DNA of 64,000 nucleotides from Kitasatospora sp. NBC_00315. GTDB taxonomy: Bacteria > Actinomycetota > Actinomycetes > Streptomycetales > Streptomycetaceae. The position numbers were made by a program, and so were the translations under genes. The stretch is from NCBI RefSeq assembly GCF_041435095.1, contig NZ_CP108025.1:7750001-7814000 (forward strand), written 5' to 3'. Every line of letters begins with the position of its first letter. The stretch's first letter is position 1. This document shows, piece after piece, positions 1 through 64,000 of this stretch. The notes under the pieces were generated by a model. It searched no databases. It was not told the origin of the DNA and saw only the letters and a list, made by a program, of their open reading frames with translations.

Positions 1-836
1 GAGTGCTGACCGGCGGGCTGCTGGTGCGGTTCGGCTTCTCCTGGCTGTTCTGGGTCGACGCGGTCTCCTGCGCGGCGTTCGGCATCATGGTCCGGCTCGC
101 CGTCCCCGAGACCGCCCCGCCGCCGGGGACTGCGCCGCACGGCTCCGGCTCGGGCTTCGGCGCGGTCCTGCGCGACCGGGTGATGTGCGTCTTCGTCCTG
201 ATCACGGGCGGCTACGCGTTCGTCTACCTGCAGACGATGTCCACCCTGCCGCTCGCGATGCGGGCGGACGGCCTCTCACCCGCCGCCTTCGGCACCGCGA
301 TGGCGGTCAACGGCGTGGTCATCTCGATCGTCCAACCGCTCGCGGTGGTCCGGCTCAGCCACTGGAACCGCAACCTCGTGCTGACCGGTGGCATGCTCCT
401 GGTCGGCCTCGGCTTCGGCCTCAACGCGCTGGTGTCCTCCCCACTCGGCTACAGCTCCACCACGGTGGTGTGGTCGCTCGGGGAGATCGCCTTCACCGGC
501 GCCAGCGCGGCCACCGCCGTCGCGCTCGCCCCGGCCCATCTGCGCGGCCGCTACAGCGGGGTGTACGGCTCCGCGTGGTCCCTGGGCGGGCTCCCGGCCC
601 CGGTCCTCGGCGCCTGGCTGCTCGGCCACGGGTCCACCCTGCTCTGGCTGGTCTGCGCGGCGATCGGCCTCTGTGCGGCGGTCGGCCAGATCCTCATCGG
701 CCCGGCCGTCACCCGCCGCACCGCGGCAGCCGCCACCGACCCGGACGCCTCCCCGCAGGCGGACGCCTCGCCGGACACCACCGGTGGCCGTGACAGCGCC
801 GGAGATCACCACGAGGGCGCCGACCCGACCGAATGA
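1..836 (+). CDS. MFS transporter, C-terminal part (5' end outside window)
   Basis: The reading frame is open to the left edge, so only about the last 277 residues are present. They form alternating long hydrophobic segments of MFS type, with a loop bearing DxxxR-like charges and a hydrophilic Asp/Ala/Pro-rich tail after the last membrane span. The pattern (about eight membrane helices, a central break, no ATP-binding motif) fits the C-terminal half of a 12-helix drug/metabolite proton antiporter. The GTG at base 3 is probably internal rather than the start. Substrate cannot be told. Confidence 0.8.
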   Translation, partial: VLTGGLLVRFGFSWLFWVDAVSCAAFGIMVRLAVPETAPPPGTAPHGSGSGFGAVLRDRVMCVFVLITGGYAFVYLQTMSTLPLAMRADGLSPAAFGTAMAVNGVVISIVQPLAVVRLSHWNRNLVLTGGMLLVGLGFGLNALVSSPLGYSSTTVVWSLGEIAFTGASAATAVALAPAHLRGRYSGVYGSAWSLGGLPAPVLGAWLLGHGSTLLWLVCAAIGLCAAVGQILIGPAVTRRTAAAATDPDASPQADASPDTTGGRDSAGDHHEGADPTE

Positions 837-1034
837 GCCACCGGCTCCCCGCTCCCGACGCCTGCCGCGACCCCTCCCGACGCCTGCCGCGACCCCTCCC
901 GGGGACTGCGGACGACCGCACGCGCCGCCGCCTTCGCCACCAATCCGGACGCACGTATCGACGGCCGGTCCTTCGGCGTGCACCATGGTTCGTCCTGGGC
1001 GCGGGGGCGCCCGGGACAGGGGCGGAGGGGTTTG

Positions 1035-1367
1035 ATGGGGGAGAGAATCGACCAGGGCGGGGAGCCGGTGCGCCCGTCCTGGCCGTCCTGGCCGGAGCTC
1101 GGCGGTTGGAGCGGGGTGTGGGACGCGCCCCGTGACCGGGAACAGGAGGCGGAGCGGGAGCGGCGTTCGGTCACGGGGAGGGTGGAGCTCTTCGCCGGGC
1201 CGCTCGACGGACGGTACCCGCGGTTCCCCGGAGCGGCGGGCGGCGAACCCGTCGGAAGGCTGGAGTTCCCCTCGGGACCGGGCGGCCGGTACCCGAACGG
1301 GAGGTCCCTCTACGTGCGGGATCCGCAGCGCCCCGGCGTGTACCGATGGGCCGGCGACCTTCCGTAG
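1035..1367 (+). CDS. Conserved hypothetical protein
   Basis: A 110-residue soluble protein of unknown function. The ATG at 1035 is preceded by a good GGAGGGG Shine-Dalgarno at 1024-1030; an upstream in-frame start at 978 has none. The N-terminal part is Trp/Glu/Arg rich and the C-terminal half contains GRYP repeats (GRYPRFPG, GRYPNGRSLYV) ending in YRWAGDLP, which suggests a small beta-rich fold. It is convergent with the sulfite-oxidase-like gene that ends at 1447. Codon usage is typical of the window. No function is assigned. Confidence 0.6.
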   Translation: MGERIDQGGEPVRPSWPSWPELGGWSGVWDAPRDREQEAERERRSVTGRVELFAGPLDGRYPRFPGAAGGEPVGRLEFPSGPGGRYPNGRSLYVRDPQRPGVYRWAGDLP

Positions 1368-1446
1368 GCGGACACCCGCCGTCCGGGCGGCCGTCGTCCG
1401 GCGTAGCGGGGCGGGCAGCCGTGAGCCGGTCCGCCGCCCGGCGCCG

Positions 1447-2595
1447 TCACGGCTTCCGCGTGTCGGCGCCGAGGGAACCGTCCTCCACACACAGGACGGG
1501 GACGCGCCGGACGAGGTTGTTCGCGAAACCGCCGCGGTTCCACGGCTGGTCGAGCGGCTGGGTGTGTCCCGCCGCGTCGTGGGCGCGGGCACCCAGCACG
1601 TGGCGGCCCGGCGAGGCCGTCCAGCCGTGCTGCCAGCCGCGCCAGGCCCAGGGGTGCCGGTCGTCGGCGGGGGTGAGCGCGGCGTCGGCCCAGGAGCGGC
1701 CGTCGTCCGTGCTCACCTCGACCCGGACCACGGGAGCGTGGCCCGACCAGGCCCGGCCCTCCAGCCGTACGAGGCCGGGCCTCACGACGCGGGTCCTGGA
1801 CATGAAGTCCGGGAAGCCGGGCGGCGCGATCAGCGCGCGTGGGGCGATCCGGGAGACGGGTTCCCCCGGCTCCGCGGCCTCCTGCCGCAGGCAGTAGGCG
1901 ACGGCCTGCTGGAATCCGGTGAACGGCGTCGCGGTGAGGGTGATCTCCCGAAGCCACTTCACCTGCGCCATGCCGTACCAGCCGGGGACCACCAGCCGTA
2001 GCGGGCAGCCGTGCTGGGGCGGCAGGGGGTCGCCGTTCATCGCGTACGCGAGCAGGACCCGCGGGTCGTGCCCGGTCGCGATCGGGAGCGGGAGGCTGCG
2101 CCGGTAGTCCTGTTCGACGCCGCGTTCGACCCCGTGGTCGGCGCCGGTGAAGACGGCTTCGACCGCGTCGGGCCCGACCCCCGCCGCGGCGAGGACGAGT
2201 CCCAGCGGTGCCCCCGTCCACTCCGCCGTGCCGACCCCCTCGACCAGCCACGGCTGGCTGACCGGGCGCGGGGAGAGCAGGGCCCGGCCGTTGCCCGCGC
2301 ACTCCATGGTCACGCGCTCCGTGACCGCCGGGAAGGACCGCAGGGCGTCCAGATCCAGCGTGAGCGGTTCGCGCACCCGGCCCCCGACGCGCAGGCGCCA
2401 GCGCGCGGGGTCGGCGGCCGGGATGTCGTAGTGCGTCAGGACGTAGTGCAGCCCGGGCGGGCTGAGGTCGTAGCGAAGGGCCTCCAGCGGCAGGCCGTGG
2501 TTGCGGGCCGCGAGCGCCAGTTCCTCCAGGGAGATCGCCTCACCCGCCGCTGCCAGCCGGGCAGGGCCGCTGATGTCGCCGAGTCGTGGCTCCAT
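1447..2595 (-). CDS. Sulfite oxidase-like molybdopterin-dependent oxidoreductase
   Basis: A 382-residue protein with the sulfite oxidase/nitrate reductase Moco domain followed by the Mo-Co dimerisation (Ig-like) domain. The molybdenum-binding cysteine is Cys99 in TMECAGNGR; GCPLRLVVPGWYGMAQVKW and WNRGGFANN are characteristic of the family. No signal peptide or haem domain is visible, so it is probably a cytoplasmic enzyme oxidising sulfite or a related sulfur or organic substrate. The ATG at 2595 was chosen because the first residues match the family N-terminus; the frame stays open upstream without coding character. Exact substrate is unknown. Confidence 0.88.
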   Translation of the reverse strand: MEPRLGDISGPARLAAAGEAISLEELALAARNHGLPLEALRYDLSPPGLHYVLTHYDIPAADPARWRLRVGGRVREPLTLDLDALRSFPAVTERVTMECAGNGRALLSPRPVSQPWLVEGVGTAEWTGAPLGLVLAAAGVGPDAVEAVFTGADHGVERGVEQDYRRSLPLPIATGHDPRVLLAYAMNGDPLPPQHGCPLRLVVPGWYGMAQVKWLREITLTATPFTGFQQAVAYCLRQEAAEPGEPVSRIAPRALIAPPGFPDFMSRTRVVRPGLVRLEGRAWSGHAPVVRVEVSTDDGRSWADAALTPADDRHPWAWRGWQHGWTASPGRHVLGARAHDAAGHTQPLDQPWNRGGFANNLVRRVPVLCVEDGSLGADTRKP

Positions 2596-3168
2596 GACCC
2601 CATTGTCGTCCTCCGCAGGGGAGTCCGGCTCGCCCTCCCGTCCTGAGAAGTCCTCTCCGGTCGGCGGCCTTGGGCGGTTGCCATGCGTCGCAACGGCCCA
2701 AGGGGTGGTCGGTGGATCAGTCGGGCGGGTGGTCCAGCAGCCAACCGGCCAGTTCCTCGGCCGCCGGGTCAGACCGGTGTTGCGCTCGCCGTGGTGGACG
2801 TGCGCGAAGCCGCCCGGCGGCTCCCACTTCGCGTCGGGGGCCGGGACGGTGACAGCGGTCCGGGTGCGGCGGACACCGGGGCCGGGATGGTGAAGGCGCC
2901 GGCGTTCTGCTCGGCCTGTCCGTCCTGCTGGGTCAACGTGCGCTCCAGGTGTGGGTGAACGCGCCGGGCCGGCGGCCGGAGACGGCGGTGGCGGCGCGGA
3001 TCGTGGTGACGCGCCCAGCACGTCCCCTTCACCGTCACGGTTGGTGAGCGAATCGCCGCTGGTCACCGACATAGGCGGCGGGAGGGCGGAGAGTTGACGG
3101 CGGTCGTGACCGAAACCCTTCGTCAGCGAGTTCCCGGGGCCCGCGGCCGAGCCCCGGGAGACGCCGGG
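2596..3168. other. Gene-free stretch with possible decayed coding remnants
   Basis: No intact gene was found between the two minus-strand genes. On the minus strand around 2715-2880 two short protein-like stretches lie in different frames (WEPPGGFAHVHHGERNTG, then SDPAAEELAGWLLDHPPD followed by a stop), which would join with a single frameshift. This could be the end of a broken gene of unknown family, or chance. Confidence 0.3.
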
Positions 3169-4641
3169 TCAGCCGCGGACGGTCGGCTGCGACGCGCTCG
3201 CCGTGGCGAGCGGTGCGAGAGCGGCCCGCGCCGGATCCGCCGCCGTGTTCGGGTCCGGGGTCAGGGACGGCACCGCCCGGCGGGCGGGGACGAGCAGGGC
3301 GGCGAAGGCGGCGGCCAGGCAGAACACCGCGAGCAGGGCGAAGCCGTGGGTGTAGCCCGCGACGTAGGGTTGTCCGGAGGGCTGCAGGTGGCCGGTGACC
3401 AGGCCGGTCATCAGGGCGGCGCCGAGCGAACCGCCGATGGTGCGGATGTTGGCGTTCATGCCGGTGGCCGCCCCGGTCTGGGCCGCCGGAACGCTGTGGA
3501 CGATGAGGTTGCTCATCGAGGCGAAGGCGAGCCCGATGCCGAGCCCGAAGACGCCCGCGGCCAGGGCGACCTGCCAGGGCCGGTCGTGCCACCCGGCGAG
3601 GATCGCGCAGGCGATCGAGCCGAGCACGGCACCGGAGGTGAGCTGGGCCTTCGCCGGGAACCGGCCGGCCAGCCGGCCACTGAGGATGCCGGAGGCGAAC
3701 ATGGCCACCAGCATCGGCAGCATCAGCAGTCCCGCGCCGGTGACGCTCGACCCGAAGCCGTAGCCCGCCGAGGACGGCGTCTGCGCGAAGCCGGGCAGGA
3801 ACGCCCAGACCGCGTACATGCCGCCGCCGAAGAGCAGCGCGGCGGTGTTGGTCGTCCAGACCGCCGGGAGGCGCATGATGCGCAGGTCGATCAGCGGGTT
3901 GCGGGAGCGGGCCTCGGCCAGGGCCCAGAGGGCGAAGAGGACGACGGCCGTCACCAGCAGGACGATCACGGTGGCGGATCCCCAACCCCACTTCGCAGCC
4001 TGGCTGACCGGCAGCAGCAGCGCCACCAGCCAGCCGGAGAGCAGGACGGACGCGAGCCAGTTGACGCTTCCCTCGGTGCGGCTCGGCGACTCGGGGACGT
4101 AGCGGTGGGCGATGATCGCGGTGATCGCGACGATGATCACGGGGAACCAGAAGAGCCAGCGGTAGTCCAGGGCCCCGACGATCGGACCGGCCAGGACCAT
4201 GCCGAGGCCGCTGCCCACCGCGATGACGGCGGACAGGTTGCTGATGCTCGCTGGCACCCGGGCGGCCGGGAACTCGTCGCGGATGATCCCGAAGGACAGC
4301 GGGAACAGCGCACCCGCGATGCCCTGGAGCACACGGGCGACGATCAGCACCGTGATGTTGGGGGCGAGGGCGGCGACGAGGCAGCCGATCAGCAGGGCGA
4401 TCAGCGCCGCGACCAGGGTGCGCTTCTTGCCGACCAGGTCGCCGACCCTGCCGAGGATCGGCGTGAAGATCGAGGCGGAGAGCAGATAGGCGGTCATCAC
4501 CCAGGTGACGGTGGCCTGCGAGGTGTGCATCGCGTGCTGGACGGTCGGCAGGGCGGGCGTGATCAGCGACTGGAGCAGGGCGAACACGCCCGCGCCGGTG
4601 GCGAGGACGCCGAAGGTGAGGCGATTGGAATGGCGGTTCAT
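3169..4641 (-). CDS. EmrB/QacA-type MFS efflux transporter (DHA2)
   Basis: A 490-residue membrane protein with about 14 predicted helices. It starts MNRHSNRLTFGVLATG and contains motif A (GRVGDLVGKKR) after helix 2 and the DHA2 pattern ARVLQGIAGALFPLSFGIIRD. Such proteins export drugs or toxic metabolites by proton antiport. It is divergent from a TetR-type gene across a 312-bp region with a palindrome, the usual arrangement of a pump under its own repressor. The ATG at 4641 matches the family N-terminus; the frame continues upstream but without coding character. Substrate unknown. Confidence 0.9.
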   Translation of the reverse strand: MNRHSNRLTFGVLATGAGVFALLQSLITPALPTVQHAMHTSQATVTWVMTAYLLSASIFTPILGRVGDLVGKKRTLVAALIALLIGCLVAALAPNITVLIVARVLQGIAGALFPLSFGIIRDEFPAARVPASISNLSAVIAVGSGLGMVLAGPIVGALDYRWLFWFPVIIVAITAIIAHRYVPESPSRTEGSVNWLASVLLSGWLVALLLPVSQAAKWGWGSATVIVLLVTAVVLFALWALAEARSRNPLIDLRIMRLPAVWTTNTAALLFGGGMYAVWAFLPGFAQTPSSAGYGFGSSVTGAGLLMLPMLVAMFASGILSGRLAGRFPAKAQLTSGAVLGSIACAILAGWHDRPWQVALAAGVFGLGIGLAFASMSNLIVHSVPAAQTGAATGMNANIRTIGGSLGAALMTGLVTGHLQPSGQPYVAGYTHGFALLAVFCLAAAFAALLVPARRAVPSLTPDPNTAADPARAALAPLATASASQPTVRG

Positions 4642-4953
4642 CGGACCTTCTCGGGGCACGGGTACGACGCGGACAGGAGGGTGGCGAGGGCTGCGGACGT
4701 ACGGAGGGCAGGGTCGTACGGAGGGCGGGAACGGTCGGCAGGTGGGACGGAGGCAGGGCCTGACGGCCTCGCTCGGCGGCCCCGGGCAGGATGCCGCCGG
4801 GTGGCGGCGACCCCGGGGCCCGGGAACGCCGGTGGACGGCGCGGCCGGACGGCAGCAGCGCACGGCGGTGGCCCCACTGCTAAAGTTGAGGCATGCCTCC
4901 ATATTAGCGGAGGTGCCCCTCCGGTTCAATCCGGTATCCGAGATGAGGTCCCC
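4642..4953. promoter_or_regulatory. Divergent promoter region, MFS/TetR
   Basis: Intergenic region between two divergent genes. Most is GC-rich and without signal, but an A/T-enriched island at 4881-4906 carries a palindrome and is the likely shared promoter/operator. Confidence 0.5.
4888..4899. promoter_or_regulatory. Candidate TetR operator (GAGGCATGCCTC)
   Basis: A 12-bp perfect palindrome, GAGGCATGCCTC, extended to an imperfect 16-bp dyad (TTGAGG/CCTCCA). A second imperfect dyad (CGGAGG-N4-CCTCCG) follows at 4909-4924, close to the TetR start. Location between divergent regulator and pump supports an operator role; this is inferred. Confidence 0.5.
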
Positions 4954-5532
4954 GTGTCGGAACAGGTCGTCGTCAGCGAGTTCCTCGCGGCCCAGCGCCC
5001 GCGCCGTGCCGACGCCGCACGGAACTTCGACGCGCTGCTCGCCGCCGCCCGGGAGGCCTTCGCCGAGCACGGCGCAGACGCCTCACTGGAGGACATCGCC
5101 CGCCGCGCCGGCGTCGGCATCGGCACCCTCTACCGCAACTTCCCCACGCGCAGGCACCTCTTCGAGACGGTCTACGCCAACGAGGTCAACGACCTGAGCC
5201 TGGTGGCGGAGGAACTCTCCGGCGAGCCGCCGTGGCAGGCGCTGACCGGTTGGCTGCGCCGCTTCGTCGCGTACACGCTGACCAAGCGCGCGATCCGCGA
5301 GGCGCTGGAGGGGGAGGAGAGCGATGTCTTCCTGGCCTGCCGGCAGTCGATGTACGACGCGGCCGAGCCGCTGCTCAGCCGGGCGCAGGAATCCGGCGAA
5401 GTGCGCCAGGACATGAGCGTCGACGACCTTCTGCGCCTCGTCTCCGGCATCAGCTCGGTCGCGTTCCCCGACGAGGAGCAGCGCGACCGCGTGCTGGGCA
5501 TCGCCCTCGACGGCGTACGCACCGGCAGGTGA
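4954..5532 (+). CDS. TetR/AcrR family transcriptional regulator
   Basis: A 192-residue protein with an N-terminal TetR helix-turn-helix at about residues 46-68 (DIARRAGVGIGTLYRNFPTRRHLF) and an all-helical ligand-binding domain. It probably represses the divergent MFS pump and releases on binding the pump's substrate. The GTG at 4954 follows a GAGG Shine-Dalgarno at 4945-4948; the first residues (MSEQVVVSEFLAAQRPRRADAARN) are typical for the subfamily. Ligand unknown. Confidence 0.9.
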   Translation: MSEQVVVSEFLAAQRPRRADAARNFDALLAAAREAFAEHGADASLEDIARRAGVGIGTLYRNFPTRRHLFETVYANEVNDLSLVAEELSGEPPWQALTGWLRRFVAYTLTKRAIREALEGEESDVFLACRQSMYDAAEPLLSRAQESGEVRQDMSVDDLLRLVSGISSVAFPDEEQRDRVLGIALDGVRTGR

Positions 5533-5785
5533 GCGGGGCGCCGCCGCCCTGGTGCGAGGCTTCCCCCCCCCGGGCGGCGGACGCGTTGCGCCGGGCGGGG
5601 GTCTCGCCGGGCTGAACGCGCCTCGGCGGTGAACGCGACCTGGCGGCCGACGGCGCCCGGTCGGGGTGTCCCGCCGGGGCGACGTCGGCCGCCAGGGTGT
5701 CAGGCCGCGAGGGTGTTCAGGGGTGTTCGGGGGTGCCGGGTCGACCGCGTGTGCGGCCTCCGCGGCCGCCGCGTCGTCGGTGGGC

Positions 5786-6097
5786 TCAGCCCCGCCAGGG
5801 GCTGACCACCGCGCGGGCCAGGTCCACGCTGGCGAGCCGCCGGTGGCGCTGGGCGCCGTCGGAGTGCACGGCCGTCTCGGAGGCCTTGAGCGCGTCGGCG
5901 ACGGTGTGCCCCGCGACGACGAAGGTGTGGACACCGGGCCGTCCGTCACTGCTCACGGTCGGCACGCAGACGCTCCACAGCGCGCCGCGGAACGCGGGTC
6001 GGCCGCCCGGGTCGGCCGTCCGCACCGGTGGCACGGAGTGCGCGGCGGGTACCGACGTCGTACGGGGGGAGATGAGAATCCGATGGTTGGCAGGCAC
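5786..6097 (-). CDS. Conserved hypothetical protein
   Basis: A 103-residue protein, no recognised domain. The GTG at 6097 is preceded by GGAG about 5-8 bases upstream; longer frames to 6205 lack a ribosome site. The middle is beta-like (GALWSVCVPTV, GVHTFVVAGHTVADALKASE) and the end reads LASVDLARAVVSPWRG. Such short proteins recur in streptomycetes without assigned role. A poly-C run (about 5564-5572) lies downstream. Function unknown. Confidence 0.55.
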   Translation of the reverse strand: MPANHRILISPRTTSVPAAHSVPPVRTADPGGRPAFRGALWSVCVPTVSSDGRPGVHTFVVAGHTVADALKASETAVHSDGAQRHRRLASVDLARAVVSPWRG

Positions 6098-6397
6098 GTA
6101 GGGCTCCAAAACGCCAAGGCCGGGGAGCGTGGGTGACCGGCTACTGCTGGTGAGATTCCTTCGCTCGCCCGATCGCCAGGGATGCCTGGTGCCGGACGGT
6201 CCCATCGGCTCGCAAAGCCGACTGCTCGGTGTTCACGGCGAGCCGCCCACGTTCGCTCAGCTCGCTCGGGACGGCCCCAGCCAGTGCTGATGGCCGTCCG
6301 GCCCCGAAGGACTGCCGTCATGATGCCACGAAGGTATAGACCTTTTCGATACCTCGGCGGCAATTTCGCCACCGCCCCACCGATGCCGCCCGGACCG
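6098..6397. other. Gene-free stretch containing a dre-like site
   Basis: No convincing gene. The stretch separates the 3' end of an MFS gene from the start of a small hypothetical gene and holds one DasR-like palindrome, listed separately. Confidence 0.5.
6331..6344. promoter_or_regulatory. DasR-like (dre) palindrome
   Basis: AAGGTATAGACCTT resembles the DasR responsive element core (TGGTCTAGACCA type), with 5-bp perfect outer arms AAGGT/ACCTT. The same TATAGACC core occurs at the nagB promoter in this window. It lies about 235 bp upstream of the gene starting at 6097 and just beyond the 3' end of the MFS gene, so its target is unclear. Confidence 0.4.
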
Positions 6398-7639
6398 TCA
6401 CTCCTGGTGAGCGGCCCGGTGACCGGAGGGCTCCAGGGGCTGCACCGTCCGTAGCGTCGTCGGGGCGGCCAGGGGCTCCGGGGGTGCGGCCCGCAGGGTG
6501 CCGGCCGCCACGGCCGCCACGGCACAGAACGCGACCGGCAGGAAGAACGCGAGGTTGAGCGGGACGACGTGGGTCAGCGGACCGATCACGGCCGGTCCGG
6601 CGAGCATGCCGAGGTAGCCGAGGCCGGCCACCCGGGAGACGTTCGCCCCGGCGGCGGCCGGGTCGGCGTGGCCCGCCGCGCTGAAGAGCTGGGGGATGCA
6701 GCCGGACAGGCCGATGCCGAACACGGTCCAGCCGATCAGCGCCGGTGCGATCCACGGTGAGAGCGCGGCGAGGGTCAGGCCCGCACCGCCCAGGACGGAG
6801 CCGAAGCGCAGGACGGCGACGGGACCGAAGCGGCCGGCCACCCGGTCGGCCAGCAGACGGCCGGCCGTCATCGCGGCGGCGAAGGCGCCGTAGGCGAGGG
6901 CCGCGGTGGCGGCGGGCGCGTCGAGGACGTCCCGCAGGTGCAGCACGCTCCAGTCGTTGGCCACCCCTTCGCAGAGCATGAGCATCAGGGCGAGCGCGGC
7001 CAGCACCCAGATCCGGCGGGGTGTCCCGCGCCGGGTCCTCGCGCCGTCGCCGTCGCCGGCCGGCGCCGCGGCGGGCGCGGGCTCGGGCGCCAGCAGTCCG
7101 GGGGCGGCCACGGCGGCGGCGACGAGACCGACGCCGGCCACCACGGCCAGCGTCGCGCCGGGGCTCCAGCCCCGCCCGAGGGTGCCGGCGCCGAGAAGCG
7201 CGGCGAGGACACCCCCGATGGAGAAGGCGGCGTGGAAGGCGGACATCACCGGGCGGCCGTAGCCACGCTCGACCTGGACGGCATGGGCGTTCATCGCGAC
7301 GTCCAGGCAGCCGTTGCCGAAGCCGAGCACCAGCAGGGCGCCGCCCAGCGTCCAGGGGCCCCCGGCGAACCCGGGCAGCACGAGGGCCGCGCTGCAGAGC
7401 GCCGCGGCGACCGGTACGACGGCCCGGGCGCTGAAGCGGTCGGTGAGCGGACCGACGATCTGCATGCCCGCGAACGCACCGGCCCCGAGCAGCAGCAGCA
7501 GCCAGCCGAGGGTGCCGTGCCCGATCCCGGCCCGGTGCTCGACGGTGGGGATGTGGACGATCCACATCCCCATGAGGAAGCCGTTGAGGATGAAGTAGGC
7601 GAACGTGGCCAGCCGTGCGGTCGGCAGTGATCTCTCCAT
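6398..7639 (-). CDS. MFS transporter
   Basis: A 413-residue protein with about 12 membrane helices, an N-terminal MERSLPTARLATFAYFILNGF and a hydrophilic central loop (around residues 185-205) rich in Ala/Pro/Gly/Asp. The motif GNGCLDVAMNAHAVQVER is typical of the fucose/hexose-permease-like MFS group (YbjJ-like). It is divergent from a DeoR regulator, so it may import or export a sugar-type compound, but no substrate can be read from sequence. The ATG at 7639 fits the first helix; upstream in-frame TTG at 7705 overlaps the operator region. Confidence 0.87.
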   Translation of the reverse strand: MERSLPTARLATFAYFILNGFLMGMWIVHIPTVEHRAGIGHGTLGWLLLLLGAGAFAGMQIVGPLTDRFSARAVVPVAAALCSAALVLPGFAGGPWTLGGALLVLGFGNGCLDVAMNAHAVQVERGYGRPVMSAFHAAFSIGGVLAALLGAGTLGRGWSPGATLAVVAGVGLVAAAVAAPGLLAPEPAPAAAPAGDGDGARTRRGTPRRIWVLAALALMLMLCEGVANDWSVLHLRDVLDAPAATAALAYGAFAAAMTAGRLLADRVAGRFGPVAVLRFGSVLGGAGLTLAALSPWIAPALIGWTVFGIGLSGCIPQLFSAAGHADPAAAGANVSRVAGLGYLGMLAGPAVIGPLTHVVPLNLAFFLPVAFCAVAAVAAGTLRAAPPEPLAAPTTLRTVQPLEPSGHRAAHQE

Positions 7640-7642
7640 GAT

Positions 7643-7703
7643 TTCGAACATAGCAAACAGAATTACTGTTGGATAAGTTGCTCTTCGAACATCATCGATG
7701 TTC
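7643..7703. promoter_or_regulatory. Divergent promoter with repeated TTCGAACAT operator boxes
   Basis: The 74-bp gap between the MFS and DeoR genes is unusually A/T rich. TTCGAACAT occurs twice as direct repeats (7643-7651 and 7684-7692), and the second copy is part of a dyad GAACATC-ATC-GATGTTC at 7687-7703. Multiple spaced boxes are usual for DeoR-family repressors. Autoregulation and control of the MFS gene are inferred. Confidence 0.6.
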
Positions 7704-7713
7704 AATCGTGGTC

Positions 7714-8472
7714 ATGGCGAGTACGGAGCGACTGCGGCAGATCACCGAGGTGGTACGTGAGGCGGGCCGGATGGGCATCGCGGAACTGGCCGAGCTGACC
7801 GGGGCCTCCGAGATGACCGTCCGCCGGGATCTGGAGGTGCTGGCCGAACAGGGAGTCCTGGAGCGCTACCGGGGCGGAGCGCGAAGTCTGCTGCTGCGCG
7901 GGGAGGAGCCGCCGTTCGCGCTCCGGGTCGCGGAGGGGGCGGAGGCCAAGCGGCGGATCGCGGCCGAGGTGGCGCGGCTCATCTCCGACGGTGAGTCCGT
8001 GGTTCTCGACAGCGGCACGACCTGCCTGGAGGTGGCGCACGCGTTGGAGGGCCGCAGGCTCACCGTGATGCCGCTGTCACTGCACGCGGTCAACGCCCTC
8101 GCCAGGGCACCGCAGTTGACGCTCCTGGTGCCCGGCGGCCGGCCGCGCGCCGGCGAGCTGGCACTCACCGGCCCGCTGACCGAGGCCTCGCTGGCAGCCC
8201 TGCGCTTCGACACCGCCGTCATCGGCTGCTGCGGCCTGACCGCCAGGGACGGCCTGACCGCCTACGACCTGGACGACGCGGCGATCAAGCGGGCCGCGAT
8301 CGCCTCGGCCCGCCGGGTCATCGCCGTCGCCGACGGCGCCAAGCTGACCCGTACCGCCCTGGCCTTCGTCGCGCCGGCCTCGGCCCTGCACGCGGTGGTC
8401 ACCGACGAAGGCGCCCCGGCCGGGGAGAGCGCGGCCCTCGCCGCGGCCGGGGTGACCGTGCGCAGGGTGTGA
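7714..8472 (+). CDS. DeoR family transcriptional regulator
   Basis: A 252-residue regulator with a DeoR winged helix at residues 1-55 (IAELAELTGASEMTVRRDLEVL, then RYRGGA) and a C-terminal DeoRC sensor domain with the phosphosugar-binding signature DSGTT at residues 99-103 and GCCGL near residue 170. These proteins usually respond to sugar phosphates. It probably controls the divergent MFS transporter. The ATG at 7714 matches the family start (MASTERLRQI); an in-frame GTG lies 6 bases upstream. No clear Shine-Dalgarno is seen. Confidence 0.9.
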   Translation: MASTERLRQITEVVREAGRMGIAELAELTGASEMTVRRDLEVLAEQGVLERYRGGARSLLLRGEEPPFALRVAEGAEAKRRIAAEVARLISDGESVVLDSGTTCLEVAHALEGRRLTVMPLSLHAVNALARAPQLTLLVPGGRPRAGELALTGPLTEASLAALRFDTAVIGCCGLTARDGLTAYDLDDAAIKRAAIASARRVIAVADGAKLTRTALAFVAPASALHAVVTDEGAPAGESAALAAAGVTVRRV

Positions 8473-8747
8473 GGCTCCCGCCGAGCGACGCGATCACCGT
8501 CCGACCGGACGCCGCCCGTGGCGGGTGTCGTCCGTGGCGGACGCCGTCCCGGGCCGGATCTCCCGGGCCGGGGCCGCGTCGACGCCCCTCCGAAGCCGGT
8601 GCGTCGGCACTGACGGCCCACCAGGGGAGTCGCGTCCGGGGCGGTGGCCTCGACCGCCGACGGGCCGGCGTCGGCGTGCTCCCGGTGGCACGGGCGTCGT
8701 GTGGTGCCATCTCAGCCGGGTTCCTGTGCGGGCCCCCGGCGTCGCGC

Positions 8748-8753
8748 TAGGCT
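8748..8753 (+). promoter_or_regulatory. -10 element TAGGCT, probable leaderless promoter
   Basis: TAGGCT lies exactly 6 bases before the ATG at 8760. This is the spacing expected if transcription starts at the A of the start codon, and no Shine-Dalgarno is present. Confidence 0.5.
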
Positions 8754-8759
8754 GTCCCC

Positions 8760-9149
8760 ATGTCGAACCCCGACGGGCTGCTCGTCGACATCGCCGCGAT
8801 GGTGGAGTCCGAGCACAGTAACCAAATGCCTCTGACCGTCGTCGTGCCGGGCGCGGTGATCACCGGCAGGCTCGCACCGGAAAGCCTCTGGCGGCAACGC
8901 GTGGCGGAAGTCCTGCAGGCCTCCGACCACCTCAAGCCCTTCGCGTCCCTGTTCGTCCCCGCACGGGCCGACGGCGGGCCCGCGGGCGCGGCGGTCGACG
9001 CCGACGGCGGGCCGACCCATCTGCACCTGCACGTCGCAAGGATCCTGCAGGGAAGCTACGGCCTGCCGCACACCGGCGGCATGTACCGCATCGCCATCGA
9101 CAGCGTGAGCAGCTGGACCGTGGGAGACCTCAGCTACTCCGACCAGTGA
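8760..9149 (+). CDS. Conserved hypothetical protein, possibly GvpU-like
   Basis: A 129-residue soluble protein: MSNPDGLLVDIAAMVESE start, a beta-strand stretch LTVVVPGAVITGRL around residues 25-38, a helix containing SLWRQRVAEVLQ, and a C-terminal strand set including THLHLHVARIL. The pattern recalls small streptomycete proteins annotated as gas vesicle accessory GvpU-like, but no gvp genes are nearby, so this is only a suggestion. It is preceded by a probable leaderless promoter. Standalone gene. Confidence 0.6.
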   Translation: MSNPDGLLVDIAAMVESEHSNQMPLTVVVPGAVITGRLAPESLWRQRVAEVLQASDHLKPFASLFVPARADGGPAGAAVDADGGPTHLHLHVARILQGSYGLPHTGGMYRIAIDSVSSWTVGDLSYSDQ

Positions 9150-9336
9150 TGGGGAGGGGCCGGTGACCGGGGAGAGCCGGTGACCGGTAGGCCGGTGAGT
9201 GCGCGGGCGGACGGCTGACCGTGCCCCGTCCACCGCGCCGTCCGGCCCGACGGCCCCGGCCCGCTCACCCCTCCTCCCGCGCCGCGCCGTCCGTGGCCGC
9301 GCCCCGGCGGGCGCGGCGTCGGACGCCCGGTACCGA

Positions 9337-12300
9337 TCAGGACAGGGTGAACCGCTGGGCCGTGGTGCCGTTGCAGTCCCAGATCTGCAGCGCGTCACCC
9401 GACTTCCGGGCGTTGTCCCGGTCGTCCAGGCAGCGGCCGGACTGCGGGTTGTAGAGGGTCCCGTCGCCACGGCTCACCCAGGTCTGCGCGCCCGTGCCGT
9501 TGCAGTCCCACAACTGGGTCGCGGCGCCGTTCGCGGTGGCGCCGGCCGACACGTCCAGGCACTTGCCCAGAGCGTGCAGGGTCCGGTCGCCCGGGGCCGA
9601 CCAGCGCTGCGCGTCGGTGCCGTTGCAGCCGGACAGCTGGATCGCCGTCCCGGAGGCGGGGTCGGCGTTGCCGACGTCCGCGCACAGCGCTCCCGGGCCG
9701 CCCACCGCGCCGGGCGGCAGCTTCCACGTCTGCGCCGTGGAGCCGCCGCAGTCGTAGATCTGGAGCTGAACGGCGCCGGGCGAGGTGTCGCCGTCCGGGT
9801 CGTCGAGGCAGCGGCCCGACGCGGGGTTGGCCAGCGACCCGTCGGTGCGGTGGGTCCACGTCTGGGAGGCCGCGCCCGAGCAGGTGGCGAGACCGACCGG
9901 CGAGTGGTTCGCGGTCGCGCCGCCGGTGACCGTCACGCACTTTCCGAGCGCCCGAAGGGTGTTGTCCGCCGGGCGCGAGAAGGTCTGGGCGGCGGTGTGG
10001 TTGCAGCCGTAGAGCTGGACGGCCGTTCCGTCGGTGGAGGAGCCGCCGCGGATGTCCAGGCACTGGCCGCCGGGCCCGGTGACCTCGCCCGCGGCGGGGT
10101 TGGCGGTCGCGCTGCCGGCGAGCGTGACGGTGTGCGCGGAGCCCAGCGCCAGCGGGGCCGTGCTGACGGTTACCGTGCGCCGGTTGGAGTTCCACGACCA
10201 GTCGGTCTCGGGCACCTGCACCCCGTCGACCAGTACGGCGGTCGGCGCGGCCGAGTTGGACAGCCGCAGCGTGTACGCCCGCGCGGTGGGCGCCCCGCCG
10301 TAACCGCCGCTCTGGGCGCCGACGGTGAGGGTGCGGCTCGTGTCGTTCCAGGTCAGCGGCGCCGAGGTGGACTGCCCGCTGCGGTATCCGGCGCCCTCGC
10401 CGGCGTCCTGGTAGAGGGAGAAGGCGCCGTCGGCGCCGGCCGCGACGTTGACGGTGAGCCGGGTCAGCGGGCTCGTACCGGCGTTGTCGACGTAGTCGGT
10501 GCGGGTGGGCAGGATGCCGCCTGCCCTGATCAGCACCGGCATCTGCGAGAGCGGGTCGGTGATGGTCACGGTGGCCGGGCCGGTGTAGGTGCGGCCGGTG
10601 AAGTAGTCGGTCCAACTGCCCGGCGGCACCCACACCGACGCCGACCCGTTGCCGTTCGCGTCGTTCGGCGAGGTGATCGGCGCGACCAGCACGTCGTCGC
10701 CGTAGAGGTACTCGCCGGTCGCGGTGTAGGCGGCGTCGACGGTCGGGTAGTCCAGGTACATCGGCCGCACGATCGGTACCCCGGTCGCGCTCGCCTGCTG
10801 GGCCAGCGTGTACGTGTACGGCACCAGCGCCTCGCGCAGCCGCAGGGACGACTCGGCGGCGGCCGCCGCGGCGCCGGTGTAGTTCCACGGCAGGCGGTCG
10901 CCGTGGTCGGAGTGCATGCGGTCGATCGGCTGGAAGGTCCCGAGCTGCATCCACCGGGCGTACATGTCGTCGGCGAGGTGCCCGCCGTGGAAGCTGCCGA
11001 TGTCGTCGCTGACGTTGGACAGGCCGGCCGCCGCCTCGTCGGCGGTGAAGCGCGCCTCGAAGGACATCATCTCCCAGGTCGCCGGGGTGTCGCCGGTGAA
11101 CTGCAGGGTGTTGCGCCGCTCCGACCACGGGCCGGCGGGGTAGTTGCTGTCGTCACCGCCGGGGTCGGAGCCACCGATCCGGGAGAACGCGAACCCGCGC
11201 AGCCCCTTCGCGGCGCCGTCGTCCGCGTACGCCTGGTTGATCAGACCGTCCGGGGTGACGTGCGGGTCGGAGGCGGAGGAGCCGTCGCAGCAGGCGTCCA
11301 GCCACCACTCCCGCACGCCCTGCTGCTCGATCGGCTGGTGCAGCGCCAGGTAGGCGGCGAGCTGCTTCGGGTCGGACCAGTCGAACCTGTACGTGGAGCC
11401 GCCGTCGGAGGCCAGCCCGCCGGCCGCGCTGTTGGTGGCGGCGAACTGCGGGTCGGCGCTGTCGATGGTCGGGTGGATGTTCAACGACACCGCGAGGCCC
11501 TGGCTCCTGGTCCAGTTCATGAACGCCTGCGGGTCGGGGAAGAGCGAGGAGTTCCAGCCCCAGCCGTTCCACCGGGTCGGCGACTTCCAGTCGGTGTCGA
11601 CCACCAGCCAGTCGATCGGGGTGTTGCTGGCGCGGAAGGCCGGCAGCAGGGTGTTCTCGTAGTCGGCGGTCGCGTAGGGGTAGTAGCGCGAGTACCACAC
11701 CCCGTACGCCGACTCGGGCAGCAGCGCGGCGCTGCCGGTCAGGGTGTTGAGGTCGGCCAGCCCCTGCTTGTAGTTCTGGCCGTAGCCGAAGAAGTAGCCG
11801 TCCTCGTAGGGCTGTCCGCCGTGCCCGGGCCGGTCGGTGACGGTGTGGGAGGCGCTGAGCAGTGCGCTGCGGGTGTCGTCCATCAGGTACCAGCCGTCGC
11901 GGTCCAGGATGCCCGGGTGCTCGGGCACCGGCAGCGTCCCCGGGTTGTCCAGCGAGCGCGACCAGCCGCCGAGGGTGTCGGTCGGACCCGCGCCGTACCC
12001 GGTGGTGGTGAGCGCGCCGGAGGCGGTCGGGTAGGCGGTGGTCGAGACCGGCGTGACGGCGAGGCTGTCGATGTTGACCTTGCCGGTGTCGCCGGCGTTC
12101 TGCACGATGCTGACGGCGTCGGTGCCGGCGGTGAGGTTCACGGTCGTGGACGCGGTGGACCAGGTGTCCCAGGAGGAGGTCGCCGGCAGGCCGAGCGCGG
12201 GCCCGGCGGCGCCGTTGATCCGGGTGGACAGGCTGCCGGTGCCGCCGGCCGCGTTGGAGTAGCGCACCGACAGCCGGTAGCTGCCGGTGGAGGGGATCTG

Positions 12301-12903
12301 CGAGACGTCCTGTCCGAAACCGCTGCCGGCGCCCTGGTACCCGGCGACGAAGCCGGAACCGGTGTGCCCGCTGTGGTCGTAGGCCGCTTTGGCGGACCCG
12401 GTGACCGTGCCGTTCTCCGCCTCGCAGGCCGAGCCCACCACGCAGAACGACGGGAACGACGGCGCGGCCGTGACCCCCGTGCCGGCCAGCGTCACGGCCA
12501 GGTTGGCGGCGGTGAACGGTCCGCTGCCCTGTTTGTACCGCAGGGTCAGACCGCTGGTCCTGATCTCCCGGTAGCCGTCCGAGCTCACGCCGGTGGTGTA
12601 CGCGGGCACCGGGAAGGTCCGATTGACGGCGTTGAAGGTCGTCCCGTCCTGGAACACGCCGTCGCCGGCGTACTCCAGCCGCACCAGCGTCGGGCTCAGC
12701 ACCTCGAACCGCGCGTTGCCGTCGGTGACGACGTCGCTCGCAGCGCGGGCCGCGGGCGCGGCGGCGACGGTGGCGCCGACCAGCGCGGCGGACAGCAGCG
12801 CCAGGCAGCCGCCCACGGCCAGGATCCGCCGGGCCCGACGGGTGCATGAGCCATGCATCACGGGGCTGGTCGGTCGGGCAGACGGCTCTTCAGCGAACAG
12901 CAT
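9337..12903 (-). CDS. Secreted GH31 glycoside hydrolase with CBM35-like and ricin-B modules
   Basis: A 1188-residue exported enzyme. Residues 1-55 are a signal sequence (RRARR, hydrophobic core, AAPAARAAS). A CBM6/35-like carbohydrate-binding domain (about 160-285, CEAENG start) is inserted before the GH31 (beta/alpha)8 core. The presumed nucleophile is Asp536 in REWWLD and the acid/base lies in SDDIGSFHGG near residue 634. A beta-sandwich tail and two ricin-type trefoils with six QxW-like motifs (about 935-1188) follow. Such enzymes attack alpha-glucans or related oligosaccharides outside the cell. The ATG at 12903 has a GGAGGCGAG Shine-Dalgarno; a LacI-type palindrome lies upstream. Exact substrate unknown. 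Confidence 0.93.
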   Translation of the reverse strand: MLFAEEPSARPTSPVMHGSCTRRARRILAVGGCLALLSAALVGATVAAAPAARAASDVVTDGNARFEVLSPTLVRLEYAGDGVFQDGTTFNAVNRTFPVPAYTTGVSSDGYREIRTSGLTLRYKQGSGPFTAANLAVTLAGTGVTAAPSFPSFCVVGSACEAENGTVTGSAKAAYDHSGHTGSGFVAGYQGAGSGFGQDVSQIPSTGSYRLSVRYSNAAGGTGSLSTRINGAAGPALGLPATSSWDTWSTASTTVNLTAGTDAVSIVQNAGDTGKVNIDSLAVTPVSTTAYPTASGALTTTGYGAGPTDTLGGWSRSLDNPGTLPVPEHPGILDRDGWYLMDDTRSALLSASHTVTDRPGHGGQPYEDGYFFGYGQNYKQGLADLNTLTGSAALLPESAYGVWYSRYYPYATADYENTLLPAFRASNTPIDWLVVDTDWKSPTRWNGWGWNSSLFPDPQAFMNWTRSQGLAVSLNIHPTIDSADPQFAATNSAAGGLASDGGSTYRFDWSDPKQLAAYLALHQPIEQQGVREWWLDACCDGSSASDPHVTPDGLINQAYADDGAAKGLRGFAFSRIGGSDPGGDDSNYPAGPWSERRNTLQFTGDTPATWEMMSFEARFTADEAAAGLSNVSDDIGSFHGGHLADDMYARWMQLGTFQPIDRMHSDHGDRLPWNYTGAAAAAAESSLRLREALVPYTYTLAQQASATGVPIVRPMYLDYPTVDAAYTATGEYLYGDDVLVAPITSPNDANGNGSASVWVPPGSWTDYFTGRTYTGPATVTITDPLSQMPVLIRAGGILPTRTDYVDNAGTSPLTRLTVNVAAGADGAFSLYQDAGEGAGYRSGQSTSAPLTWNDTSRTLTVGAQSGGYGGAPTARAYTLRLSNSAAPTAVLVDGVQVPETDWSWNSNRRTVTVSTAPLALGSAHTVTLAGSATANPAAGEVTGPGGQCLDIRGGSSTDGTAVQLYGCNHTAAQTFSRPADNTLRALGKCVTVTGGATANHSPVGLATCSGAASQTWTHRTDGSLANPASGRCLDDPDGDTSPGAVQLQIYDCGGSTAQTWKLPPGAVGGPGALCADVGNADPASGTAIQLSGCNGTDAQRWSAPGDRTLHALGKCLDVSAGATANGAATQLWDCNGTGAQTWVSRGDGTLYNPQSGRCLDDRDNARKSGDALQIWDCNGTTAQRFTLS

Positions 12904-13245
12904 GCTCTCGCCTCCTCGGCAGCGGACTCGGCAGTCGCGGCTTGACGTGCGGGCAGGGTGGACGTCTCCCGCCGGCCGGCGCCCCGGGATCATGGCAACG
13001 TTGTCAAGCAGGGGGCTACGGCCCTGCCCCCTCACCGCGGCGAGACGTTAGCAGAGCGCCACCGTGTGCGACACCTCTGTGACCGAAACGCCATCGGCCC
13101 GCTGTCCGGCGGCGGCGTGCGGCGGCAGAGCGGGCTCGGCCGTGCCGGGAATCGCGTCGGTGCTTCCCGTGTGGGGCGGTCCGGATGACAAGCTGTCCCG
13201 GTCGGGATGCCGCCGGGCGTCCCCCGACCGAGGGGAGGCCCGGGC
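12904..13245. other. Divergent intergenic region, GH31/esterase
   Basis: No gene seen. It contains the putative operator at 12993-13006 and an A/C-rich segment near 13045-13095 that may hold promoters. Confidence 0.45.
12993..13006. promoter_or_regulatory. LacI-family operator candidate (TGGCAACGTTGTCA)
   Basis: A 14-bp palindrome with a perfect 8-bp centre CAACGTTG and a central CG, the layout typical of LacI-family sugar-responsive operators. It lies about 90 bp upstream of the GH31 start. The cognate regulator is not in this window. Confidence 0.5.
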
Positions 13246-14271
13246 GTGGGGCTCGGTGGAGTAGCGGGGGAGCACGGCCCCGACCCGGCGGCGCGGCACG
13301 TGCCGCCCTTCGATCCGGAGCTGGGCGCCGCGCTGGCGGCAGCAGGCGCGGCGGCGCGGGAGCCGGTCACCTCGGAGAGCCTCGCGGGCAGGCAGCGACG
13401 GGACGCCTCGGCCCGGCCCCGGCCCACGGTGGGGGACCTGCGGGACGGCGGCCGGTTCGAGGTGGAGGAGCTGCGCGTACCCGTCCCGGGAGGGCCGGAC
13501 GGCGGTGACGTCGCCCTCGTCCACGCCCGGCCGACCGGGGCCATCGGGCCGCTGCCGGTGCTGTACTACCTGCACGGCGGCGGAATGATCATGGGCAACG
13601 CGTGGTCGGTCCTTCCTCGGCTGCTGCGCGAATGGGCCCTCCCGCTGCAGCTCGCCGTCATCTCCGTCGAGTACCGGCTGGCGCCGAGGGCCCGGTACCT
13701 CCAGCCCGTGGAGGACTGTTGGGCCGGTCTCGTCCGGGTGGCAGAGCACGCGGCCGACCTCGGCGTCGACGCGGACCGCGTCATCATCGGGGGGAAGAGC
13801 GCCGGCGGTGGACTCGCCGCGGCCCTCGCCCTGCTGACCCGCGACCGGGGCGGCCCGGTTCCGATCGGTCAACTGCTCCTGAGCCCGATGCTCGACGACC
13901 GTGACGCCACCTTCTCCGGCCACCAGATGGCCGGCCGCGACACCTGGGACCGGACCTCCAACGCGACCGCGTGGCGGGCACTGCTGGGCGACCGGTACGG
14001 CGCCGCCGACCTGTCGCCCTACGCGGCCGCCGCGCGCGCCACGGATCTGTCCGCCTTGGCCCCGGCCTACATCGAGGTCGGATCGGCCGAGACCTTCAGG
14101 GACGAGGCCGTGGCCTACGCCGACGGGATCTGGCAGGCCGGTGGCGAGGCCGAACTGCACGTGTGGCCGGGCGCGTTCCACGGCTTCGACACGCTCGCAC
14201 CGGGTGCGGCCCTCAGCCGGGACGCCCGCGAAGCCCGCTCCCGCTGGCTCCGGCGGATCCTCGGACGATGA
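13246..14271 (+). CDS. Alpha/beta hydrolase, HSL-type esterase/lipase
   Basis: A 341-residue esterase of the hormone-sensitive lipase family. The oxyanion-hole motif HGGG is at residues 110-113, the nucleophile is Ser185 in GKSAGG, and the histidine lies in GAFHGFD near residue 310, with an acidic residue in VGSAETFRDEA. SVEYRLAPRARY is the usual VDYRLAPE-like segment. No signal peptide, so probably intracellular. GTG at 13246 was chosen because AGGGGAGG (13231-13238) lies at good spacing. Substrate: short acyl esters, inferred. It ends before a strong hairpin shared with the convergent gene. Confidence 0.88.
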   Translation: MGLGGVAGEHGPDPAARHVPPFDPELGAALAAAGAAAREPVTSESLAGRQRRDASARPRPTVGDLRDGGRFEVEELRVPVPGGPDGGDVALVHARPTGAIGPLPVLYYLHGGGMIMGNAWSVLPRLLREWALPLQLAVISVEYRLAPRARYLQPVEDCWAGLVRVAEHAADLGVDADRVIIGGKSAGGGLAAALALLTRDRGGPVPIGQLLLSPMLDDRDATFSGHQMAGRDTWDRTSNATAWRALLGDRYGAADLSPYAAAARATDLSALAPAYIEVGSAETFRDEAVAYADGIWQAGGEAELHVWPGAFHGFDTLAPGAALSRDAREARSRWLRRILGR

Positions 14272-14378
14272 GGCTCGGGTGCTCGGGTGCTCGGGTGTAC
14301 TGAAGTGCACCGCCGGGGCGGCGCGGAGAGCGAGCCGGGGCCGCCGTCCGCGGCACGGGCGGGTGCCGGTCCGGGGTC

Positions 14379-14419
14379 GTGGTCGCGGGGCCCCGGCTCT
14401 CCAGGGGCCCCGCGACCAC
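14379..14419. terminator. Bidirectional terminator hairpin
   Basis: A perfect 16-bp stem (GTGGTCGCGGGGCCCC and its complement) with a 9-base loop lies between the two convergent hydrolase genes. No T-tract, as usual in actinomycetes. Confidence 0.7.
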
Positions 14420-14424
14420 GTGCG

Positions 14425-15189
14425 TCAGGCGGAGGGGGTGGTCGCCGCGCCGAGGTGTCGGGTGAAGAAGCGGACCGCGCTGTCGGCCTCGAACCTGGGG
14501 AGCTCCTTGTGCGCGCCGGAGTTCACGTGCAGCGACTTCTCCTTCGAGGCGAAGGCGTCGAACAGGGCGAGTCCCTCCTCGCGGGAGATGTGCTCGTCGT
14601 CCCACTGCAGGTCGAACTCGATCGGGACGGTGATCCGCTTCGCCTTCTCGGCCAGGACGTCGGGCCAGTGCTGGCCGAAGACCGCGGCGGTGATCCGGGG
14701 TTCGGCCGCCACGAACGGAATGCCGATCGCGGTGCCCATGTTGATGCCCCAGTAGCCGACCGGCCCGTCGGCGCCGATCTCCGGGAGCTGCTGGAGCGCG
14801 TCCAGGGTCGCCCGGTACTCGGGCAGGGCGAGCTCCGCCAGGTGGTCGTTGTAGCGGACGACGATCGGGCCCTCCGGCTCGCCGGCCGCCCTCGCCCGGA
14901 ACAGCTCGGCGATCTCGGCCTCGTCGTGCGCGGTGCGCGGCCGGTCGCCGTGCCCGGGCGCGTCGATGACGGCGACGTGGAAGCCGCAGCCGGCCACCAG
15001 GAGGCGGGCCCGGCCGGACATCGCCGGGTGCTTCTTGTGGTTGCCGCCGCCGTGGCCCATCAGGACCAGGGGCGCGCGATCGGCGGCGGAGACCGGAGAC
15101 CAGAGAACACCGGGGACGTCGCCCACGGTGAAGTCGCGCTCGACGACGCCGTTCGACGACGACCGGGCGGTGAAGTGCAGAGAATTCAC
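14425..15189 (-). CDS. Alpha/beta hydrolase-fold protein with Ser-to-Asn nucleophile change
   Basis: A 254-residue protein of the dienelactone-hydrolase-like alpha/beta superfamily (MGHGGGNHKKHP oxyanion region at 44-55; VAVIDAPGHGDRP). The nucleophile elbow reads GYWGINMGTA: Asn150 (codon AAC) stands where relatives usually have serine (GLSMG). The acidic and histidine positions (LQWDDEHIS, NSGAHKELPRFE) look intact. It may be a non-hydrolytic homologue, or a recent mutant. GTG at 15189 has AAGG upstream. A 19-codon frame precedes it by 50 bp. Confidence 0.85.
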   Translation of the reverse strand: MNSLHFTARSSSNGVVERDFTVGDVPGVLWSPVSAADRAPLVLMGHGGGNHKKHPAMSGRARLLVAGCGFHVAVIDAPGHGDRPRTAHDEAEIAELFRARAAGEPEGPIVVRYNDHLAELALPEYRATLDALQQLPEIGADGPVGYWGINMGTAIGIPFVAAEPRITAAVFGQHWPDVLAEKAKRITVPIEFDLQWDDEHISREEGLALFDAFASKEKSLHVNSGAHKELPRFEADSAVRFFTRHLGAATTPSA

Positions 15190-15729
15190 GGGTGTTGCCT
15201 TTCGGAAGGGCCTTGTTGTCGAGGCGCTCCCGGCGACACCTACGTCTGTCGCCCGGCCGTGACGGCTGGGGGGAGCACCCACATCGATACAGCGTTCATG
15301 GGTCTCACCTCCTCGGGCGGCGTCACGGGCAACCGAAAGCTATCAGGCCCGACCACCTCGCTCCAGTCCTTTTCGCCGTTCCGCGACCACCGGTGCGCAG
15401 GGGGGCAGGTGGCGCGCCCACGAGGCAGCCGGCCGCCGCGCTTCAGCAGCGCCGGGTCCGTCCCGCAGTGCCGTTGACGGTCGGTCACTTCGATCCGTCC
15501 GGTTCCTGCGACCGGAGCGCCCGAGCCGGAGGAGGAGGGAATCCGGACGCCCGGGCCGTGGGCCGTCAGCGGACAGCAGGGCACCGCGGGCGCCGCGATC
15601 GACGGTGTGTCGGCGGTGCCCGCGGTGCCCTGGTGTGCTGTGCCCGCGGCGCCCTGGCGTGCTGTGTGCGTGCCGCCGTCGCCGGAGGGGCGGGAGCGGT
15701 GGTGCGCGGCCGGCCTCCCGGTCGTGCCG
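15190..15729. other. Intergenic stretch with a possible short leader frame
   Basis: No full-length gene. The part near 15240-15345 holds a short translated-looking frame and A/T-richer promoter-like sequence for the hydrolase. The remainder (15350-15729) is GC-rich with no recognisable feature except short repeats of a GTGCCCGCGGCGCCCTGG type near 15616-15670. Confidence 0.4.
15240..15299 (-). CDS. Possible 19-residue leader peptide
   Basis: ATG at 15299 follows a very strong AGGAGGTGAG Shine-Dalgarno and opens a 19-codon frame (MNAVSMWVLPPAVTAGRQT) ending in TAG, 50 bp before the hydrolase GTG. The strong ribosome site argues for translation. It could be a leader peptide or a small protein; it may also be the remnant of an older start. 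Confidence 0.35.
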   Translation of the reverse strand: MNAVSMWVLPPAVTAGRQT

Positions 15730-16272
15730 TCAGGCGCGGACGGTGAGCCACGCGCCCAGGCCGCTGCAGCCCCGCGCGTCGTAGGTGGTGCTCCGGTAGC
15801 CGGCCGGAATCGGCGAGTAGGGGCAGGTCCAGATGCCGTTGCGGACCAGGTTGTGCCGCCAGGCACCGACCTTGCTGCAACCGGTGGGGTCGTAGTCGGT
15901 GAGGACGTAGCCGGACACGATCGGCGAACCCGAGCAGGTCCAGAGGCCGTCACGGGCCGGCTGCTGGAACCAGGCGCCGTACCCGTTGCAGCCCCCGGTG
16001 TCGAACATGGTGATGACGTAACCGGCGGGAACGGCGACCCCGGGGCAGGTCCAGCCGCCCACCGCGGCCTGGGCCTGCGGGGTGGCCACGCCGGCGGCGG
16101 CCGACACGGTGATCTGCCCGGTGGCCGGCGCGGCGGAGGCGCCCGCGGTGCCGGCCGCCGTGGCGGCGAGGAGGACGGCGGCGATCAGCGCGATCGCGCG
16201 TGCCAGGGCGGTGGTGCGGCCGTGGAGCGCCCGGCTCGGAGTGCGGCTCGGGAAACGACGGATTCGGTTCAT
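15730..16272 (-). CDS. Secreted protein with three 37-residue cysteine repeats
   Basis: A 180-residue exported protein. Residues 1-48 are a signal peptide with a long basic n-region and hydrophobic core ending ASA. The mature part is three tandem repeats with exact 37-residue period: WTCP/S...P..GY..T.YD..GC...GAW. Cysteines fall at 76/95, 113/132 and 150/169, always 19 apart, so each unit probably forms one disulfide. No catalytic motif. Possibly a small cell-wall or extracellular binding protein; function unknown. ATG at 16272. Confidence 0.8.
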   Translation of the reverse strand: MNRIRRFPSRTPSRALHGRTTALARAIALIAAVLLAATAAGTAGASAAPATGQITVSAAAGVATPQAQAAVGGWTCPGVAVPAGYVITMFDTGGCNGYGAWFQQPARDGLWTCSGSPIVSGYVLTDYDPTGCSKVGAWRHNLVRNGIWTCPYSPIPAGYRSTTYDARGCSGLGAWLTVRA

Positions 16273-16482
16273 CACTTCACAGTCCTGTCGAGGTGCCCAG
16301 TCGGGGCCCGGTGGCCACGGAGGTACTGGTGGTGGGACGAAACGCACCCTAGTGATCTCCGTGGAGGCGACACCGGCAAGGTCGGAAACCGGCGAGCAAG
16401 TAGGCCTGAAAGCGATATGACGGCCCGTCGGCCGGGGCGCGGCGCCTGCCCCTGCCCCCGGCCCGGCCCGGGCGGTGGACAA

Positions 16483-16524
16483 GCGAGGGCGCGGCGCCCC
16501 TCGGAAGGGGCGCCGCGCCCTCGC
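16483..16524. terminator. Terminator hairpin
   Basis: A perfect 18-bp inverted repeat (GCGAGGGCGCGGCGCCCC) with a 6-base loop TCGGAA. It lies just beyond the 3' end of the small membrane-protein gene on the minus strand. Confidence 0.75.
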
Positions 16525-16562
16525 GACCGATGGTCGCCGACGACCGGCGTGCCGACTGCCGG

Positions 16563-16733
16563 CTACCAGCGGTACCAGCTGTGACGTCGTCCGGAGGAGT
16601 GGGTGCCGCGGGCGAGGAAGCCGACCAGCCAGAACACCAGGACGACGACGGCGACCCACCACAGCGCCTTGAGTGCGAAGCCCGCGCCGAACAGCAGCAG
16701 GGCCAGCAGAAGAACGAGAAGAAGCGGAACCAT
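16563..16733 (-). CDS. Small hydrophobic membrane protein
   Basis: A 56-residue protein with two membrane helices (LLLVLLLALLLFGAGFAL and ALWWVAVVVLVFWLVGFL) and a basic, His/Arg/Ser/Trp-rich C-terminal tail. It resembles the short hydrophobic (lmo0937/DUF5670-like) proteins of Gram-positive bacteria. The ATG at 16733 has a clear GGGAGGTC Shine-Dalgarno. Followed by a strong terminator; monocistronic. Role unknown. Confidence 0.75.
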   Translation of the reverse strand: MVPLLLVLLLALLLFGAGFALKALWWVAVVVLVFWLVGFLARGTHSSGRRHSWYRW

Positions 16734-16939
16734 GGTGACCTCCCAGTCGGTGACGACGACCGCCTGCCCCGGAGTCGATCGGACAGTCGTACCGATATTC
16801 GGCGGAGGAGTGGCAGGCACGACCCGCTCCGGGCACGGTCGGTATCGCTCCGGGTACGGCCGGTTTCCGCGTCGGCATGCCCGGGCGCGGACGGGGCAGA
16901 CGCGGGGGAGCCCCAGTCCCTCTCGTTTGGAGTGGTCCG

Positions 16940-17425
16940 ATGAAGCAGGTCGAGGAGTCGATCGAGGTCGACGTGCCCGTGTCCGTCGCCTATGCGCAGT
17001 GGACGCGGTTCGAGGAGTTCCCGATGTTCATGGACGGCGTGCAGCGCATCGACCGGCGCGCCGCCGGTCTGACGCACTGGGTGGTCAGGGTCGCCGGTGC
17101 GACCCGGGAGTTCGATGCCCGAGTGACCGAGCAGATCCCCGACGAGCGGGTCGCCTGGACCACGGTGGCCGGCGATCTGCACCAGGCCGGCGTGGTCACC
17201 TTCCACCGGCTGGACAGCACGCGGACCAAGGTGATGCTGCAGCTCGACCACGACCCGCACGGCCTGGTCGAGACGGTCGGCGACCTGCTCGGTTTCGCGG
17301 ACCGCCAGGCCATCGACGACCTCCGGGCGTTCAAGGCGTTCATCGAATCGAGGGGCGCCACCGTACCGGCGCCGCGCGCCGCCGAGGCCGACGGCGGCAT
17401 CGGCGGCGGGACGGACGTCGCCTGA
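16940..17425 (+). CDS. SRPBCC (START/polyketide-cyclase-like) family protein
   Basis: A 161-residue protein of the SRPBCC fold: VEESIEVDVPVSVAYAQWTRFEEFPMFMDGVQRI is the standard N-terminal strand/helix pattern, followed by beta strands forming a hydrophobic ligand pocket. Similar stand-alone proteins are often annotated as cyclase/dehydrase; here no polyketide genes are near, so a ligand-binding or stress role is as likely. ATG at 16940 with TTTGGAG upstream. The last 20 residues are Gly/Ala/Asp-rich. Confidence 0.85.
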   Translation: MKQVEESIEVDVPVSVAYAQWTRFEEFPMFMDGVQRIDRRAAGLTHWVVRVAGATREFDARVTEQIPDERVAWTTVAGDLHQAGVVTFHRLDSTRTKVMLQLDHDPHGLVETVGDLLGFADRQAIDDLRAFKAFIESRGATVPAPRAAEADGGIGGGTDVA

Positions 17426-17509
17426 ACGTCCGTCCCGCGTGACGTCCTGAACGACGTCCCGAGTGTCAGCCCGCCTGCCGTCCCGGCGCTCACGCCGGTG
17501 GACGCGGGC

Positions 17510-17770
17510 TCAGTCGGCCGACGGGGGGAGTCCGGAGGACTGGTGCGAGTGGCCGGGTGCCTCCATCGTCCGCTGGACGGTGCTCAGGCAGGGATCGCAG
17601 TAGCGGTCCGACAACGCGCCCCCGTCGGCGCCGGCCGGAACGACCGCGCGCCGGGCGGGCTCCAGCTGCTGCCCGCACAGGGATTTGGTGGCGTCGTCCT
17701 TCGCGATGACGTGCCACAACAGGGCGGGCTCGGCCGGGGTGTGATCGTGCTCGGCCCACATCTCGTACAT
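17510..17770 (-). CDS. Small conserved protein with Cys pairs
   Basis: An 86-residue protein, MYEMWAEHDHTPAEPALLWHVI at the start. It has LCGQQL and, later, YCDPCL, a spacing that may bind a metal (zinc-ribbon-like), and a His/Ser-rich tail. ATG at 17770 follows CGGGAGG. It resembles the protein at 45637-45912 in having a CG-x-x-L element followed by C-x-x-C. Function unknown. Confidence 0.65.
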   Translation of the reverse strand: MYEMWAEHDHTPAEPALLWHVIAKDDATKSLCGQQLEPARRAVVPAGADGGALSDRYCDPCLSTVQRTMEAPGHSHQSSGLPPSAD

Positions 17771-18035
17771 GACTGCCTCCCGGGTCGTACGGCGTCGGTC
17801 CGCATACCCACGAAACAGCCGCGGAGCCCGCACGGCGACCGGGCCTGGGCCGGTCGGGTGGCCCGGGCGGCCCGGGCCGGGGCGACCCGACGTACCCGGC
17901 TCGGCGCGCCCGCGGCGCGGCAGGTCGGTCACGTGGAGTGATCGAACTGTCCCGGGTGAGCCATCTCTCACTCGGGTGTCAGGCGCGTTTGAGCCTGATG
18001 ATGCTGGTGAGACAGGGGCGGTCCCCGTTCCCCAG

Positions 18036-19604
18036 GTGAAGAGTGAGACCTTGAGTCCAGCGCCACTGACACCCGTCACGCACACCGTCCCGGCCGCCCC
18101 GTCCGGACGCCCGAGCCCCGGCGGCCTGCCATCGGGCGGCCGGCACGCCACGGGCCCGGAGCCGCTCGCGGCCGAGGAGGTGACCGTCGTCGACCCTCGG
18201 ATGCTCCGGCGGGCCGTGTCGGCCGCGGCGCTCGGCAATGCGATGGAGTGGTTCGACTTCGGCGTCTACAGCTATCTGGCTGTGACTCTCGGTAAGGTGT
18301 TCTTCCCTGCCGCGAGCGGCACGGCGCAGCTGTTGGCGACCTTCGCCACCTTCGCCGCCGCCTTCCTGATCCGCCCGCTGGGCGGCGTGGTCTTCGGGCC
18401 GTTGGGCGACCGGGTGGGGCGGCAGAAGGTCCTCGCCGCCACCATGATCATGATGGCGGCCGGCACCTTCGCGATCGGTCTGATCCCCTCCTACTCCATG
18501 ATCGGGATCGGAGCGCCCGTCCTGCTGCTCGTCGCCCGGATGGTGCAGGGCTTCTCGACGGGCGGTGAGTACGGCGGCGCGACGACCTTCGTCGCCGAGT
18601 ACGCCCCCGACCGTCGCCGGGGCCTCCTCTGCAGCTGGCTGGAGTTCGGCACCCTGACCGGCTACGTGGCCGGCGCCGGGCTGGTGACGTTGATGACCAC
18701 CCTGCTCGACGAGCAGAGCCTGCTCTCCTGGGGCTGGCGGCTGCCGTTCCTGATCGCCGGACCGCTGGGCCTGATCGGCCTCTACCTGCGGATGCGGCTG
18801 GAGGAGACGCCGGCGTTCCGCAAGCTCCAGCAGGAGGCCGACGCGACCAAGGACGAGCGGCCCCGCAGTCGGCTGCGGGATCTCGTGACCAGGCACCGGA
18901 GGGCGCTGCTGCTCTGCATGGCACTGGTGCTGGTCTACAACGTGACCGACTACATGCTGCTGTCCTACCTGCCGACCTACCTGACCACCGAGGTGAGCTT
19001 CGGCGCCACCAGCGGTCTCCTGGTGGTGATCGCCGCGATGGGCCTGATGATGGTCGTCAACGGCCCGCTCGGACGGCTGTCGGACCGGATCGGCCGCCGG
19101 CCGGTGCTGATGGCCGGCTGCCTCGGGTTCCTGTTCCTCTCGGTGCCCGCCCTGCTGCTGATCCGCCGGGGCGACCAGTGGGCCGTGCTGCTCGGGGTCG
19201 GCGGGCTCTGCCTGCTGCTGACCTGCTTCACCAGCACGATGCCCTCCGCCCTGCCGGCCCTCTTCCCGACCCACATCCGGTACGGGGGCATGTCGGTCGG
19301 CTTCAACGTCTCGGTCTCGTTGTTCGGCGGTACGACCCCGCTGGTCGTCACCGCGCTGATCAACGCCACCGGCAACCGGATGACGCCCGCCTACTACATG
19401 ATGGCCGCCGCCGTGATCGGCGCGGTCGCCGTGGCGCTGACGCCCGAGAGTGCGCGCCGCCCGCTGCCGGGTTCGCCGCCGGCGGTCGCCTCGCCCGAGG
19501 AGGCCCGCAGGCTGGTCGCGGCCCGAAGCACGGGAAGGGCGGCGGTGACGGGAGCCGGACGGCGCACGTCCTCCTCCCGGAGCGCCGGACAGCCGGCGCA
19601 CTGA
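18036..19604 (+). CDS. ProP-like MFS proton symporter
   Basis: About 522 residues with 12 predicted helices. The signature AAALGNAMEWFDFGVYSYLA and RPLGGVVFGPLGDRVGRQKVL place it in the metabolite:H+ symporter group (proline/betaine transporter ProP, KgtP, shikimate). It probably imports an osmolyte or organic acid with protons. The first 60 residues are a Pro/Ser/Thr-rich cytoplasmic extension. Start is uncertain: GTG at 18036 was chosen, TTG at 18051 is the alternative. The C-terminal tail is Arg/Ser rich. Confidence 0.88.
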   Translation: MKSETLSPAPLTPVTHTVPAAPSGRPSPGGLPSGGRHATGPEPLAAEEVTVVDPRMLRRAVSAAALGNAMEWFDFGVYSYLAVTLGKVFFPAASGTAQLLATFATFAAAFLIRPLGGVVFGPLGDRVGRQKVLAATMIMMAAGTFAIGLIPSYSMIGIGAPVLLLVARMVQGFSTGGEYGGATTFVAEYAPDRRRGLLCSWLEFGTLTGYVAGAGLVTLMTTLLDEQSLLSWGWRLPFLIAGPLGLIGLYLRMRLEETPAFRKLQQEADATKDERPRSRLRDLVTRHRRALLLCMALVLVYNVTDYMLLSYLPTYLTTEVSFGATSGLLVVIAAMGLMMVVNGPLGRLSDRIGRRPVLMAGCLGFLFLSVPALLLIRRGDQWAVLLGVGGLCLLLTCFTSTMPSALPALFPTHIRYGGMSVGFNVSVSLFGGTTPLVVTALINATGNRMTPAYYMMAAAVIGAVAVALTPESARRPLPGSPPAVASPEEARRLVAARSTGRAAVTGAGRRTSSSRSAGQPAH

Positions 19605-19904
19605 CCGGGCCGCCGCGCCCCGCTCCACCCGACCCCGTCCCATCCCGTCCGGATCACCTCGCCCCGCTCCACGCCGCCCCGGCCCGCCTCGCAGGATCGG
19701 CGGGCCGGGGTTCGGCGTCGCCCCGGGGCGACCGACCGGTGGCAGACCCGCCGTCAAGCCCCGGGGTGTGTCGGCGGGATGACCGAATCCGATCGGCCTC
19801 GGACACGAATTGGTCAAGATTGGCCGCTATGGATGGCGCTTATTGTCTGTCCATCGTCAAGCTCTGTCGCAGCTCAATCCCTGCAGCTACCGACAGGAGT
19901 CAGA
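19605..19904. other. Upstream region of the M4 protease gene
   Basis: No gene seen. The last 110 bases are richer in A/T (for example GAATTGGTCAAGATTGGCC at 19808-19826) and probably carry the protease promoter. Confidence 0.4.
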
Positions 19905-21500
19905 GTGAGCCCCTCCTCCTCACGCCGTCGTCGCCTCGTACCCGGAGCGACGGCGGTCGCCGCCACCGCAGCCCTGCTCGCCACGACCCTCCAGGTCGGT
20001 TCGGCCGCAGCCGTCACCACCCACGACGCGGCGGTCGCCCACGCCAGGACCAACGTCACCGCGAACGCCTCGGTGTTCGGCTTCGGAACGGACCAGGACC
20101 TCCAGGTCAAGGACGTCATCATCGACCCGGACGGCACCCAGCACGTCCGCTTCGACCGCACCTACCGCGGCCTGCCGGTCGTCGGCGGCGATCTGGTGGT
20201 GCACCAGGACGCCAAGGGCCGGCTCAAGGACTCCACGCGGGCCGCCGCGCACGACGCGGCCGTACGGACCACCGTCCCGGCCGTTCCGGCCGAGGTGAGC
20301 GCCGGCCGCGCGCTGGGGAGCGCACCGGGCATCGCGGCCGGCAGCAGCACCCCCGAGTTGATCGTCTGGGCCGCCGACGGCACCCCCCGGCTCGCCTGGC
20401 GGAACACCGTCGCGGGCGTCGGGGACCACGGCCAGCCCGCGGGCCGGGTGATCGTCACCGACGCCACCACCGGCGGCCAGATCGAGGCCTACGACGCCGT
20501 GCAGGAGGCGACCGGAACCGGCCGCTCGGAGTACACCGGCACGGTCGGCATCGACACCACGGCCCAGAGCGGCGGCTACGCCCTGATCGACCCCGTCCGG
20601 GGCCACACCACCAAGGACGCCCGCAACATCTCGGCGGGCTCCGTCACCGCGGGCTCGGGTGCGGTCCTCACCGACGCGGACAACGTCTGGGGCGACGGCA
20701 GGAAGTTCTCCACCGACCGGGCCACGGCCGCCGTCGACGCCCACGCCAACACGGCCTGGACGTACGACTACTACAAGAACACCTTCGGGCGCAGCGGGAT
20801 CAAGAACGACGGCAAGGGCGCCACCGTCTTCGTGCACGTCGGTACCAAGTGGGACAACGCCCAGTGGTCCGACAGCTGCTTCTGCATGATGACCGGCGAC
20901 GGGGACGGCGTGACCGATCCCGAGCAGGTCGACCTCGACACCATGGGTCACGAGATGACCCACGGCGTCACCAGTGCCACCGCGAACCTGCGCTACAGCG
21001 GGGAGTCCGGCGGTCTGAACGAATCGACCAGCGACATCTTCGGCACGATGGTCGAGTGGTACGCCAACAGCGCCGTCGACAAGCCGGACTACCTGTTCAG
21101 CGACCAGTCCACGCCGCCCTGGCTGCGCCGTTTCGACAAGCCCTCGCTGGACGGTTCGTCGGCCGACTGCTGGACGAAGAAGGTCGGCCAGCTCGACGTC
21201 CACAACTCCTCCGGCGTCGGGAACCACTGGTTCTACCTGGCCAGCGAGGGCAGCGGCGCCAAGACCGTCAACGGCGTCGCCTACAACAGCCCGACCTGCA
21301 ACGGCTCCACGGTGAGCGGGATCGGCAATCAGAAGGTCGCCGCGATCTGGTACCGCGCGCTGACCGTCTACATGACCTCCACCACCACCTACGCGGGTGC
21401 GCGCACGGCGTCACTGAGCGCGGCCAAGGACCTCTACGGCGCGAGCAGCACCGAGTACAAGGCGGTCGCCGCGGCCTGGAGCGCCGTCAGCGTCGGCTGA
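19905..21500 (+). CDS. Secreted thermolysin-type (M4) zinc metalloprotease
   Basis: A 531-residue preproprotein. The N-terminus has SRRRRL and a hydrophobic core as signal peptide; an FTP/PepSY-type propeptide follows (about 45-190). The mature domain carries GHEMTHGV with the zinc ligands and catalytic base at residues 349-353, and the third ligand Glu373 in LNESTSD, 24 residues after the first histidine as in thermolysin. The C-terminal M4 domain contains GVGNHWFYLASEG. Extracellular neutral protease. GTG at 19905 has CAGGAG upstream; a strong terminator follows. Confidence 0.94.
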   Translation: MSPSSSRRRRLVPGATAVAATAALLATTLQVGSAAAVTTHDAAVAHARTNVTANASVFGFGTDQDLQVKDVIIDPDGTQHVRFDRTYRGLPVVGGDLVVHQDAKGRLKDSTRAAAHDAAVRTTVPAVPAEVSAGRALGSAPGIAAGSSTPELIVWAADGTPRLAWRNTVAGVGDHGQPAGRVIVTDATTGGQIEAYDAVQEATGTGRSEYTGTVGIDTTAQSGGYALIDPVRGHTTKDARNISAGSVTAGSGAVLTDADNVWGDGRKFSTDRATAAVDAHANTAWTYDYYKNTFGRSGIKNDGKGATVFVHVGTKWDNAQWSDSCFCMMTGDGDGVTDPEQVDLDTMGHEMTHGVTSATANLRYSGESGGLNESTSDIFGTMVEWYANSAVDKPDYLFSDQSTPPWLRRFDKPSLDGSSADCWTKKVGQLDVHNSSGVGNHWFYLASEGSGAKTVNGVAYNSPTCNGSTVSGIGNQKVAAIWYRALTVYMTSTTTYAGARTASLSAAKDLYGASSTEYKAVAAAWSAVSVG

Positions 21501-21516
21501 TCCCCTGCACCTCCCG

Positions 21517-21550
21517 CCGTCCGGGGCCCCCTCGTGGGGGCTCCGGACGG
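21517..21550 (+). terminator. Terminator hairpin after the M4 protease
   Basis: CCGTCCGG-G-GCCCCC / GGGGGC-T-CCGGACGG stem with TCGT loop, 16 bases after the stop codon. Three tandem CGCGTACCGG units follow at about 21555-21585. Confidence 0.75.
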
Positions 21551-21809
21551 TCTCGCGTACCGGCGCGTACCGGCGCGTACCGGGGCAGTCCGTCGAGCGG
21601 GCCGCTCCGCCGACGGGGCCGGACCACGGCCTGCCGGTCCCCGGCCTCCGCCGACCGGGGCAGTCCGCCGACCAGGGCGATCCGTCGAGCGGGGCGGGTC
21701 GGTCGGTCGAGGGCGACCGGAACCGCGGGCGGTTCGACCGTCGTCCCTCGCTCGGAAGCCCGGCATCATCGTGATCAGCGCGCCGGACACGCCCGGGATC
21801 GGAGGACGG

Positions 21810-22850
21810 ATGACGAGCAGGGTGAGCGGCGCCCCACGGGCCGAGGACCGGCATCGGGTGGGGGGACGGCGCGCGCGGACCTGGGGACTCGCCGGCTGCG
21901 GCGCCCTGCTCGCCGGGTCGGCCGGCCTGCTGGTGGCACGGCTGGCGGGCCTGGACGCGGGAACGGTCCTGGCGGTGCCGATGGTGCTCCTCCCCTACAC
22001 CGTGCTGCTCGGCGTTCTGCTCCTCGGGCTCCAGCTCGCCGTACCCGTCCTGCGCTCGCGCCCGCTCGTGCTGGTCACGGCCGCGCTGACGCTGGCCCAG
22101 GCGCTCGTGCTGGCGCCCCGGTTCCTTCCCCACCAGCGGCAGGTGCCCGCAGGGGCGGTCGAGCTGCGGGTGGCCACCCTGAACGGCGACGCCGGCGGGG
22201 CGGATGCCCGCGCGGTGGTGGACCTGGTCAGGTCCGAGCGGATCGACGTGCTGGCGGTCGAACAGATCCCGGCGGGCGGGCTGGCCGCGCTCGACCGGGC
22301 CGGCCTGGGCACCCTGCTGCCGTACCACGAGCTGCACCCCGAGGACGACTCCTCGATCTACTCGCGGACCGAGCTGACCCACGGGGGCGCCCTCCCCATC
22401 GGAACGGCCTGGCCGCAGACCACCGCCGAGATCACGTCGGGCGGGCGTACGGTGCGGCTGGTGGCCGTCCACACCTACTATCCGCTCGGTGACGCCGGAC
22501 GCTGGACGCGGGACATGGCCGCGCTCACCTCCGAGGCCCGGCGCAGCGGCCCGGACACCGTTTTCCTGGGTGACTTCAACGCCTCCCTCGATCACGCCCC
22601 GATGCGCGAGCTCCTGGCGGCCGGCCTCACGGACACCCACGCGGAACTCGGTCGGGGCTGGGCCCGCACCTGGCCGGTGGGCAAGCCGCTCCTGCCGCCG
22701 CTGGTCCAGCTGGACCACGTCCTGCACGGTCCGGGCCTGGCGGGCGTGTCCGTCGGTGAGCGCACCGTGCCGGGAACGGACCACCGGGCGGTGGTGGCCG
22801 TCCTCGCGCTGATGCCGCAGACGGGCGGAGCGAGCGGCCGAAGCGGCTGA
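21810..22850 (+). CDS. Membrane-anchored endonuclease/exonuclease/phosphatase family protein
   Basis: A 346-residue protein. Three hydrophobic helices at about residues 25-95 are followed by an EEP catalytic domain, predicted to face outside. Catalytic features: VATLNGD start, EQIP (metal-binding Glu), GDFNAS (Asp/Asn) and GTDHRAV (Asp-His). The family includes phosphodiesterases acting on nucleic acids or phospholipids; similar proteins in actinomycetes are of unknown substrate. ATG at 21810 has GGAGGA upstream. Monocistronic. Confidence 0.87.
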   Translation: MTSRVSGAPRAEDRHRVGGRRARTWGLAGCGALLAGSAGLLVARLAGLDAGTVLAVPMVLLPYTVLLGVLLLGLQLAVPVLRSRPLVLVTAALTLAQALVLAPRFLPHQRQVPAGAVELRVATLNGDAGGADARAVVDLVRSERIDVLAVEQIPAGGLAALDRAGLGTLLPYHELHPEDDSSIYSRTELTHGGALPIGTAWPQTTAEITSGGRTVRLVAVHTYYPLGDAGRWTRDMAALTSEARRSGPDTVFLGDFNASLDHAPMRELLAAGLTDTHAELGRGWARTWPVGKPLLPPLVQLDHVLHGPGLAGVSVGERTVPGTDHRAVVAVLALMPQTGGASGRSG

Positions 22851-23119
22851 TCCGGCTCGCGGGCAGTTCGGCGGCGGGACCGGCCATCGAACCGATCCGG
22901 ATCCGGTCCAGGGCCCGGCTGCGGTCGGAGCGGGCCCGCAGCAGCGCCGTCATCGCGTCGGGGCGCCGCGCCACCGGATCCGGGACACCGGCCTGCCGGC
23001 TCGGGGTGCGCGCGGGGCCCGGGTGGAACCCGCCGGCGGCGCGGGCGGGGCCGGTTCGGTTGTACGCCTGACCGATGACGTGATCCGTAGCACCATGGGC
23101 CGGGGAGAGGGGAACCGCT

Positions 23120-24022
23120 ATGGTCGAGCGCGTTGTCGAGACGGATGGCGTCGAGTTGTGCACCGAGTCCTTCGGGGATCCGTCGGATCCGCCCGTCCTG
23201 CTCATCATGGGCATCGGGGCCTCGATGCTCTGGTGGGAGGACGGCTTCTGCCGGATGCTGGCCCGGGGCGGGCGTTTCGTGATCCGCTACGACCACCGGG
23301 ACACCGGCCGATCGGTCACCTACCAGCCGGGCCGTCCCGGATACGGCGGCGCGGATCTGGTCGACGACGCCGCCCGCGTGCTCGACGCCCTCGGCATCCC
23401 GGCCGCGCACGTCGTGGGTGTCTCGGCCGGTGGGGCGTTCGCGCAGCTGCTCGCGCTCGACCGCGCCCGCCGGGTCCTCTCGCTCGTCCTGATCAGCACG
23501 ACCTCCGCCGTGCCCGGCGACGAGGGGCTTGCGCCACCGACCGAGGAGTTCCTGCGGTTCGCCTCCGCCGCGCACGTCGAGCGCGACGACGCCGACTCGG
23601 CGGTCGACGAGCGGGTCGCCTACGCGCGCCTGCTCGCCGGCGGCCGTCGCCCGTTCGACGAGAGCGCCGTTCGCGGGCTGGCCCGTCGCGACGTCGAGCG
23701 CGCGCACGACTTCACCGCGGCCCGCAACCACGGCTCGCTTCCGGAGGGCGGGCGCCCGGGGGCGCCGCTGTCCTCGATCGCGGTGCCCACGCTGGTGATC
23801 CACGGGAGCGCCGATCCGATGTTCCCGCTCCGCCACGGTGAGGCACTCGCGCAACGGATCCCCGGGGCGGCGCTCCTGGTGCTGGAGGACGCCGGTCACG
23901 GGGTCGAGCGAGCCGACTGGGAGGTGATCGTCCCCGCCGTGCTCGACCACACCGCCGCAGGCGGCGCGGGCCGGCCGGCGCCCGGGAGCACCCGGGACGC
24001 TCGGCGGTCCGGCCGCGGCTGA
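23120..24022 (+). CDS. Alpha/beta hydrolase
   Basis: A 300-residue protein of the alpha/beta-hydrolase fold, similar to RdmC-type methylesterases and related non-haem haloperoxidase-like enzymes. Motifs: LLIMGIGASMLWWE, RYDHRDTGRS, nucleophile Ser102 in GVSAGG, acidic residue in HGSADPMFP and histidine in EDAGHGVE. Intracellular, no signal peptide. The tail (last 30 residues) is Gly/Arg/Pro rich. ATG at 23120 follows GAGAGGGGAA. Substrate unknown. Confidence 0.88.
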   Translation: MVERVVETDGVELCTESFGDPSDPPVLLIMGIGASMLWWEDGFCRMLARGGRFVIRYDHRDTGRSVTYQPGRPGYGGADLVDDAARVLDALGIPAAHVVGVSAGGAFAQLLALDRARRVLSLVLISTTSAVPGDEGLAPPTEEFLRFASAAHVERDDADSAVDERVAYARLLAGGRRPFDESAVRGLARRDVERAHDFTAARNHGSLPEGGRPGAPLSSIAVPTLVIHGSADPMFPLRHGEALAQRIPGAALLVLEDAGHGVERADWEVIVPAVLDHTAAGGAGRPAPGSTRDARRSGRG

Positions 24023-24078
24023 CGGCGGCCGGCCGGCCGGTGCACGCCGCCGGTCGGCGCGCCGGGCCGCCGCCCGCG

Positions 24079-24999
24079 TCAGCGGTGGGCGGCGACCAGC
24101 GCGTCGAGGACCTCCGGCCACGGGGTCGGCCGCAGGGCGAAGGCCCGCTCGGCGGCGGAGGAGTCCAGGACGAAAGGGCCGTTCAGCTGGTAGGCGGTCT
24201 CCTTCAGGGCGCGGACGGTCGGGTTGAACAGCCCCACGGCCGCCAGGACCGCGTCAGGCATCCGGCTCACCTTGACCGGCGGGATCCCGGCGGCCCGGCA
24301 GAGGTCGGCCACCACCTCGCGCTGGGTGCGCGGCGCGTTGGTCGGCACGTGCCAGGGCCGGCCCCAGGCGCGCTCGTCACCGCCGACGGCGACCAGCAGC
24401 CGTGCGGCGTCCTCGGTGTAGGTCCAGCTGTGGGCGGCGTCGGGGTTGCGCAGCACCTGCACGCCGCGCCCGGCCAGCGCACGGGTGAAGACCCGGGCGT
24501 CCAGCGCGCTGACGGCGCCGGGGCCGACGTAGTCGGAGCCGCGCACCTCGGTGGCCCGCAGACGGCCCGCAAGGTGCAGCGCGTGGGCGTCCTCCCACAT
24601 CCGGGCGCGCACCCGGCCCTTCTCCGAGTTCGGGTTCAGCGGGGTCTCCTCCGTCATGGGCGCGGTGACCGCGCCGTAGCCGTAGAGGTTGCCGACGCTG
24701 GCGAGGACGGCGCCCGAGCTCTCGGCTGCCACCAGCAGGGCGGCGGCCAGCGGCGGCCAGTCGGTGGCCCAGCGGTGATAGGCCGGGTTGGCGCAGTTGT
24801 AGAGCACGGCGGAGCCGGCGGCGGCCTCGGACAGCGCGGTCGCGTCGGAGGCGTCGAGCCGTATGCGGCGGATGCCGTCCGACGCGGCGGCCGTGGCGCC
24901 GGAGCGAGTGGCGACCGTGACCTCCTCGCCGCGTGCGGCGAGCAGACGGGCGGTGGCGCTGCCGACGGGACCGGCGCCGACGATCAGGTGCTTGCTCAC
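24079..24999 (-). CDS. NAD(P)-dependent epimerase/dehydratase family protein
   Basis: A 306-residue extended SDR-like protein. The N-terminus MSKHLIVGAGPVGSATARLLAARGEEV is a Rossmann dinucleotide-binding motif; the usual Tyr-x3-Lys is not obvious, and the group is close to atypical SDRs (NAD-binding, SDR_a5/a6-like). VLYNCANPAYHRW and GNLYGYG fit that group. Divergent from a TetR regulator and separated from it by two near-identical palindromes, so probably repressed by it. GTG at 24999 has GAGGAG upstream. Substrate unknown. Confidence 0.85.
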   Translation of the reverse strand: MSKHLIVGAGPVGSATARLLAARGEEVTVATRSGATAAASDGIRRIRLDASDATALSEAAAGSAVLYNCANPAYHRWATDWPPLAAALLVAAESSGAVLASVGNLYGYGAVTAPMTEETPLNPNSEKGRVRARMWEDAHALHLAGRLRATEVRGSDYVGPGAVSALDARVFTRALAGRGVQVLRNPDAAHSWTYTEDAARLLVAVGGDERAWGRPWHVPTNAPRTQREVVADLCRAAGIPPVKVSRMPDAVLAAVGLFNPTVRALKETAYQLNGPFVLDSSAAERAFALRPTPWPEVLDALVAAHR

Positions 25000-25036
25000 G
25001 ATGGACTCCTCGGGGGACAACGGCAGGGGCTGTTGC

Positions 25037-25051
25037 GAGAACACTGTTCTC
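25037..25051. promoter_or_regulatory. TetR operator 1 (GAGAACA-C-TGTTCTC)
   Basis: Perfect 7-bp arms around one central base, 38 bp upstream of the epimerase start codon. Near-identical to the site at 25090-25104. Probably bound by the divergent TetR protein. Confidence 0.65.
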
Positions 25052-25089
25052 GCTCGATGGCGAGCCTGGCGTACGGCCGAGCCGGTGTC

Positions 25090-25104
25090 AAGAACACCGT
25101 TCTC
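25090..25104. promoter_or_regulatory. TetR operator 2 (AAGAACACCGTTCTC)
   Basis: Second copy of the GAGAAC/GTTCTC dyad, 53 bp centre-to-centre from the first (about five helical turns). Isolated half-sites GTTCTC also occur at 25118-25123 and 25156-25161. Confidence 0.6.
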
Positions 25105-25182
25105 GTAGGGAGGCTCCGTTCTCCTTCGAGACAGCCGTGCTCGGATGTTGCGGGTGTTCTCGTCGGCTGCCAGGATGGGCCC

Positions 25183-26028
25183 ATGCCCACCGCGCCCAAG
25201 GCCCTCACCCCCCGCGAGCGGGCCCGCATCGAGGTCACCCGGGACATCAAGGACGCGGCCCGCCGGCAGCTGGCCGAACAGGGCCCGGCCGGCATCTCGC
25301 TGCGCGGTGTCGCCCGTGACATCGGGCTGGTCTCCGCCTCCGCGCTGTACCGCTACTTCCCGGGGCGTGACGCCCTGCTCACCGCCCTCATCGCGGACAG
25401 CTACGACGCCCTCGGCGACGCCGCCGACGCCGCGGCCGAGGCCGTGCGCGCCGAGGGCCACCTGACCCGGTGGGTCGGCGTCTGCCACGCCGTGCGCGAC
25501 TGGGCGCTCGCCCACCCGCACGAGTACGCCCTCATCCACGGCTCGCCGGTGCCCGGCTACACGGCGCCCGAGGACACCACCGTGCCGGGGACCCGGGTGC
25601 CCTTCCTGATCGGCGGCCTGTTCGCCGAGGCCGCGGGTGCGGGCGCCTACCACCCGCTCGACCGGCTTCCCGTCCCCCCGGGCGCGCACCGGGCGCTTCG
25701 TCCGCTGCTCGACCGGTTGCCCGACGGCATCCCGGACGACCTGGTGATCGCCGGGCTCACGGCCTGGACCCATCTCTTCGGCGCGGTCTCCTTCGAGGTC
25801 TTCGGCCACCGCGACAACATCGTCAGCGATCACCGGTCCTACTTCGACCACGAGGTACGCCGCATCGGCACCCTGCTCGGCCTGGGCCCGGCGCCGACGC
25901 CCGGGGCCGGCCCCGGTCCGGCCGTTGCCGGGCCGTCCGTTGTTGGGCCGTCCGCCGCGGGGCCCTCTGTCGCCTGGCACGAGGCAGCCGGGCACGAGGC
26001 AACCGGGCACGGCGCTTCGGGGCGGTGA
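25183..26028 (+). CDS. TetR/AcrR family transcriptional regulator
   Basis: A 281-residue regulator with a TetR helix-turn-helix at about residues 42-65 (GVARDIGLVSASALYRYFPGRDALL) and a C-terminal TetR_C_13/WHG-like domain. The last 40 residues are a low-complexity tail with repeats of AGPSV and AGHEATGH, longer than family members usually have. It probably represses the divergent epimerase gene and itself. ATG at 25183; CAGGAT lies exactly 6 bases upstream, so the transcript may be leaderless. Confidence 0.9.
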   Translation: MPTAPKALTPRERARIEVTRDIKDAARRQLAEQGPAGISLRGVARDIGLVSASALYRYFPGRDALLTALIADSYDALGDAADAAAEAVRAEGHLTRWVGVCHAVRDWALAHPHEYALIHGSPVPGYTAPEDTTVPGTRVPFLIGGLFAEAAGAGAYHPLDRLPVPPGAHRALRPLLDRLPDGIPDDLVIAGLTAWTHLFGAVSFEVFGHRDNIVSDHRSYFDHEVRRIGTLLGLGPAPTPGAGPGPAVAGPSVVGPSAAGPSVAWHEAAGHEATGHGASGR

Positions 26029-26243
26029 CCGGGAGCGGTCCGGGCGGTCGCCCGCGTTCGCGGGTTTGATCCCGTCGTGTGCGGACAGCCGAGAAGTGGA
26101 GCGGTTCGGCGGGACGTCCGGACTCCGGCCGGCCACCGGCCTCGTACCCGGGCCCGGAGCCATCGTCCGACCGGGCCCGCACCCTGAGCCCGGCCCACCG
26201 TCGGAGCCCGGCCGGGAGCACGCTGCGGAGAGGAGCACGCGCC

Positions 26244-26567
26244 ATGCCTCGTGGATCGAGCCCGAAGCGGGAGCGGCAGTACGAGCACATCAAGCAGGGC
26301 CTGCTGGAGCACGGCAGGGACGAGGAGACGGCCGAGGAGATCGCCGCCCGTACCGTCAACAAGGAGCGAGCCCGGCACGGTGAGTCGAGGACGGCGAGCC
26401 GTACCTCCCTGGAGGACATCTCCTCGGGCCGCCGCGGCGGACTCAGGTCCCACGGGGGAGCCCGGGGACGGACCTACGACCAGCTGTACAACGAGGCCCG
26501 GCAGCGCGGCATCAAGGGTCGCTCGAAGATGAACAAGCAACAACTGGCGGACGCGCTCGCAGCCTGA
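26244..26567 (+). CDS. Rho-N-domain 'plasmid stabilisation'-type protein
   Basis: A 107-residue basic protein: MPRGSSPKRERQYEHIKQG start, a helical EETAEEIAARTVNKERA segment common in actinomycete proteins annotated as plasmid stabilisation, and a C-terminal SAP/Rho-N-like helix pair (YDQLYNEARQRGIKGRSKMNKQQLADAL). Rho-N/SAP elements bind nucleic acid, so a DNA- or RNA-binding role is likely. ATG at 26244 with GAGGAG upstream. Chromosomal context gives no link to plasmid maintenance. Confidence 0.82.
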   Translation: MPRGSSPKRERQYEHIKQGLLEHGRDEETAEEIAARTVNKERARHGESRTASRTSLEDISSGRRGGLRSHGGARGRTYDQLYNEARQRGIKGRSKMNKQQLADALAA

Positions 26568-26632
26568 GAACACCTCCGAGGGGGAGCGCCCGTGACCGCT
26601 CCCGCCCGGCTCGGAGGGAGCGGTGAGCCCGG

Positions 26633-26638
26633 CATACT
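26633..26638 (+). promoter_or_regulatory. -10 element CATACT of the GntR gene
   Basis: CATACT places the transcription start near 26645, inside the operator motif and 25 bases before the chosen GTG. This arrangement fits autorepression. Confidence 0.4.
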
Positions 26639-26643
26639 GGTCA

Positions 26644-26655
26644 AACATCCGATGA
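26644..26655. promoter_or_regulatory. Shared operator AACATCCGATGA, copy at GntR promoter
   Basis: AACATCCGATGA, a quasi-palindrome around CATC/GATG, is identical over 12 bases to the inverted copy at 32427-32438 upstream of the fuconate operon. Proposed binding site of the GntR protein encoded immediately downstream. Confidence 0.7.
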
Positions 26656-26669
26656 CCGGGGGAGGCGCC

Positions 26670-27341
26670 GTGGCCGTGACCGACGAGGCGATCGGGAAGA
26701 TCAAGGAAATGATCATCTCGGGAGCGCTGCAGCCCGGCGACCGGCTGCCCAAGGAGCCCGTGCTGGCGGCGCAGCTCGGCCTGTCGCGCAACTCGCTCCG
26801 GGAGGCGGTGAAGGCGCTGTCCCTGCTGAACGTGCTGGACGTGCGGCAGGGCGACGGCACGTACGTCAGCAGCCTGGAACCCCCGCTGCTGCTGGAGGCG
26901 CTGACCTTCATCCTGGATCTGCACCGGGACGAGTCGGTGCTGGAGCTGTTCCAGGTCCGCGCGATCCTGGAGCCGGCGGCCGCGGCGATCGCCGCCCAGC
27001 TGATGGACGATCGGCAGGTCGCGGAGCTGCGCGCGATGCTGGCCGAGCCGGGGGAGCACCCCACCGTCGAGGAACTGGTCGCCAACGATCTGGAGTTCCA
27101 CCGCCGGATCGCGGCCGCCACCGGCAACTCGCTGCTCTGCTCGCTGATCGACTCGCTCTCCGGCCGGACCGCCCGGGCGCGGATCTGGCGCGGACTGACC
27201 CAGGACTCGGCGGTGGAACGGACGATGGCCGAGCACCTGGCGATCGTGGAGGCGCTGGAGGCGGGCGATCCGGAGACGGCCCGCGCATGGGCCACCGTCC
27301 ACATCTCCAACGTGACCCAGTGGCTGCGCCGGGCGCTCTGA
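26670..27341 (+). CDS. GntR/FadR family regulator of the fuconate operon
   Basis: A 223-residue regulator: winged helix at residues 1-72 (DRLPKEPVLAAQLGLSRNSLREAVKALSLLNVL in two parts, then GDGTYV) and a FadR-type FCD ligand domain with metal-binding residues (NDLEFHRRIAAATGN, HLAIVEAL). FadR-group proteins with this sequence often sense sugar acids. The GTG at 26670 was chosen because GGGGGAGG precedes it and MAVTDEAIGKIKE is the family start; the ATG at 26652 lies within the operator. It is convergent with, and 19 bp from the end of, the fuconate operon. Confidence 0.9.
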   Translation: MAVTDEAIGKIKEMIISGALQPGDRLPKEPVLAAQLGLSRNSLREAVKALSLLNVLDVRQGDGTYVSSLEPPLLLEALTFILDLHRDESVLELFQVRAILEPAAAAIAAQLMDDRQVAELRAMLAEPGEHPTVEELVANDLEFHRRIAAATGNSLLCSLIDSLSGRTARARIWRGLTQDSAVERTMAEHLAIVEALEAGDPETARAWATVHISNVTQWLRRAL

Positions 27342-27360
27342 GCGCCGTCCGGCGCGGCTC

Positions 27361-28260
27361 TCAGGTGCCTGCCGGCAGCCGGTAGACGCGTACGGCGTTG
27401 CCGGCCAGGACGGCCGCCCGCTCGTCCGGGCTCAGCCGCTCCGTCAGCTCCCGCGCGGTGTCCAGCACCTCGCCGTAACCGGCTGCCAGGGTGCAGACCG
27501 GCCAGTCCGAGCCGAACAGCAGGCGCTGGGGGCCGAACGCCTCCAGGGCGGTGTCGGCGTAGGGGCGCAGGTCCGCCGCCGTCCGCCGGCCGGGGGACGC
27601 CTCGGTGACCAGGCCGGAGAGCTTGGCCACCGTGTTGGGCAGCGCCGCCAGTCGCCGCAGCCGACCGGCCCACGGTGCGAGCTGCCCGGTGGCGACCGGG
27701 GGTTTACCGAGGTGGTCGAGGACGAAGGTGAGGCCGGGCAGCGCGGCCGCGGTGGCGGTCGCGGCGGGCAGGTGGAGCGGCCGGACCACGAGGTCGTACG
27801 CCAGACCGGCCGCCGCGACGGCGCCCAGCCCGCGGCGTACCTCGGGGCGCAGCAGCCAGCGCGGGTCCGGTTCGTCCTGCACCTGGTGCCGGATCGCGAC
27901 CAGGTGCCGACCGCCGGGCCCCTCGCGCAGGGCGGCCAGGGCGTCCGCGACGTCCACGGCGGTCAGGTCGGTCCAGCCGACCACGCCGGCCACCAGCTCG
28001 CTGCCGGCCGCGAGCGCGAGCAGTTCCGGGGTCTCCTCGGCCACCGTGACGGTCTGCACGACGACGGTGGAGCGGACCCCGGCGGCGGTCGCCTCGGGCG
28101 CCAGGTCCGCGAGGGAGAAGGAGCGGCGCAGCGGCGCCAGTGCCCCGCCGCGGATCCAGGTCTGGTCACGGACGGTCAGATCCCAGACGTGGTGGTGCGC
28201 GTCCACCACCCCCGCCCCGGGGAGCGGTCCCGCCGTCGCGCCGTCCGGGGCGGGCCTCAC
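27361..28260 (-). CDS. Amidohydrolase, probable L-fuconolactone hydrolase
   Basis: A 299-residue protein of the amidohydrolase_2 (TIM-barrel) family. Motifs: VDAHHHVWDL near residue 20 (HxH metal pair), HLVAIRHQVQDEPDP, FVLDHLGKPP and LLFGSDWPVC with the catalytic Asp. In the L-fucose/rhamnose non-phosphorylating routes this family opens sugar 1,5-lactones. GTG at 28260 overlaps the TGA of the upstream gene (GTGA), so it is the last gene of the operon. The exact lactone is inferred from neighbours. Confidence 0.87.
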   Translation of the reverse strand: MRPAPDGATAGPLPGAGVVDAHHHVWDLTVRDQTWIRGGALAPLRRSFSLADLAPEATAAGVRSTVVVQTVTVAEETPELLALAAGSELVAGVVGWTDLTAVDVADALAALREGPGGRHLVAIRHQVQDEPDPRWLLRPEVRRGLGAVAAAGLAYDLVVRPLHLPAATATAAALPGLTFVLDHLGKPPVATGQLAPWAGRLRRLAALPNTVAKLSGLVTEASPGRRTAADLRPYADTALEAFGPQRLLFGSDWPVCTLAAGYGEVLDTARELTERLSPDERAAVLAGNAVRVYRLPAGT

Positions 28261-29306
28261 GGGCGCTCCCCGGCCGCGCCGGACGCCCTCGGGGCGCTCG
28301 TCCGGCCGTCCAAGGGGACGGGCACGTCCGGCGGCAGCAGCCCGGTGGCCCGCAGGTCGTGCCAGAGGGCGTCGGGGATGCCGAGATCCAGGAGGGCGGC
28401 GGCGTCGGCGATCTCCGCCGCCGTCCGCGCCCCCACCAGCACCCCGGCGACGGCGGGGTGCCCGAGGGCGAAGCGCACCGCGGCCGCCCGCAGCGGCACG
28501 CCGTACCGCGCGCAGAGCGCCTGCATGCGCAGGGCCCGGTCGAGGGTCTCGCGGGGGGCCGCGGCGTAGTCGTAGGTCGCCCCGGGCCGGGGGTCGGCGA
28601 GCACGCCGGAGTTGAAGACGCCGCCGATGACGACCGACACGCCCCGCCGTTCGGCCTCGGGCAGCACGTCCGCCAGACCGCTCTGGTCGAGCAGGCTGTA
28701 GCGCCCGGCCAGCAGGACGGCGTCGATGTCGGTCTCCCGGACGAAGCGGGCGAGCAGCGCCCCGTGGTTCATCCCGACGCCGATCGCGCGGACCACGCCT
28801 TCGTCCCGCAGGCGTTCCAGCGCCGGAACCGCCTGCCGGAGCGCCTCGTCGACGTGGTCGTCGGGATCGTGCAGGTGGACGATGTCGACCCGGTCCAGGC
28901 CCAGCCGGTTCAGGCTGGCCTCGATCCCGCGCCGGACGCCGTCCGCGCTGAAGTCCCAGACCCGGCGGTGGCTCGCCGGCACGGCGAACCCGTTGGCGAG
29001 GTCGTCGCCGTGCCCGCCGGGGGCAGGCTCCAGCAGCCGGCCGACCTTGGTGGCCACCGTGTACTCCTCGCGCGGGCGCCCGGCGAGGGCGGCCCCGAGC
29101 CTGCGTTCGGAGAGGCCGAGGCCGTAGTGCGGGGCGGTGTCGAAGGAGCGGACTCCGGCGGCCCAGGCGCCGTCGACGGCGGCGGCGGCGTCCTCGTCGC
29201 TCACGGCGGCGAACAGGTTGCCGATGCCTGCGGCGCCGAACGAGAGCGCGGTGACGCGCGCGGTGGAGCGTCCGAGCGGTCGGGTCCGCACGGGTTTCCC
29301 GCTCAC
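28257..29306 (-). CDS. Aldo/keto reductase, probable L-fucose (D-threo-aldose) 1-dehydrogenase
   Basis: A 349-residue AKR. It shows FDTAPHYGLGLSERRLG (catalytic Asp and Tyr), the catalytic lysine in YTVATKVGRLL, a histidine in DIVHLHDPDD, and a C-terminal NAD(P) segment (VLVGARTAAEI). It belongs to the group that oxidises L-fucose or D-arabinose at C1 to the lactone. GTG start overlaps the previous stop (GTGA). The protein supplies the first step of the pathway encoded by this operon; cofactor preference cannot be read with confidence. Confidence 0.87.
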   Translation of the reverse strand: MSGKPVRTRPLGRSTARVTALSFGAAGIGNLFAAVSDEDAAAAVDGAWAAGVRSFDTAPHYGLGLSERRLGAALAGRPREEYTVATKVGRLLEPAPGGHGDDLANGFAVPASHRRVWDFSADGVRRGIEASLNRLGLDRVDIVHLHDPDDHVDEALRQAVPALERLRDEGVVRAIGVGMNHGALLARFVRETDIDAVLLAGRYSLLDQSGLADVLPEAERRGVSVVIGGVFNSGVLADPRPGATYDYAAAPRETLDRALRMQALCARYGVPLRAAAVRFALGHPAVAGVLVGARTAAEIADAAALLDLGIPDALWHDLRATGLLPPDVPVPLDGRTSAPRASGAAGERP

Positions 29307-30061
29307 CGGGCGGCCGGGCGCAGCCGGAGGCCGGCCATGCCGCCGTCCACGGCCAGGGCCGTCCCCGTGACGGAGGAGGCGGCGGGGGAGGCGAGGTAGA
29401 CGATCGCGGCGGCGACCTCCTCGGCGGTGACCAGGCGCCCGGTGGGCTGGCGGGCGCTGAGCGCCGCGCGCTCCCCGGCGGGGTCGTCCGCGGCGTCGAG
29501 CAGCCGGCCGACCCAGGGGGTGTCCACGGTGCCCGGGTTGACACAGTTGACCCGGACGCCCTCCCGGACGTGGTCGGCGGCCATCGCCAGGGTGAGGGAG
29601 AGGACCGCGCCCTTGCTGGCCGAGTACAGGGCTCGTTGCGGCAGGCCGGCGGTGGCTGCGACGGAGCAGGTGTTGACGATCGAGGCGTCGGCGGAGCGGC
29701 GCAGGTGGGGCAGGGCCGCGCGGGTGGTGCGGACGATCCCCAGCACGTTGACGTCCAGCACCCGGTGCCAGAGTTCGTCGCCGTTGTCCTCGACGGTGCC
29801 GGCGGCGCCGATGCCGGCGTTGTTGACCAGGATGTCCAGCCCGCCCAGCTCGGCGCAGGCGAGGCCGACGGCCCGGCGCACCGACGCGTCGTCGGCGACG
29901 TCGGCCCGCCACCCCCGCAGCGGTGCGGCGAGCCCGTCCGGGGCGAGGTCGAGCACGGCGACCTCGGCGCCGCGTTCGCCGAGCAGCCGCGCGGTGGCGA
30001 GACCGATCCCGGACGCCCCGCCGGTGACCAGGGCCCGCAGCCCCGTGAGGTCGGTGGTCAT
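29303..30061 (-). CDS. SDR, probable 2-keto-3-deoxy-L-fuconate 4-dehydrogenase
   Basis: A 252-residue classical [11 protein letters not shown] (residues 13-20) is the cofactor motif, NNAG follows, and the catalytic set is NTCSVA and YSASK. DVAD after the third strand suggests NAD. In the non-phosphorylating L-fucose route an SDR of this type oxidises 2-keto-3-deoxy-L-fuconate to the 2,4-diketo acid. Its ATG overlaps the stop of fucD (ATGA), and it is overlapped by the AKR gene downstream. Assignment rests on context and family. Confidence 0.88.
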
Positions 30062-31428
30062 GCGGTGGCCCCCTGCTGTTCGTCCCGGTGCCCGGCGGCG
30101 AGGTCGGCCGCCCAGAAGGTCCCGTGCGGGTAGGTGTAGGTCTCGATCGAGGTGCGGTGCATGGTGGCGGAGAACCCGGGCGCGCCCGGTGCCAGGTAGT
30201 GGCCGTCCCGGACGACCACCGGGTCGGTGAAGTGCTGGTGGAGGTGGTCGACGTACTCGATCATCCGGTTCTCGGTGCTGCCGGAGAGCGCGACGTAGTC
30301 GAACATCGCGAGATGCTGGACGAGCTCGCACAGCCCCACCCCGCCGGCGTGCGGGCAGACCGGCACGCCGTACTTGGCGGCCAGCAGGAGGACGGCGAGG
30401 TTCTCGTTGACGCCGCCGACCCGGGCCGCGTCCAGCTGGAGCACGTCGATCGCGCGGGCCTGCAACAGCTGCTTGAAGACGATCCGGTTCTGGACGTGTT
30501 CGCCGGTGGCGACCCTGACCGGCGCGACCGCGGCCCGGATCGCGGCGTGCCCGAGGATGTCGTCGGGGCTGGTCGGCTCCTCGATCCAGTACGGGTCGAA
30601 CTCGGCCAGCGCCTTCGTCCAGGTGATCGCGGTGCCGACGTCCCAGCGCTGGTTCGCGTCGACGGCGATCCGGATGTCCGGCCCGACGGCGGCGCGGGCC
30701 GCCCGGCAGCGGCGGACGTCGTCGTCGAGATCGGCGCCGACCTTCAGCTTGATCTGGGTGAACCCCTCGGCGACCGCCTGCCGGGCCAGCCGGGTGAGCT
30801 TGCCGTCGGAGTAGCCCAGCCACCCCGGGGAGGTGGTGTAGGCGGGGTAGCCGCGCCGGCGCAGCTCGGACTCCCGCCCGGCCGCCCCCCGCCGTCCCCG
30901 CCGCAGGAGCTCCAGCGCCTCCCCGGGGGTGAGCGCGTCGGAGATGTACCGGAAGTCGACCTGCGCGACCAGCCAGGCCGGGTCGGCGTCGGCGAGCAGT
31001 TTCCAGAGCGGTGCACCCGCCCGCTTGGCGGCGAGATCCCAGACGGCGTTGACCACCGCGCCGACCGCCATGTGCATCACGCCCTTCTCGGGCCCCAGCC
31101 AGCGCAGCTGGCTGTCACCGGTCAGGTCGCGGTAGAGCGATCCGGGATCCGCGCACAGCTCGGCGACCGGCCGCCCCAGCACGTGCGCGCGCAGCGCCTC
31201 GACGGCGGCCACCTGGACGTCGTTGCCCCGGCCGATGGTGAAGGTGAAGCCGTGGCCCTCGATCCCGTCACCGGCGTCGGTGCGCAGCACCAGGTAGGCG
31301 GCGGAGTAGTCGGGGTCCGGGTTCATCGCGTCCGAGCCGGCCAGTTCCCGGGAGGTCGGGAACCTGATGTCGTGGGTGTCGACGGCGACGATCCGTGCGG
31401 TTCGTCCGGACAACCGGGTGCCTTTCAC
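30058..31428 (-). CDS. fucD: L-fuconate dehydratase (enolase superfamily)
   Basis: A 456-residue enolase-superfamily enzyme of the mandelate racemase group. Visible: [26 protein letters not shown] (first part typical of fuconate dehydratases), [11 protein letters not shown] with the KxK bases at 227/229, metal ligands Asp257 (DANQRW), EEPTSPDD and ATGEHVQN, and CPHAGGVGL with the catalytic His. It dehydrates L-fuconate to 2-keto-3-deoxy-L-fuconate. Length fits the family. GTG at 31428 follows AGGGA and lies 31 bp after the FAH gene. Confidence 0.93.
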
Positions 31429-31459
31429 GCGTCCCTGGCCTTTCGTGCGCTCGTGCCGG

Positions 31460-32311
31460 TCACGCGGCCACGAGGGTCTGGCGCTGGACGCCGAGGCCGT
31501 CGACGGACAGCTCGACGGTGTCGCCCTCCCGGAGGTAGGGATGGTCGGGTAGTCCGAGCGCGACGCCCGCGGGGGTGCCGGTGTTGATGACGTCGCCGGG
31601 GTTGAGCACCATGTACCGGCTGAGGTACCAGACCAGGTGGTTCACCCCGAAGATCATGTTCCTGGTGCTGCCGTTCTGCCGCTGGACGCCGTTGACCGAC
31701 AGGCGCAGGCCCAGCGACTGGGGATCGCCGGCCTCGTCCGGAGTCACCAGCCAGGGGCCCAGCGGGTTGAAGGTCTCGCAGGACTTGCCGAGGTCCCACT
31801 GCCCGGAGTACTCCAGCTGGAACTCGCGCTCCGAGACGTCGTTGCTGATCGCGTAGCCGGCGATCACCCCTTCGGCGTCGTCGGGGCCGTCCAGGTAGCG
31901 GGCCTCACGGCCGATCACGACGGCGAGTTCCACCTCCCAGTCCGTCTTCACCGATCCGCGCGGGATCCGTACCTCGTCACAGGGCCCCACCACGGTGGCC
32001 GGATCCTTCATGAAGACCACGGGACGCGGCGGCGCGGCGGCGCCGGTCTCCTCGGCGTGGTCGACGTAGTTCAAGCCGATGCAGACCACCTTCCCGGGGC
32101 GGGCGACGGGCGGCCCCACCCGGGCGGCCGCGCCGTCCAGGAGCGGCAGCCCACCGGCGGCCAGTGCCGCGCGGACCCGGCCGATGCCGTCGGAGGCGAG
32201 GAACGTGCCGTCGATGTCGTCGGTGAGACCTCCGATGTCCAGCAGGCGTCCGTCCGGGTGGAGGACGGCGGGCCGCTCCGCACCCGGGGCGCCAACACGC
32301 AAGAGCTTCAT
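31460..32311 (-). CDS. FAH-family hydrolase, probable 2,4-diketo-3-deoxy-L-fuconate hydrolase
   Basis: A 283-residue fumarylacetoacetate-hydrolase-family enzyme: MKLLRVG start, [14 protein letters not shown], the [15 protein letters not shown] segment, and the metal site [13 protein letters not shown] with acidic ligands, followed by [14 protein letters not shown] and [11 protein letters not shown]. In this operon it would cleave the 2,4-diketo acid made by the SDR into pyruvate and L-lactate. First gene of the operon; promoter at 32393-32421. Confidence 0.9.
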
Positions 32312-32392
32312 GGGATGCCTTCCGCAGGCCGGGCGGGCGGCCCGGCCTTGCTGCTGGGGTGAAACCTGGGATGAATAACCGTCGTCGGCGTG

Positions 32393-32421
32393 ACTTTACG
32401 ACTGGAGAGGTGCGGAGACAA
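32393..32421 (-). promoter_or_regulatory. Promoter of the fuconate operon (TTGTCT-N17-TAAAGT)
   Basis: Read on the minus strand, a -35 TTGTCT (32421-32416) and a -10 TAAAGT (32398-32393) are separated by exactly 17 bp, about 80 bp upstream of the first gene. Confidence 0.65.
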
Positions 32422-32426
32422 GACAA

Positions 32427-32438
32427 TCATCGGATGTT
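32427..32438. promoter_or_regulatory. Shared operator TCATCGGATGTT at the fuconate operon promoter
   Basis: Inverted copy of AACATCCGATGA found at the GntR gene. It begins 5 bp upstream of the -35 box, a position where a bound regulator could block or recruit RNA polymerase. Confidence 0.7.
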
Positions 32439-32845
32439 AGTGAGGCTGTCCACCGGGCCGGGGGCGCACCCGGACGCCCCGGACGACCCGGACCACCCGG
32501 ACGCCCCGGACGGCGAGGCCCGCGCCGATCGGCACCGGGGCAGGACGGATCGCTGCCCGGCGTGCTCCCCCGGCGTGCTCCCCCGGCGTGCTCCCGCCCG
32601 GCGCGCGTCGCCGCTCGGGCGTCGCCGAGTGCTCGACGCCGGAAATCCGTCGGGGGTTGACGCAGACCCGCTCTGACCGGTGCCGAACCCGCGCACGGGA
32701 AGAAGCGCGAGGACTGGTCGCGGATCGGGTCGAGAATGCATGACGGGACAGTAGGCACGGATCCCCCGGTGATCATGAAGCGTAGAGAACTCCGTGATCG
32801 GGTGAACCGCGCCTGCCCTGCTGCCAGCACCTACTGGCGGACGCC
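32439..32845. other. Gene-free stretch with GC-rich short repeats
   Basis: No gene. It contains repeats of GGACGCCCCGGACGACC type (32469-32515) and three copies of GTGCTCCCCCGGC-like units (32559-32600). Confidence 0.5.
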
Positions 32846-33940
32846 CTAAGCGCCGCGGATCGCCCGGACCAGCCCGGCGACCAGGTTCGCCCGCTCGGCC
32901 ATGGTGTCCACCACGAGGTACTCGTGGTCGGCGTGGGCACCGCCGCCGACCGCTCCGAGCCCGTCGAGTGTGGGCACCCCCAGGGCGGCCGTGAAGTTGC
33001 CGTCGCTCGCGCCACCGACCGCCCGGCCTTCGATCCCGGGAGCCAACCGCTGTGCCAGCGCGAAGAGTTCGGCCGAGGCCGACTCCGGCATCGGGGGCCG
33101 GCTGACGGATCCCGTGACGGCGATCCTCGCCTCGGGAAGATGCGGGGCCAGTGCGGCGAAGGCGGACTCGACGCGTTCCCTCTCGGCCGCCGACTCGACC
33201 CGGACGTCGACGACGACCGTCGCCTCCGCGGGAACGACGTTGTCCAGCGTCCCCGCGGAGGCGACGGTCGGGGTGACGGTCGTGCCGGCCTCGGGCCGGC
33301 CGAGCGCGGCGATGTCCAGCACCTGGTGCGCCGCCTCGATCAGGGCGTTGACCCCGGCCGCCGGCTCCAGGCCCGCGTGCGAGGCCCGGCCCCTGACGGA
33401 GACCTCGAACGTGCCGCAGCCCTTGCGGCCGGTCTTGAGCGCACCGCCGTCCGCCGAGCCCTCCAGCACCAGCACCGCGCCGCAGGCCAGAGCCCGTTCC
33501 TCGAGAAGAGCGCGGGACGACCGGGAGCCGACCTCCTCGTCCGCGGTCACCAGGATCTCCACGCCCGACCGGTCGTCGAGCGTCGCCAGGCCGTGGATCG
33601 CCTGCACCAGGCCGCCGAGCATGTCGAACACGCCGGGGCCGGTCGCGTGACCGCCCTCGACCCTGAACGGCCTGCGATCGAGGGTGCCCAGCGGGAACAC
33701 CGTGTCGTGGTGACCGAGCACCAGCACCCGGGGATCGCCGCCGCCCGACCAGTGCACGTGCGGTCCGGCCTCGCTCCCGACGAGGACGGCCTGCCCGCCG
33801 AGACGGCTCTCGATGACGGCGGCGACCGTTTTGGCGGACGTCGTCAGGGCCTCGGTGTCACGCGAGGGGGACTCGACCTCGACGAGTGTTCGGAGGTCCT
33901 CGATCATCGCGTCCACACTCACGCGGACGGTCCTGTGCAT
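32846..33940 (-). CDS. M20 family metallopeptidase (carboxypeptidase G2-like)
   Basis: A 364-residue M20 enzyme. GHHDTVFPLGT holds the first metal His and catalytic Asp; TADEEVGSRSSR has the catalytic base Glu and metal Glu; ASDGNFTAALGVPTLDGLG and HADHEYL match the C-terminal half of glutamate carboxypeptidases. A dimerisation (lid) domain (RGRASHAGLEPAAGVNAL) lies between. It probably removes C-terminal glutamate or hydrolyses an N-acyl amino acid. No signal peptide. ATG at 33940. Confidence 0.89.
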   Translation of the reverse strand: MHRTVRVSVDAMIEDLRTLVEVESPSRDTEALTTSAKTVAAVIESRLGGQAVLVGSEAGPHVHWSGGGDPRVLVLGHHDTVFPLGTLDRRPFRVEGGHATGPGVFDMLGGLVQAIHGLATLDDRSGVEILVTADEEVGSRSSRALLEERALACGAVLVLEGSADGGALKTGRKGCGTFEVSVRGRASHAGLEPAAGVNALIEAAHQVLDIAALGRPEAGTTVTPTVASAGTLDNVVPAEATVVVDVRVESAAERERVESAFAALAPHLPEARIAVTGSVSRPPMPESASAELFALAQRLAPGIEGRAVGGASDGNFTAALGVPTLDGLGAVGGGAHADHEYLVVDTMAERANLVAGLVRAIRGA

Positions 33941-34071
33941 CGTCACCGCGCCAGCGTACCCGGTGCGCCGCGCCGTCCCGGAGGCCGCCGGGCTCCGGCT
34001 GACGGCAGCTCCGACGCGGTCCGGCCCGTCCGGGCGGGGCCGCCGGCGGCCCGGTACCACCGGGGAGGCAC

Positions 34072-34556
34072 TCAGGCGCCCCGGTCCGGCACCGGGGCGT
34101 AGCCGGTGGGCCGGGACCTGAAGGTGCCCGCCCCTCGGCCCGGCTGCGCAGCCGGTTCGCGCAGCCGTTTCGCGTAGCCGGACAGTTCGGCCAGCGGCAC
34201 GGTCGCGGTGACCGCCGCGGTGCTCGGCGACCTGGCGACCGAGCCGGTGACCCGGCCCCGCCGGGCCGCCAGGTCGCCGAGCACCGCGCCCACGTCGGCC
34301 TCGGGCACGGTGACGCCGACCACCGGTTCCAGGAGTGACATCACACCGGCGCGCAGGGCCTCGCGCAGGCCCGGCCGTCCGGCCGTCCGGAAGGCCGGCT
34401 CCGAGGAGCGGTCCAGCTTGTTGACGGAGGCGATCCTCGGCACGCCGTGCCGGTCCGCCTGCCGCCACACCGACTCGCTCCGCGATTCGACCCCGCGACG
34501 GCCTCGAACACCGCGATCGCCCCGTCGAGCACCCGCGGTGAGCGCTCCACGGGGCG
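34072..34556 (-). pseudogene. EF-G (fusA-like) pseudogene
   Basis: Minus-strand remnants of an elongation factor G. From 34550, [20 protein letters not shown] is the EF-G segment after the GHVDF motif; the frame then shifts to [21 protein letters not shown] (G4 region). The sequence then jumps, with several hundred residues missing, to [30 protein letters not shown] and [13 protein letters not shown], which are domain V. The N-terminal P-loop is gone too. The gene is broken by deletion, frameshift and truncation and cannot make a working factor. Confidence 0.8.
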
Positions 34557-34696
34557 GCCTCCCTGGACTCAACCCGAAACAGCGCGCCGCCGTACCGTCG
34601 CGGCGCGCTCCGTGACCCGGGCCCCGCACCGGATTATCGGGGCGACGGGCCGGGCACCCACGGGACGTCTCGGCGACGGCGACGCCGACGGGCCTG

Positions 34697-34756
34697 GTGA
34701 GCGACCGGGTGAGTGGCCGGGTGAGCGGCCGGGTGAGCGGCCGGGTGAGCGGCCGG
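34697..34756. repeat. Five tandem 12-bp units (GTGAGCGGCCGG)
   Basis: Units 1 and 2 are variant (GTGAGCGACCGG, GTGAGTGGCCGG); units 3-5 are identical. Located between the EF-G relic and the VOC gene end. Confidence 0.9.
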
Positions 34757-34788
34757 GACCGACCTCCACCGGCGGCACGGGAGCGGTG

Positions 34789-35136
34789 TCAGCGGTGGCC
34801 GAGGACGTTGACCACCCTGCCGTTGGGGTCACGGACGAAGAACCGCCGCACTCCCCACTCCTCGTCCTGCAAGGGGTGAACGATCTCCGCGCCGCTCTCC
34901 CGCATGACCGCGTAGGCCGCATCCACGTCGTCCACCTCGACGCTCATGTCGGGAGCGACCGGCGCGGTCCGGTCGCCGGTCATGAAACTGATCTGCGCCG
35001 CCGGGCTGGACGGGGAGGCGAGCGTCATGATCCAGCCGTGGTTCATGACCTCCGCGAAGCCCAGCAGGCCGTAGAACTCCCGGTTCTCCTGCGCGGCATC
35101 GGACTGAACATTGGGCACGACGCGACGAACGGCCAC
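34789..35136 (-). CDS. VOC family (glyoxalase/bleomycin-resistance) protein
   Basis: A 115-residue single-domain VOC protein. NREFYGLLGF is the usual first helix; the metal-ligand and pocket strands are ISFMTGDR, DMSVEVDDVDAAYAVMRESGAEIVHP and FFVRDPNGRVVNVLGH. Such proteins dimerise to form metal-dependent lyases, dioxygenases or drug-binding proteins. GTG at 35136 follows TGGAG. Metal residues are hard to confirm; function open. Confidence 0.83.
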   Translation of the reverse strand: MAVRRVVPNVQSDAAQENREFYGLLGFAEVMNHGWIMTLASPSSPAAQISFMTGDRTAPVAPDMSVEVDDVDAAYAVMRESGAEIVHPLQDEEWGVRRFFVRDPNGRVVNVLGHR

Positions 35137-35352
35137 CGGCAACTCCAGGTGAGGACGAACCTGTCTCCGAGACTTCCAGGAGTACCACACCCCACGCGCC
35201 GAGCTTCGACAGCGGCGTGCACGGACAGCCGTGGTTCGTCGTCCGAACGGGTCCGCTGCGCAGCTGCCCCGGGGTCGGCCGCGGCCGGGCACTTCCGTGG
35301 GCGGGCGCGCTGCTACGCCGATCCGGGTACGGCGTACGGGCGAGCCCGCTTC

Positions 35353-35715
35353 CTACGCGGCGACGTGGCCGTCCAGGAAACGAAGCAGGACGGCGGCCTC
35401 CGCGCGGAGCCGCGCCGCCCGATCGGCGTGCGCGGGTGCGGGCAACTGTGCTGCGGCATCGAGTCGTTCGCCGGCCTCGGCGCGCAGGATCGCTGCCACG
35501 TCCTGCTCGCTCAACTCGCGCCGCGCCGCCTCGGTGACGCCGACGCCGATCGGCGACTGTTCGACGGCCGGGCCGTGGCTGCCGGCTTCCTCCACGGGCA
35601 CCGCCTCGGCGTTGTCCAGCGCGGCGAGTGCTGTGCGCAGAGCGCTCACCGCGATCCTGTCGCGGGCGCGCATGGCTTCCGGCAGGGCTTGACGCATACG
35701 AACTCGCAGGGACAT
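35353..35715 (-). CDS. GatB/YqeY domain-like protein
   Basis: A 120-residue helical protein: MSLRVRMRQALPEAMRARDRIAVSALRTALAALDNAEAV at the start is the GatB/YqeY N-terminal pattern; the later EQDVAAILRAEAGERLDAA helix also fits, although it is shorter than usual YqeY proteins (about 150). YqeY-type proteins may bind tRNA, but their role is unsettled. ATG at 35715. Confidence 0.75.
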   Translation of the reverse strand: MSLRVRMRQALPEAMRARDRIAVSALRTALAALDNAEAVPVEEAGSHGPAVEQSPIGVGVTEAARRELSEQDVAAILRAEAGERLDAAAQLPAPAHADRAARLRAEAAVLLRFLDGHVAA

Positions 35716-35860
35716 GCCGGCGAGGCTACGGCCGCGCCCCCGGACCCGCAACGGGATATCCGACCAGCACCGGGATTCCCGCGACCTGAGCGCTCGGTCG
35801 ACCCGGTCGGTCGGTCGGCCTGATCCCTTGGTCGGCCTGATCGCTCGGCCGGCCGGAGCG

Positions 35861-37441
35861 TCACCGGCCCAGCGCGGCCATCGCCGCGTTGTGGCCGGGG
35901 ATGCCGCTGACGCCGCCGCCACGCGTGGCACCCGCCCCGCAGAGCAGGATGTTGGCATGGCGGGTGGCCACGCCCCACCGGTCGTCCGGATCGCCGTACG
36001 GGAACCGGAGGTCCCGGTGGAAGATGTTGCCGCCCGGCAGGCCCAGCTCGCGTTCCAGATCCAGCGGCGTCTTCGCCTCGATGCACGGCCGGCCCTGCTC
36101 GTCCGTCGCCAGGCAGTCGCGGAGGGGTTCGGCCAGATGGGCGTCGAGCGGTGCCAGGACGGCTCGCAGGGCCGCCTCCCGGCCGGCGTCGTCGCCGTCC
36201 GCGAACAGCCGGGCAGGCAGGTGCAGGCCGAACAGGGTGAGCGTCTGGTAGCCCTTCGCCACTAGATCCGGTCCGAGGATCGACGGATCGGTGAGCGAGT
36301 GGCAGTAGATCTCCGAGGGCGCCGCCGCCGGCAGCCGGCCCCCGGCGGCCTCCCGGTACGCGGCCTCCAACTCCCGGTACGACTCCGCGATGTGGAACGT
36401 CCCGGCGAACGCCTCGCGCGGGTCCACGGCGCCGTCCCGCAGCCGGGGCAGGCGCCGCAACAGCATGTTGACCTTGAGCTGGGCGCCCTCCGGCGCCGGG
36501 CTCTCGGGCGGCTCGCCCAGCAGCCGGTCCAGCACCTGCGGGGCCGCGCCGCACAGCACCTGGCGGGCACCGACCGTACGCTCGCCCCCGGCGGAGCGGA
36601 AGGTCACCTCGGCGAGGTTCCCGTCCGTGGCCACCGACGTCACCTCGTGGCCGGTCAGCAGTTCGGCGCCCGCCCCGCGCGCTGCGTCGGCCAGCGCCCG
36701 GGTGACTGCGCCCATGCCGCCCACCGGGACGTCCCAGTCCCCGGTGCCGCCGCCGATCACGTGGTAGAGGAAGCAGCGGTTCTGGCGCAGCGACGGGTCA
36801 TGGGCGTGGGTGAAGGTGCCGATCAGGGCATCCGTCAGCACCACGCCGCGCACCAGGTCGTCCGTGAAGTACCGCTCCACACTCTCGCCGATCGGCCGCT
36901 CGAACAGGGCGTCCCAGGCCGCCGGGTCGCCCACCCGGGTGCGCAGCTCCGAGCGGCTCGGCAGCGGTTCGGTGAGGGTGGGGAACACCCGCTCGGCCAC
37001 CTGCCGGGTCATCCCGTAGAACGCCCGCCAGGAGTCGAACTCGCGCTCCGATCCGGTCAGTTCGCGGAAGGCCGCCGCCGTCCTTGCCTCGTCGCCGGCG
37101 TCCACCAGCAACCCGGTGGGCCGCCCGCCACGCACGGTCGGGGTGTACGAGGAGATCCGCCGCCGACGCAGCGTGATCCGCAGCCCCAGCTCGGAGACGA
37201 TCTTCTCGGGCAGCAGGCTCACCAGGTACGAGTACCGGGACAGCCGCGCCGCCATCCCCGGAAACGCCTGGCCCGAGACGGCCGCGCCGCCCGTTCGGCC
37301 GAGCCGTTCCAGGAGCAGAACGCTGCGCCCCGCACGGGCCAGGTAGGCGGCGGCGACCAGGGCGTTGTGGCCGCCGCCGACGATGACGACGTCGTAGGAG
37401 GAACGGGCGGGTTCGGTCGCGCCTGCCGGCTCGGGCTGCAT
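35861..37441 (-). CDS. Phytoene-desaturase-like FAD/NAD(P) oxidoreductase
   Basis: A 526-residue flavoprotein. The N-terminal Rossmann motif is VVIVGGGHNALVAAAYLARAG with the acidic end of strand 2 (LLLERLGRTGG), and the C-terminal FAD motif is RHANILLCGAGATRGGGVSGIPGHNAAMA. It belongs to the CrtI/PDS-related group (Pyr_redox NAD-binding_8) common in actinomycetes outside carotenoid clusters. No phytoene synthase gene is near, so substrate is unknown. ATG at 37441. A tandem repeat lies between it and the enoyl-CoA hydratase gene. Confidence 0.88.
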   Translation of the reverse strand: MQPEPAGATEPARSSYDVVIVGGGHNALVAAAYLARAGRSVLLLERLGRTGGAAVSGQAFPGMAARLSRYSYLVSLLPEKIVSELGLRITLRRRRISSYTPTVRGGRPTGLLVDAGDEARTAAAFRELTGSEREFDSWRAFYGMTRQVAERVFPTLTEPLPSRSELRTRVGDPAAWDALFERPIGESVERYFTDDLVRGVVLTDALIGTFTHAHDPSLRQNRCFLYHVIGGGTGDWDVPVGGMGAVTRALADAARGAGAELLTGHEVTSVATDGNLAEVTFRSAGGERTVGARQVLCGAAPQVLDRLLGEPPESPAPEGAQLKVNMLLRRLPRLRDGAVDPREAFAGTFHIAESYRELEAAYREAAGGRLPAAAPSEIYCHSLTDPSILGPDLVAKGYQTLTLFGLHLPARLFADGDDAGREAALRAVLAPLDAHLAEPLRDCLATDEQGRPCIEAKTPLDLERELGLPGGNIFHRDLRFPYGDPDDRWGVATRHANILLCGAGATRGGGVSGIPGHNAAMAALGR

Positions 37442-37536
37442 GGCGCCCGTCCTATCAGGGCCGGCCGGGTGTTGGCCAGAGTCGTGGATTGATCCGGCGT
37501 GGCGTTTCCCTCGTGCCCGGGGCGCGCGGGTGCGGT

Positions 37537-37592
37537 CGGTCGGTGCCGGTCGGTCGGTGCCAGTCGTTCGGTGCCGGTCGTTCGGTGCCGGG
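37537..37592. repeat. Four tandem 14-bp units (TCGGTCGGTGCCGG)
   Basis: Two units read TCGGTCGGTGCC(GG/AG) and two read TCGTTCGGTGCCGG. They fill the short gap between the enoyl-CoA hydratase stop and the flavoprotein start. Confidence 0.9.
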
Positions 37593-37601
37593 CGAACGGG
37601 G

Positions 37602-38273
37602 TCAGCCGAGCGGGATGTCCGTCTCGCGCAGCGCGGCCAGTGCCGGGGCGTACATCCGGGCCTTGATCGTGCCGAGGGTGGGGCCGGCCTTGGTGGTCTG
37701 AGCGGCCGCGATCTCGACGGCGGCACGGCGGACGGTCTCCTCGTCCGCCGCGCGGTCCACGATCGCGGCGCCGAGCGCGTCCCGTCCCCCGTAGCGGCGG
37801 GCGGTGGTCATGGCCTCGTGCGCGACCTGCGGGGTCAGCCGGGCCTGGATCAGCGCGGCCATGCCCGCGGTGAACGGGATGTTGATCTCCGCTTCGGGCA
37901 GGCACCAGTAGCCCCGGTCCTCGCGCATCACGCGGAAGTCGTGAGCCAGCGAGAGCATGGCGCCGGCCGCGAAGGTGTGCCCCTGCAGGGCAGCCACCGT
38001 GACGACCGGGAGGGTCAGGACACGCGCCAGCAGTGCCTGGACGTCGGCGACGTACGCGCCGGCGCGGTCGGTGTGCGCGAACAGCCAGTCCAGATCCAGG
38101 CCGTTGGAGAAGAACTTGCCCGTCGCGGCGGTCACCAGGGCGCGTGGCCCCTGGGCCTTCTCCACCTCGTCCAGCAGGTCGTCGACGGTGGCGACCCAGT
38201 CGGGGTGGAAGCGGTTCTCGGTGTCGCCGATGTCGAGGATGAAGACGTCGTCCTGACGGTCGAGCGTGGGCAT
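37602..38273 (-). CDS. Enoyl-CoA hydratase/isomerase family protein
   Basis: A 223-residue crotonase-fold protein. It has the oxyanion-hole segment ALVTAATGKFFSNGLDLDWL and QGHTFAAGAMLSLAHDFRVM, and ICL-type tail KARMYAPALAAL. The usual second glutamate of hydratases (near the PEAEINIPFTAGM segment) is partly present; such plant PECI-like proteins often isomerise enoyl-CoA double bonds. Strong AAGGAG upstream of ATG at 38273. Start of a possible two-gene unit with the flavoprotein. Activity inferred. Confidence 0.86.
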   Translation of the reverse strand: MPTLDRQDDVFILDIGDTENRFHPDWVATVDDLLDEVEKAQGPRALVTAATGKFFSNGLDLDWLFAHTDRAGAYVADVQALLARVLTLPVVTVAALQGHTFAAGAMLSLAHDFRVMREDRGYWCLPEAEINIPFTAGMAALIQARLTPQVAHEAMTTARRYGGRDALGAAIVDRAADEETVRRAAVEIAAAQTTKAGPTLGTIKARMYAPALAALRETDIPLG

Positions 38274-38545
38274 GTCTGCTCCTTCACTTCGCGGGCCGGG
38301 GGCGGAGTTGCTTCCGGGCAGGGTGGGCCCGGCCGTGCGACGGCGCCGCCGGACGGTCGTCGGCGTGCGGCTTCCGCCGGGGTGCGGAGCACAGGTCGGC
38401 CGCGGTCGCCGCCGGCCCTCGTCCACCCCGGCCGTCGCGTCGAGCCGGTGTCGTACCGAGCGTGTCGTACCGAGAGCGTGTCGCGCACGGGGGCGTCCTC
38501 CCGATCGGCGCCGACCGGCGTCGAGCGGGTGCCCGAACACCACCC

Positions 38546-38557
38546 TACCGGCTAGTA
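38546..38557. promoter_or_regulatory. Candidate acyl-CoA-type TetR operator (TACCGGCTAGTA)
   Basis: TACCGGCTAGTA is an imperfect dyad with TAC/GTA arms around central GC, in a locally A/T-richer segment about 270 bp upstream of the enoyl-CoA hydratase. It resembles fatty-acid TetR sites in actinomycetes; tentative. Confidence 0.3.
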
Positions 38558-39153
38558 ACCATGGTGGACCGGATGCTACCCGAACAGCGAGCCGACAACG
38601 AGTGGCACCCTGGGAGGCGGCTGCTCCGGCGCCAACAGTGCTGGGGGAGTCGGAGGTTCGGTCCGCCCGGCGCCGGGCCGGCCGTCGGTCCGACGCGCCC
38701 GGTGCGTTCCTCCGGGCCGGTGGGTACGGTCACGGCGGGCGCGCTCCGGACGCTGGTCGACGGGTCGGATCCTCGGCTCCCCGTGCAGGGTGGGCGGATC
38801 CCCGGATCGCCTCGGACGTCGGCTCGACATCGCCTCTGACATCGGCTCCGGGAACGCCTCCGGGAGCGCCTCCGGGAGCGTTCCCGGCCTCGCCGGCGGC
38901 GGAGCGTCCGGCCGTGGTGCAGGTCACATCCGGGCGACCGCGCGGGATGTAGTCTGGCCCTCTGCCGTAGCGGCAGTCGAGACGGGTCGGGATGATGCGA
39001 GCACGAGCACTTCGCTCCGCGCGGGCAACCACGGGTTGTCCGCCGCTCGTTCGCGCCACCTCCCCGCGATCCGCGGGTCCGCAGGGCCCGGACGCCGATG
39101 CCCGGCTGGTCCGGCGCCGCTGGATCGACGGGGTCGGCTCACCGACCGGCCTC

Positions 39154-39169
39154 TGTCAGATCTGACAGC
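39154..39169. promoter_or_regulatory. 16-bp perfect palindrome CTGTCAGATCTGACAG
   Basis: Isolated perfect dyad 246 bp upstream of the GNAT/M20 gene pair. Length and symmetry are those of a TetR- or GntR-type operator. Cognate regulator unknown. Confidence 0.45.
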
Positions 39170-39414
39170 CGGTCACATCGGCGGCGGTAACTCCCGCTGA
39201 CGCGCGAGCACCCGCGTCCCCGGACAGATCTCCGCCGCACCCCCTGCCGCACTCCCGACGCCGACGCCGACGCCCACGGCCACCGTGCCCCGGGCACGGT
39301 GGGCCGCCTGTCGGTCACGGCCGGACAGCCGCCGAACGCCGCTGCCGGGCGGTCGGCGCCCCTCCACAGCAGCCAGATCCCTGGTCAGAGACAGAAATCG
39401 AGGAACGGATCCTC

Positions 39415-40233
39415 ATGTCCCCTTCCCACCCGTCCACCACGGACCCCCGCCCACCGGTCGAGGCTCCGTTCGCGCAGCCGGACCTGCACCCGGCGGACTC
39501 CCACCCGGCGTACCCCCACGAGGGGGGCCTTCGCGTCGGGGATCTCCACCCGCTGGACAATCCGGCCCGCGCGGCGCTGCTCGGTCCGCACGCGCATCTC
39601 GCCGAGCGGTACGGATCCGTGCTGCGCTACCAGGTGGACGTCTCCCCCTTCGTGGCCCTCCCGGACCGGCCCGACGAGTCGGCCTGGAGCGACGTCGCGG
39701 CCCTGCTCGGACCGGGCGCCGTCGCGGCGGTCTCCGGTTACGGGGGCACGCCACCGCCGGGCTGGGAGGTCGTCATGCACGGCCCCGGCGTACAGCTGGT
39801 GGACGAGGGCGTCGCGGCAGCGCCCGACGCCGAGGCGCTCACGCTGGGGCCCGACGACGTCGAGGAGATGCTCGCGCTGGTGGCGCACGCCCAGCCCGGC
39901 CCCTTCCTGCCGCGCACCATCGAGCTCGGCACGTACCTCGGGTTCCGGCACCGCGGCGAACTGATCGCGATGGCGGGCGAGCGGCTGCACGTACCGGGCT
40001 GGACCGAGATCAGCGCCGTCTGCACGGCCGCGGACCACCGTGGCAAGGGGCTGGCGACCCGGCTCGTCCACGCGGTCGCGGCCGGTATCCGGGCCCGGGG
40101 CGAGACGCCGTTCCTGCACGCCGCCGCGAGCAACACCAACGCGATCCGGCTCTACGAGTCGCTGGGCTTCCGGCTGCGCCGCGAGGTCGCCTTCCTCGCC
40201 GTCCGGGTCCCCGTCACCGGCGCGGGCGCATGA
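39415..40233 (+). CDS. GNAT family N-acetyltransferase
   Basis: A 272-residue protein: an N-terminal Pro/His-rich region (residues 1-50) followed by a domain of FR47/GNAT type. The acetyl-CoA site is in CTAADHRGKGLATRLVHAVAAGIR (Q/RxxGxG/A-like), then FLHAAASNTNAIRLYESLGFRLR. It would acetylate a small amine or protein. Its TGA overlaps the ATG of the M20 gene (ATGA), so the two are translated together. ATG at 39415. Confidence 0.87.
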   Translation: MSPSHPSTTDPRPPVEAPFAQPDLHPADSHPAYPHEGGLRVGDLHPLDNPARAALLGPHAHLAERYGSVLRYQVDVSPFVALPDRPDESAWSDVAALLGPGAVAAVSGYGGTPPPGWEVVMHGPGVQLVDEGVAAAPDAEALTLGPDDVEEMLALVAHAQPGPFLPRTIELGTYLGFRHRGELIAMAGERLHVPGWTEISAVCTAADHRGKGLATRLVHAVAAGIRARGETPFLHAAASNTNAIRLYESLGFRLRREVAFLAVRVPVTGAGA

Positions 40234-41534
40234 GCACGGCCGTCCGGGAGGTGGTGACGCTGGCGAGTGAGCTGATCGCGATCGACACCAGCAACACCGG
40301 CGACGCCGCCGCGCCCGGCACCGAGCGGGCCGCCGCCGAGTACGTCGCGGCGAAGCTCGCCGAGGTCGGGTACGAGACCACGTACGTCGAGTCCGGAGCG
40401 CCCGGGCGCGGCAACGTGGTCGTCCGGCTGCCCGGCGCGGACCCGACGCGCGGGGCGCTGCTGGTGCACGGCCACCTCGACGTGGTCCCCGCCGACGCGA
40501 GCGAGTGGACGATCCCACCGTTCTCCGGCGAGGTCCACGACGGCTACGTCTGGGGCCGGGGCGCCGTCGACATGAAGGGCATGGTCGCGATGACGCTCGC
40601 GGTGGCCCGGCAGTTCAAGCGCGACGGTGTGGTGCCGCCCCGGGATCTGATCTTCGCGTTCCTCGCGGACGAGGAGGCCGGAGGCTTCCTCGGCGCCCGC
40701 TGGCTGGTCGACAACCGCCCGGAACTCTTCGAGGGGGCCACCGAGGCGATCAGCGAGGTCGGCGGATTCTCCGTCTCCTTCGACGGCGGCACGCGTGCGT
40801 ACCTGATCGAGACGGCGGAGAAGGGCGTGATGTGGCTGCGGCTGAGAACGACCGGAACGGCGGGGCACGGCTCGATGCTCCACAGTGACAACGCCGTCGC
40901 CAAACTCGCCGCGGCGGTCACCCGGCTGGAGTCGCACCGCTTCCCGCTCATCCTCACCGACCCGGTGCGCGAGTTCCTCGAAGGCGTGGGCGAGCTCACC
41001 GGCGTCCCCTTCGACGACCGTGATCCGGAGGGCGCGGTGGCCCGTCTCGGGAACCTCTCCCGCATGATCGGGGCGACGCTGCGCGACACCGCCAACGTCA
41101 CCATGTTCGAGGCCGGTTACAAGGCCAACGTGGTTCCCTCGCAGGCCCGGGCGACCGTCGACGCCCGTATCCTGCCCGGCCGGGAGAAGGCTTTCGAAGC
41201 CGAACTCGCCGACATCCTGGGGCCGGAGGTCGAGCGCGAGTGGGACAGCCTGCCACCCGTGCAGACCACCTTCGACGGCTCCCTGGTCGACGCGATGGCC
41301 CTGGCGATCGGTGCCGAGGACCCGGGGGCCCGGGTGCTGCCCTACATGCTCTCGGCCGGCACCGACGCCAAGTCCTTCCAGCGGCTGGGCATCCGACACT
41401 TCGGCTTCGCACCGCTGCGGCTCCCGGCCGGTCTCGACTTCACGGCCCTGTTCCACGGGGTGGACGAGCGGGTCCCGGTCGACGCCCTGGAGTTCGGCAC
41501 CAGGGTGCTGGACCGCTTCCTGCGCACCTGTTGA
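40230..41534 (+). CDS. M20 family peptidase (ArgE/DapE-like)
   Basis: A 434-residue M20 enzyme, coupled to the GNAT gene. Motifs: LLVHGHLDVVPAD (metal His, catalytic Asp), GRGAVDMKGMVAM, FLADEEAGGFLGARW (Glu pair), GTAGHGSML and a C-terminal LPYMLSAGTDAKSF. Closest in pattern to ArgE/DapE/CPG2-type deacylases. A GNAT and a deacylase together suggest a cycle of acetylation and deacetylation of an unknown amine, but this is inference. No signal peptide. Confidence 0.9.
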   Translation: MSTAVREVVTLASELIAIDTSNTGDAAAPGTERAAAEYVAAKLAEVGYETTYVESGAPGRGNVVVRLPGADPTRGALLVHGHLDVVPADASEWTIPPFSGEVHDGYVWGRGAVDMKGMVAMTLAVARQFKRDGVVPPRDLIFAFLADEEAGGFLGARWLVDNRPELFEGATEAISEVGGFSVSFDGGTRAYLIETAEKGVMWLRLRTTGTAGHGSMLHSDNAVAKLAAAVTRLESHRFPLILTDPVREFLEGVGELTGVPFDDRDPEGAVARLGNLSRMIGATLRDTANVTMFEAGYKANVVPSQARATVDARILPGREKAFEAELADILGPEVEREWDSLPPVQTTFDGSLVDAMALAIGAEDPGARVLPYMLSAGTDAKSFQRLGIRHFGFAPLRLPAGLDFTALFHGVDERVPVDALEFGTRVLDRFLRTC

Positions 41535-41567
41535 CCGCTGCCGGCCGGTCGACGTGACCCGGCCGAC

Positions 41568-41697
41568 TGCGAGCCGTACCGGCCGAGCACGAGCCGTACC
41601 GCCCGAGCGCGAGCTGTACCGAAGCGCCACGAGCCGTGCCGAACCGCCAGGATCCCTACCGAACCGCCGCGAACCGTGCCGAACGACCGCGAGCCGA
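41568..41697. repeat. Degenerate tandem repeats (CGAGCCGTACCG type)
   Basis: Roughly seven copies of an 18-bp unit around CGAGCCGTACCG...CC fill the gap between the M20 and GST-like genes. Repeats are diverged (GTACCG to GTGCCG, CGAACC). Confidence 0.7.
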
Positions 41698-41734
41698 ACC
41701 CCGTCAAGCACGTCCATCTGAGAGGAACTCGAAC

Positions 41735-42658
41735 ATGAGCCGGACACCGCGCTACGCCGACGCCGTCGACACCGCCGTCCACGGCGAGTACCGGATCAAC
41801 CGGGCCCCGGGCGACGACCGCCCGCTCTACCGCTTCACCGGCCGGATCACCGCCGACGGCAGCAGCGGCTTCCGGGCCGAGCCCGGGCGCTACCACCTGT
41901 ACGCGGGGTGGTTCTGCCCGTGGGCGCAGCGCGTCACGATCCAGCGTGCCCTGAACGGCTTGCAGGAGGTGGTCTCGGTGTCCTACGTCGACGGTGGGCG
42001 CGACGGCAGGGGCTGGGCGTTCCGTGAGACCCACGGCCCGGACCCGGTCAACGGTTTCACCCTGCTGCGCGAGGCCTACGAGGCGACCGAGCCCGGGTTC
42101 GACGGACATATCTCGGTACCGACTCTCTGGGACCGTGAGACCGGGCGCATCGTCAGCAACGACTTCGCCGGGATCGGTATCGACCTGGCGACCCAGTTCG
42201 GCCCGTGGGGCAACGGCGGCGAGTTCTACCCGGAGCCGCTGCGCGCCCGGATCGAGGAGCTGGACCGCTGGCTCGGCCCCGCGGTGAACCAGGGCGTCAG
42301 CGTCGCCGCCGGCGCCGGCCCGGCCGCCGGTGCGGCTCGTGGCGCGCTGCTGACGGCCTTCGCCGAGCTCGACGCGCGGCTCGGACAGGGCCGCTACCTT
42401 CTCGGGGAGCGGCTCACCGAGGCCGACGTCCGGCTCTGGGTGGCCCTCGCCCGGTACGACGTGGCGGCCAACGCCACTCGTGCCATCAACCCCGGGCTGG
42501 CCGAGTTCCCGAACCTCTGGGACTACGCCCGCGACCTCTACCAGCAGGAGGCGTTCACCGCGACCACCGACTTCGCCACCTTCTCGGCACCCGGGGCGAA
42601 GCTGCCGGACTGGGGTGCCCCGCACGGTCGCGAGGCCCTTGCGGGTGCGCTGATCTGA
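41735..42658 (+). CDS. Glutathionyl-hydroquinone reductase-like protein (Xi-class GST)
   Basis: A 307-residue protein of the ECM4/YqjG (Xi-class) family: active-site Cys in YAGWFCPWAQRV, then HISVPTLWDRETGRIVSNDFAGI, and a GST C-terminal helical domain with RYLLGERLTEADVRLWVALARYD. Such enzymes reduce glutathionyl-hydroquinones, but actinomycetes make mycothiol instead of glutathione, so the natural thiol is probably mycothiol. ATG at 41735 with GAGAGGAA upstream. Followed by a hairpin. Confidence 0.9.
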   Translation: MSRTPRYADAVDTAVHGEYRINRAPGDDRPLYRFTGRITADGSSGFRAEPGRYHLYAGWFCPWAQRVTIQRALNGLQEVVSVSYVDGGRDGRGWAFRETHGPDPVNGFTLLREAYEATEPGFDGHISVPTLWDRETGRIVSNDFAGIGIDLATQFGPWGNGGEFYPEPLRARIEELDRWLGPAVNQGVSVAAGAGPAAGAARGALLTAFAELDARLGQGRYLLGERLTEADVRLWVALARYDVAANATRAINPGLAEFPNLWDYARDLYQQEAFTATTDFATFSAPGAKLPDWGAPHGREALAGALI

Positions 42659-42660
42659 CG

Positions 42661-42716
42661 GTCCGTCTGTCCGCCTGTCCGTCTGTCCGTCTGTCCGCCT
42701 GTCCGCCTGTCCGCCT
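42661..42716. repeat. Seven tandem 8-bp units (GTCCGYCT)
   Basis: GTCCGTCT and GTCCGCCT alternate over 56 bp, immediately after the GST-like stop codon; an eighth unit is degenerate. Period 8 is not codon-related. Confidence 0.9.
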
Positions 42717-42736
42717 GTTCGCCGATCCGCCGGTCG

Positions 42737-42765
42737 ACGGGGCCCCGCTTCGGACGGGGCCCCGT
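42737..42765 (+). terminator. Terminator hairpin after the GST-like gene
   Basis: ACGGGGCCCCG / CGGGGCCCCGT, a perfect 11-bp stem with a 7-base loop CTTCGGA. Confidence 0.7.
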
Positions 42766-42800
42766 GCCGGGCGGGCGCGAGAACCCGGCGGGACCGCTCC

Positions 42801-42841
42801 TCTGACGAGAATCCGCAGGTAGTGGCCGACGGTCGGCCAGT
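42801..42841. repeat. Duplicated block A, copy 1
   Basis: 41-bp block starting TCTGAC and containing GAATCCGCAGGT and GGCCGACGGTCGG, about 37/41 identical to 43849-43889. An inverted partial copy lies at 44205-44230. Confidence 0.85.
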
Positions 42842-42896
42842 GCCTGGGTGATCAGCTCACCGGCCGCGGCGGTGAAGTGGAGTTCGTGGCGGCGGG
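42840..42896. repeat. Duplicated block B, copy 1
   Basis: 57-bp block containing GATCAGCTCACCGGCCGCGG, with 55/57 identity to 44056-44112. Read on the minus strand it could encode an ARRHELHFTAAAGELI-like peptide, so both copies may derive from one broken gene end. Confidence 0.85.
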
Positions 42897-43091
42897 CGGC
42901 GGGCGGTGACCGTGCAGCGGGCGGCGCGGTGGGTGCCGCGTGCGGCCCGCCTCCCGTCTCCTCCCGCCCGTCCGGTTCCCGTCGTTCGGCCGCCGCCCGT
43001 CGGGCCGGCGACCGGGTGCCCGAGGCCGCCGTCCCCGGGTGCCCGAGGCACTGATACGTTCACCGCTACCGAGTCGAACCGGGGGGCACCA

Positions 43092-43853
43092 ATGAACTCA
43101 ACTGCCGTTCCCACGGCGCTGGTCACCGGCGCCAGCCGGGGCATCGGCGCCGCCACCGCCCGCCGACTCGCCTCCCGGGGCTACCGGGTGGCCGTGAACT
43201 ACTTCTCCAGCCCGGAGGCCGCCGCACTGGTCGTGGCGGAGATCGAGGCGGCCGGCGGCACGGCCTTCGCGATCCGGGGCGACGTCCGCGACCCGGCCGA
43301 GGCCGCCGAGTTGGTGCGACTGGCCGCCGCTGACGGCCGGCTGGACGTGCTGGTCTGCAACGCCGCCGCGCCGTCCTTCACACCCACCCCGGTCGGCACA
43401 CTGCCGTGGGAGGACTTCCACGCGAAGCTGACGGCCGAACTGGCGGGCGTCTACACCCTCACCCAGCACGCCCTGGCCGTGATGGGCGGGCAGCGCGGCG
43501 GGCGGATCGTCTACGTCTCCAGCAACGTGGCCGACGGGCCGCCCGCACCCGGCATGGCCGCGCACGGCACCGCCAAGGCGGCGATCAACACCTTCGCCCG
43601 GTTCGTCGCCGCCGAGGCCGGACCGCTGGGCGTCCGGGTCAACGTGGTCGCACCGGGCCTGGTCCGCACGGAGGCGAGCGCCCGACTGCCGAAGGAGTTC
43701 TCCCAGCGGATCGCGGACCGCACGCCGCTCGGGCGGATCGCGGAACCCGATGATGTGGCACGGGCGATCGCGCTGCTGGTCAGCGAGGACGCGGCGTTCG
43801 TCACGGGGGCCGTCCTCAGCGTCGACGGCGGTTTCGGCATCTCCCGCATCTGA
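43092..43853 (+). CDS. SDR family oxidoreductase with Tyr-to-His in the active site
   Basis: A 253-residue FabG-like SDR. The cofactor motif is TGASRGIG (12-19); VCNAAAP stands where NNAG is usual. The catalytic YxxxK reads HGTAK: His158 (codon CAC), with the lysine at 162. SSNVADG has the usual serine. The Tyr-to-His change also occurs in some SDR relatives, so the protein may still act on some carbonyl or may have lost activity. ATG at 43092. Its stop codon lies inside duplicated block A. Confidence 0.85.
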   Translation: MNSTAVPTALVTGASRGIGAATARRLASRGYRVAVNYFSSPEAAALVVAEIEAAGGTAFAIRGDVRDPAEAAELVRLAAADGRLDVLVCNAAAPSFTPTPVGTLPWEDFHAKLTAELAGVYTLTQHALAVMGGQRGGRIVYVSSNVADGPPAPGMAAHGTAKAAINTFARFVAAEAGPLGVRVNVVAPGLVRTEASARLPKEFSQRIADRTPLGRIAEPDDVARAIALLVSEDAAFVTGAVLSVDGGFGISRI

Positions 43854-43889
43854 CCCGAATCCGCAGGTGGTGGCCGACGGTCGGTCAGT
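43849..43889. repeat. Duplicated block A, copy 2
   Basis: Second copy of block A, beginning just before the SDR stop codon, so the duplication includes the gene's stop. Pairs with the inverted copy at 44205-44230. Confidence 0.85.
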
Positions 43890-44225
43890 TGATCTCTGTG
43901 TTGGCTGTTGGCCTGGTTCGGGGTGTCCGGGTAGGCCGGTGGCCCGGCTGTCGTGCCGGGTGGGCGGCGTTCCGGGGCGGTGTCGGGTGGTTCGGGCCTG
44001 GTCGGGCCGGTCGGTCAGGCGGCTGAGAGGTGTCGGTGGGCGCGGATCCGGGCCGGTGCCCGGGCGATCAGCTCACCGGCCGCGGCGGTGAAGTGGAGTT
44101 CGTGGCGGCGGGCCAGTCGGCGGGTGCGTGGTCCAGCACGGCGACCTGCGCGGCCATCTCGAACCCCGCACGGACACCTGTCGTCGTATCAGCCGCCGAC
44201 CTCCGCCAGTACCTGCGGATTCGGG
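43854..44225. other. Gene-free stretch between convergent genes, with duplicated blocks
   Basis: Between the SDR (+) and the SnoaL-like gene (-). Contains block A copy 2, block B copy 2 and an inverted part of block A at its right end. No gene seen; likely rearranged DNA. Confidence 0.5.
44056..44112. repeat. Duplicated block B, copy 2
   Basis: Second copy of block B. The adjacent minus-strand sequence continues with coding character (RHELHFTAAAGELIARAPA, then a stop), unlike copy 1. Confidence 0.85.
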
Positions 44226-44230
44226 TCAGA
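44205..44230 (-). repeat. Inverted partial copy of block A
   Basis: 26 bp, about 24/26 identical to the reverse complement of 43849-43874. It spans the stop codon of the SnoaL-like gene. Confidence 0.8.
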
Positions 44231-44693
44231 GGCCGAGGTCGCTCAGGCCGGGGTGGTCGTCGGGGCGCCGGCCGAGCGGCCAGTGGTACCTGCGGTCGGC
44301 CTCGGCGATCGGCACGTCGTTGATCGACGCGTGCCGTACCCGCATCAGGCCGTTCTCGGCGAACTCCCAGTTCTCGTTGCCGTACGAGCGGTACCAGCTG
44401 CCGGCCTCGTCGTGCCACTCGTAGGCGAAGCGCACGGCGATGCGGTCGTCCCGGTGGGCCCAGAGCTCCTTGATGAGCCGGTAGTCGAGCTCCATGGCCC
44501 ACTTGCGGGTGAGGAAGGCGACGATCTCCGTGCGTCCGGTGGCCCACTCGGCGCGGTTGCGCCACCGTGAGTCCTCGGTGTAAGCGAGCGCCACCTTCTG
44601 CGGGTCGCGGCTGTTCCAACCGTCCTCGGCCTGACGGACCTTGGCGACGGCCGTGTCGAGAGTGAAGGGGGGAACGGGCGGGCGGGTGGTCAT
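44226..44693 (-). CDS. NTF2-like/SnoaL family protein (DUF1348)
   Basis: A 155-residue alpha+beta protein of the NTF2-like fold: [33 protein letters not shown] is the DUF1348 signature. [21 protein letters not shown] and [14 protein letters not shown] complete the cone-shaped pocket. Many relatives have no known substrate. ATG at 44693. Divergent from a TetR gene that has a long palindrome in the shared promoter, so probably repressed by it. The last codons overlap an inverted copy of block A. Confidence 0.87.
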
Positions 44694-44802
44694 GACGGCT
44701 CCCGGCGGTCAGGGCGGCCTCCCGGGCGGGGAAGCCCGGTGGGCGGCGTGGTGGGGCAGCTCGGCGGTGGTGGCGGGCCGGCGGCGGCCCGGCGGCGGAC
44801 AG

Positions 44803-44826
44803 GAGGGAGAACGATCGTTCTCCCTC
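44803..44826. promoter_or_regulatory. 24-bp perfect palindrome, TetR operator
   Basis: GAGGGAGAACGA followed by its exact reverse complement, lying between the SnoaL-like and TetR starts. Longer than most operators; its core AGAACGATCGTTCT matches TetR-family sites. Confidence 0.7.
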
Positions 44827-44842
44827 GCGTGCACTACCCTAG

Positions 44843-44858
44843 GAGAACGGTCATTCTC
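44843..44858. promoter_or_regulatory. Second TetR site (GAGAACGGTCATTCTC)
   Basis: Imperfect dyad with GAGAA/TTCTC arms. A -10-like TACCCT at 44835-44840 lies between the two sites, so binding would cover the TetR promoter. Confidence 0.55.
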
Positions 44859-44877
44859 GCGCAATCCGGGAGTTCGG

Positions 44878-45453
44878 ATGGATCTTGCCGAAGCGGACAC
44901 CAGGGTGCTCGACGCAGCCGAGGAGCTGTTCTACGAGCGTGGCGTCCAGGTCGTTGGCATGGACGAGATCCGGGCCGCCTCGGGAGTGTCGCTGAAGCGT
45001 CTGTACCAGCTCCACCCGTCCAAGTCCGACCTGGTCCGGGCCTATCTGGAGCGTCGTGACACCCGGTGGCGGGCGGACCTGGCCCGGTACGTGGAGGGTC
45101 GGCCCGTCGGCGAGGAGCGGCTCCTGGCGGTCTTCGACCGGCTGTACCGGTGGTTCTCCGAACCGTCGTTCCGCGGCTGCGCCTTCGTCAACTCCTTCGG
45201 TGAACTCGGAGCCGTGCATCCGGCGGTGGCCGAGGCGGCGCGGGCCCACAAGAACGCCTTCCGCGACTACCTGGCCGCGCTGCTCGAGGACGCGGGCAAG
45301 CCGGCCGCGCTGACCGCGCCGCTGTTGCTGCTCGCCGAGGGAGCGATGGTCACGGCCGCCGTCTCGGGCACACCGGAACCGGCCCGGGAGGCACGGCAGG
45401 CGGCGGCTTTCCTGCTGGCCGCGGCGCACTACCCCGCGACCGCGGACGCCTGA
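44878..45453 (+). CDS. TetR/AcrR family transcriptional regulator
   Basis: A 191-residue regulator. HTH at about residues 22-48 (VVGMDEIRAASGVSLKRLYQLHPSKSDLVRAYLERRD in two parts), followed by a TetR_C-type effector domain. GCAFVNSFGELG resembles the AcrR/YxaF-like group. It probably represses the divergent SnoaL-like gene through the palindromes. ATG at 44878 with GGGAG upstream. Ligand unknown. Confidence 0.9.
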   Translation: MDLAEADTRVLDAAEELFYERGVQVVGMDEIRAASGVSLKRLYQLHPSKSDLVRAYLERRDTRWRADLARYVEGRPVGEERLLAVFDRLYRWFSEPSFRGCAFVNSFGELGAVHPAVAEAARAHKNAFRDYLAALLEDAGKPAALTAPLLLLAEGAMVTAAVSGTPEPAREARQAAAFLLAAAHYPATADA

Positions 45454-45636
45454 CCACCTCGCCGGGGCCCGTCCGGGCTGCGCCTGCGCCGTAGCGATCA
45501 CGCGCCCGCGCCATGTCGGCTGGGCCGTGGGTGCCCCTGGCGCGCGGTGGCCTCCACGACGGCCCGGCGTCCCAGCGCACCGCCCGGGCGCACCGCCCGG
45601 GATGCGCGGCCCGGTGGCCCGGGGCAGGCTCGGGGT

Positions 45637-45912
45637 ATGGCCTCGATCATTGTGCTGCTGGAGCTGGAGCCGTCCACCGAGGTGCTGGACGCGGGCGAGG
45701 TCGACGTGGGCGCCCGGGTCCGCTGGGTGCACGCGGCCCCGGCGGACCCGGACGTGCCCGAGGATCCCGGGCCCCGCACGTTCTGCGGGCTGGACACGAC
45801 CCCGCTGGAGCAGGAGCAGTACCGGCCGGCCGGACCGGGGGAGCCCTGGTACCCGCCGCAGCACCGGACCCGCCGGTGCAGGGAGTGCGTGGCGGCGCTG
45901 CGGAGCCAGTGA
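45637..45912 (+). CDS. Small conserved protein with Cys pair
   Basis: A 91-residue protein: MASIIVLLELEPSTEVLDAGEVDVGARVRWVHAA (beta strands), FCGLDT and C-terminal RRCRECVAALRS. The C-x-x-C plus an earlier Cys resembles the protein at 17510-17770. No known family. CAGGCT lies exactly 6 bases before the ATG, so the transcript may be leaderless. Function unknown. Confidence 0.62.
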   Translation: MASIIVLLELEPSTEVLDAGEVDVGARVRWVHAAPADPDVPEDPGPRTFCGLDTTPLEQEQYRPAGPGEPWYPPQHRTRRCRECVAALRSQ

Positions 45913-46053
45913 GAGCGCCCGTCGCCGGGGTCGGCGGCTCGGGGAGCCGTCCGCGACCACCGCCCGGCGTACGACGGTGAGGGCTGACCGGTGTGGCCAC
46001 CCCTCATACCCCGGCGGACGGCCCGGCCGCGCTCCGGACGGTCGTGCGGATTC

Positions 46054-46836
46054 CTAGAGGCCCTGCCAGGTCGGCTTGGCGGCGTAGGTGTCGCGGAAGT
46101 AGCCGGCGAGCTTGAGCCCCGAGGCGGCCGCCTCGTCCACGACCACGGTGGCGTGCGGGTGCAGCTGGAGCGCCGAGGCCGGGACGGCGGCGGCGAGCGG
46201 GCCCTCGACCGCGAGGGCGACGGCCTCGGCCTTCGCCTCGCCGGTGGCCAGCAGCACCAGGTGGCGGGCCTCCAGGATGGTGCCGATGCCCTGGGTGAGC
46301 ACGTGGTGGGGGACGTCGTCCAGGCTGTCGAAGAACCGCGCGTTGTCCTCGCGGGTCTGCCGGGTGAGCGTCTTGATCCGGGTGCGGGAGGCGAGCGAGG
46401 AGCACGGCTCGTTGAAGCCGATGTGGCCGTCGGTGCCGATCCCCAGCAGCTGGAGGTCCACGCCGCCGGCCTCGGCCAGCGCCCGGTCGTAGGCGATGGC
46501 GGCCGCGGCGATGTCCTCGGCGTTGCCGTCCGGGCCGAGGAAGGAGTCCTCGGGCAGGCCGAGCGGCTCGACCACCTCGCGCAGGACGACCGAACGGTAG
46601 GACTCGGGGTGGCCCGCCGGCAGGCCGACGTACTCGTCCAGCTGGCAGACCCGCGCGCGGGAGGTGTCCAGCGACCCGGCCCGCACCCGGGCGGCCAGCG
46701 CCTGGTAGATCGGCAGCGGGGTCGAACCCGTGGCCACACCGAGCAGCGCGTCGGGCTTGACGGACAGCAGGTCGGCGATCGCCGCGGCGATGAGCTCGCC
46801 GCCGGCGGCGGCGTCGGGGACGATCACGATTTCCAT
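46054..46836 (-). CDS. nagB: Glucosamine-6-phosphate deaminase
   Basis: A 260-residue NagB: VATGSTPLPIYQAL, CQLDEYVGLPAGHPESYRSV, and GIGTDGHIGFNEPCSSL are its hallmarks. It converts glucosamine-6-phosphate to fructose-6-phosphate and ammonia in aminosugar use. Length matches the family. ATG at 46836. A DasR-type dre site overlaps the promoter. The upstream region contains no aminosugar genes; nagB stands alone here, as in other streptomycetes. Confidence 0.95.
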   Translation of the reverse strand: MEIVIVPDAAAGGELIAAAIADLLSVKPDALLGVATGSTPLPIYQALAARVRAGSLDTSRARVCQLDEYVGLPAGHPESYRSVVLREVVEPLGLPEDSFLGPDGNAEDIAAAAIAYDRALAEAGGVDLQLLGIGTDGHIGFNEPCSSLASRTRIKTLTRQTREDNARFFDSLDDVPHHVLTQGIGTILEARHLVLLATGEAKAEAVALAVEGPLAAAVPASALQLHPHATVVVDEAAASGLKLAGYFRDTYAAKPTWQGL

Positions 46837-46863
46837 GCGGGGGCCACCATTCCTGAACGACGT

Positions 46864-46879
46864 AGAGGTATAGACCATT
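46864..46879. promoter_or_regulatory. DasR (dre) site upstream of nagB
   Basis: Minus-strand AATGGTCTATACCTCT closely matches the dre consensus (ACTGGTCTAGACCACT type). It lies 28 bp before the nagB start codon, as reported for nagB genes in streptomycetes. It would be released by glucosamine-6-phosphate. Confidence 0.75.
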
Positions 46880-46977
46880 CTGCTGTGTATACCCCTCCCA
46901 GGTCCACCCCGGCCCCGGTCGGACGGGGTCGGGACCGGGTGCGGATCTGGCCCCGAGCGTCGTCCGGTGCGCTGTTC

Positions 46978-47049
46978 GGTCAGCCGGTCAGCCGGTCAGC
47001 CGGTCAGCCGGTCAGCGGGTCAGCGGGTCAGCGGGTCAGCGGGTCAGCC
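46978..47049. repeat. Nine tandem 8-bp units (GGTCAGCC/G)
   Basis: A 72-bp array of GGTCAGCC and GGTCAGCG units. The stop codon and last residues (RSDRLTR) of the cobalt/nickel transporter are inside the array, so its C-terminus may vary with repeat number. Confidence 0.92.
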
Positions 47050-48235
47050 GGTCGGACCGGCCGGCCTGCTCCGCCCTGTCGGCCCAGCGCCGTTCGACGC
47101 CGGCCATCCGCCAGTAGCCGAGGGCGCACGCCCAGACGACCACGAAGAGGCCGACGATGACGTAGCCCACGTTGTCCAGGCTGATGTCGGAGATCCAGCC
47201 GGTGACCGGGTCGGTGAGGTCGAGCTTGTCGTGCAGGACGCTGACCAGCTCGATGGTGCCGATGAGGAAGGCGACGGCGATCGAGAGGCCGGTGATGGTG
47301 AGGTTGTAGTAGACCTTGCGGACGGGGTTGGAGAACGCCCAGTGGTAGGCGAAGTTCATGAAGGTGCCGTCGAGGGTGTCGAACAGGCTCATGCCGCAGG
47401 CGAACAGCAGGGGCAGGCAGAGGATCGCGTACCAGGGCAGTCCGGAGGCCGCGCCGGAGCCGGCCATCACCATCAGGGTGACCTCGGTGGCGGTGTCGAA
47501 GCCCACGCCGAACAGCATGCCCAGCGGGAACATCTGGCCCGGGCGGGTGATGGACCTGGTCAGCCGGCCGAGAATGCGGTTCATGAAGCCGCGCTGGTCG
47601 AGGTGCTTCTCCAACTGCCTCTCGTCGAACTCGCCCGCGCGCATCGCCCTGTACACCTTGTGGATTCCCACCAGCGCAACCAGGTTGAGTGCGGCGATCA
47701 GGTAGAGGAAGGCGCCCGAGACGCTGGTGCCGATCACGCCGAGCGCGTTGTGGACCGGGGAGTTCTCGTCGACCAGGGTGCCGGCGACCTTGGCTCCCGC
47801 CGCGATCAGTGCGGCCAGCAGCATGACGACGCTGGAGTGGCCGAGGGCGAACCAGAAGCCGACCGAGACCGGGCGCTTGCCGTCGGCCATCAGCTTGCGG
47901 GTGGTGTTGTCGATCGCTGCGATGTGGTCGGCGTCGAAGGCGTGCCGCATGCCGAGGGTGTACGCGGTGATGCCGAGGCCGACGCCGAAGACCTGGGTGC
48001 CGACTGCGTAGTGGTTGGGCGCGACGAGCAGGAACAGGGTGCCGAAGGCCACCACGTGCATGGCGGCGATGGCGGCGAGCAGGCCGCCGGTCCGGATGGT
48101 GTCCCTGCGCTCCCAGCGCGGTCCGGGTCGCGACTGCTGCGGTGACTGCGTTGACTGCGGTGACTGCGGTGACTGCGCCGGTCGGGTCGAACGGGGTGCG
48201 CGGGGTGATCGGGGGGTGTCTCCGGTCAGGGTCAT
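47036..48235 (-). CDS. Cobalt/nickel transporter, NiCoT (HoxN/NixA) family
   Basis: A 399-residue permease with about eight helices. The NiCoT signature RHAFDADHIAAIDNTTRKL in helix 2 is intact, as are FALGHSSVVML, GMLFGVGFDTATEV and the later LDGTFMNFAY. It takes up Co2+ or Ni2+. The first 50 residues are a Ser/Pro/Gln-rich cytoplasmic extension. A cobalamin riboswitch in the leader points to cobalt; a possible Nur box further upstream points to nickel. ATG at 48235. The stop lies in a tandem repeat. Confidence 0.93.
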   Translation of the reverse strand: MTLTGDTPRSPRAPRSTRPAQSPQSPQSTQSPQQSRPGPRWERRDTIRTGGLLAAIAAMHVVAFGTLFLLVAPNHYAVGTQVFGVGLGITAYTLGMRHAFDADHIAAIDNTTRKLMADGKRPVSVGFWFALGHSSVVMLLAALIAAGAKVAGTLVDENSPVHNALGVIGTSVSGAFLYLIAALNLVALVGIHKVYRAMRAGEFDERQLEKHLDQRGFMNRILGRLTRSITRPGQMFPLGMLFGVGFDTATEVTLMVMAGSGAASGLPWYAILCLPLLFACGMSLFDTLDGTFMNFAYHWAFSNPVRKVYYNLTITGLSIAVAFLIGTIELVSVLHDKLDLTDPVTGWISDISLDNVGYVIVGLFVVVWACALGYWRMAGVERRWADRAEQAGRSDRLTR

Positions 48236-48302
48236 GCTCGGCGGCCTCTCCAGCTCCTCGATGGGGGCACCCCCGGCGTGGGCCGGGGGAGTCGTGCATG
48301 CC

Positions 48303-48505
48303 GTGGCCGGTCTCCTGGCTTCGGGCATGCCTCCCGACCGGCGTACCGGCTGAGGGGCGTCGCATCGCCATCCGGCCTTCCCGGGGCCTGGCGGCTCCGG
48401 TGGCTGTCCGCGCGGAGGCGGGCACGATGGGGACACTTCCCGTTCACAGTGGCGAGGGCCGCTCCGGACTGGACCCTGACGGGCCGGCACCGGAATTCCC
48501 GAACA
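48303..48505 (-). ncRNA. Cobalamin (B12) riboswitch
   Basis: On the minus strand, upstream of the transporter, the B12 box AGCCAGGAGACCGGC is at 48320-48306, and the conserved GCCACTGTGA element is at about 48453-48444, preceded by the AGTCCGGAGC part. Between them is the expected set of GC-rich stems. It ends about 70 bp before the start codon and probably turns transporter synthesis off when cobalamin is plentiful. Confidence 0.9.
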
Positions 48506-48559
48506 CCACGGCGAGGAACACGGTAGGTGCTGGCCTCGGAGATCGACAAGTCTGCGCAG

Positions 48560-48576
48560 TTGCGCAGATATTGCAA
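48560..48576. promoter_or_regulatory. Possible Nur (nickel) box
   Basis: TTGCGC-AGATA-TTGCAA resembles the streptomycete Nur box (TTGCAA-N5-TTGCAA). It overlaps another dyad, CTGCGCA-GT-TGCGCAG, at 48552-48567. It lies about 55 bp upstream of the riboswitch 5' end, where a promoter would be. Confidence 0.45.
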
Positions 48577-48803
48577 CAAGAGTTTCCGGAGGTCGCCGGA
48601 CCGGCGTGCAGCACGGCCGGACGGCGGCACAGCTGAGGGGGCGGCAGCGGCGTGGCCACACGCGCCAGTCCGGCCCGGCAGCGGCTCACGGGCGAGCGGA
48701 CGAGCGGACGACCTGACGGTGGGTGACCGGGCGCGGTGTGACCGGGTGACCGGGTGACGGGGTGACGAGGGTGGCCGGGGCAGGCGGGTACGCGGTCAAG
48801 GCT

Positions 48804-48845
48804 CAGCGGCAGCGGCAGCGGCAGCGGCAGCGGCAGCGGCAGCGG
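48804..48845. repeat. Seven tandem 6-bp units (CAGCGG)
   Basis: Perfect hexamer array in non-coding sequence between the transporter leader and the PRC-barrel gene. Confidence 0.92.
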
Positions 48846-49021
48846 GCGCGGGGCAGCGGCCGGGGGCACGGGAACACGGGCCAGGCCCACCGGGCGGCCG
48901 GTCCCGCCGCTACGACCGCCGGGCGTCCGCCCGTGCCCGAGTGCTCAGGGCCGACGGCTGAGGCGTGTCCCCACGAGGGCATGCGGTCGGGCAGGCGGCG
49001 GCCCGCCGCGTCGGGGGCGGG

Positions 49022-49378
49022 TCAGGGACGCGCCAGCCGGCGTTCGCCGCCCGCTCCCGGCTGGTAGGCCAGGCCGTAGTGCCGGAAGACGGCCTCCTCG
49101 TCCTCGGCGGGCAGGATGTCGTCCGTGCCGATCGCCGGTGCGTCCTTCACGAGGGACTTGTCGTAGCCGACCTTCAGATAGCCGGGCCCGACGACCGCGT
49201 CCTCGATGGGGACGAAGACCAGGCGGTGGCGGGTGGGCAGGCCGATCTGGACCGTGGCCATGGCCGGCAGGTCGGTGACGGTGTCGACGTAGACGGCCTC
49301 CAACGTGCCGATCTTTCGCCCGCCGGTGTCGACGACGTCGTGGGTCCGCCACTCGCGGATATCGCCTACCTGGATCAC
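49022..49378 (-). CDS. PRC-barrel domain protein
   Basis: A 118-residue single-domain protein. VIQVGDIREWRTHDVVDTGGRKIGTLEAVYVD is the PRC-barrel start, with LVFVPIEDAVVGPGYLKVGYDKSLVKDAP following. PRC-barrel proteins in bacteria act in RNA metabolism (RimM-like) or in photosystem assembly; the small stand-alone ones here are of unknown role and common in actinomycetes. GTG at 49378 follows AGGGAG. C-terminus DEEAVFRHYGLAYQ is family-typical. Confidence 0.87.
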   Translation of the reverse strand: MIQVGDIREWRTHDVVDTGGRKIGTLEAVYVDTVTDLPAMATVQIGLPTRHRLVFVPIEDAVVGPGYLKVGYDKSLVKDAPAIGTDDILPAEDEEAVFRHYGLAYQPGAGGERRLARP

Positions 49379-49611
49379 CGTGACTCCCTTCACGCGGTTG
49401 GTCCCGCACTGCCGTCCGACCGGCGGCCCGCACTTCAGCTTGCCCCGGACAGGTCGCGCGCACCACCGGCGCGGCCGCTCCGAGCCGGGCGGCGGGGCCC
49501 AGCAGGTGCCGAAACCCCAGCCGGACGGCAGAGTCGAAAGAAGAGTCGAAAGGTGCCCGGTGTCAGCCGGGCGCACCCGGCGTCGCCGTTTCCCACGTGG
49601 AACCCGCCACC

Positions 49612-49650
49612 CCGGGGAACCCGCCCCACCCCGGGGAACCCGCCCCACCG
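49612..49650. repeat. Two tandem 19-bp units
   Basis: GGGGAACCCGCCCCACCCC-type units before the HTH-PNPOx gene, with a third diverged copy following. Confidence 0.75.
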
Positions 49651-49682
49651 CGGGGGACCCGACGAGAGGAGGCCGAGTCACC

Positions 49683-50369
49683 GTGCACGCATCCCCACCA
49701 CCCGAGTCCGCCCGGCCGGCGCGGCAGCGGACCGATCCCGGCGTGGTCGCCGGGCGCGTCGCCGAGCGGCGGGCCCACCTCGGTCTGTCGGAGGCGGATC
49801 TGGCCGTACGGGCCGGTATGGCGCCGCCGTACCTGGAGCATCTGCTCGAAGCCGGTCCGGAGTTCGACCCGGGAGGCTACCTGCGGATCGCCGCAGCCCT
49901 GCGGACGACCTACCAGGACCTGCTCGAAGGGCGCAGCGACCTGCCGCCGGGGCAGAGCGGAGCGTCGCCGCGTCCCGTCCTGATCCATCTCAACGGTGCC
50001 GAGTGCTGGGACCTGCTCGGCAGTCACGGTGTCGGCCGGATCGCCCTTCCGGGCGAACCCGGGCCGGTGGTCCTCCCCGTCAACTACACGGTCGACGTGG
50101 AGACGGTCGTCTACCGGACGAACCCGCGTGGCGCCGCCGCGGTCGAGGCCGGTACCGGTCTCTCCTTCCAGGCCGACCGCATCGACGACCGCCTGAGCCA
50201 GGGGTGGAGCGTGCTCGTGGTCGGCACGGCCGAGCACATCGAGGACCCCGAGACCGTTCGGCTTCTCACCGAGGCGAAGGCCGCGGAGCCCTGGGCGGGC
50301 GGAAGCCGACCGCTGTGGATCCGGATCCGGCCGGAACGGGTCTCCGGCCGACGGATCGGAACCCTCTGA
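49683..50369 (+). CDS. HTH-pyridoxamine 5'-phosphate oxidase-fold fusion protein
   Basis: A 228-residue two-domain protein. Residues about 20-75 are an XRE/HTH-3 helix-turn-helix (GLSEADLAVRAGMAPPYLEHLLE); residues about 95-225 are a PNPOx-like FMN-binding split barrel (GRIALPGEPGPVVLPVNYTVD, then SVLVVGTAEHI). This fusion is seen in actinomycetes, where the barrel may sense a flavin/F420-like ligand and the HTH bind DNA. GTG at 49683 follows GAGGAGG. A stand-alone regulator candidate. Confidence 0.85.
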   Translation: MHASPPPESARPARQRTDPGVVAGRVAERRAHLGLSEADLAVRAGMAPPYLEHLLEAGPEFDPGGYLRIAAALRTTYQDLLEGRSDLPPGQSGASPRPVLIHLNGAECWDLLGSHGVGRIALPGEPGPVVLPVNYTVDVETVVYRTNPRGAAAVEAGTGLSFQADRIDDRLSQGWSVLVVGTAEHIEDPETVRLLTEAKAAEPWAGGSRPLWIRIRPERVSGRRIGTL

Positions 50370-50669
50370 GGCCCGGTCCGTCCACCGCCCGGTCCGTCCA
50401 CCGCCCGGTCCGTCCCACGCTCCGCGCCGACCCCCGGGCAGGGCGGTGCTCTCCCGTCCGGGGGGGGTGCCGTCCGGTCCGGGAAACGAGGGGAGGAAGG
50501 CCCCGGACCGCCGCAGGAGGGGGGTTCCGCGGCGGTTCCGGGCTGACGTGAATTCAACTCCTGTACCTGTCAGAGCGTCAAGATGGCGGAGAGCGCTTTC
50601 AATCGTCACCTCGTGAACACGGACCCGCTCGTCCACGCCCCGGATGCAGGATCCGAGGCCGCCTCCGTC
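50370..50669. other. Gene-free stretch
   Basis: Contains repeats of CCGCCCGGTCCGTCCA (50385-50420) and a 7-G run (50460-50467). No gene or clear terminator seen. Confidence 0.45.
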
Positions 50670-51833
50670 TCAGAACGCGACGATGCCCTCGCCGCCGATC
50701 GCACCGGGTACGGTCTGCGAGCCGAGCACGGTGAGTGAGCCGGCATCGTCGACCCGGAACTCGTCGACGATGCCCTCGATCCCGGTCTGGACGTACAGGA
50801 ACCGGCCGTCGGCGGAGGCCGCGCTGTCGACGGTGCCCGGGTGGGTGGGGGTGGTGCCGATCAGCACCGGCCGGCCCTGGCGGTCGAGCCGGAATCCGCT
50901 GAGGGTGGAGCTTCCGGCATTGGACGCGTACAGGAAGTCGCCCGTGGCCGTGACCCAGCAGGTGGCCGTCTGGCCGGTGGCCGCGGCGGTGGTCCGGGTG
51001 GCGGCGCCGTCCGCGCCGACCGTGAACGTCGCGAGTGCGTTCGGGCCGGCCTCGGTGACCTGGAGCCGCCGGTGGCCGCCCGTCACGAAGCCGAACGGCA
51101 CGCCGCCGGGATCCGCGGTGACCACCGGTGCGCTCGCCGGGGCGCCCGAGGGGGCGATGCCGAACACCACCAGGCTGCTGCCGTTCGCCTTCGTGGTCAC
51201 CACCAGCTGCGAGCCGTCGTCGGTGAACCCGACCTGCCCCGGCGTGTGGGTGAACTGCGGTGCGGCGTTCGGGTCCAGTCCCAGCCCGCGGTGCCAGTCC
51301 GCCATCCGGATCAGCCGGCCGTGGCCGAAGGCGTAGCCCTGGACGGAGGCGCCGTCCAGCGCGTTGAGGACGTAGACGAGGTCGTCGTGGACGGCGATGC
51401 TGACCGGGAACCGGCCACCGGATCCGATGACCTGGGACAGCTCCAGCCGGTCGCCGTCCACGGTGAAGACCGAGATGGTGTCGCTGCCGGCGTTGACGGC
51501 GAAGAGCCGCTGGTGCCGGGGATCGTACGTGAGCGACCCCTGCGAGGCGAGGTGGTCGGCGACCGATCCCTCCAGTACGCCGCCGAGCCCGCCGGTGTCG
51601 TAGCTTCCGTCCGGCGTCAGGGTGCCGTCCTCACCGCGCTGGTAGGCGGCGATCCGGTTTCCCGCCGGATTGTCGGTCTGCACGAAGACGGCGTGTCGGC
51701 CGCCGGTGCCCGACGGGTTGCCGTGGCCGTGGGTGTCCTCGGCCGCGAAGGAGGCCGGGGCGGCCGGGGCGAGGGCGGCGGTGGTGGCCAGGGCGGTCGC
51801 GACGGCGAGGCCGAGGCGGGTGGGAATGCGCAC
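50670..51833 (-). CDS. Secreted beta-propeller (6-phosphogluconolactonase-like) protein
   Basis: A 387-residue exported protein with a signal peptide (MRIPTRLGLAVATALATTAALAPAAPASFA) and a seven-bladed beta-propeller of the lactonase/YVTN-repeat type: repeated blades such as RLFAVNAGSDTISVFTVDG, DDLVYVLNALDGASVQGYAF and DFLYASNAGSSTLSGFRLD. GTG at 51833 follows CAGGAGG. Homologous cytoplasmic enzymes hydrolyse 6-phosphogluconolactone, but export makes a different role (binding or extracellular lactonase) more likely. Confidence 0.87.
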   Translation of the reverse strand: MRIPTRLGLAVATALATTAALAPAAPASFAAEDTHGHGNPSGTGGRHAVFVQTDNPAGNRIAAYQRGEDGTLTPDGSYDTGGLGGVLEGSVADHLASQGSLTYDPRHQRLFAVNAGSDTISVFTVDGDRLELSQVIGSGGRFPVSIAVHDDLVYVLNALDGASVQGYAFGHGRLIRMADWHRGLGLDPNAAPQFTHTPGQVGFTDDGSQLVVTTKANGSSLVVFGIAPSGAPASAPVVTADPGGVPFGFVTGGHRRLQVTEAGPNALATFTVGADGAATRTTAAATGQTATCWVTATGDFLYASNAGSSTLSGFRLDRQGRPVLIGTTPTHPGTVDSAASADGRFLYVQTGIEGIVDEFRVDDAGSLTVLGSQTVPGAIGGEGIVAF

Positions 51834-52366
51834 GGTGGATGCCTCCTGGGAGAACGGGGTTCGGTGCCGCGCCCGGATGGGCCCGCGTCCTTGGCCGAGG
51901 AGCGAGTTCGGAGGTGTCCGTCCGCCGGTTCCCGGCCGAACGCCGTGGCCGGACGTGTCCGGTCCGGCCGATCCGCGGGTCTGCCGAGTGCGGCCGAGCC
52001 GCCGTCGGCGGAGGGGTCCTTCGACGGTGTCGGGCCGGGTGGGCGGGGCATGGCGAAAGCACCGGCGTCACCGTGATCCGTCCGTGAGCGTCGCGTCGGG
52101 GCTCTCGACGGTGAAGGTATCGGACGATTCATCCGTTGTCCGGGAGGCGCCGCGCGGGGTGCCCGGGGCGTTCGCCCGCGCGCTTGTCCGGCGCCGGTCC
52201 GGCCCTGGACCGGCGGCCGGAGAGGGCCATCGCGTACGGCGCTCCCACGGGCGGTGTGTTCGGAGGTCGTACGGATGCCCCGGGACGGCGCCCGCCGTCC
52301 TCCCCGCCGGGAGCCACGGCGGGGAGGACGGCGGACGGGACGGTTCGGCGCGCGGCGGTGAGGCAC
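51834..52366. other. Gene-free stretch ending in a terminator
   Basis: No gene. The right end is a strong hairpin listed separately; the rest shows no recognisable feature. Confidence 0.5.
52292..52334 (-). terminator. Terminator hairpin after alditol oxidase
   Basis: Perfect 18-bp stem (CCGCCGTCCTCCCCGCCG) with a 7-base loop, 32 bases beyond the stop codon of the minus-strand gene. Confidence 0.75.
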
Positions 52367-53638
52367 TCAGCCCAGGTCGGGGAAGACCTCGCTCACGAAG
52401 GCGTTTCGCAGCTTCCCGGCCGGGTCGTGGTCCAGCATCAGCTGCCGGAAGTCGGCCGCGCGTTCGTACCGACCGGCCAGGGTGCCGGGGGCGAGGGTGG
52501 TCAGCTTTCCCCAGTGCGGGCGGGCGCCCAGCGGCACAAGGACCGCTTCGACGGCCTCGATGACGGGCAGTACGGCGGCGGCCTGCTCGATCCAGGTGAA
52601 GTGCAGGGCCACCGAGTCCTGCCGGTGGGCGGGGCTCAGCCAGAGGTCGTCCGCCGCGATCGTACGGATCTCCGCCGTCTGCAGCACGGGCGCGATCCGG
52701 TGCCCGAGCCGGCGCAGTGCCTCGAAGGCCTCGGCCGCGGCGGTGCGGGGCAGGATGAGCTCGGACTGCAGTTCGGCGCCGCTGCTGGGGGTGAAGTCCG
52801 GCCGGAAGTGCGGCAGCCGCTCGTGCCAGGGGCCGGGCACACCGAGCTGTTCGGTGCAGTGGGCCGGGGAGATGCCGGGGATCGGGTGCAGCGGCCGGTC
52901 GGCGCACCGCGCTCCCAGCCAGGTGCGGCCGAGGTGGCCCGGATCCTCCCGGTCGGTGCGCCTCTTGAGCCAGACCTGGTTGTCGTCCGACGCCCAGTCG
53001 GTGAAGACGCTCACACTGTAGGCCGCGCCGGAGATCTCCTCGAAGTTCTCGGTCAGCCGGTCCCCGGACAGGCCCGTGTAGACCCACTGCGCGACCTCGT
53101 AGGTCGGTTCGACGTCCAGCGTGACGTCCGTGACGATGCCCAGCGCACCGAGCGCCACGACGGCGCCGTCGAGCCGGTCCTGCGGATTCTCCCGCCGCAG
53201 TTCGGTCAGTCCGCCGTCCGGCCCGACCAGGCGCACGGCGGCCACCGCCGCCGCGAGGTTCTGCCGTCCGTTGCCCGAACCGTGGGTGGCCGTCGTGCAG
53301 GCTCCCGCCACCGAGATCTGCGGCAGTGACGCGAGATTGGCGAGGGCGTGCCCCCGGGCGTGCAGGTGCTCCGCGAGCTGGGCGTACCGCAGGCCCGCCG
53401 ACACCGTGACGGTGGAGGACGCCGGGTCGACGTCGATCCGGCGCGGAAGGCCGTCCAGGCGGACCAGGTCGCCGTCGGTGTCGGCGATCCGGTTGAAGGA
53501 GTGGCCGGTGCCGAGCGCCCGGACGTGCTCCGCGTCTGCCACGATCCGCCGCAGCTCGTCCACCGAGGAGGGGCGGTGCTGCCGGGCGGCGCGGAAGGTG
53601 ATGTTGCCGGCCCAGTTTCGGGGTGAGGTGGAGGCCAT
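52367..53638 (-). CDS. aldO: Alditol oxidase (AldO-like, VAO family)
   Basis: A 423-residue FAD oxidase. NWAGNITFRA at the start and GTGHSFNRIADT with His46 match streptomycete AldO, where His46 covalently holds FAD. Other AldO-like blocks: NLASLPQISVAGACTTATHG, SVSVFTDWASDDNQVWLKRR, CTEQLGVPGPWHERLPHFR, EIRTIAADDLWLSP and HFTWIEQAAAVLP. It oxidises polyols such as xylitol, sorbitol or glycerol with oxygen, yielding aldose and H2O2. Length equals the family. ATG at 53638. Confidence 0.93.
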   Translation of the reverse strand: MASTSPRNWAGNITFRAARQHRPSSVDELRRIVADAEHVRALGTGHSFNRIADTDGDLVRLDGLPRRIDVDPASSTVTVSAGLRYAQLAEHLHARGHALANLASLPQISVAGACTTATHGSGNGRQNLAAAVAAVRLVGPDGGLTELRRENPQDRLDGAVVALGALGIVTDVTLDVEPTYEVAQWVYTGLSGDRLTENFEEISGAAYSVSVFTDWASDDNQVWLKRRTDREDPGHLGRTWLGARCADRPLHPIPGISPAHCTEQLGVPGPWHERLPHFRPDFTPSSGAELQSELILPRTAAAEAFEALRRLGHRIAPVLQTAEIRTIAADDLWLSPAHRQDSVALHFTWIEQAAAVLPVIEAVEAVLVPLGARPHWGKLTTLAPGTLAGRYERAADFRQLMLDHDPAGKLRNAFVSEVFPDLG

Positions 53639-53865
53639 GACCTGTCTTCCTGTGCGGGTGCGGAACACCGGTAATTCTGTGCTGCGGGCGATGGTCGTGG
53701 CCAGCGGGTTCGGCCCGTGGTCCCGGTCGGTGCCCACCACCCGCCGCCCTGCTCGCGAGGCGCTCCCGTCGACGGAGGGAGGCGCCGGCCGCACCCCCGT
53801 GCGCAGGCACCCGGCCGACCGGTCCGAGGCCGTCCGGGGCATGGCCGGTTGTCAGTGCCGGAACC

Positions 53866-53871
53866 TAGAAT
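53866..53871 (+). promoter_or_regulatory. -10 element TAGAAT
   Basis: TAGAAT about 45 bp upstream of the small gene starting at 53916; no good -35 at normal spacing is visible. Confidence 0.35.
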
Positions 53872-53915
53872 GGGGACCATCAGCGAGTGCACATCACCGC
53901 ACAGGGAGGTCGCCG

Positions 53916-54236
53916 ATGTCCGACGCCGTACTCACCCCGAAGGCCCCGAGGAAACGCGCCGTGCAAGCCACCGCCGTCCCCGTCCGTCGTCCCCGCCGCA
54001 CCGGTCCGCCGGCCGTACGGGCGCTGCCGGCCGGTCAGCCGCGCGCCTGGTACATCGACCACAACCGCCGCCTCAAGGCGATGCGGCTGGCGGTCGTCCT
54101 GCTCGACTCCGGCATCTACGGCCCGCAGCAGGCGAACAACCGTCGTATCCGCTCCCTGGCGTCCCGGATCGGGATCCACCGCCCGTCCGCCGCCACCTGC
54201 CGGATGGTCAGGTCCCTGCTGCACCCGGAGAACTGA
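53916..54236 (+). CDS. Small basic conserved protein
   Basis: A 106-residue, very Arg/Lys-rich protein. The C-terminal half, WYIDHNRRLKAMRLAVVLLDSGIYG, QQANNRRIRSLASRIGI and HRPSAATCRMVRSLL, appears helical and HTH-like; the N-terminal half is disordered, Pro/Arg rich. Perhaps a nucleic-acid-binding protein; family not recognised with confidence. ATG at 53916 follows AGGGAGG. It is convergent with the next gene and ends before a shared hairpin. Confidence 0.68.
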   Translation: MSDAVLTPKAPRKRAVQATAVPVRRPRRTGPPAVRALPAGQPRAWYIDHNRRLKAMRLAVVLLDSGIYGPQQANNRRIRSLASRIGIHRPSAATCRMVRSLLHPEN

Positions 54237-54331
54237 GTCCGGTCCGTCCCCGCTCCACCGTTCTCGCACCTCGCTTTTCGCGCCTCTGTTCTCGCAGTTC
54301 TGTTCTCGTTCTGCCGTCTCCGTTCCGCCGA

Positions 54332-54368
54332 CCCGTTCCGCCGTCGCAGCGTCCGACGGCGGAACGGG
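54332..54368. terminator. Bidirectional terminator hairpin
   Basis: CCCGTTCCGCCGTC and its complement form a 14-bp perfect stem with a 9-base loop, between convergent genes ending at 54236 and 54376. Confidence 0.75.
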
Positions 54369-54375
54369 GAGGAGC

Positions 54376-56031
54376 TCAGCCCGGCAGGACGACCGACTGC
54401 TGGTGATGGAAGACGTTCTGCGGGTCCCAGATCCGCTTCGCCTGCTGAAGCCGGGCGTAGTTCTGCTTGTAGTAGAGCCGTGGGTACAGCGGCGCCGGGT
54501 CGGTGGCGATCCCGAGGTCCACGTCCGGGTAGTTGACGTACGCGCCGTCCGTACCGAGGTCGCGGGCCGCGTCGCTGATCTCCGGCACCCCACCGGTCTC
54601 CGCGTAGACGTCCTGGTAGAAGCCCCGGAGGAAGTCCAGATGGGCGTCGTCCTGGGCGGGCACCGTCCAGTACGTCTGGTACTGCAGCTTCATGAAGGAG
54701 TCCCGCTGCGGTACGGCCGTGGCACAGGGATCGACGGCGTTGACGCGACAGCCGTACGCGTCGATCTGGACCAGTGTCTGGGTCAGGTCCACCCCGGGCT
54801 CGTCCTTGGTCAGCCAGGTCCAGACGGCGTCGATGTTCCGGTCCGAGAACGGCTTGCGGTGGTACGCGGACTTGTACTTGCCGCGCTGGTTGGCCCCCGA
54901 GCCGTTGAGGGTCTGGGTCGCCTGGAGCCAGGGCATCCGGCGGCGACGGTCCGGGTAGGGCAGGAAGAGGCCGCCGGCCTCGGCGCTCTGGACGGTCGCG
55001 GGTGTGCCCAGGCCCGCCTCCATGGCGTCCAGGAACGCGTCCAGCGGGCCGGTGTCCTCACCGACCCACTGACTGAACAGGGCGATGTTGCCGTTGGTGT
55101 GGTGGGTGAGCTTGAGGATGCTGAACAGGCCCTGGTAGACCTGCTCGTCGGGGCCGCTGTGGGCGGCGAAGAACTCACCGAAGTTCTTCAGCAGGCGGGC
55201 GAAGTCGTCCGGCTTCTGCAGGATCGAGGCCCACGGCCAGGCGATGCTGCTCAGCCAGACCCGCGCCGGCGGCCGGGGCAGCGTCTCGGCGAAGTAGTAC
55301 CGCAGGACGACGCCGAAGTTCCCGCCTCCGCCGCCGGTGTGGGCCCAGAACAGGTGCTCGGTGTCCGACCCGGCCGGATCCGAGCGGTGCGCACTGGTCA
55401 CCTCGGTGCGGCCGTCCCTGACCGTGACCACGTCCACCTGCACCAGGTGGTCCACGGTCAGGCCGTCGCGCCGGTTGAGCACCCCGTAGCCGCCGCCGCA
55501 GATGTGGCCGCCCGCCCCGACCGAGTAGCAGGATCCGGCGGGCGGTGCCACGTCGTACTTGCGGAACAGCTCGGTGTACATGTCCCAGACGGTCGCGCCG
55601 GACTCCACGCAGTACGCGGTGCTGCCGTACTTGTCCCTGGTGCGGTACACGCCCTTCAGGAGGCTGAGATCCAGGATCGCGCCGCCGGTGTTCTCGACGA
55701 AGTCCTCGTAGCAGTGGCCGCCGCTGCGGACGGTGGGCCGCAGGCCCCGCCTCAGCGCCTCGCGGACGGCGGTGAGCGCAGCGGTGTCGCCGGTGACCAG
55801 CTGGATGTAGCTCGGCTCACTGGTCCAGCGCTGGTTGAACCCCTGGCTGAGCGTCTCGTAGCGCCCGTCACCGGGCAGGACCCGCAGATCCCCCGGATCG
55901 CGGGCGCCGGACGGCCCCTCGGCGTCGGTCGCGGCCCGGGCGGGGGTGGTGGGGAGGGTGCCGAGGGAGGCACCGGCGGCGACTGCGCCGGCGGCTCCCA
56001 GGAGCCCGCGTCGTGAAACCTCGTGAACCAC
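54376..56031 (-). CDS. Tat-exported FAD-linked oxidase (berberine-bridge-enzyme-like)
   Basis: A 551-residue flavoprotein. The N-terminus SRRGLLGAAGAVAAG is a twin-arginine signal. The FAD domain has RSGGHCYEDF with His106 and SVGAGGHICGGGYG with Cys178, the pair that binds FAD covalently at two positions in BBE-like oxidases. The C-terminal BBE motif is YPRLYYKQNYARLQQAKRIWDPQNVF. It oxidises sugars, alkaloids or polyketides outside the cell with oxygen. GTG at 56031; the Tat signal fixes the start. Substrate unknown. Confidence 0.92.
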   Translation of the reverse strand: MVHEVSRRGLLGAAGAVAAGASLGTLPTTPARAATDAEGPSGARDPGDLRVLPGDGRYETLSQGFNQRWTSEPSYIQLVTGDTAALTAVREALRRGLRPTVRSGGHCYEDFVENTGGAILDLSLLKGVYRTRDKYGSTAYCVESGATVWDMYTELFRKYDVAPPAGSCYSVGAGGHICGGGYGVLNRRDGLTVDHLVQVDVVTVRDGRTEVTSAHRSDPAGSDTEHLFWAHTGGGGGNFGVVLRYYFAETLPRPPARVWLSSIAWPWASILQKPDDFARLLKNFGEFFAAHSGPDEQVYQGLFSILKLTHHTNGNIALFSQWVGEDTGPLDAFLDAMEAGLGTPATVQSAEAGGLFLPYPDRRRRMPWLQATQTLNGSGANQRGKYKSAYHRKPFSDRNIDAVWTWLTKDEPGVDLTQTLVQIDAYGCRVNAVDPCATAVPQRDSFMKLQYQTYWTVPAQDDAHLDFLRGFYQDVYAETGGVPEISDAARDLGTDGAYVNYPDVDLGIATDPAPLYPRLYYKQNYARLQQAKRIWDPQNVFHHQQSVVLPG

Positions 56032-56285
56032 GTCGACTCGCCTTCACCGGTGGAGAGATCGTGAACAGTAGGACAGGACGATCAACAGCTCGCAGCCTCG
56101 AAAGCTCATTCGCTGACGACCGTTCAATTCCTGTCACTTTATGGCGAATTGAGGCTATCGTCGGTCGCGCCGGGCATCGCCTCCGACACTCCGGGCGCCT
56201 CCGTGGCGCGACGGCAGGATGTCGCCTTGGTCACGATCGGGCGCCGCTGCCCCGCCCTCGTACGTGGGCGACCGAGGATGTCGGT

Positions 56286-56849
56286 ATGAGACCTTTCAGG
56301 GGACCGGGCCCCGTCGCCGTCGCCGGCCTCGTGCTGCTCGTCGTGGGTGTGGCCGGTTGCGGAAGTGCCGTCACCGACCGGGCCGGCAACCGGACGGGCG
56401 TGACCCGGAGCCCGGCGCCGACCCCGGACGGAACCGAGTCGCCCGTGCCGTACTGCCCGGCGCCCGAGGCGGGCCCCGCGCCCTCGCCGTGCATCAGCTA
56501 CAGCTGGGAGCAGCGGGTCGCGGAGAACAACGCGTACAAGCAGGAGATGCCGCTGTCCGACGCCGCCCGGGCGGAGGACCAGCCCCGGGTGCGGGCACTG
56601 GAGACCGCGCTGGAGACGTTGGTCGGCGGTCCCCTGGACGAGGCGGCGCTGAAGCGGGTGACCGCCGAGGCCACGGGTACCCAGCCCGGCTTCGTGCACG
56701 TCGACCTCGCACCGCAGCGCGACTACGCCCACGTCGTCGTCTCGGCGGGAGGCGGCTGCGTGAAGGGGACCATCGAGGGCGCGAAGGTCACCACCGAGGT
56801 CACCGGCTACATCGCCGACGGTGGCTGCGTCCCGGCCGTCGGCCACTGA
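56286..56849 (+). CDS. Putative lipoprotein
   Basis: A 187-residue lipoprotein: signal peptide VAVAGLVLLVVGVAGC with Cys25 as the lipid site. After a Pro/Thr/Ser-rich linker, residues 75-185 form a domain with AENNAYKQEMPLSDAARAEDQPRVRALE and a beta-rich VHVDLAPQRDYAHVVVSAGGGCVKGTI. No known domain; some resemblance to streptomycete hypothetical lipoproteins. GAGGAT lies exactly 6 bases before the ATG, possibly leaderless. Confidence 0.75.
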   Translation: MRPFRGPGPVAVAGLVLLVVGVAGCGSAVTDRAGNRTGVTRSPAPTPDGTESPVPYCPAPEAGPAPSPCISYSWEQRVAENNAYKQEMPLSDAARAEDQPRVRALETALETLVGGPLDEAALKRVTAEATGTQPGFVHVDLAPQRDYAHVVVSAGGGCVKGTIEGAKVTTEVTGYIADGGCVPAVGH

Positions 56850-56853
56850 CCGG

Positions 56854-56879
56854 CGGGCCGGCGCGTACGTGCCGGCCCG
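56854..56879 (+). terminator. Terminator hairpin after the lipoprotein gene
   Basis: CGGGCCGGC / GCCGGCCCG, a 9-bp stem with an 8-base loop, 5 bases after the stop codon. Confidence 0.65.
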
Positions 56880-57019
56880 TCCGGCCGCCCGCCCGTTCAG
56901 GTGCCCGTTGGCCCGGCCGTCCGTTCGTCGGCCTGCTCGCTGGGGCGGCGGCGGGCTGACACGCCACCGGTACCGACGATTCGCCGGACCTCCGACCGCC
57001 CATCGGGGACACTGAGGAC

Positions 57020-57481
57020 GTGCAGATCCGGATCGAAGCCACCGACCTGCCGGGCCGCGACTGGACGGAGGCCCCCGGCCGCCCCGAGCACCGGGACGTA
57101 CGGGTCGCCGTCCAGCGCCGCAACCACCCGGGGGACCTGCTGGACGCCCGGCCGGGCGACTCCCCGGCCGCCGCCTGGACCCTGCTCTGCGGGCCACCCC
57201 GGACGACGGCGACCGGGACGGACTTCACCGGCCCGTACATCCAGGGGTCTCCCGGTGGCCGGTTCGTCTACCTCTCCTGGTGCACACCGGACGCGGCGGG
57301 CGCGGTCACGGTGTTCCGGCGCGCGAAGCTGATGCTCGACGCCGTCGACCCGGCCACCGCCGAGGCCGCCGTGCGCTCCGGGCTGCTGGTCGCCCGCCTG
57401 CGCCTCACCGACGCCCGGGGCGGGCCGCTGTGCGCGGCCGTCCGGCCGCCGTTGATCGAGTGGTCCGCGCCGCCGTCCTGA
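57020..57481 (+). CDS. DUF5990-like protein
   Basis: A 153-residue beta-rich protein. MQIRIEATDLPGRDW, VAVQRRNHPGDLLDARPGD, GPYIQGSPGGRFVYLSW and VFRRAKLMLDAV are the features of the DUF5990 family found in actinomycetes. Function unknown. GTG at 57020; GACACT lies 6 bases upstream, so it may also be leaderless. C-terminal half contains the family's conserved helix. Convergent with the P-loop gene. Confidence 0.83.
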   Translation: MQIRIEATDLPGRDWTEAPGRPEHRDVRVAVQRRNHPGDLLDARPGDSPAAAWTLLCGPPRTTATGTDFTGPYIQGSPGGRFVYLSWCTPDAAGAVTVFRRAKLMLDAVDPATAEAAVRSGLLVARLRLTDARGGPLCAAVRPPLIEWSAPPS

Positions 57482-57541
57482 ACCGCCGGCCCTCGGCGCG
57501 GGGCCGCCCACCCCACCGCTCGCGCGGCCCGGGGCCCCCGC

Positions 57542-58384
57542 TCACGGCTCACGTGGCCCGGACGGCTCAGGCGGCCCGGAGTCGAACGCGGCGGCGGCGC
57601 GCTCGCGCGACACCCGGTCGAGCAGGGTCACCGAGGCCATCTCCGCCAGAACGGCGGGCAGGCGTGACGCCGCCGCTTCGGCTGCATCGGCCGTACCGGG
57701 CGCGCCTGTCGTACCGCTCGTACCGGGCGCGCCCGCCGTACCGGTCGTACCGGCCGTACCGGGCGCGACTGCCGCCACGGCGGCCGCCGCACCCGCCGTC
57801 GGCAGGGCGGCCAGCAACCTGTCGAGCCCGCGCCGGTGCCGGTCGAAGACGCGGCGCCGCGCCCACCGGCCGCGAGCCCGCTGGCCGGCCAGGGCCTGCT
57901 CCGCCCCGACGTCCAGCAGCACGAGGTGCACTTCACGTCCCTGCACGGCGCAACCACGGGCCAGCCACCGGCGCATCCACCGCCGGCTCCCGCAGTCGTG
58001 CACCAGCAGCGGCCCGCCCGCGCCGACCGCCGCCCGCAACCACCGGACGTGCTCCAGCCGCGCCCACGGCCGGTACACCGGGTAGGGCAACCAGTGCGGC
58101 ATCAGGGCCTCGCACGCCAGGTGCACGGCGCGCGGATCGACCACCGGGACGTCCGCCGACCACCGGTGGAGCAGGGTGCTCTTGCCGCTGCCCGGCAGCC
58201 CGGAGACGATCACCACGGCGTCCGCCGGGTAGATCAGGAGCACCGGGGCGCCCCCGTGCGGTGCGGTCCACCCGCGCAGGTCCACCAGGCCGCGTGGCCG
58301 CAGTCCGGCGCGGGGTCGTCCCTCCCCGTCGTCCGGTACCGTCGTCCGCGCCGCCGGGCCGCCCGCCTCGTCCGTCGTACCCAC
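57542..58384 (-). CDS. P-loop kinase-like (AAA_33) protein
   Basis: A 280-residue protein with Walker A GLPGSGKSTLLHRW near residues 62-75, a DxD-like VVDPRAVHL downstream, and LLVHDCGSRRWMRRWL. It resembles zeta-toxin/AAA_33-type kinases that phosphorylate a small molecule. A Gly/Thr/Ala repeat region around residues 205-235 (APGTAGTTGTAGAPGTSGTT) is encoded by GTACCGG(T/C)CGTACC repeats and looks recently expanded. No antitoxin is adjacent. GTG at 58384. Confidence 0.8.
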   Translation of the reverse strand: MGTTDEAGGPAARTTVPDDGEGRPRAGLRPRGLVDLRGWTAPHGGAPVLLIYPADAVVIVSGLPGSGKSTLLHRWSADVPVVDPRAVHLACEALMPHWLPYPVYRPWARLEHVRWLRAAVGAGGPLLVHDCGSRRWMRRWLARGCAVQGREVHLVLLDVGAEQALAGQRARGRWARRRVFDRHRRGLDRLLAALPTAGAAAAVAAVAPGTAGTTGTAGAPGTSGTTGAPGTADAAEAAASRLPAVLAEMASVTLLDRVSRERAAAAFDSGPPEPSGPREP

Positions 58385-58686
58385 CGCTGCTCCCCGCCCC
58401 GACCGAATGCCTCCCAGCCTCGCACGGGACGAACCCGCGGTTCACACCGGGAGGAGGGCGGATGGCCGGGAACCCACCAGGTGGCGGCGGTGCCGGTGGG
58501 CGCGGGCCCGGTCGACCCCGGCCCGGATCCGGCCCTCGTCGGGCATCGGCCTCCGACCGTCGGGACGGGTGCCCGATCGAGGACGGCGCGTGCACGTCGG
58601 GACGCGGGGGACGGCGGTCCACGCTGTTCCGTTCCGGTGGCCCCGGATGGGATGGGACGAGGGAGCGAGGGGAGTGGCAGCCCGGC
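58385..58686. other. Gene-free stretch
   Basis: No gene and no clear signal between the P-loop gene start and the end of the glycosyltransferase gene. Confidence 0.45.
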
Positions 58687-60126
58687 TCAGTCGGGTGCGG
58701 TCGTCGCGCGGTCCATCACGGCGAGCAGGCGCTCCGCCGCCCACTCCGGACCGTGCGCCCGTACCTCGGCGGTCAGCCTGCTCAGCCCGGACGGTTCGGG
58801 CGGCCTGCTCAGCCCGGATGGTCCAGTCGGTTCGGTCGGTCCGGTCACCCCGAGGTCGGCCTCCGGCGGCCGCGCGAGCAGTGCGGCCACGGCGGCGCCG
58901 AGGGCCTGCGGCCGGAGGGTGTTTGGGTCCAGGCAGATTCCCGCACCGGCCAGTTCGGCGTCGTGCGCGACGGCGAACTGGTCACTGGAGAACGGCAGGA
59001 GCACGGCGGGAACCCCGGCTCGCAGGCACTCGGTGAAGGAGTTGTTCCCGCCGTGGTGCACCATCGCTCCGACATGGGGCAGCAGGGCCTGCTGCGGCAC
59101 CGAAGCCGCGACCCGCACCCGGTCCGGGCCCGCTGCGCGGAGCGCCGGGGAGTCCCGCAGGGCGTCGACCCGGGCGCCCGCCGCCATGATCAGTGAGACG
59201 TCGCCCGCGTGCCGCAGAACGCCTTCGGCCACACCCCGCAGCACGTCGTCCCGTGCGGAGAGGAACGTGCCGAGCGCGACGAGCACGATCGGCCGCTCGC
59301 GGGCACCCAGTAGGCGCACCGCCTGCGCCCACTGCGGGTCCAGTCCGCCGTTCGGGCCGTCGGGCCGGGTGCAGTGCCCGGCGTAGAGCGCGGCCGGGCC
59401 GGCGGGTGGGGCCGGCAGCCACCTCAGCCTCGGGTAGTTGAAGACGACCGCGTGCGGCGAACAGAGCGCGAACGCCCTGCCCGGGACGGCCGCGCCGGGC
59501 GCGTGCTCGCCGACGAATCGGGTGAACAACCGGGTGAAGGCGAGGTCGTTGGCCTCGACGGTGGTGCGCAGTTCCGCGAGCCGGGCGGCCGACGGGCGCA
59601 GGGACTTCGGCCAGGCGTACGGCAGACCGAAGAACGCGTCGGGGGTGCTGGGCAGGTAGCTCGGATGGCCCGGGCAGAAGGTCGCGAACGGCAGGCCGAG
59701 ACAGTGAAGGGCCAGCGTCACGGGGTAGCTCAGCTGGTCCACGAGGTACCAGTCGGGGCGCAGCCGGTCGTGCAGGTCGGCCAGGTCGGCCAGCACCCGC
59801 TCCGGATCGGCCAGCAGGTCGGCCCGGCGGTGCCGCGCCTGGGTGAGCAGGGCGGGCACGGCGCCCTCGCGGGTGGCGGCCAGGAACTCCGTCAGCCGGG
59901 CGGCCTCGGCGTGGTCCTGGACGGTGCGCTCGGCGATGCCGTGGTTGGCGTTGCGGGTCACGGTCAGCTCGGCGAAGCCCAGGCCCGCCTCGTGCGCCGG
60001 CCCGGCGAACGCCGGGGCGCACGCGAGATGCACCTCGGCGCCCGCCTCACGCAGGGCGGCGCCGAGCACGGTGAGCGGCTGCGCGTGCGAGCTGAACGGC
60101 GGGCTCACCACGACGACACGGGGCAC
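58687..60126 (-). CDS. UGT/MGT-type glycosyltransferase (GT1)
   Basis: A 479-residue GT-B enzyme. The N-terminal Rossmann half starts MPRVVVVSPPFSSHAQPLTVLGAALREAG; the C-terminal nucleotide-sugar site is VHHGGNNSFTECLRAGVPAVLLPFSSDQ, the macrolide-glycosyltransferase type. A region of about residues 425-460 holds GPTEPTGPSGLSRPPEPSGLSRL repeats, unusual for the family. It would transfer a sugar from a nucleotide-sugar to a lipophilic acceptor. GTG at 60126 has GGAGGAGGAG upstream. Divergent from a second glycosyltransferase. Confidence 0.9.
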   Translation of the reverse strand: MPRVVVVSPPFSSHAQPLTVLGAALREAGAEVHLACAPAFAGPAHEAGLGFAELTVTRNANHGIAERTVQDHAEAARLTEFLAATREGAVPALLTQARHRRADLLADPERVLADLADLHDRLRPDWYLVDQLSYPVTLALHCLGLPFATFCPGHPSYLPSTPDAFFGLPYAWPKSLRPSAARLAELRTTVEANDLAFTRLFTRFVGEHAPGAAVPGRAFALCSPHAVVFNYPRLRWLPAPPAGPAALYAGHCTRPDGPNGGLDPQWAQAVRLLGARERPIVLVALGTFLSARDDVLRGVAEGVLRHAGDVSLIMAAGARVDALRDSPALRAAGPDRVRVAASVPQQALLPHVGAMVHHGGNNSFTECLRAGVPAVLLPFSSDQFAVAHDAELAGAGICLDPNTLRPQALGAAVAALLARPPEADLGVTGPTEPTGPSGLSRPPEPSGLSRLTAEVRAHGPEWAAERLLAVMDRATTAPD

Positions 60127-60542
60127 GGGTCTCCTCCTCCTGGGCGCGGATCGAGCCTGCCGGGTCCGACCGGCGATGCCGGGCGGGACCGCTGCGCCGA
60201 CCGGTCCGACCGGCCCGCTCCGGCTTCCTGACCTGTTCGGTGCGACCAGCGCTCCGGTTTGGTGCCGGACGACCGGGCCGGTCACCGGGCCGGGGCCCTT
60301 CGATCATGCCGCCGGATCGCGCGCCCGACCGGTGCAGTGCGCCCGACCGGTGCGGTGCGCCGGGCGGATCCGGCGCGCCCGGCCCACTTCGCGTGCCCGA
60401 TCGAGTCCGCGCCGGATCGAATTCCCGCGGCGGATCGAATTCGCGCGGCGCCGACCGCATCCGTTCGTACGGGTGGCTCCGAAGGAGAAGTGGGCGCCGC
60501 GCATCCGTCGGCGCCCGCTCGACGACAGCCCGGAGGCTCGCC
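60127..60542. other. Divergent intergenic region between glycosyltransferases
   Basis: 416 bp. Contains repeats of CGCCCGACCGGTGC(A/G)GTG (60325-60358) and three GATCGAATTC-like elements (60413-60445). These may include promoters; no gene seen. Confidence 0.45.
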
Positions 60543-62732
60543 ATGGAACCCGCCGTCGACCCGGGCGAAGCCGTCGACGACCGCCCGCCGTCGCCGCTCG
60601 CCGCCCGGTCAGGGGCGGAGGAGGACCCGCTGGTCCGGCTGCGGCAGACCTTCTGGTGCGGGCGGCCGGACCACCCGCGGCGCGATCGATCGGACCTCCC
60701 GGTGGACCCGGGCGGTGATCTGCTGACCCTGCTCGCCCGGGCCGAGTACGGCCCGGGCGGCCCCGGCCGGGCGGAGCTTCCGGCCGCCGACCGGTGGACG
60801 GCGGAGCTGCGGCGGGCCTGCCGGGAGGGGCGCCCACCGGCGCCGGCGCACCTGCTCGCGTGGCCGGCCCAGCCGGGCGCGGGCCGGGTGCCCGGGAGCG
60901 CCGAGCAGCAGACCGCCCTCGCCGAGGCCTGGGCGCTCGCCGTCGCGGGCCCGGGTCGCGGGCGCGGCACGGCGGCACTGCGAAGCCGTCTGCTGGCAGC
61001 CTCGCCCGCCGAGGCCGCGTTCCTGCTCGACCTGGCCGACGCGCACGGCCTGCGGCCACTGCGCCCGGCCGAGGCGGCGGTGTGGACGGCGGCCGGGCGG
61101 CCCGCCCGCCACGCGGCCTGGCGCTACCTGTCCGGCCTGCCCGGGGGTGAACGGCTGCTGCCCGCGCCCGGCCCGGCCGGGGTGGACCCGTACGAGCGGC
61201 TGCTGCTGGCCGCGGCCCGACGGCGGGCCGGGGCGGATGACGGCCCGGGATCCGCGTTCCGCACGGCGTTCCCGGTGCCGCGGGGAGCGGAGCGGCCCGG
61301 CCTGGTGGTCGCGCAGTCGATGCTGCTCGGCCGGCTGGACGCTCCGGGCCAGGGCCTGAGCGGCGGCCTGAGCGTGCTGCTCGGCGGCCTCGGCGACGCG
61401 CTCGCGTGCACGGACGGGGTGGCCCGGGTCCTGACCCTGGTGACGGCCGCCGGTCCCGAGCTCGCGACCGGCCTACCGCTGCTCGACCGCCGCACTCCGG
61501 ACCACTGGGTGCTGCGGCTGCCCGTCGACGGGGACGAGCCGCCCGCGCCGCGGACCGTCGCAGCACACCGCGCCGCACTCGCCTGGTGGGCCGCACTGCT
61601 GCTGCGCGGGCTCGGGCGGCCGGTGGACGTGGTGCACGTCCGGTACGCCGACGACGGCTCGCTCGCCGTCGCCGAAGCGGCCGGGCGGATCGGCGCCCGG
61701 CTGGTGTTCACCGTCACGCCGGATCCGCACCGGACCGTCCGGGAGCGCTACGCCGGACTGGCGCCGCAACCGGATCCCGCGCTCGGACCGGCGCTCCGCG
61801 AGGACCTGCACCGGATCTTCGTCGCCGACCGCCTGGTCGAGCGGGCCGACACCGTGGTCGCCATCGCCGGTCGCGAGGGTGCGGCACCCGGGCTGGTCCG
61901 GCACTTCCCGCAGCTCGGGCCGGAACACCGCACCCGGCCGCCGGCCGCGCCGCCCGAGGGGATCGCGCCTCTGCGCCCCGAATCCGGTGACGGCCGCCGC
62001 CGTCGGGCCCTGCTCACCGGGCTCTTCGGCAGCGGGACGGGGCCGGGCGGCCCCGAGGTCCGGGAGGAGGGTCCGGTCCGCTGCCCGGACCGGTTGGACG
62101 GCGTCGACCGGGCGCTCCCGCTGATGCTCTGCGTGGGCCGGCTCCATCCCGTCAAGCAGCAGGACGTCCTGGTCGAGGCATGGCTGGAGGCAGGGTTGGA
62201 CCGAAGCGGAACGCTGCTGCTGATCGGCGGCTCGGCGGAGAACCCGACCGCGGTGGAGCGTGAGATGCGGGCTCGGATCGAGAAACTCCTCGCCGGGCTC
62301 CCGCGGGCCCGGCGCCGAGTGGCGCTCCGGCCCGCGCTGGCCAACCGGGACGTCCGGCTGCTGGAGCACGCCCTGGCCGGGACGGCTCGGCCCGGCGGCG
62401 CCGTGTACGTGTGCCCGAGCGCCAAGGAGGAGTTCGGCATCGCGGTGCTGGAGGCGATGAGCGCGGGCCTTCCGGCGGCCGGTCCGCGGCGCGGCGGGGT
62501 GCCGCACTACCTGCGGCACGGCGAGAACGGTTTTCTGCTCGACACCACCTCGGCCGCGACTCTCGCGGCCGGTCTCCGGACCCTGTCGGCGGTGCCCCGG
62601 GAGGAGCTGGCGAGGCTCGCGGCGCGTGGCCGGGAGACCGTCCGCCGGGACTTCTCGGTCGCCGCCATGGCGACCGCCTTGGCCGCCGAGTACCGCGTTC
62701 GGGAGCCGTCCGTGCGGCCGGAGCGGGCCTGA
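60543..62732 (+). CDS. GT4-family glycosyltransferase with long N-terminal extension
   Basis: A 729-residue protein. Residues 1-250 are a helical Ala/Arg-rich region with no recognised family. The GT-B core begins at about 255 with GQGLSGGLSVLLGGLGDAL (donor loop) and contains CVGRLHPVKQQDVLVEAW and the retaining GT4 EX7E motif in KEEFGIAVLEAM. Its arrangement recalls sucrose-phosphate-synthase-like GT4 enzymes. ATG at 60543. It may glycosylate a small molecule or make a disaccharide; substrate unknown. Confidence 0.88.
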   Translation: MEPAVDPGEAVDDRPPSPLAARSGAEEDPLVRLRQTFWCGRPDHPRRDRSDLPVDPGGDLLTLLARAEYGPGGPGRAELPAADRWTAELRRACREGRPPAPAHLLAWPAQPGAGRVPGSAEQQTALAEAWALAVAGPGRGRGTAALRSRLLAASPAEAAFLLDLADAHGLRPLRPAEAAVWTAAGRPARHAAWRYLSGLPGGERLLPAPGPAGVDPYERLLLAAARRRAGADDGPGSAFRTAFPVPRGAERPGLVVAQSMLLGRLDAPGQGLSGGLSVLLGGLGDALACTDGVARVLTLVTAAGPELATGLPLLDRRTPDHWVLRLPVDGDEPPAPRTVAAHRAALAWWAALLLRGLGRPVDVVHVRYADDGSLAVAEAAGRIGARLVFTVTPDPHRTVRERYAGLAPQPDPALGPALREDLHRIFVADRLVERADTVVAIAGREGAAPGLVRHFPQLGPEHRTRPPAAPPEGIAPLRPESGDGRRRRALLTGLFGSGTGPGGPEVREEGPVRCPDRLDGVDRALPLMLCVGRLHPVKQQDVLVEAWLEAGLDRSGTLLLIGGSAENPTAVEREMRARIEKLLAGLPRARRRVALRPALANRDVRLLEHALAGTARPGGAVYVCPSAKEEFGIAVLEAMSAGLPAAGPRRGGVPHYLRHGENGFLLDTTSAATLAAGLRTLSAVPREELARLAARGRETVRRDFSVAAMATALAAEYRVREPSVRPERA

Positions 62733-62924
62733 GCGCCCGGAGCCACAGGAGCCATAGGAGCCGCAGGAGCGGCCGCAGCGGCCGGCGGACGAAGCGGTGC
62801 GCAATCGCTGCGAGTAGCCCTCCGGCGGTGACTCGGCCAGCGTGGCGGGTGGATCCCCGTGGCGGTCCCGGCACCGGCGTGCCGGCGCTCGCGCGCGGCC
62901 CCGACCCGTGAGAGGAGCACCGTC

Positions 62925-63497
62925 ATGGCACCGGCGGCGACACCGCTGCTGTCCCTGGGGGTCAGGCCGGCCCGGGCCGCGGCGCCCTCGGCCGACGCCG
63001 AGTCGTTCCCCGACCTGCGGGCCTGCGAGCGCCTGGTCCGACAGGTCGCCCTGCGGTTGCTCGGGGACGCCGGCGAGGCCGAGGACGTCACCCAGCAGGT
63101 GCTTCTGGCCGTATGGCAGGGCCGGCACCGGTGGCGCGCCGACCGCGGCAGCACCGCGGCCTGGCTGAACGGCATCGCCCGGCACAAGGCGGCCGACGCC
63201 CTCGCGGCCAGGGCCCGGCGGCGCAGGCTGCTCGACCTGCTCGACGCGCGGGCCGTGCGGGCCGAGCGGCGCGACGAACCGGCCCTGGTCGTCGACCGGG
63301 TCCTGTTGGAGCGCGAACTGGCCGGACTCACCGCGCTCCAGGGCACGGTGATCCGACTCGTCTACTACGGCGACCTGACACACGATCAGGTGGCCGAGCG
63401 CACGGGGCTGCCGCTCGGCACCGTCAAGAGCCACCTCCGGCGCGGCCTGGAACAGCTCCGGCGGCGGATCGCCGAGCACCCCGCCGAGCGGGTGTGA
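62925..63497 (+). CDS. ECF-type RNA polymerase sigma factor
   Basis: A 190-residue sigma factor. Region 2 is VRQVALRLLGDAGEAEDVTQQVLLAVWQGRHRWR, with the conserved GSTAAWLNGIARHKAADALRA-like segment; region 4 is LTHDQVAERTGLPLGTVKSHLRRGLEQLRRR. It is of SigK/ECF type. No anti-sigma gene is visible directly downstream within the window. ATG at 62925 has AGAGGAG upstream. Preceded by short GAGCC(A/G)(C/T)AG repeats at 62739-62770. Confidence 0.9.
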   Translation: MAPAATPLLSLGVRPARAAAPSADAESFPDLRACERLVRQVALRLLGDAGEAEDVTQQVLLAVWQGRHRWRADRGSTAAWLNGIARHKAADALAARARRRRLLDLLDARAVRAERRDEPALVVDRVLLERELAGLTALQGTVIRLVYYGDLTHDQVAERTGLPLGTVKSHLRRGLEQLRRRIAEHPAERV

Positions 63498-63609
63498 CGA
63501 CCAGGGGTCGCCTGCTTCGTGTTGACCGGTGCACCGGACGGCTGCACGGCGCTGCGTGGCCGTGATGATGGCGTCGTGACGGGTCGTCCGGTGCGTGGGC
63601 CGCGTTCCG

Positions 63610-64000
63610 TCAGCCGGTGGTGTGCGGCGGGGTGTTGCCGCCCCCGGTCGGGCTGGGCGACGAGCTCGGCGCAGTGGTGGTCGCGCTCGCCGACGGGCTG
63701 GGCGACGCGACGGGGGCCGGGTCGAGCGAGACGGTCAGTCCGCAGGCAGTGCGCAGGTCCGTCGTCAGGTAGTTCTTGGCGGCGGTGGCCTGGGCCGCGG
63801 TGATCGTGGTGTCGCCGTTGTCGTAGGCGGCGAGGGTGGTCGCGTAGCTCGCGGCACTGCCGGTCGCCTTCGCCGCGACCTCCTGCAGCAGGCTGCCGAG
63901 TTCGGCCGTGGTCAGGACACTGCCGGCGGACTGGTCGAGCGGTGCGGCCAGCGAGCAGTAGGTGTCCTGCGGCGCGGTCGTTCCCACGACCGCGGCGCGG
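63610..64000 (-). CDS. Secreted Ala/Ser/Thr-rich protein (5' end outside window)
   Basis: The frame is open to the right edge, so only the last 130 residues are seen. They include AAPLDQSAGSVLTTAELGSLLQEVAAKATG, an Ala-rich helix pair with two Cys (TYCSLAA, TACGLTV), and a low-complexity tail VASPSPSASATTTAPSSSPSPTGGG typical of cell-wall or secreted proteins. No known domain. Confidence 0.65.
   Translation of the reverse strand, partial: RAAVVGTTAPQDTYCSLAAPLDQSAGSVLTTAELGSLLQEVAAKATGSAASYATTLAAYDNGDTTITAAQATAAKNYLTTDLRTACGLTVSLDPAPVASPSPSASATTTAPSSSPSPTGGGNTPPHTTG

Follow-up and report, generated by a model that had tools for sequence, protein, structure and literature searches.

Which regulator reads the matching sequence tags at the two ends of a putative L-fucose operon in the soil bacterium Kitasatospora sp. 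NBC_00315, and which sugar does the operon serve? The window (the whole 64,000-nucleotide stretch that was analysed) carries a gntR gene on the plus strand followed by five enzyme genes on the minus strand, and one 12-bp motif stands at both promoters. Judged from sequence comparison, these tags are very probably docking sites of the adjacent GntR. The reading we favour, with a probability of roughly 0.82, is an enzyme-only L-fucose regulon in which the convergent FCD-type GntR would act as repressor at two operon sites (OA and OB) and at its own promoter, and would be released by a hydroxy-acid of the pathway.

Gene content and operators of the locus

All families at the locus were found by Pfam (GntR+FCD, Amidohydro_2, Aldo_ket_red, SDR, MR_MLE enolase, and FAA_hydrolase), so that the aldo-keto reductase (AKR), lactonase, FucD, SDR, and FAH families of the route are each present, as the first-pass annotation had stated. 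The FAH-family gene (31460..32311, minus strand, as are the other four) encodes a probable 2,4-diketo-3-deoxy-L-fuconate (= L-rhamnonate) hydrolase, with matches to PDB 8gsr, an L-2,4-diketo-3-deoxyrhamnonate hydrolase (E 7.3e-71), and to NCBIfam equivalog NF053535 (311.7 bits, under the cut-off of 500). It is followed by fucD (30058..31428), the L-fuconate dehydratase, which phmmer aligned near full-length with the L-fuconate dehydratase 1yey (E 5.7e-204, residues 12-446). The SDR (29303..30061) is assigned by Pfam family and, from its neighbours, is probably a 2-keto-3-deoxy-L-fuconate 4-dehydrogenase. The Pfam-assigned AKR (28257..29306) is a probable L-fucose dehydrogenase whose closest solved structures are L-galactose dehydrogenases; L-fucose is 6-deoxy-L-galactose. 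The Amidohydro_2 lactonase (27361..28260, Pfam) is of the L-fucono-lactonase type; its top NCBIfam model is L-fucono-1,5-lactonase (224.7 bits, under the cut-off of 400), and it matched PDB 4dlf at E 1.2e-48.

The five genes had been described as overlapping, which holds for three of the four junctions (4 bp each at fucD/SDR, SDR/AKR, and AKR/lactonase) but not for the FAH gene and fucD, which are 31 bp apart. The gntR gene does converge on the operon's 3' end, with 19 bp between its stop codon and that of the lactonase gene. The unit is also transporter-free as claimed: tblastn of the window with one relative's proteins as queries gave no remnant of lutA, lutB, or ABC-transporter genes. What had been overlooked is that these genes are a common feature elsewhere, since lutA/B and/or ABC-transporter genes lie near the fuc locus in 50 of 57 non-redundant relatives and neither is at the Kitasatospora locus; no importer was identified.

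At the operon promoter, the exact operator OA (AACATCCGATGA, 32427..32438, minus strand) lies just upstream of the -35 element TTGTCT (32416..32421, minus strand), which is separated by 17 bp from the -10 element TAAAGT (32393..32398, minus strand); corresponding operator sites are found in relatives. This is the promoter described earlier, 5 bp downstream of the operator. It is absent from the list of a generic sigma-70 scan; relative L101, whose operators are all one-mismatch, has TTGTCA-17-TAAAGTCACG at the corresponding place. A second, decayed operator, OB (CATCCCAGG, two mismatches, 32365..32373, minus strand), escaped the first-pass annotation. It lies downstream of the -10 box and is recognised by its spacing and by the paired sites of relatives, so that the window's fuc promoter has one exact and one decayed copy. 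OB is 63 bp from OA, and such a pair arose in 6 of 1,000 shuffles of the window's own upstream region.

The regulator gene (26670..27341, plus strand, GTG start) encodes a winged helix and an FCD domain (PF00392, 60.2 bits; PF07729, 97 bits; both above cut-off), i.e., the FadR/FCD architecture. Residues D140, H144, H189, and H211, which we take to be the FCD metal ligands (D-H-H-H), are invariant in all 105 aligned GntR sequences. Upstream, a probable -10 element (CATACT, 26633..26638, plus strand; CATAAT in relatives) precedes the operator core by 7 bp, and the exact operator (26644..26655, plus strand) covers the probable transcription start, a layout shared with relatives. The Shine-Dalgarno sequence GGGGGAGG follows (26658..26665, plus strand), and a clear -35 was not seen in the sequence of this promoter.

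The window holds no third copy of the 12-mer, and the two are the only exact copies in the 8.33-Mb genome, where eight more sites have one mismatch; the identical motif noted before is thus a genome-unique pair. A first-order Markov model built from the window predicts 0.001 exact copies per 64 kb and about 0.13 per genome. The core of the 12-mer is an odd palindrome, CATC-S-GATG; the description of the second copy as the exact reverse complement of the first is accordingly true as worded but carries little meaning. The 9-bp core occurs at 31 places in the genome, versus none for the reversed 9-mer. None of the other 29 core sites is clearly ahead of a fucose gene, as judged with a crude home-made gene caller whose test run missed the lactonase, AKR, and SDR. 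Within the 20 kb taken around a GH95-type gene (PF14498 match, about G000:C1:1870.5-1872.8 kb), there was a single one-mismatch core, 6 kb off.

Conservation in relatives, the inducer, and the sugar

An exact operator was present within 300 bp upstream of the FAH gene in 44 of the 57 relatives (50 shuffles: mean 0.56, maximum 2). Operators paired 54-66 bp apart, defined as one site with at most one mismatch plus one with at most two, were found in 47, usually flanking the promoter (shuffles: mean 0.92, maximum 3); in 45, the spacing of the pair was 57-64 bp and its inner member stood no more than 145 bp from the start codon. In nine relatives (L064, L097, L098, L101, L125, L135, L145, L146, and L147), the 400 bp ahead of FAH contained no exact copy. 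The reversed pattern gave no matches with up to one mismatch in the sets of 30 and 40 promoters, and no reversed pairs; this control sets too low a bar, given how seldom the reversed 9-mer occurs in the genome, and shuffles and same-locus comparison segments were added. Exact ACATCSGATGT occurred at 12 places in 10 other genomes: seven were gntR promoters of the regulator's own clade, two preceded a GH29 gene, one preceded a GH95 gene, and two (L234 and L235) were at genes without an evident tie to fucose. The core also stands ahead of a GH29 gene in L105, L106, and L109; across the other genomes, the alpha-L-fucosidase-family genes with a core upstream number four of GH29 and one of GH95.

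This operator resembles that of Bacillus subtilis LutR, a FadR-type GntR that binds TCATC-N-GATGA and whose reported effector is L-lactate (PMC11734750). The window operator TCATCGGATGT agrees with the LutR operator at 10 of 11 positions, a PDB search with the window GntR's helix-turn-helix domain ranks the DNA-binding part of LutR (8pqm) first, and lutA and/or lutB occur in the examined stretch of 30 of the 57 relatives, typically between the lactonase and AKR genes. The GntR might thus be a LutR-like lactate sensor that responds to the end product L-lactate rather than to a fucose-specific acid. We consider this unlikely: the domain match is modest (44 bits), the genome's two other lutB loci lack CATCNGATG (12 kb each), and the 12 exact copies found in other genomes include three ahead of fucosidase-family genes and none recognised as preceding lut genes.

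The same fucosidase genes bear on the sugar. L-fucose had been proposed from the window, and it gains strong comparative support from the almost end-to-end alignment of FucD with an L-fuconate dehydratase and from the core ahead of fucosidase-family genes elsewhere, including GH29 genes in four other genomes. The resemblance of the AKR to L-galactose dehydrogenases and the L-rhamnose-based name of the FAH enzyme's family and structure would suit an operon that serves D-arabinose, L-galactose, or L-rhamnose through the same enzymes. So would the genome searches, in which neither GH29 nor FucP was found and the best counterparts of the relatives' ABC binding protein were just 28% identical. Another sugar is nevertheless quite improbable in view of the FucD alignment, the inclusion of fucosidase-family genes in the regulon of other species, and an apparent L-rhamnose cluster elsewhere in the same genome (G000:C1:228-240 kb).

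Pairing of regulator and operator

Among 30 gntR genes of the same clade that lie outside fucD loci, 12 carried the exact operator within 120 bp upstream and 12 more a one-mismatch copy, compared with a copy with up to one mismatch in 13 of 787 comparison segments from the same loci. CATAAT stands 9-11 bp ahead of the operator core in 29 of these 30 promoters. At fuc loci, a self-site with up to one mismatch was seen for 13 of 40 clade-A gntR genes; many of the remaining 27 follow the operon in the same orientation, where a site of their own may be unnecessary. The conservation of the site at both fuc and same-clade gntR promoters, together with the different operator that accompanies a different clade, lends strong comparative support to the earlier pairing of GntR and site. 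The physical bridging of the two locus ends by one protein, also suggested earlier, is not needed, because the operator is also present at gntR genes of this clade that lie at a distance from fucD.

Five site-bearing genomes (L090, L100, L103, L121, and L136) have the site at fuc and no GntR with more than 57% identity to the window's, so that the operator may be read there by GntR2 or some other paralogue. In many relatives, GntR2 is the neighbour of the divergent ABC transporter; it has many helix-turn-helix residues in common with the window's regulator. It is very unlikely, though, that such a regulator reads the Kitasatospora operator while the adjacent GntR acts elsewhere: the closest GntR paralogue in the genome is 35% identical, the site is at the gene's own promoter and at those of 24 of the 30 same-clade genes, and an exact site lies upstream of just 1 of 31 GntR2 genes. 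That the two 12-mers are alike by chance is practically negligible even with 31 core sites in the genome, given two copies 5.8 kb apart where 0.13 are expected and the recurrence of position and core in relatives, whose counts go against chance.

The operator TGGT-N3-ACCA accompanied all 30 clade B gntR rows with fucD (shuffles: mean 0.06), and CATCSGATG accompanied none. TGGT-N3-ACCA with fewer than two mismatches was absent within 150 bp upstream of all 40 clade-A genes. Helix-turn-helix position 28 is Arg in clade B and mostly Ala or Pro in the motif clade. The A/B split is one deep event, and the co-switch does not represent many independent ones. We tentatively propose, at somewhat less than even odds, that two FCD-GntR lineages of Streptomycetaceae with switched specificity (CATC-S-GATG with mostly Ala/Pro versus GTGGTC-S-GACCAC with Arg at position 28) control one fucD operon in different genomes and that, where both coexist, the motif clade retains control of its own gene and of alpha-L-fucosidase genes while the catabolic operon passes to the other. 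If true, the two lineages would represent a naturally occurring, paired switch in specificity and illustrate how operators of the FadR type diverge. The two naturally switched regulator/operator pairs on orthologous operons are useful for deciphering how FadR-type GntR proteins recognise their operators.

Proposed regulon and its relation to known systems

Sequence and comparison establish which genes and operators are present, that the operators are conserved, and that they pair with the GntR clade; the enzymology and repression that we infer from them would run as follows. L-fucose would be oxidised to L-fuconolactone and then L-fuconate, which would be dehydrated to 2-keto-3-deoxy-L-fuconate; this would be oxidised and split to pyruvate and L-lactate. 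The convergent GntR would repress the enzyme operon by binding as a dimer to the palindrome of OA, immediately ahead of the -35; its binding to the decayed OB, six helical turns (63 bp) away across the promoter, would be weaker. It would also sit on the start of its own transcript, limiting its own level. A hydroxy-acid of the pathway, with L-fuconate and 2-keto-3-deoxy-L-fuconate as the likeliest candidates, would occupy the FCD metal site and release the protein. A one-genome guess thereby becomes an actinobacterial L-fucose regulon that can be tested, its regulator, operator, and promoter layout being defined, and possibly a sugar-acid-responsive switch for Streptomyces.

We found no published account of this regulon or operator in the literature searched, a scope that left out most subscription papers and RegPrecise. 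As an autoregulated FadR-family catabolic regulon, which is well supported by the comparisons above, the fuc unit belongs to a type already known. A non-phosphorylative L-fucose pathway is known from Xanthomonas campestris (FucD, 1yey), and fuc loci of Halomonas and others are described in PMC5507952, where a figure legend marks FucR sites; they share the route via L-fuconate, FucD, a COG1028 SDR, and a COG0179 FAH-type hydrolase, and the Kitasatospora unit differs in having no transporter. The FucR proteins of Campylobacter jejuni (IclR type) and Escherichia coli (DeoR type) also regulate L-fucose genes, but neither is GntR/FCD (PMC12566272).

According to PMC4494728, classic FadR-subfamily operators follow TKGT/ACMA, with NanR and BioR named as exceptions. 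The window's operator shares their palindromic form with odd spacing, and the clade B fuc regulators fit with TGGT-N3-ACCA; in contrast, CATC-S-GATG does not match the subfamily consensus TKGT-N2/3-ACMA, and position 28 is not Arg. LutR of B. subtilis (lutABC, lutP) has the same core, CATC-N-GATG, and a GntR winged helix, and lutA/lutB genes sit in many relatives' fuc loci. Unlike LutR, which controls L-lactate use and has Gln at position 28, the window GntR has Pro there, and its sites accompany the fucose enzyme genes and its own gene.

The fuc operon and its probable operators

The window (G000:C1:7750001-7814000; 74% GC, in a genome of 8.33 Mb) carries a five-gene fuc operon on the minus strand, transcribed in the order FAH hydrolase (32311-31460), fucD (31428-30058), SDR (30061-29303), AKR (29306-28257), and Amidohydro_2 lactonase (28260-27361), together with a plus-strand GntR/FCD regulator gene (26670-27341). 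Pfam identified all six families that the first-pass annotation had assigned to an L-fucose route and its regulator. The five genes had been described as overlapping, which holds for three junctions (4 bp each) but not for FAH and fucD, which are separated by 31 bp. FucD matched L-fuconate dehydratase 1yey over residues 12-446 (E 5.7e-204), the structure nearest to the FAH protein was 8gsr, an L-2,4-diketo-3-deoxyrhamnonate hydrolase, and the nearest matches of the AKR were L-galactose dehydrogenases, as expected if its substrate is 6-deoxy-L-galactose. None of the six proteins (five enzymes and GntR) passed an NCBIfam cut-off among the matches listed, so fucD, the gene set, and the regulon are the basis of the substrate assignment. 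A second SDR gene at 43116-43856 shares 36% identity with the fuc SDR.

The 12-bp motif AACATCCGATGA at the gntR promoter (26644-26655) and its inverted copy at the operon promoter (32427-32438), both reported previously, are the only exact copies in the whole genome (expected 0.13), while their palindromic core, CATC-S-GATG, occurs at 31 places. At the operon, the exact operator (OA) precedes the -35 element of the promoter TTGTCT-17-TAAAGT, and a second, decayed operator (OB; CATCCCAGG, 32365-32373) follows the -10 element, 63 bp from OA. The first-pass annotation had recognized OA and the promoter, with its 17-bp spacing, but missed OB. Such a pair arose in 6 of 1,000 shuffles of the window's own upstream region. 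Upstream of gntR the layout is CATACT, 7 bp, core, GGGGGAGG, and GTG. Between the fuc promoter and an M20 peptidase gene lie short direct repeats at 32467-32520 and 32556-32595 (9-bp spacing; a 13-bp unit present three times); this is the place of the divergent transporter in many relatives.

Conservation at fuc operons and gntR promoters

Of 61 same-genus genomes, 30, including the window's own, carried a near full-length fucD (at least 70% identity). We examined 116 loci (113 without the duplicates L079, L080, and L107), 60 of which (57 non-duplicate) have FAH directly before fucD. The exact core lay within 400 bp upstream of FAH in 51 of the 60 (48 of 57 without duplicates, and thus missing from 9 relatives); with duplicates included, its density there was 82 sites in 23.9 kb versus 19 in 1,172 kb elsewhere in the same loci. 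Within 300 bp, it was present in 44 of 57 (shuffle mean, 0.56). In the common plan of relatives, two sites flank the promoter at a distance of ~60 bp, the first ahead of the -35 and the second past the -10: a pair spaced 54-66 bp, with at most one mismatch in one site and at most two in the other, occurred in 47 of 57 relatives (shuffle mean, 0.92; maximum, 3), and in 45 of 57 the spacing was 57-64 bp with the inner site no more than 145 bp from the start codon. The OA-promoter-OB arrangement of the window fits this plan. Another genome (G030) had four fucD-type loci (L065, L072, L073, and L074), three of them without CATCSGATG near fucD; the GntR at L072 was 71% identical and lacked an exact site.

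A maximum-likelihood tree of 106 GntR proteins placed the window's GntR in a 41-row clade (98/92; clade A), separate from clade B, the other fuc-linked lineage, and from GntR2, encoded beside the ABC transporter of relatives. Among 54 genomes whose fuc locus had either no close GntR or a clade B member, 47 encoded a GntR of at least 63% identity elsewhere. The 30 best such matches, none of them inside the sampled fucD loci, were examined for self-sites; three (L213, L218, and L219) adjoin relatives of the ABC transporter. Within 120 bp upstream of these genes the best core was exact in 12, had one mismatch in 12, and had two in 6. Of 787 other windows from these loci, 13 reached a core with at most one mismatch, and none was exact. 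CATAAT stood 9-11 bp before the core at 29 of the 30 promoters, and an operator so placed over the probable transcription start point would be compatible with autorepression. Inside fuc loci, 13 of 40 clade A gntR genes had a site that was exact or one mismatch away. The core is thus kept at fuc promoters and at unlinked gntR promoters of the same clade, and clade B loci differ, which argues for the regulator-site pairing proposed from the first pass.

Clade A gntR genes lie apart from fucD in many Streptomyces genomes (L201-L230), often with neighbors that read by eye as glpD-like and PAC2-family-like, and several have a perfect GACATCSGATGTC self-site. Five site-bearing genomes (L090, L100, L103, L121, and L136) had no GntR with more than 57% identity to the window's, so in these the operator may be read by GntR2 or by a different paralogue. 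The GntR2 helix-turn-helix is similar to that of the window's GntR, and 1 of 31 GntR2 genes had an exact upstream site.

Sugar, associated functions, and inducer

GH29 alpha-L-fucosidase genes were preceded by exact cores at L105 (116 bp), L106 (152 bp), L244 (two cores, 34 and 140 bp), and L109, where the core is at the called start; a GH95-family gene had one upstream at L243 (~200 bp), and at L135 one lay between a GH84 and a GH20 gene that diverge. Clade B genomes, in which the clade A gntR is unlinked to fuc, are the source of L243 and L244. Ten chosen genomes contained 12 exact ACATCSGATGT places: seven at the clade's own gntR, two before a GH29 gene, one before a GH95 gene, and two (L234 and L235) at genes without an evident fucose tie. 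Together with the 1yey match, the cores before fucosidase-family genes support L-fucose as the probable sugar of the operon, as originally inferred. In the window's genome, GH29 was not found, and its one GH95-type gene lacks the operator.

In the stretches examined around the 57 non-redundant relatives' fuc loci, lutA and/or lutB occurred in 30, part of an ABC sugar transporter in 46, both in 26, and neither in 7. The lut genes (LUD, LutB_C, and CCG domains), usually between lactonase and AKR, make sense there because the pathway's end product is L-lactate; the transporter (Peripla_BP_4 and BPD_transp_2) is usually divergent from FAH. The window has no lut genes, no transporter, as had been stated for the operon, and no remnants of either. 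Elsewhere in its genome, two other lutB genes lack the operator, FucP was not found, and the relatives' binding protein as query returned only distant relatives (best, 28%). A lutB-type gene at G000:C1:228000-240000 (L193) lies beside an FGGY kinase and an aldolase/SDR fusion, which reads as an L-rhamnose cluster and thus as a second deoxysugar route paired with a lut gene.

Residues D140, H144, H189, and H211 of GntR are invariant and match what we take to be the FCD metal site, which would fit a hydroxy-acid inducer better than the free sugar; the candidates are L-fuconate, 2-keto-3-deoxy-L-fuconate, and L-lactate.

Probable clade B operators and known systems

Clade B gntR occurred in 30 Streptomyces loci whose FucD is at least 77% identical to the window's. 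In the 300 bp before these genes, CATCSGATG was absent from all 30 and TGGT-N3-ACCA present in all 30 (shuffle mean, 0.06), enclosed in 23 by the palindrome GTGGTC-N-GACCAC. The clade B motif is the classic FadR-subfamily consensus, for which a correlation is reported between HTH-domain position 28 and bases in the TKGT/ACMA boxes, with a G/C pair preferred by Arg (PMC4494728). By our mapping of that position, it is Arg in 30 of 30 clade B proteins; among 40 clade A proteins it is Ala in 33, Pro in 4 (with Pro also in the window's), and another residue in 3. Judged from these sequences, regulator and operator evidently changed together between the clades, in one deep split rather than many events, an instructive addition to the regulon finding.

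FadR-type autoregulated catabolic repressors and the non-phosphorylating L-fucose pathway are already known as kinds. Our literature search found no report of this actinobacterial L-fucose regulon; the L-fucose regulators that it turned up are DeoR- or IclR-type (PMC12566272), and FucR sites are marked in other bacteria in a section that names no regulator family (PMC5507952). The Bacillus subtilis FadR-type GntR LutR has the operator TCATC-N-GATGA (PMC11734750). Two sites of LutR consensus, TCATCGGATGA and TCATCAGATGA, lie 17 bp apart at G000:C1:1424056 (L175:2057 and 2074), ~130 bp 5' of a gene reading like an ABC-type export permease; this pair might be used by the fuc GntR or by another regulator. 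The window's TCATCGGATGT is the same as the LutR operator at 10 of 11 positions (PMC11734750), and the LutR DNA-binding domain (8pqm) is the best solved match to the helix-turn-helix domain of the window's GntR.
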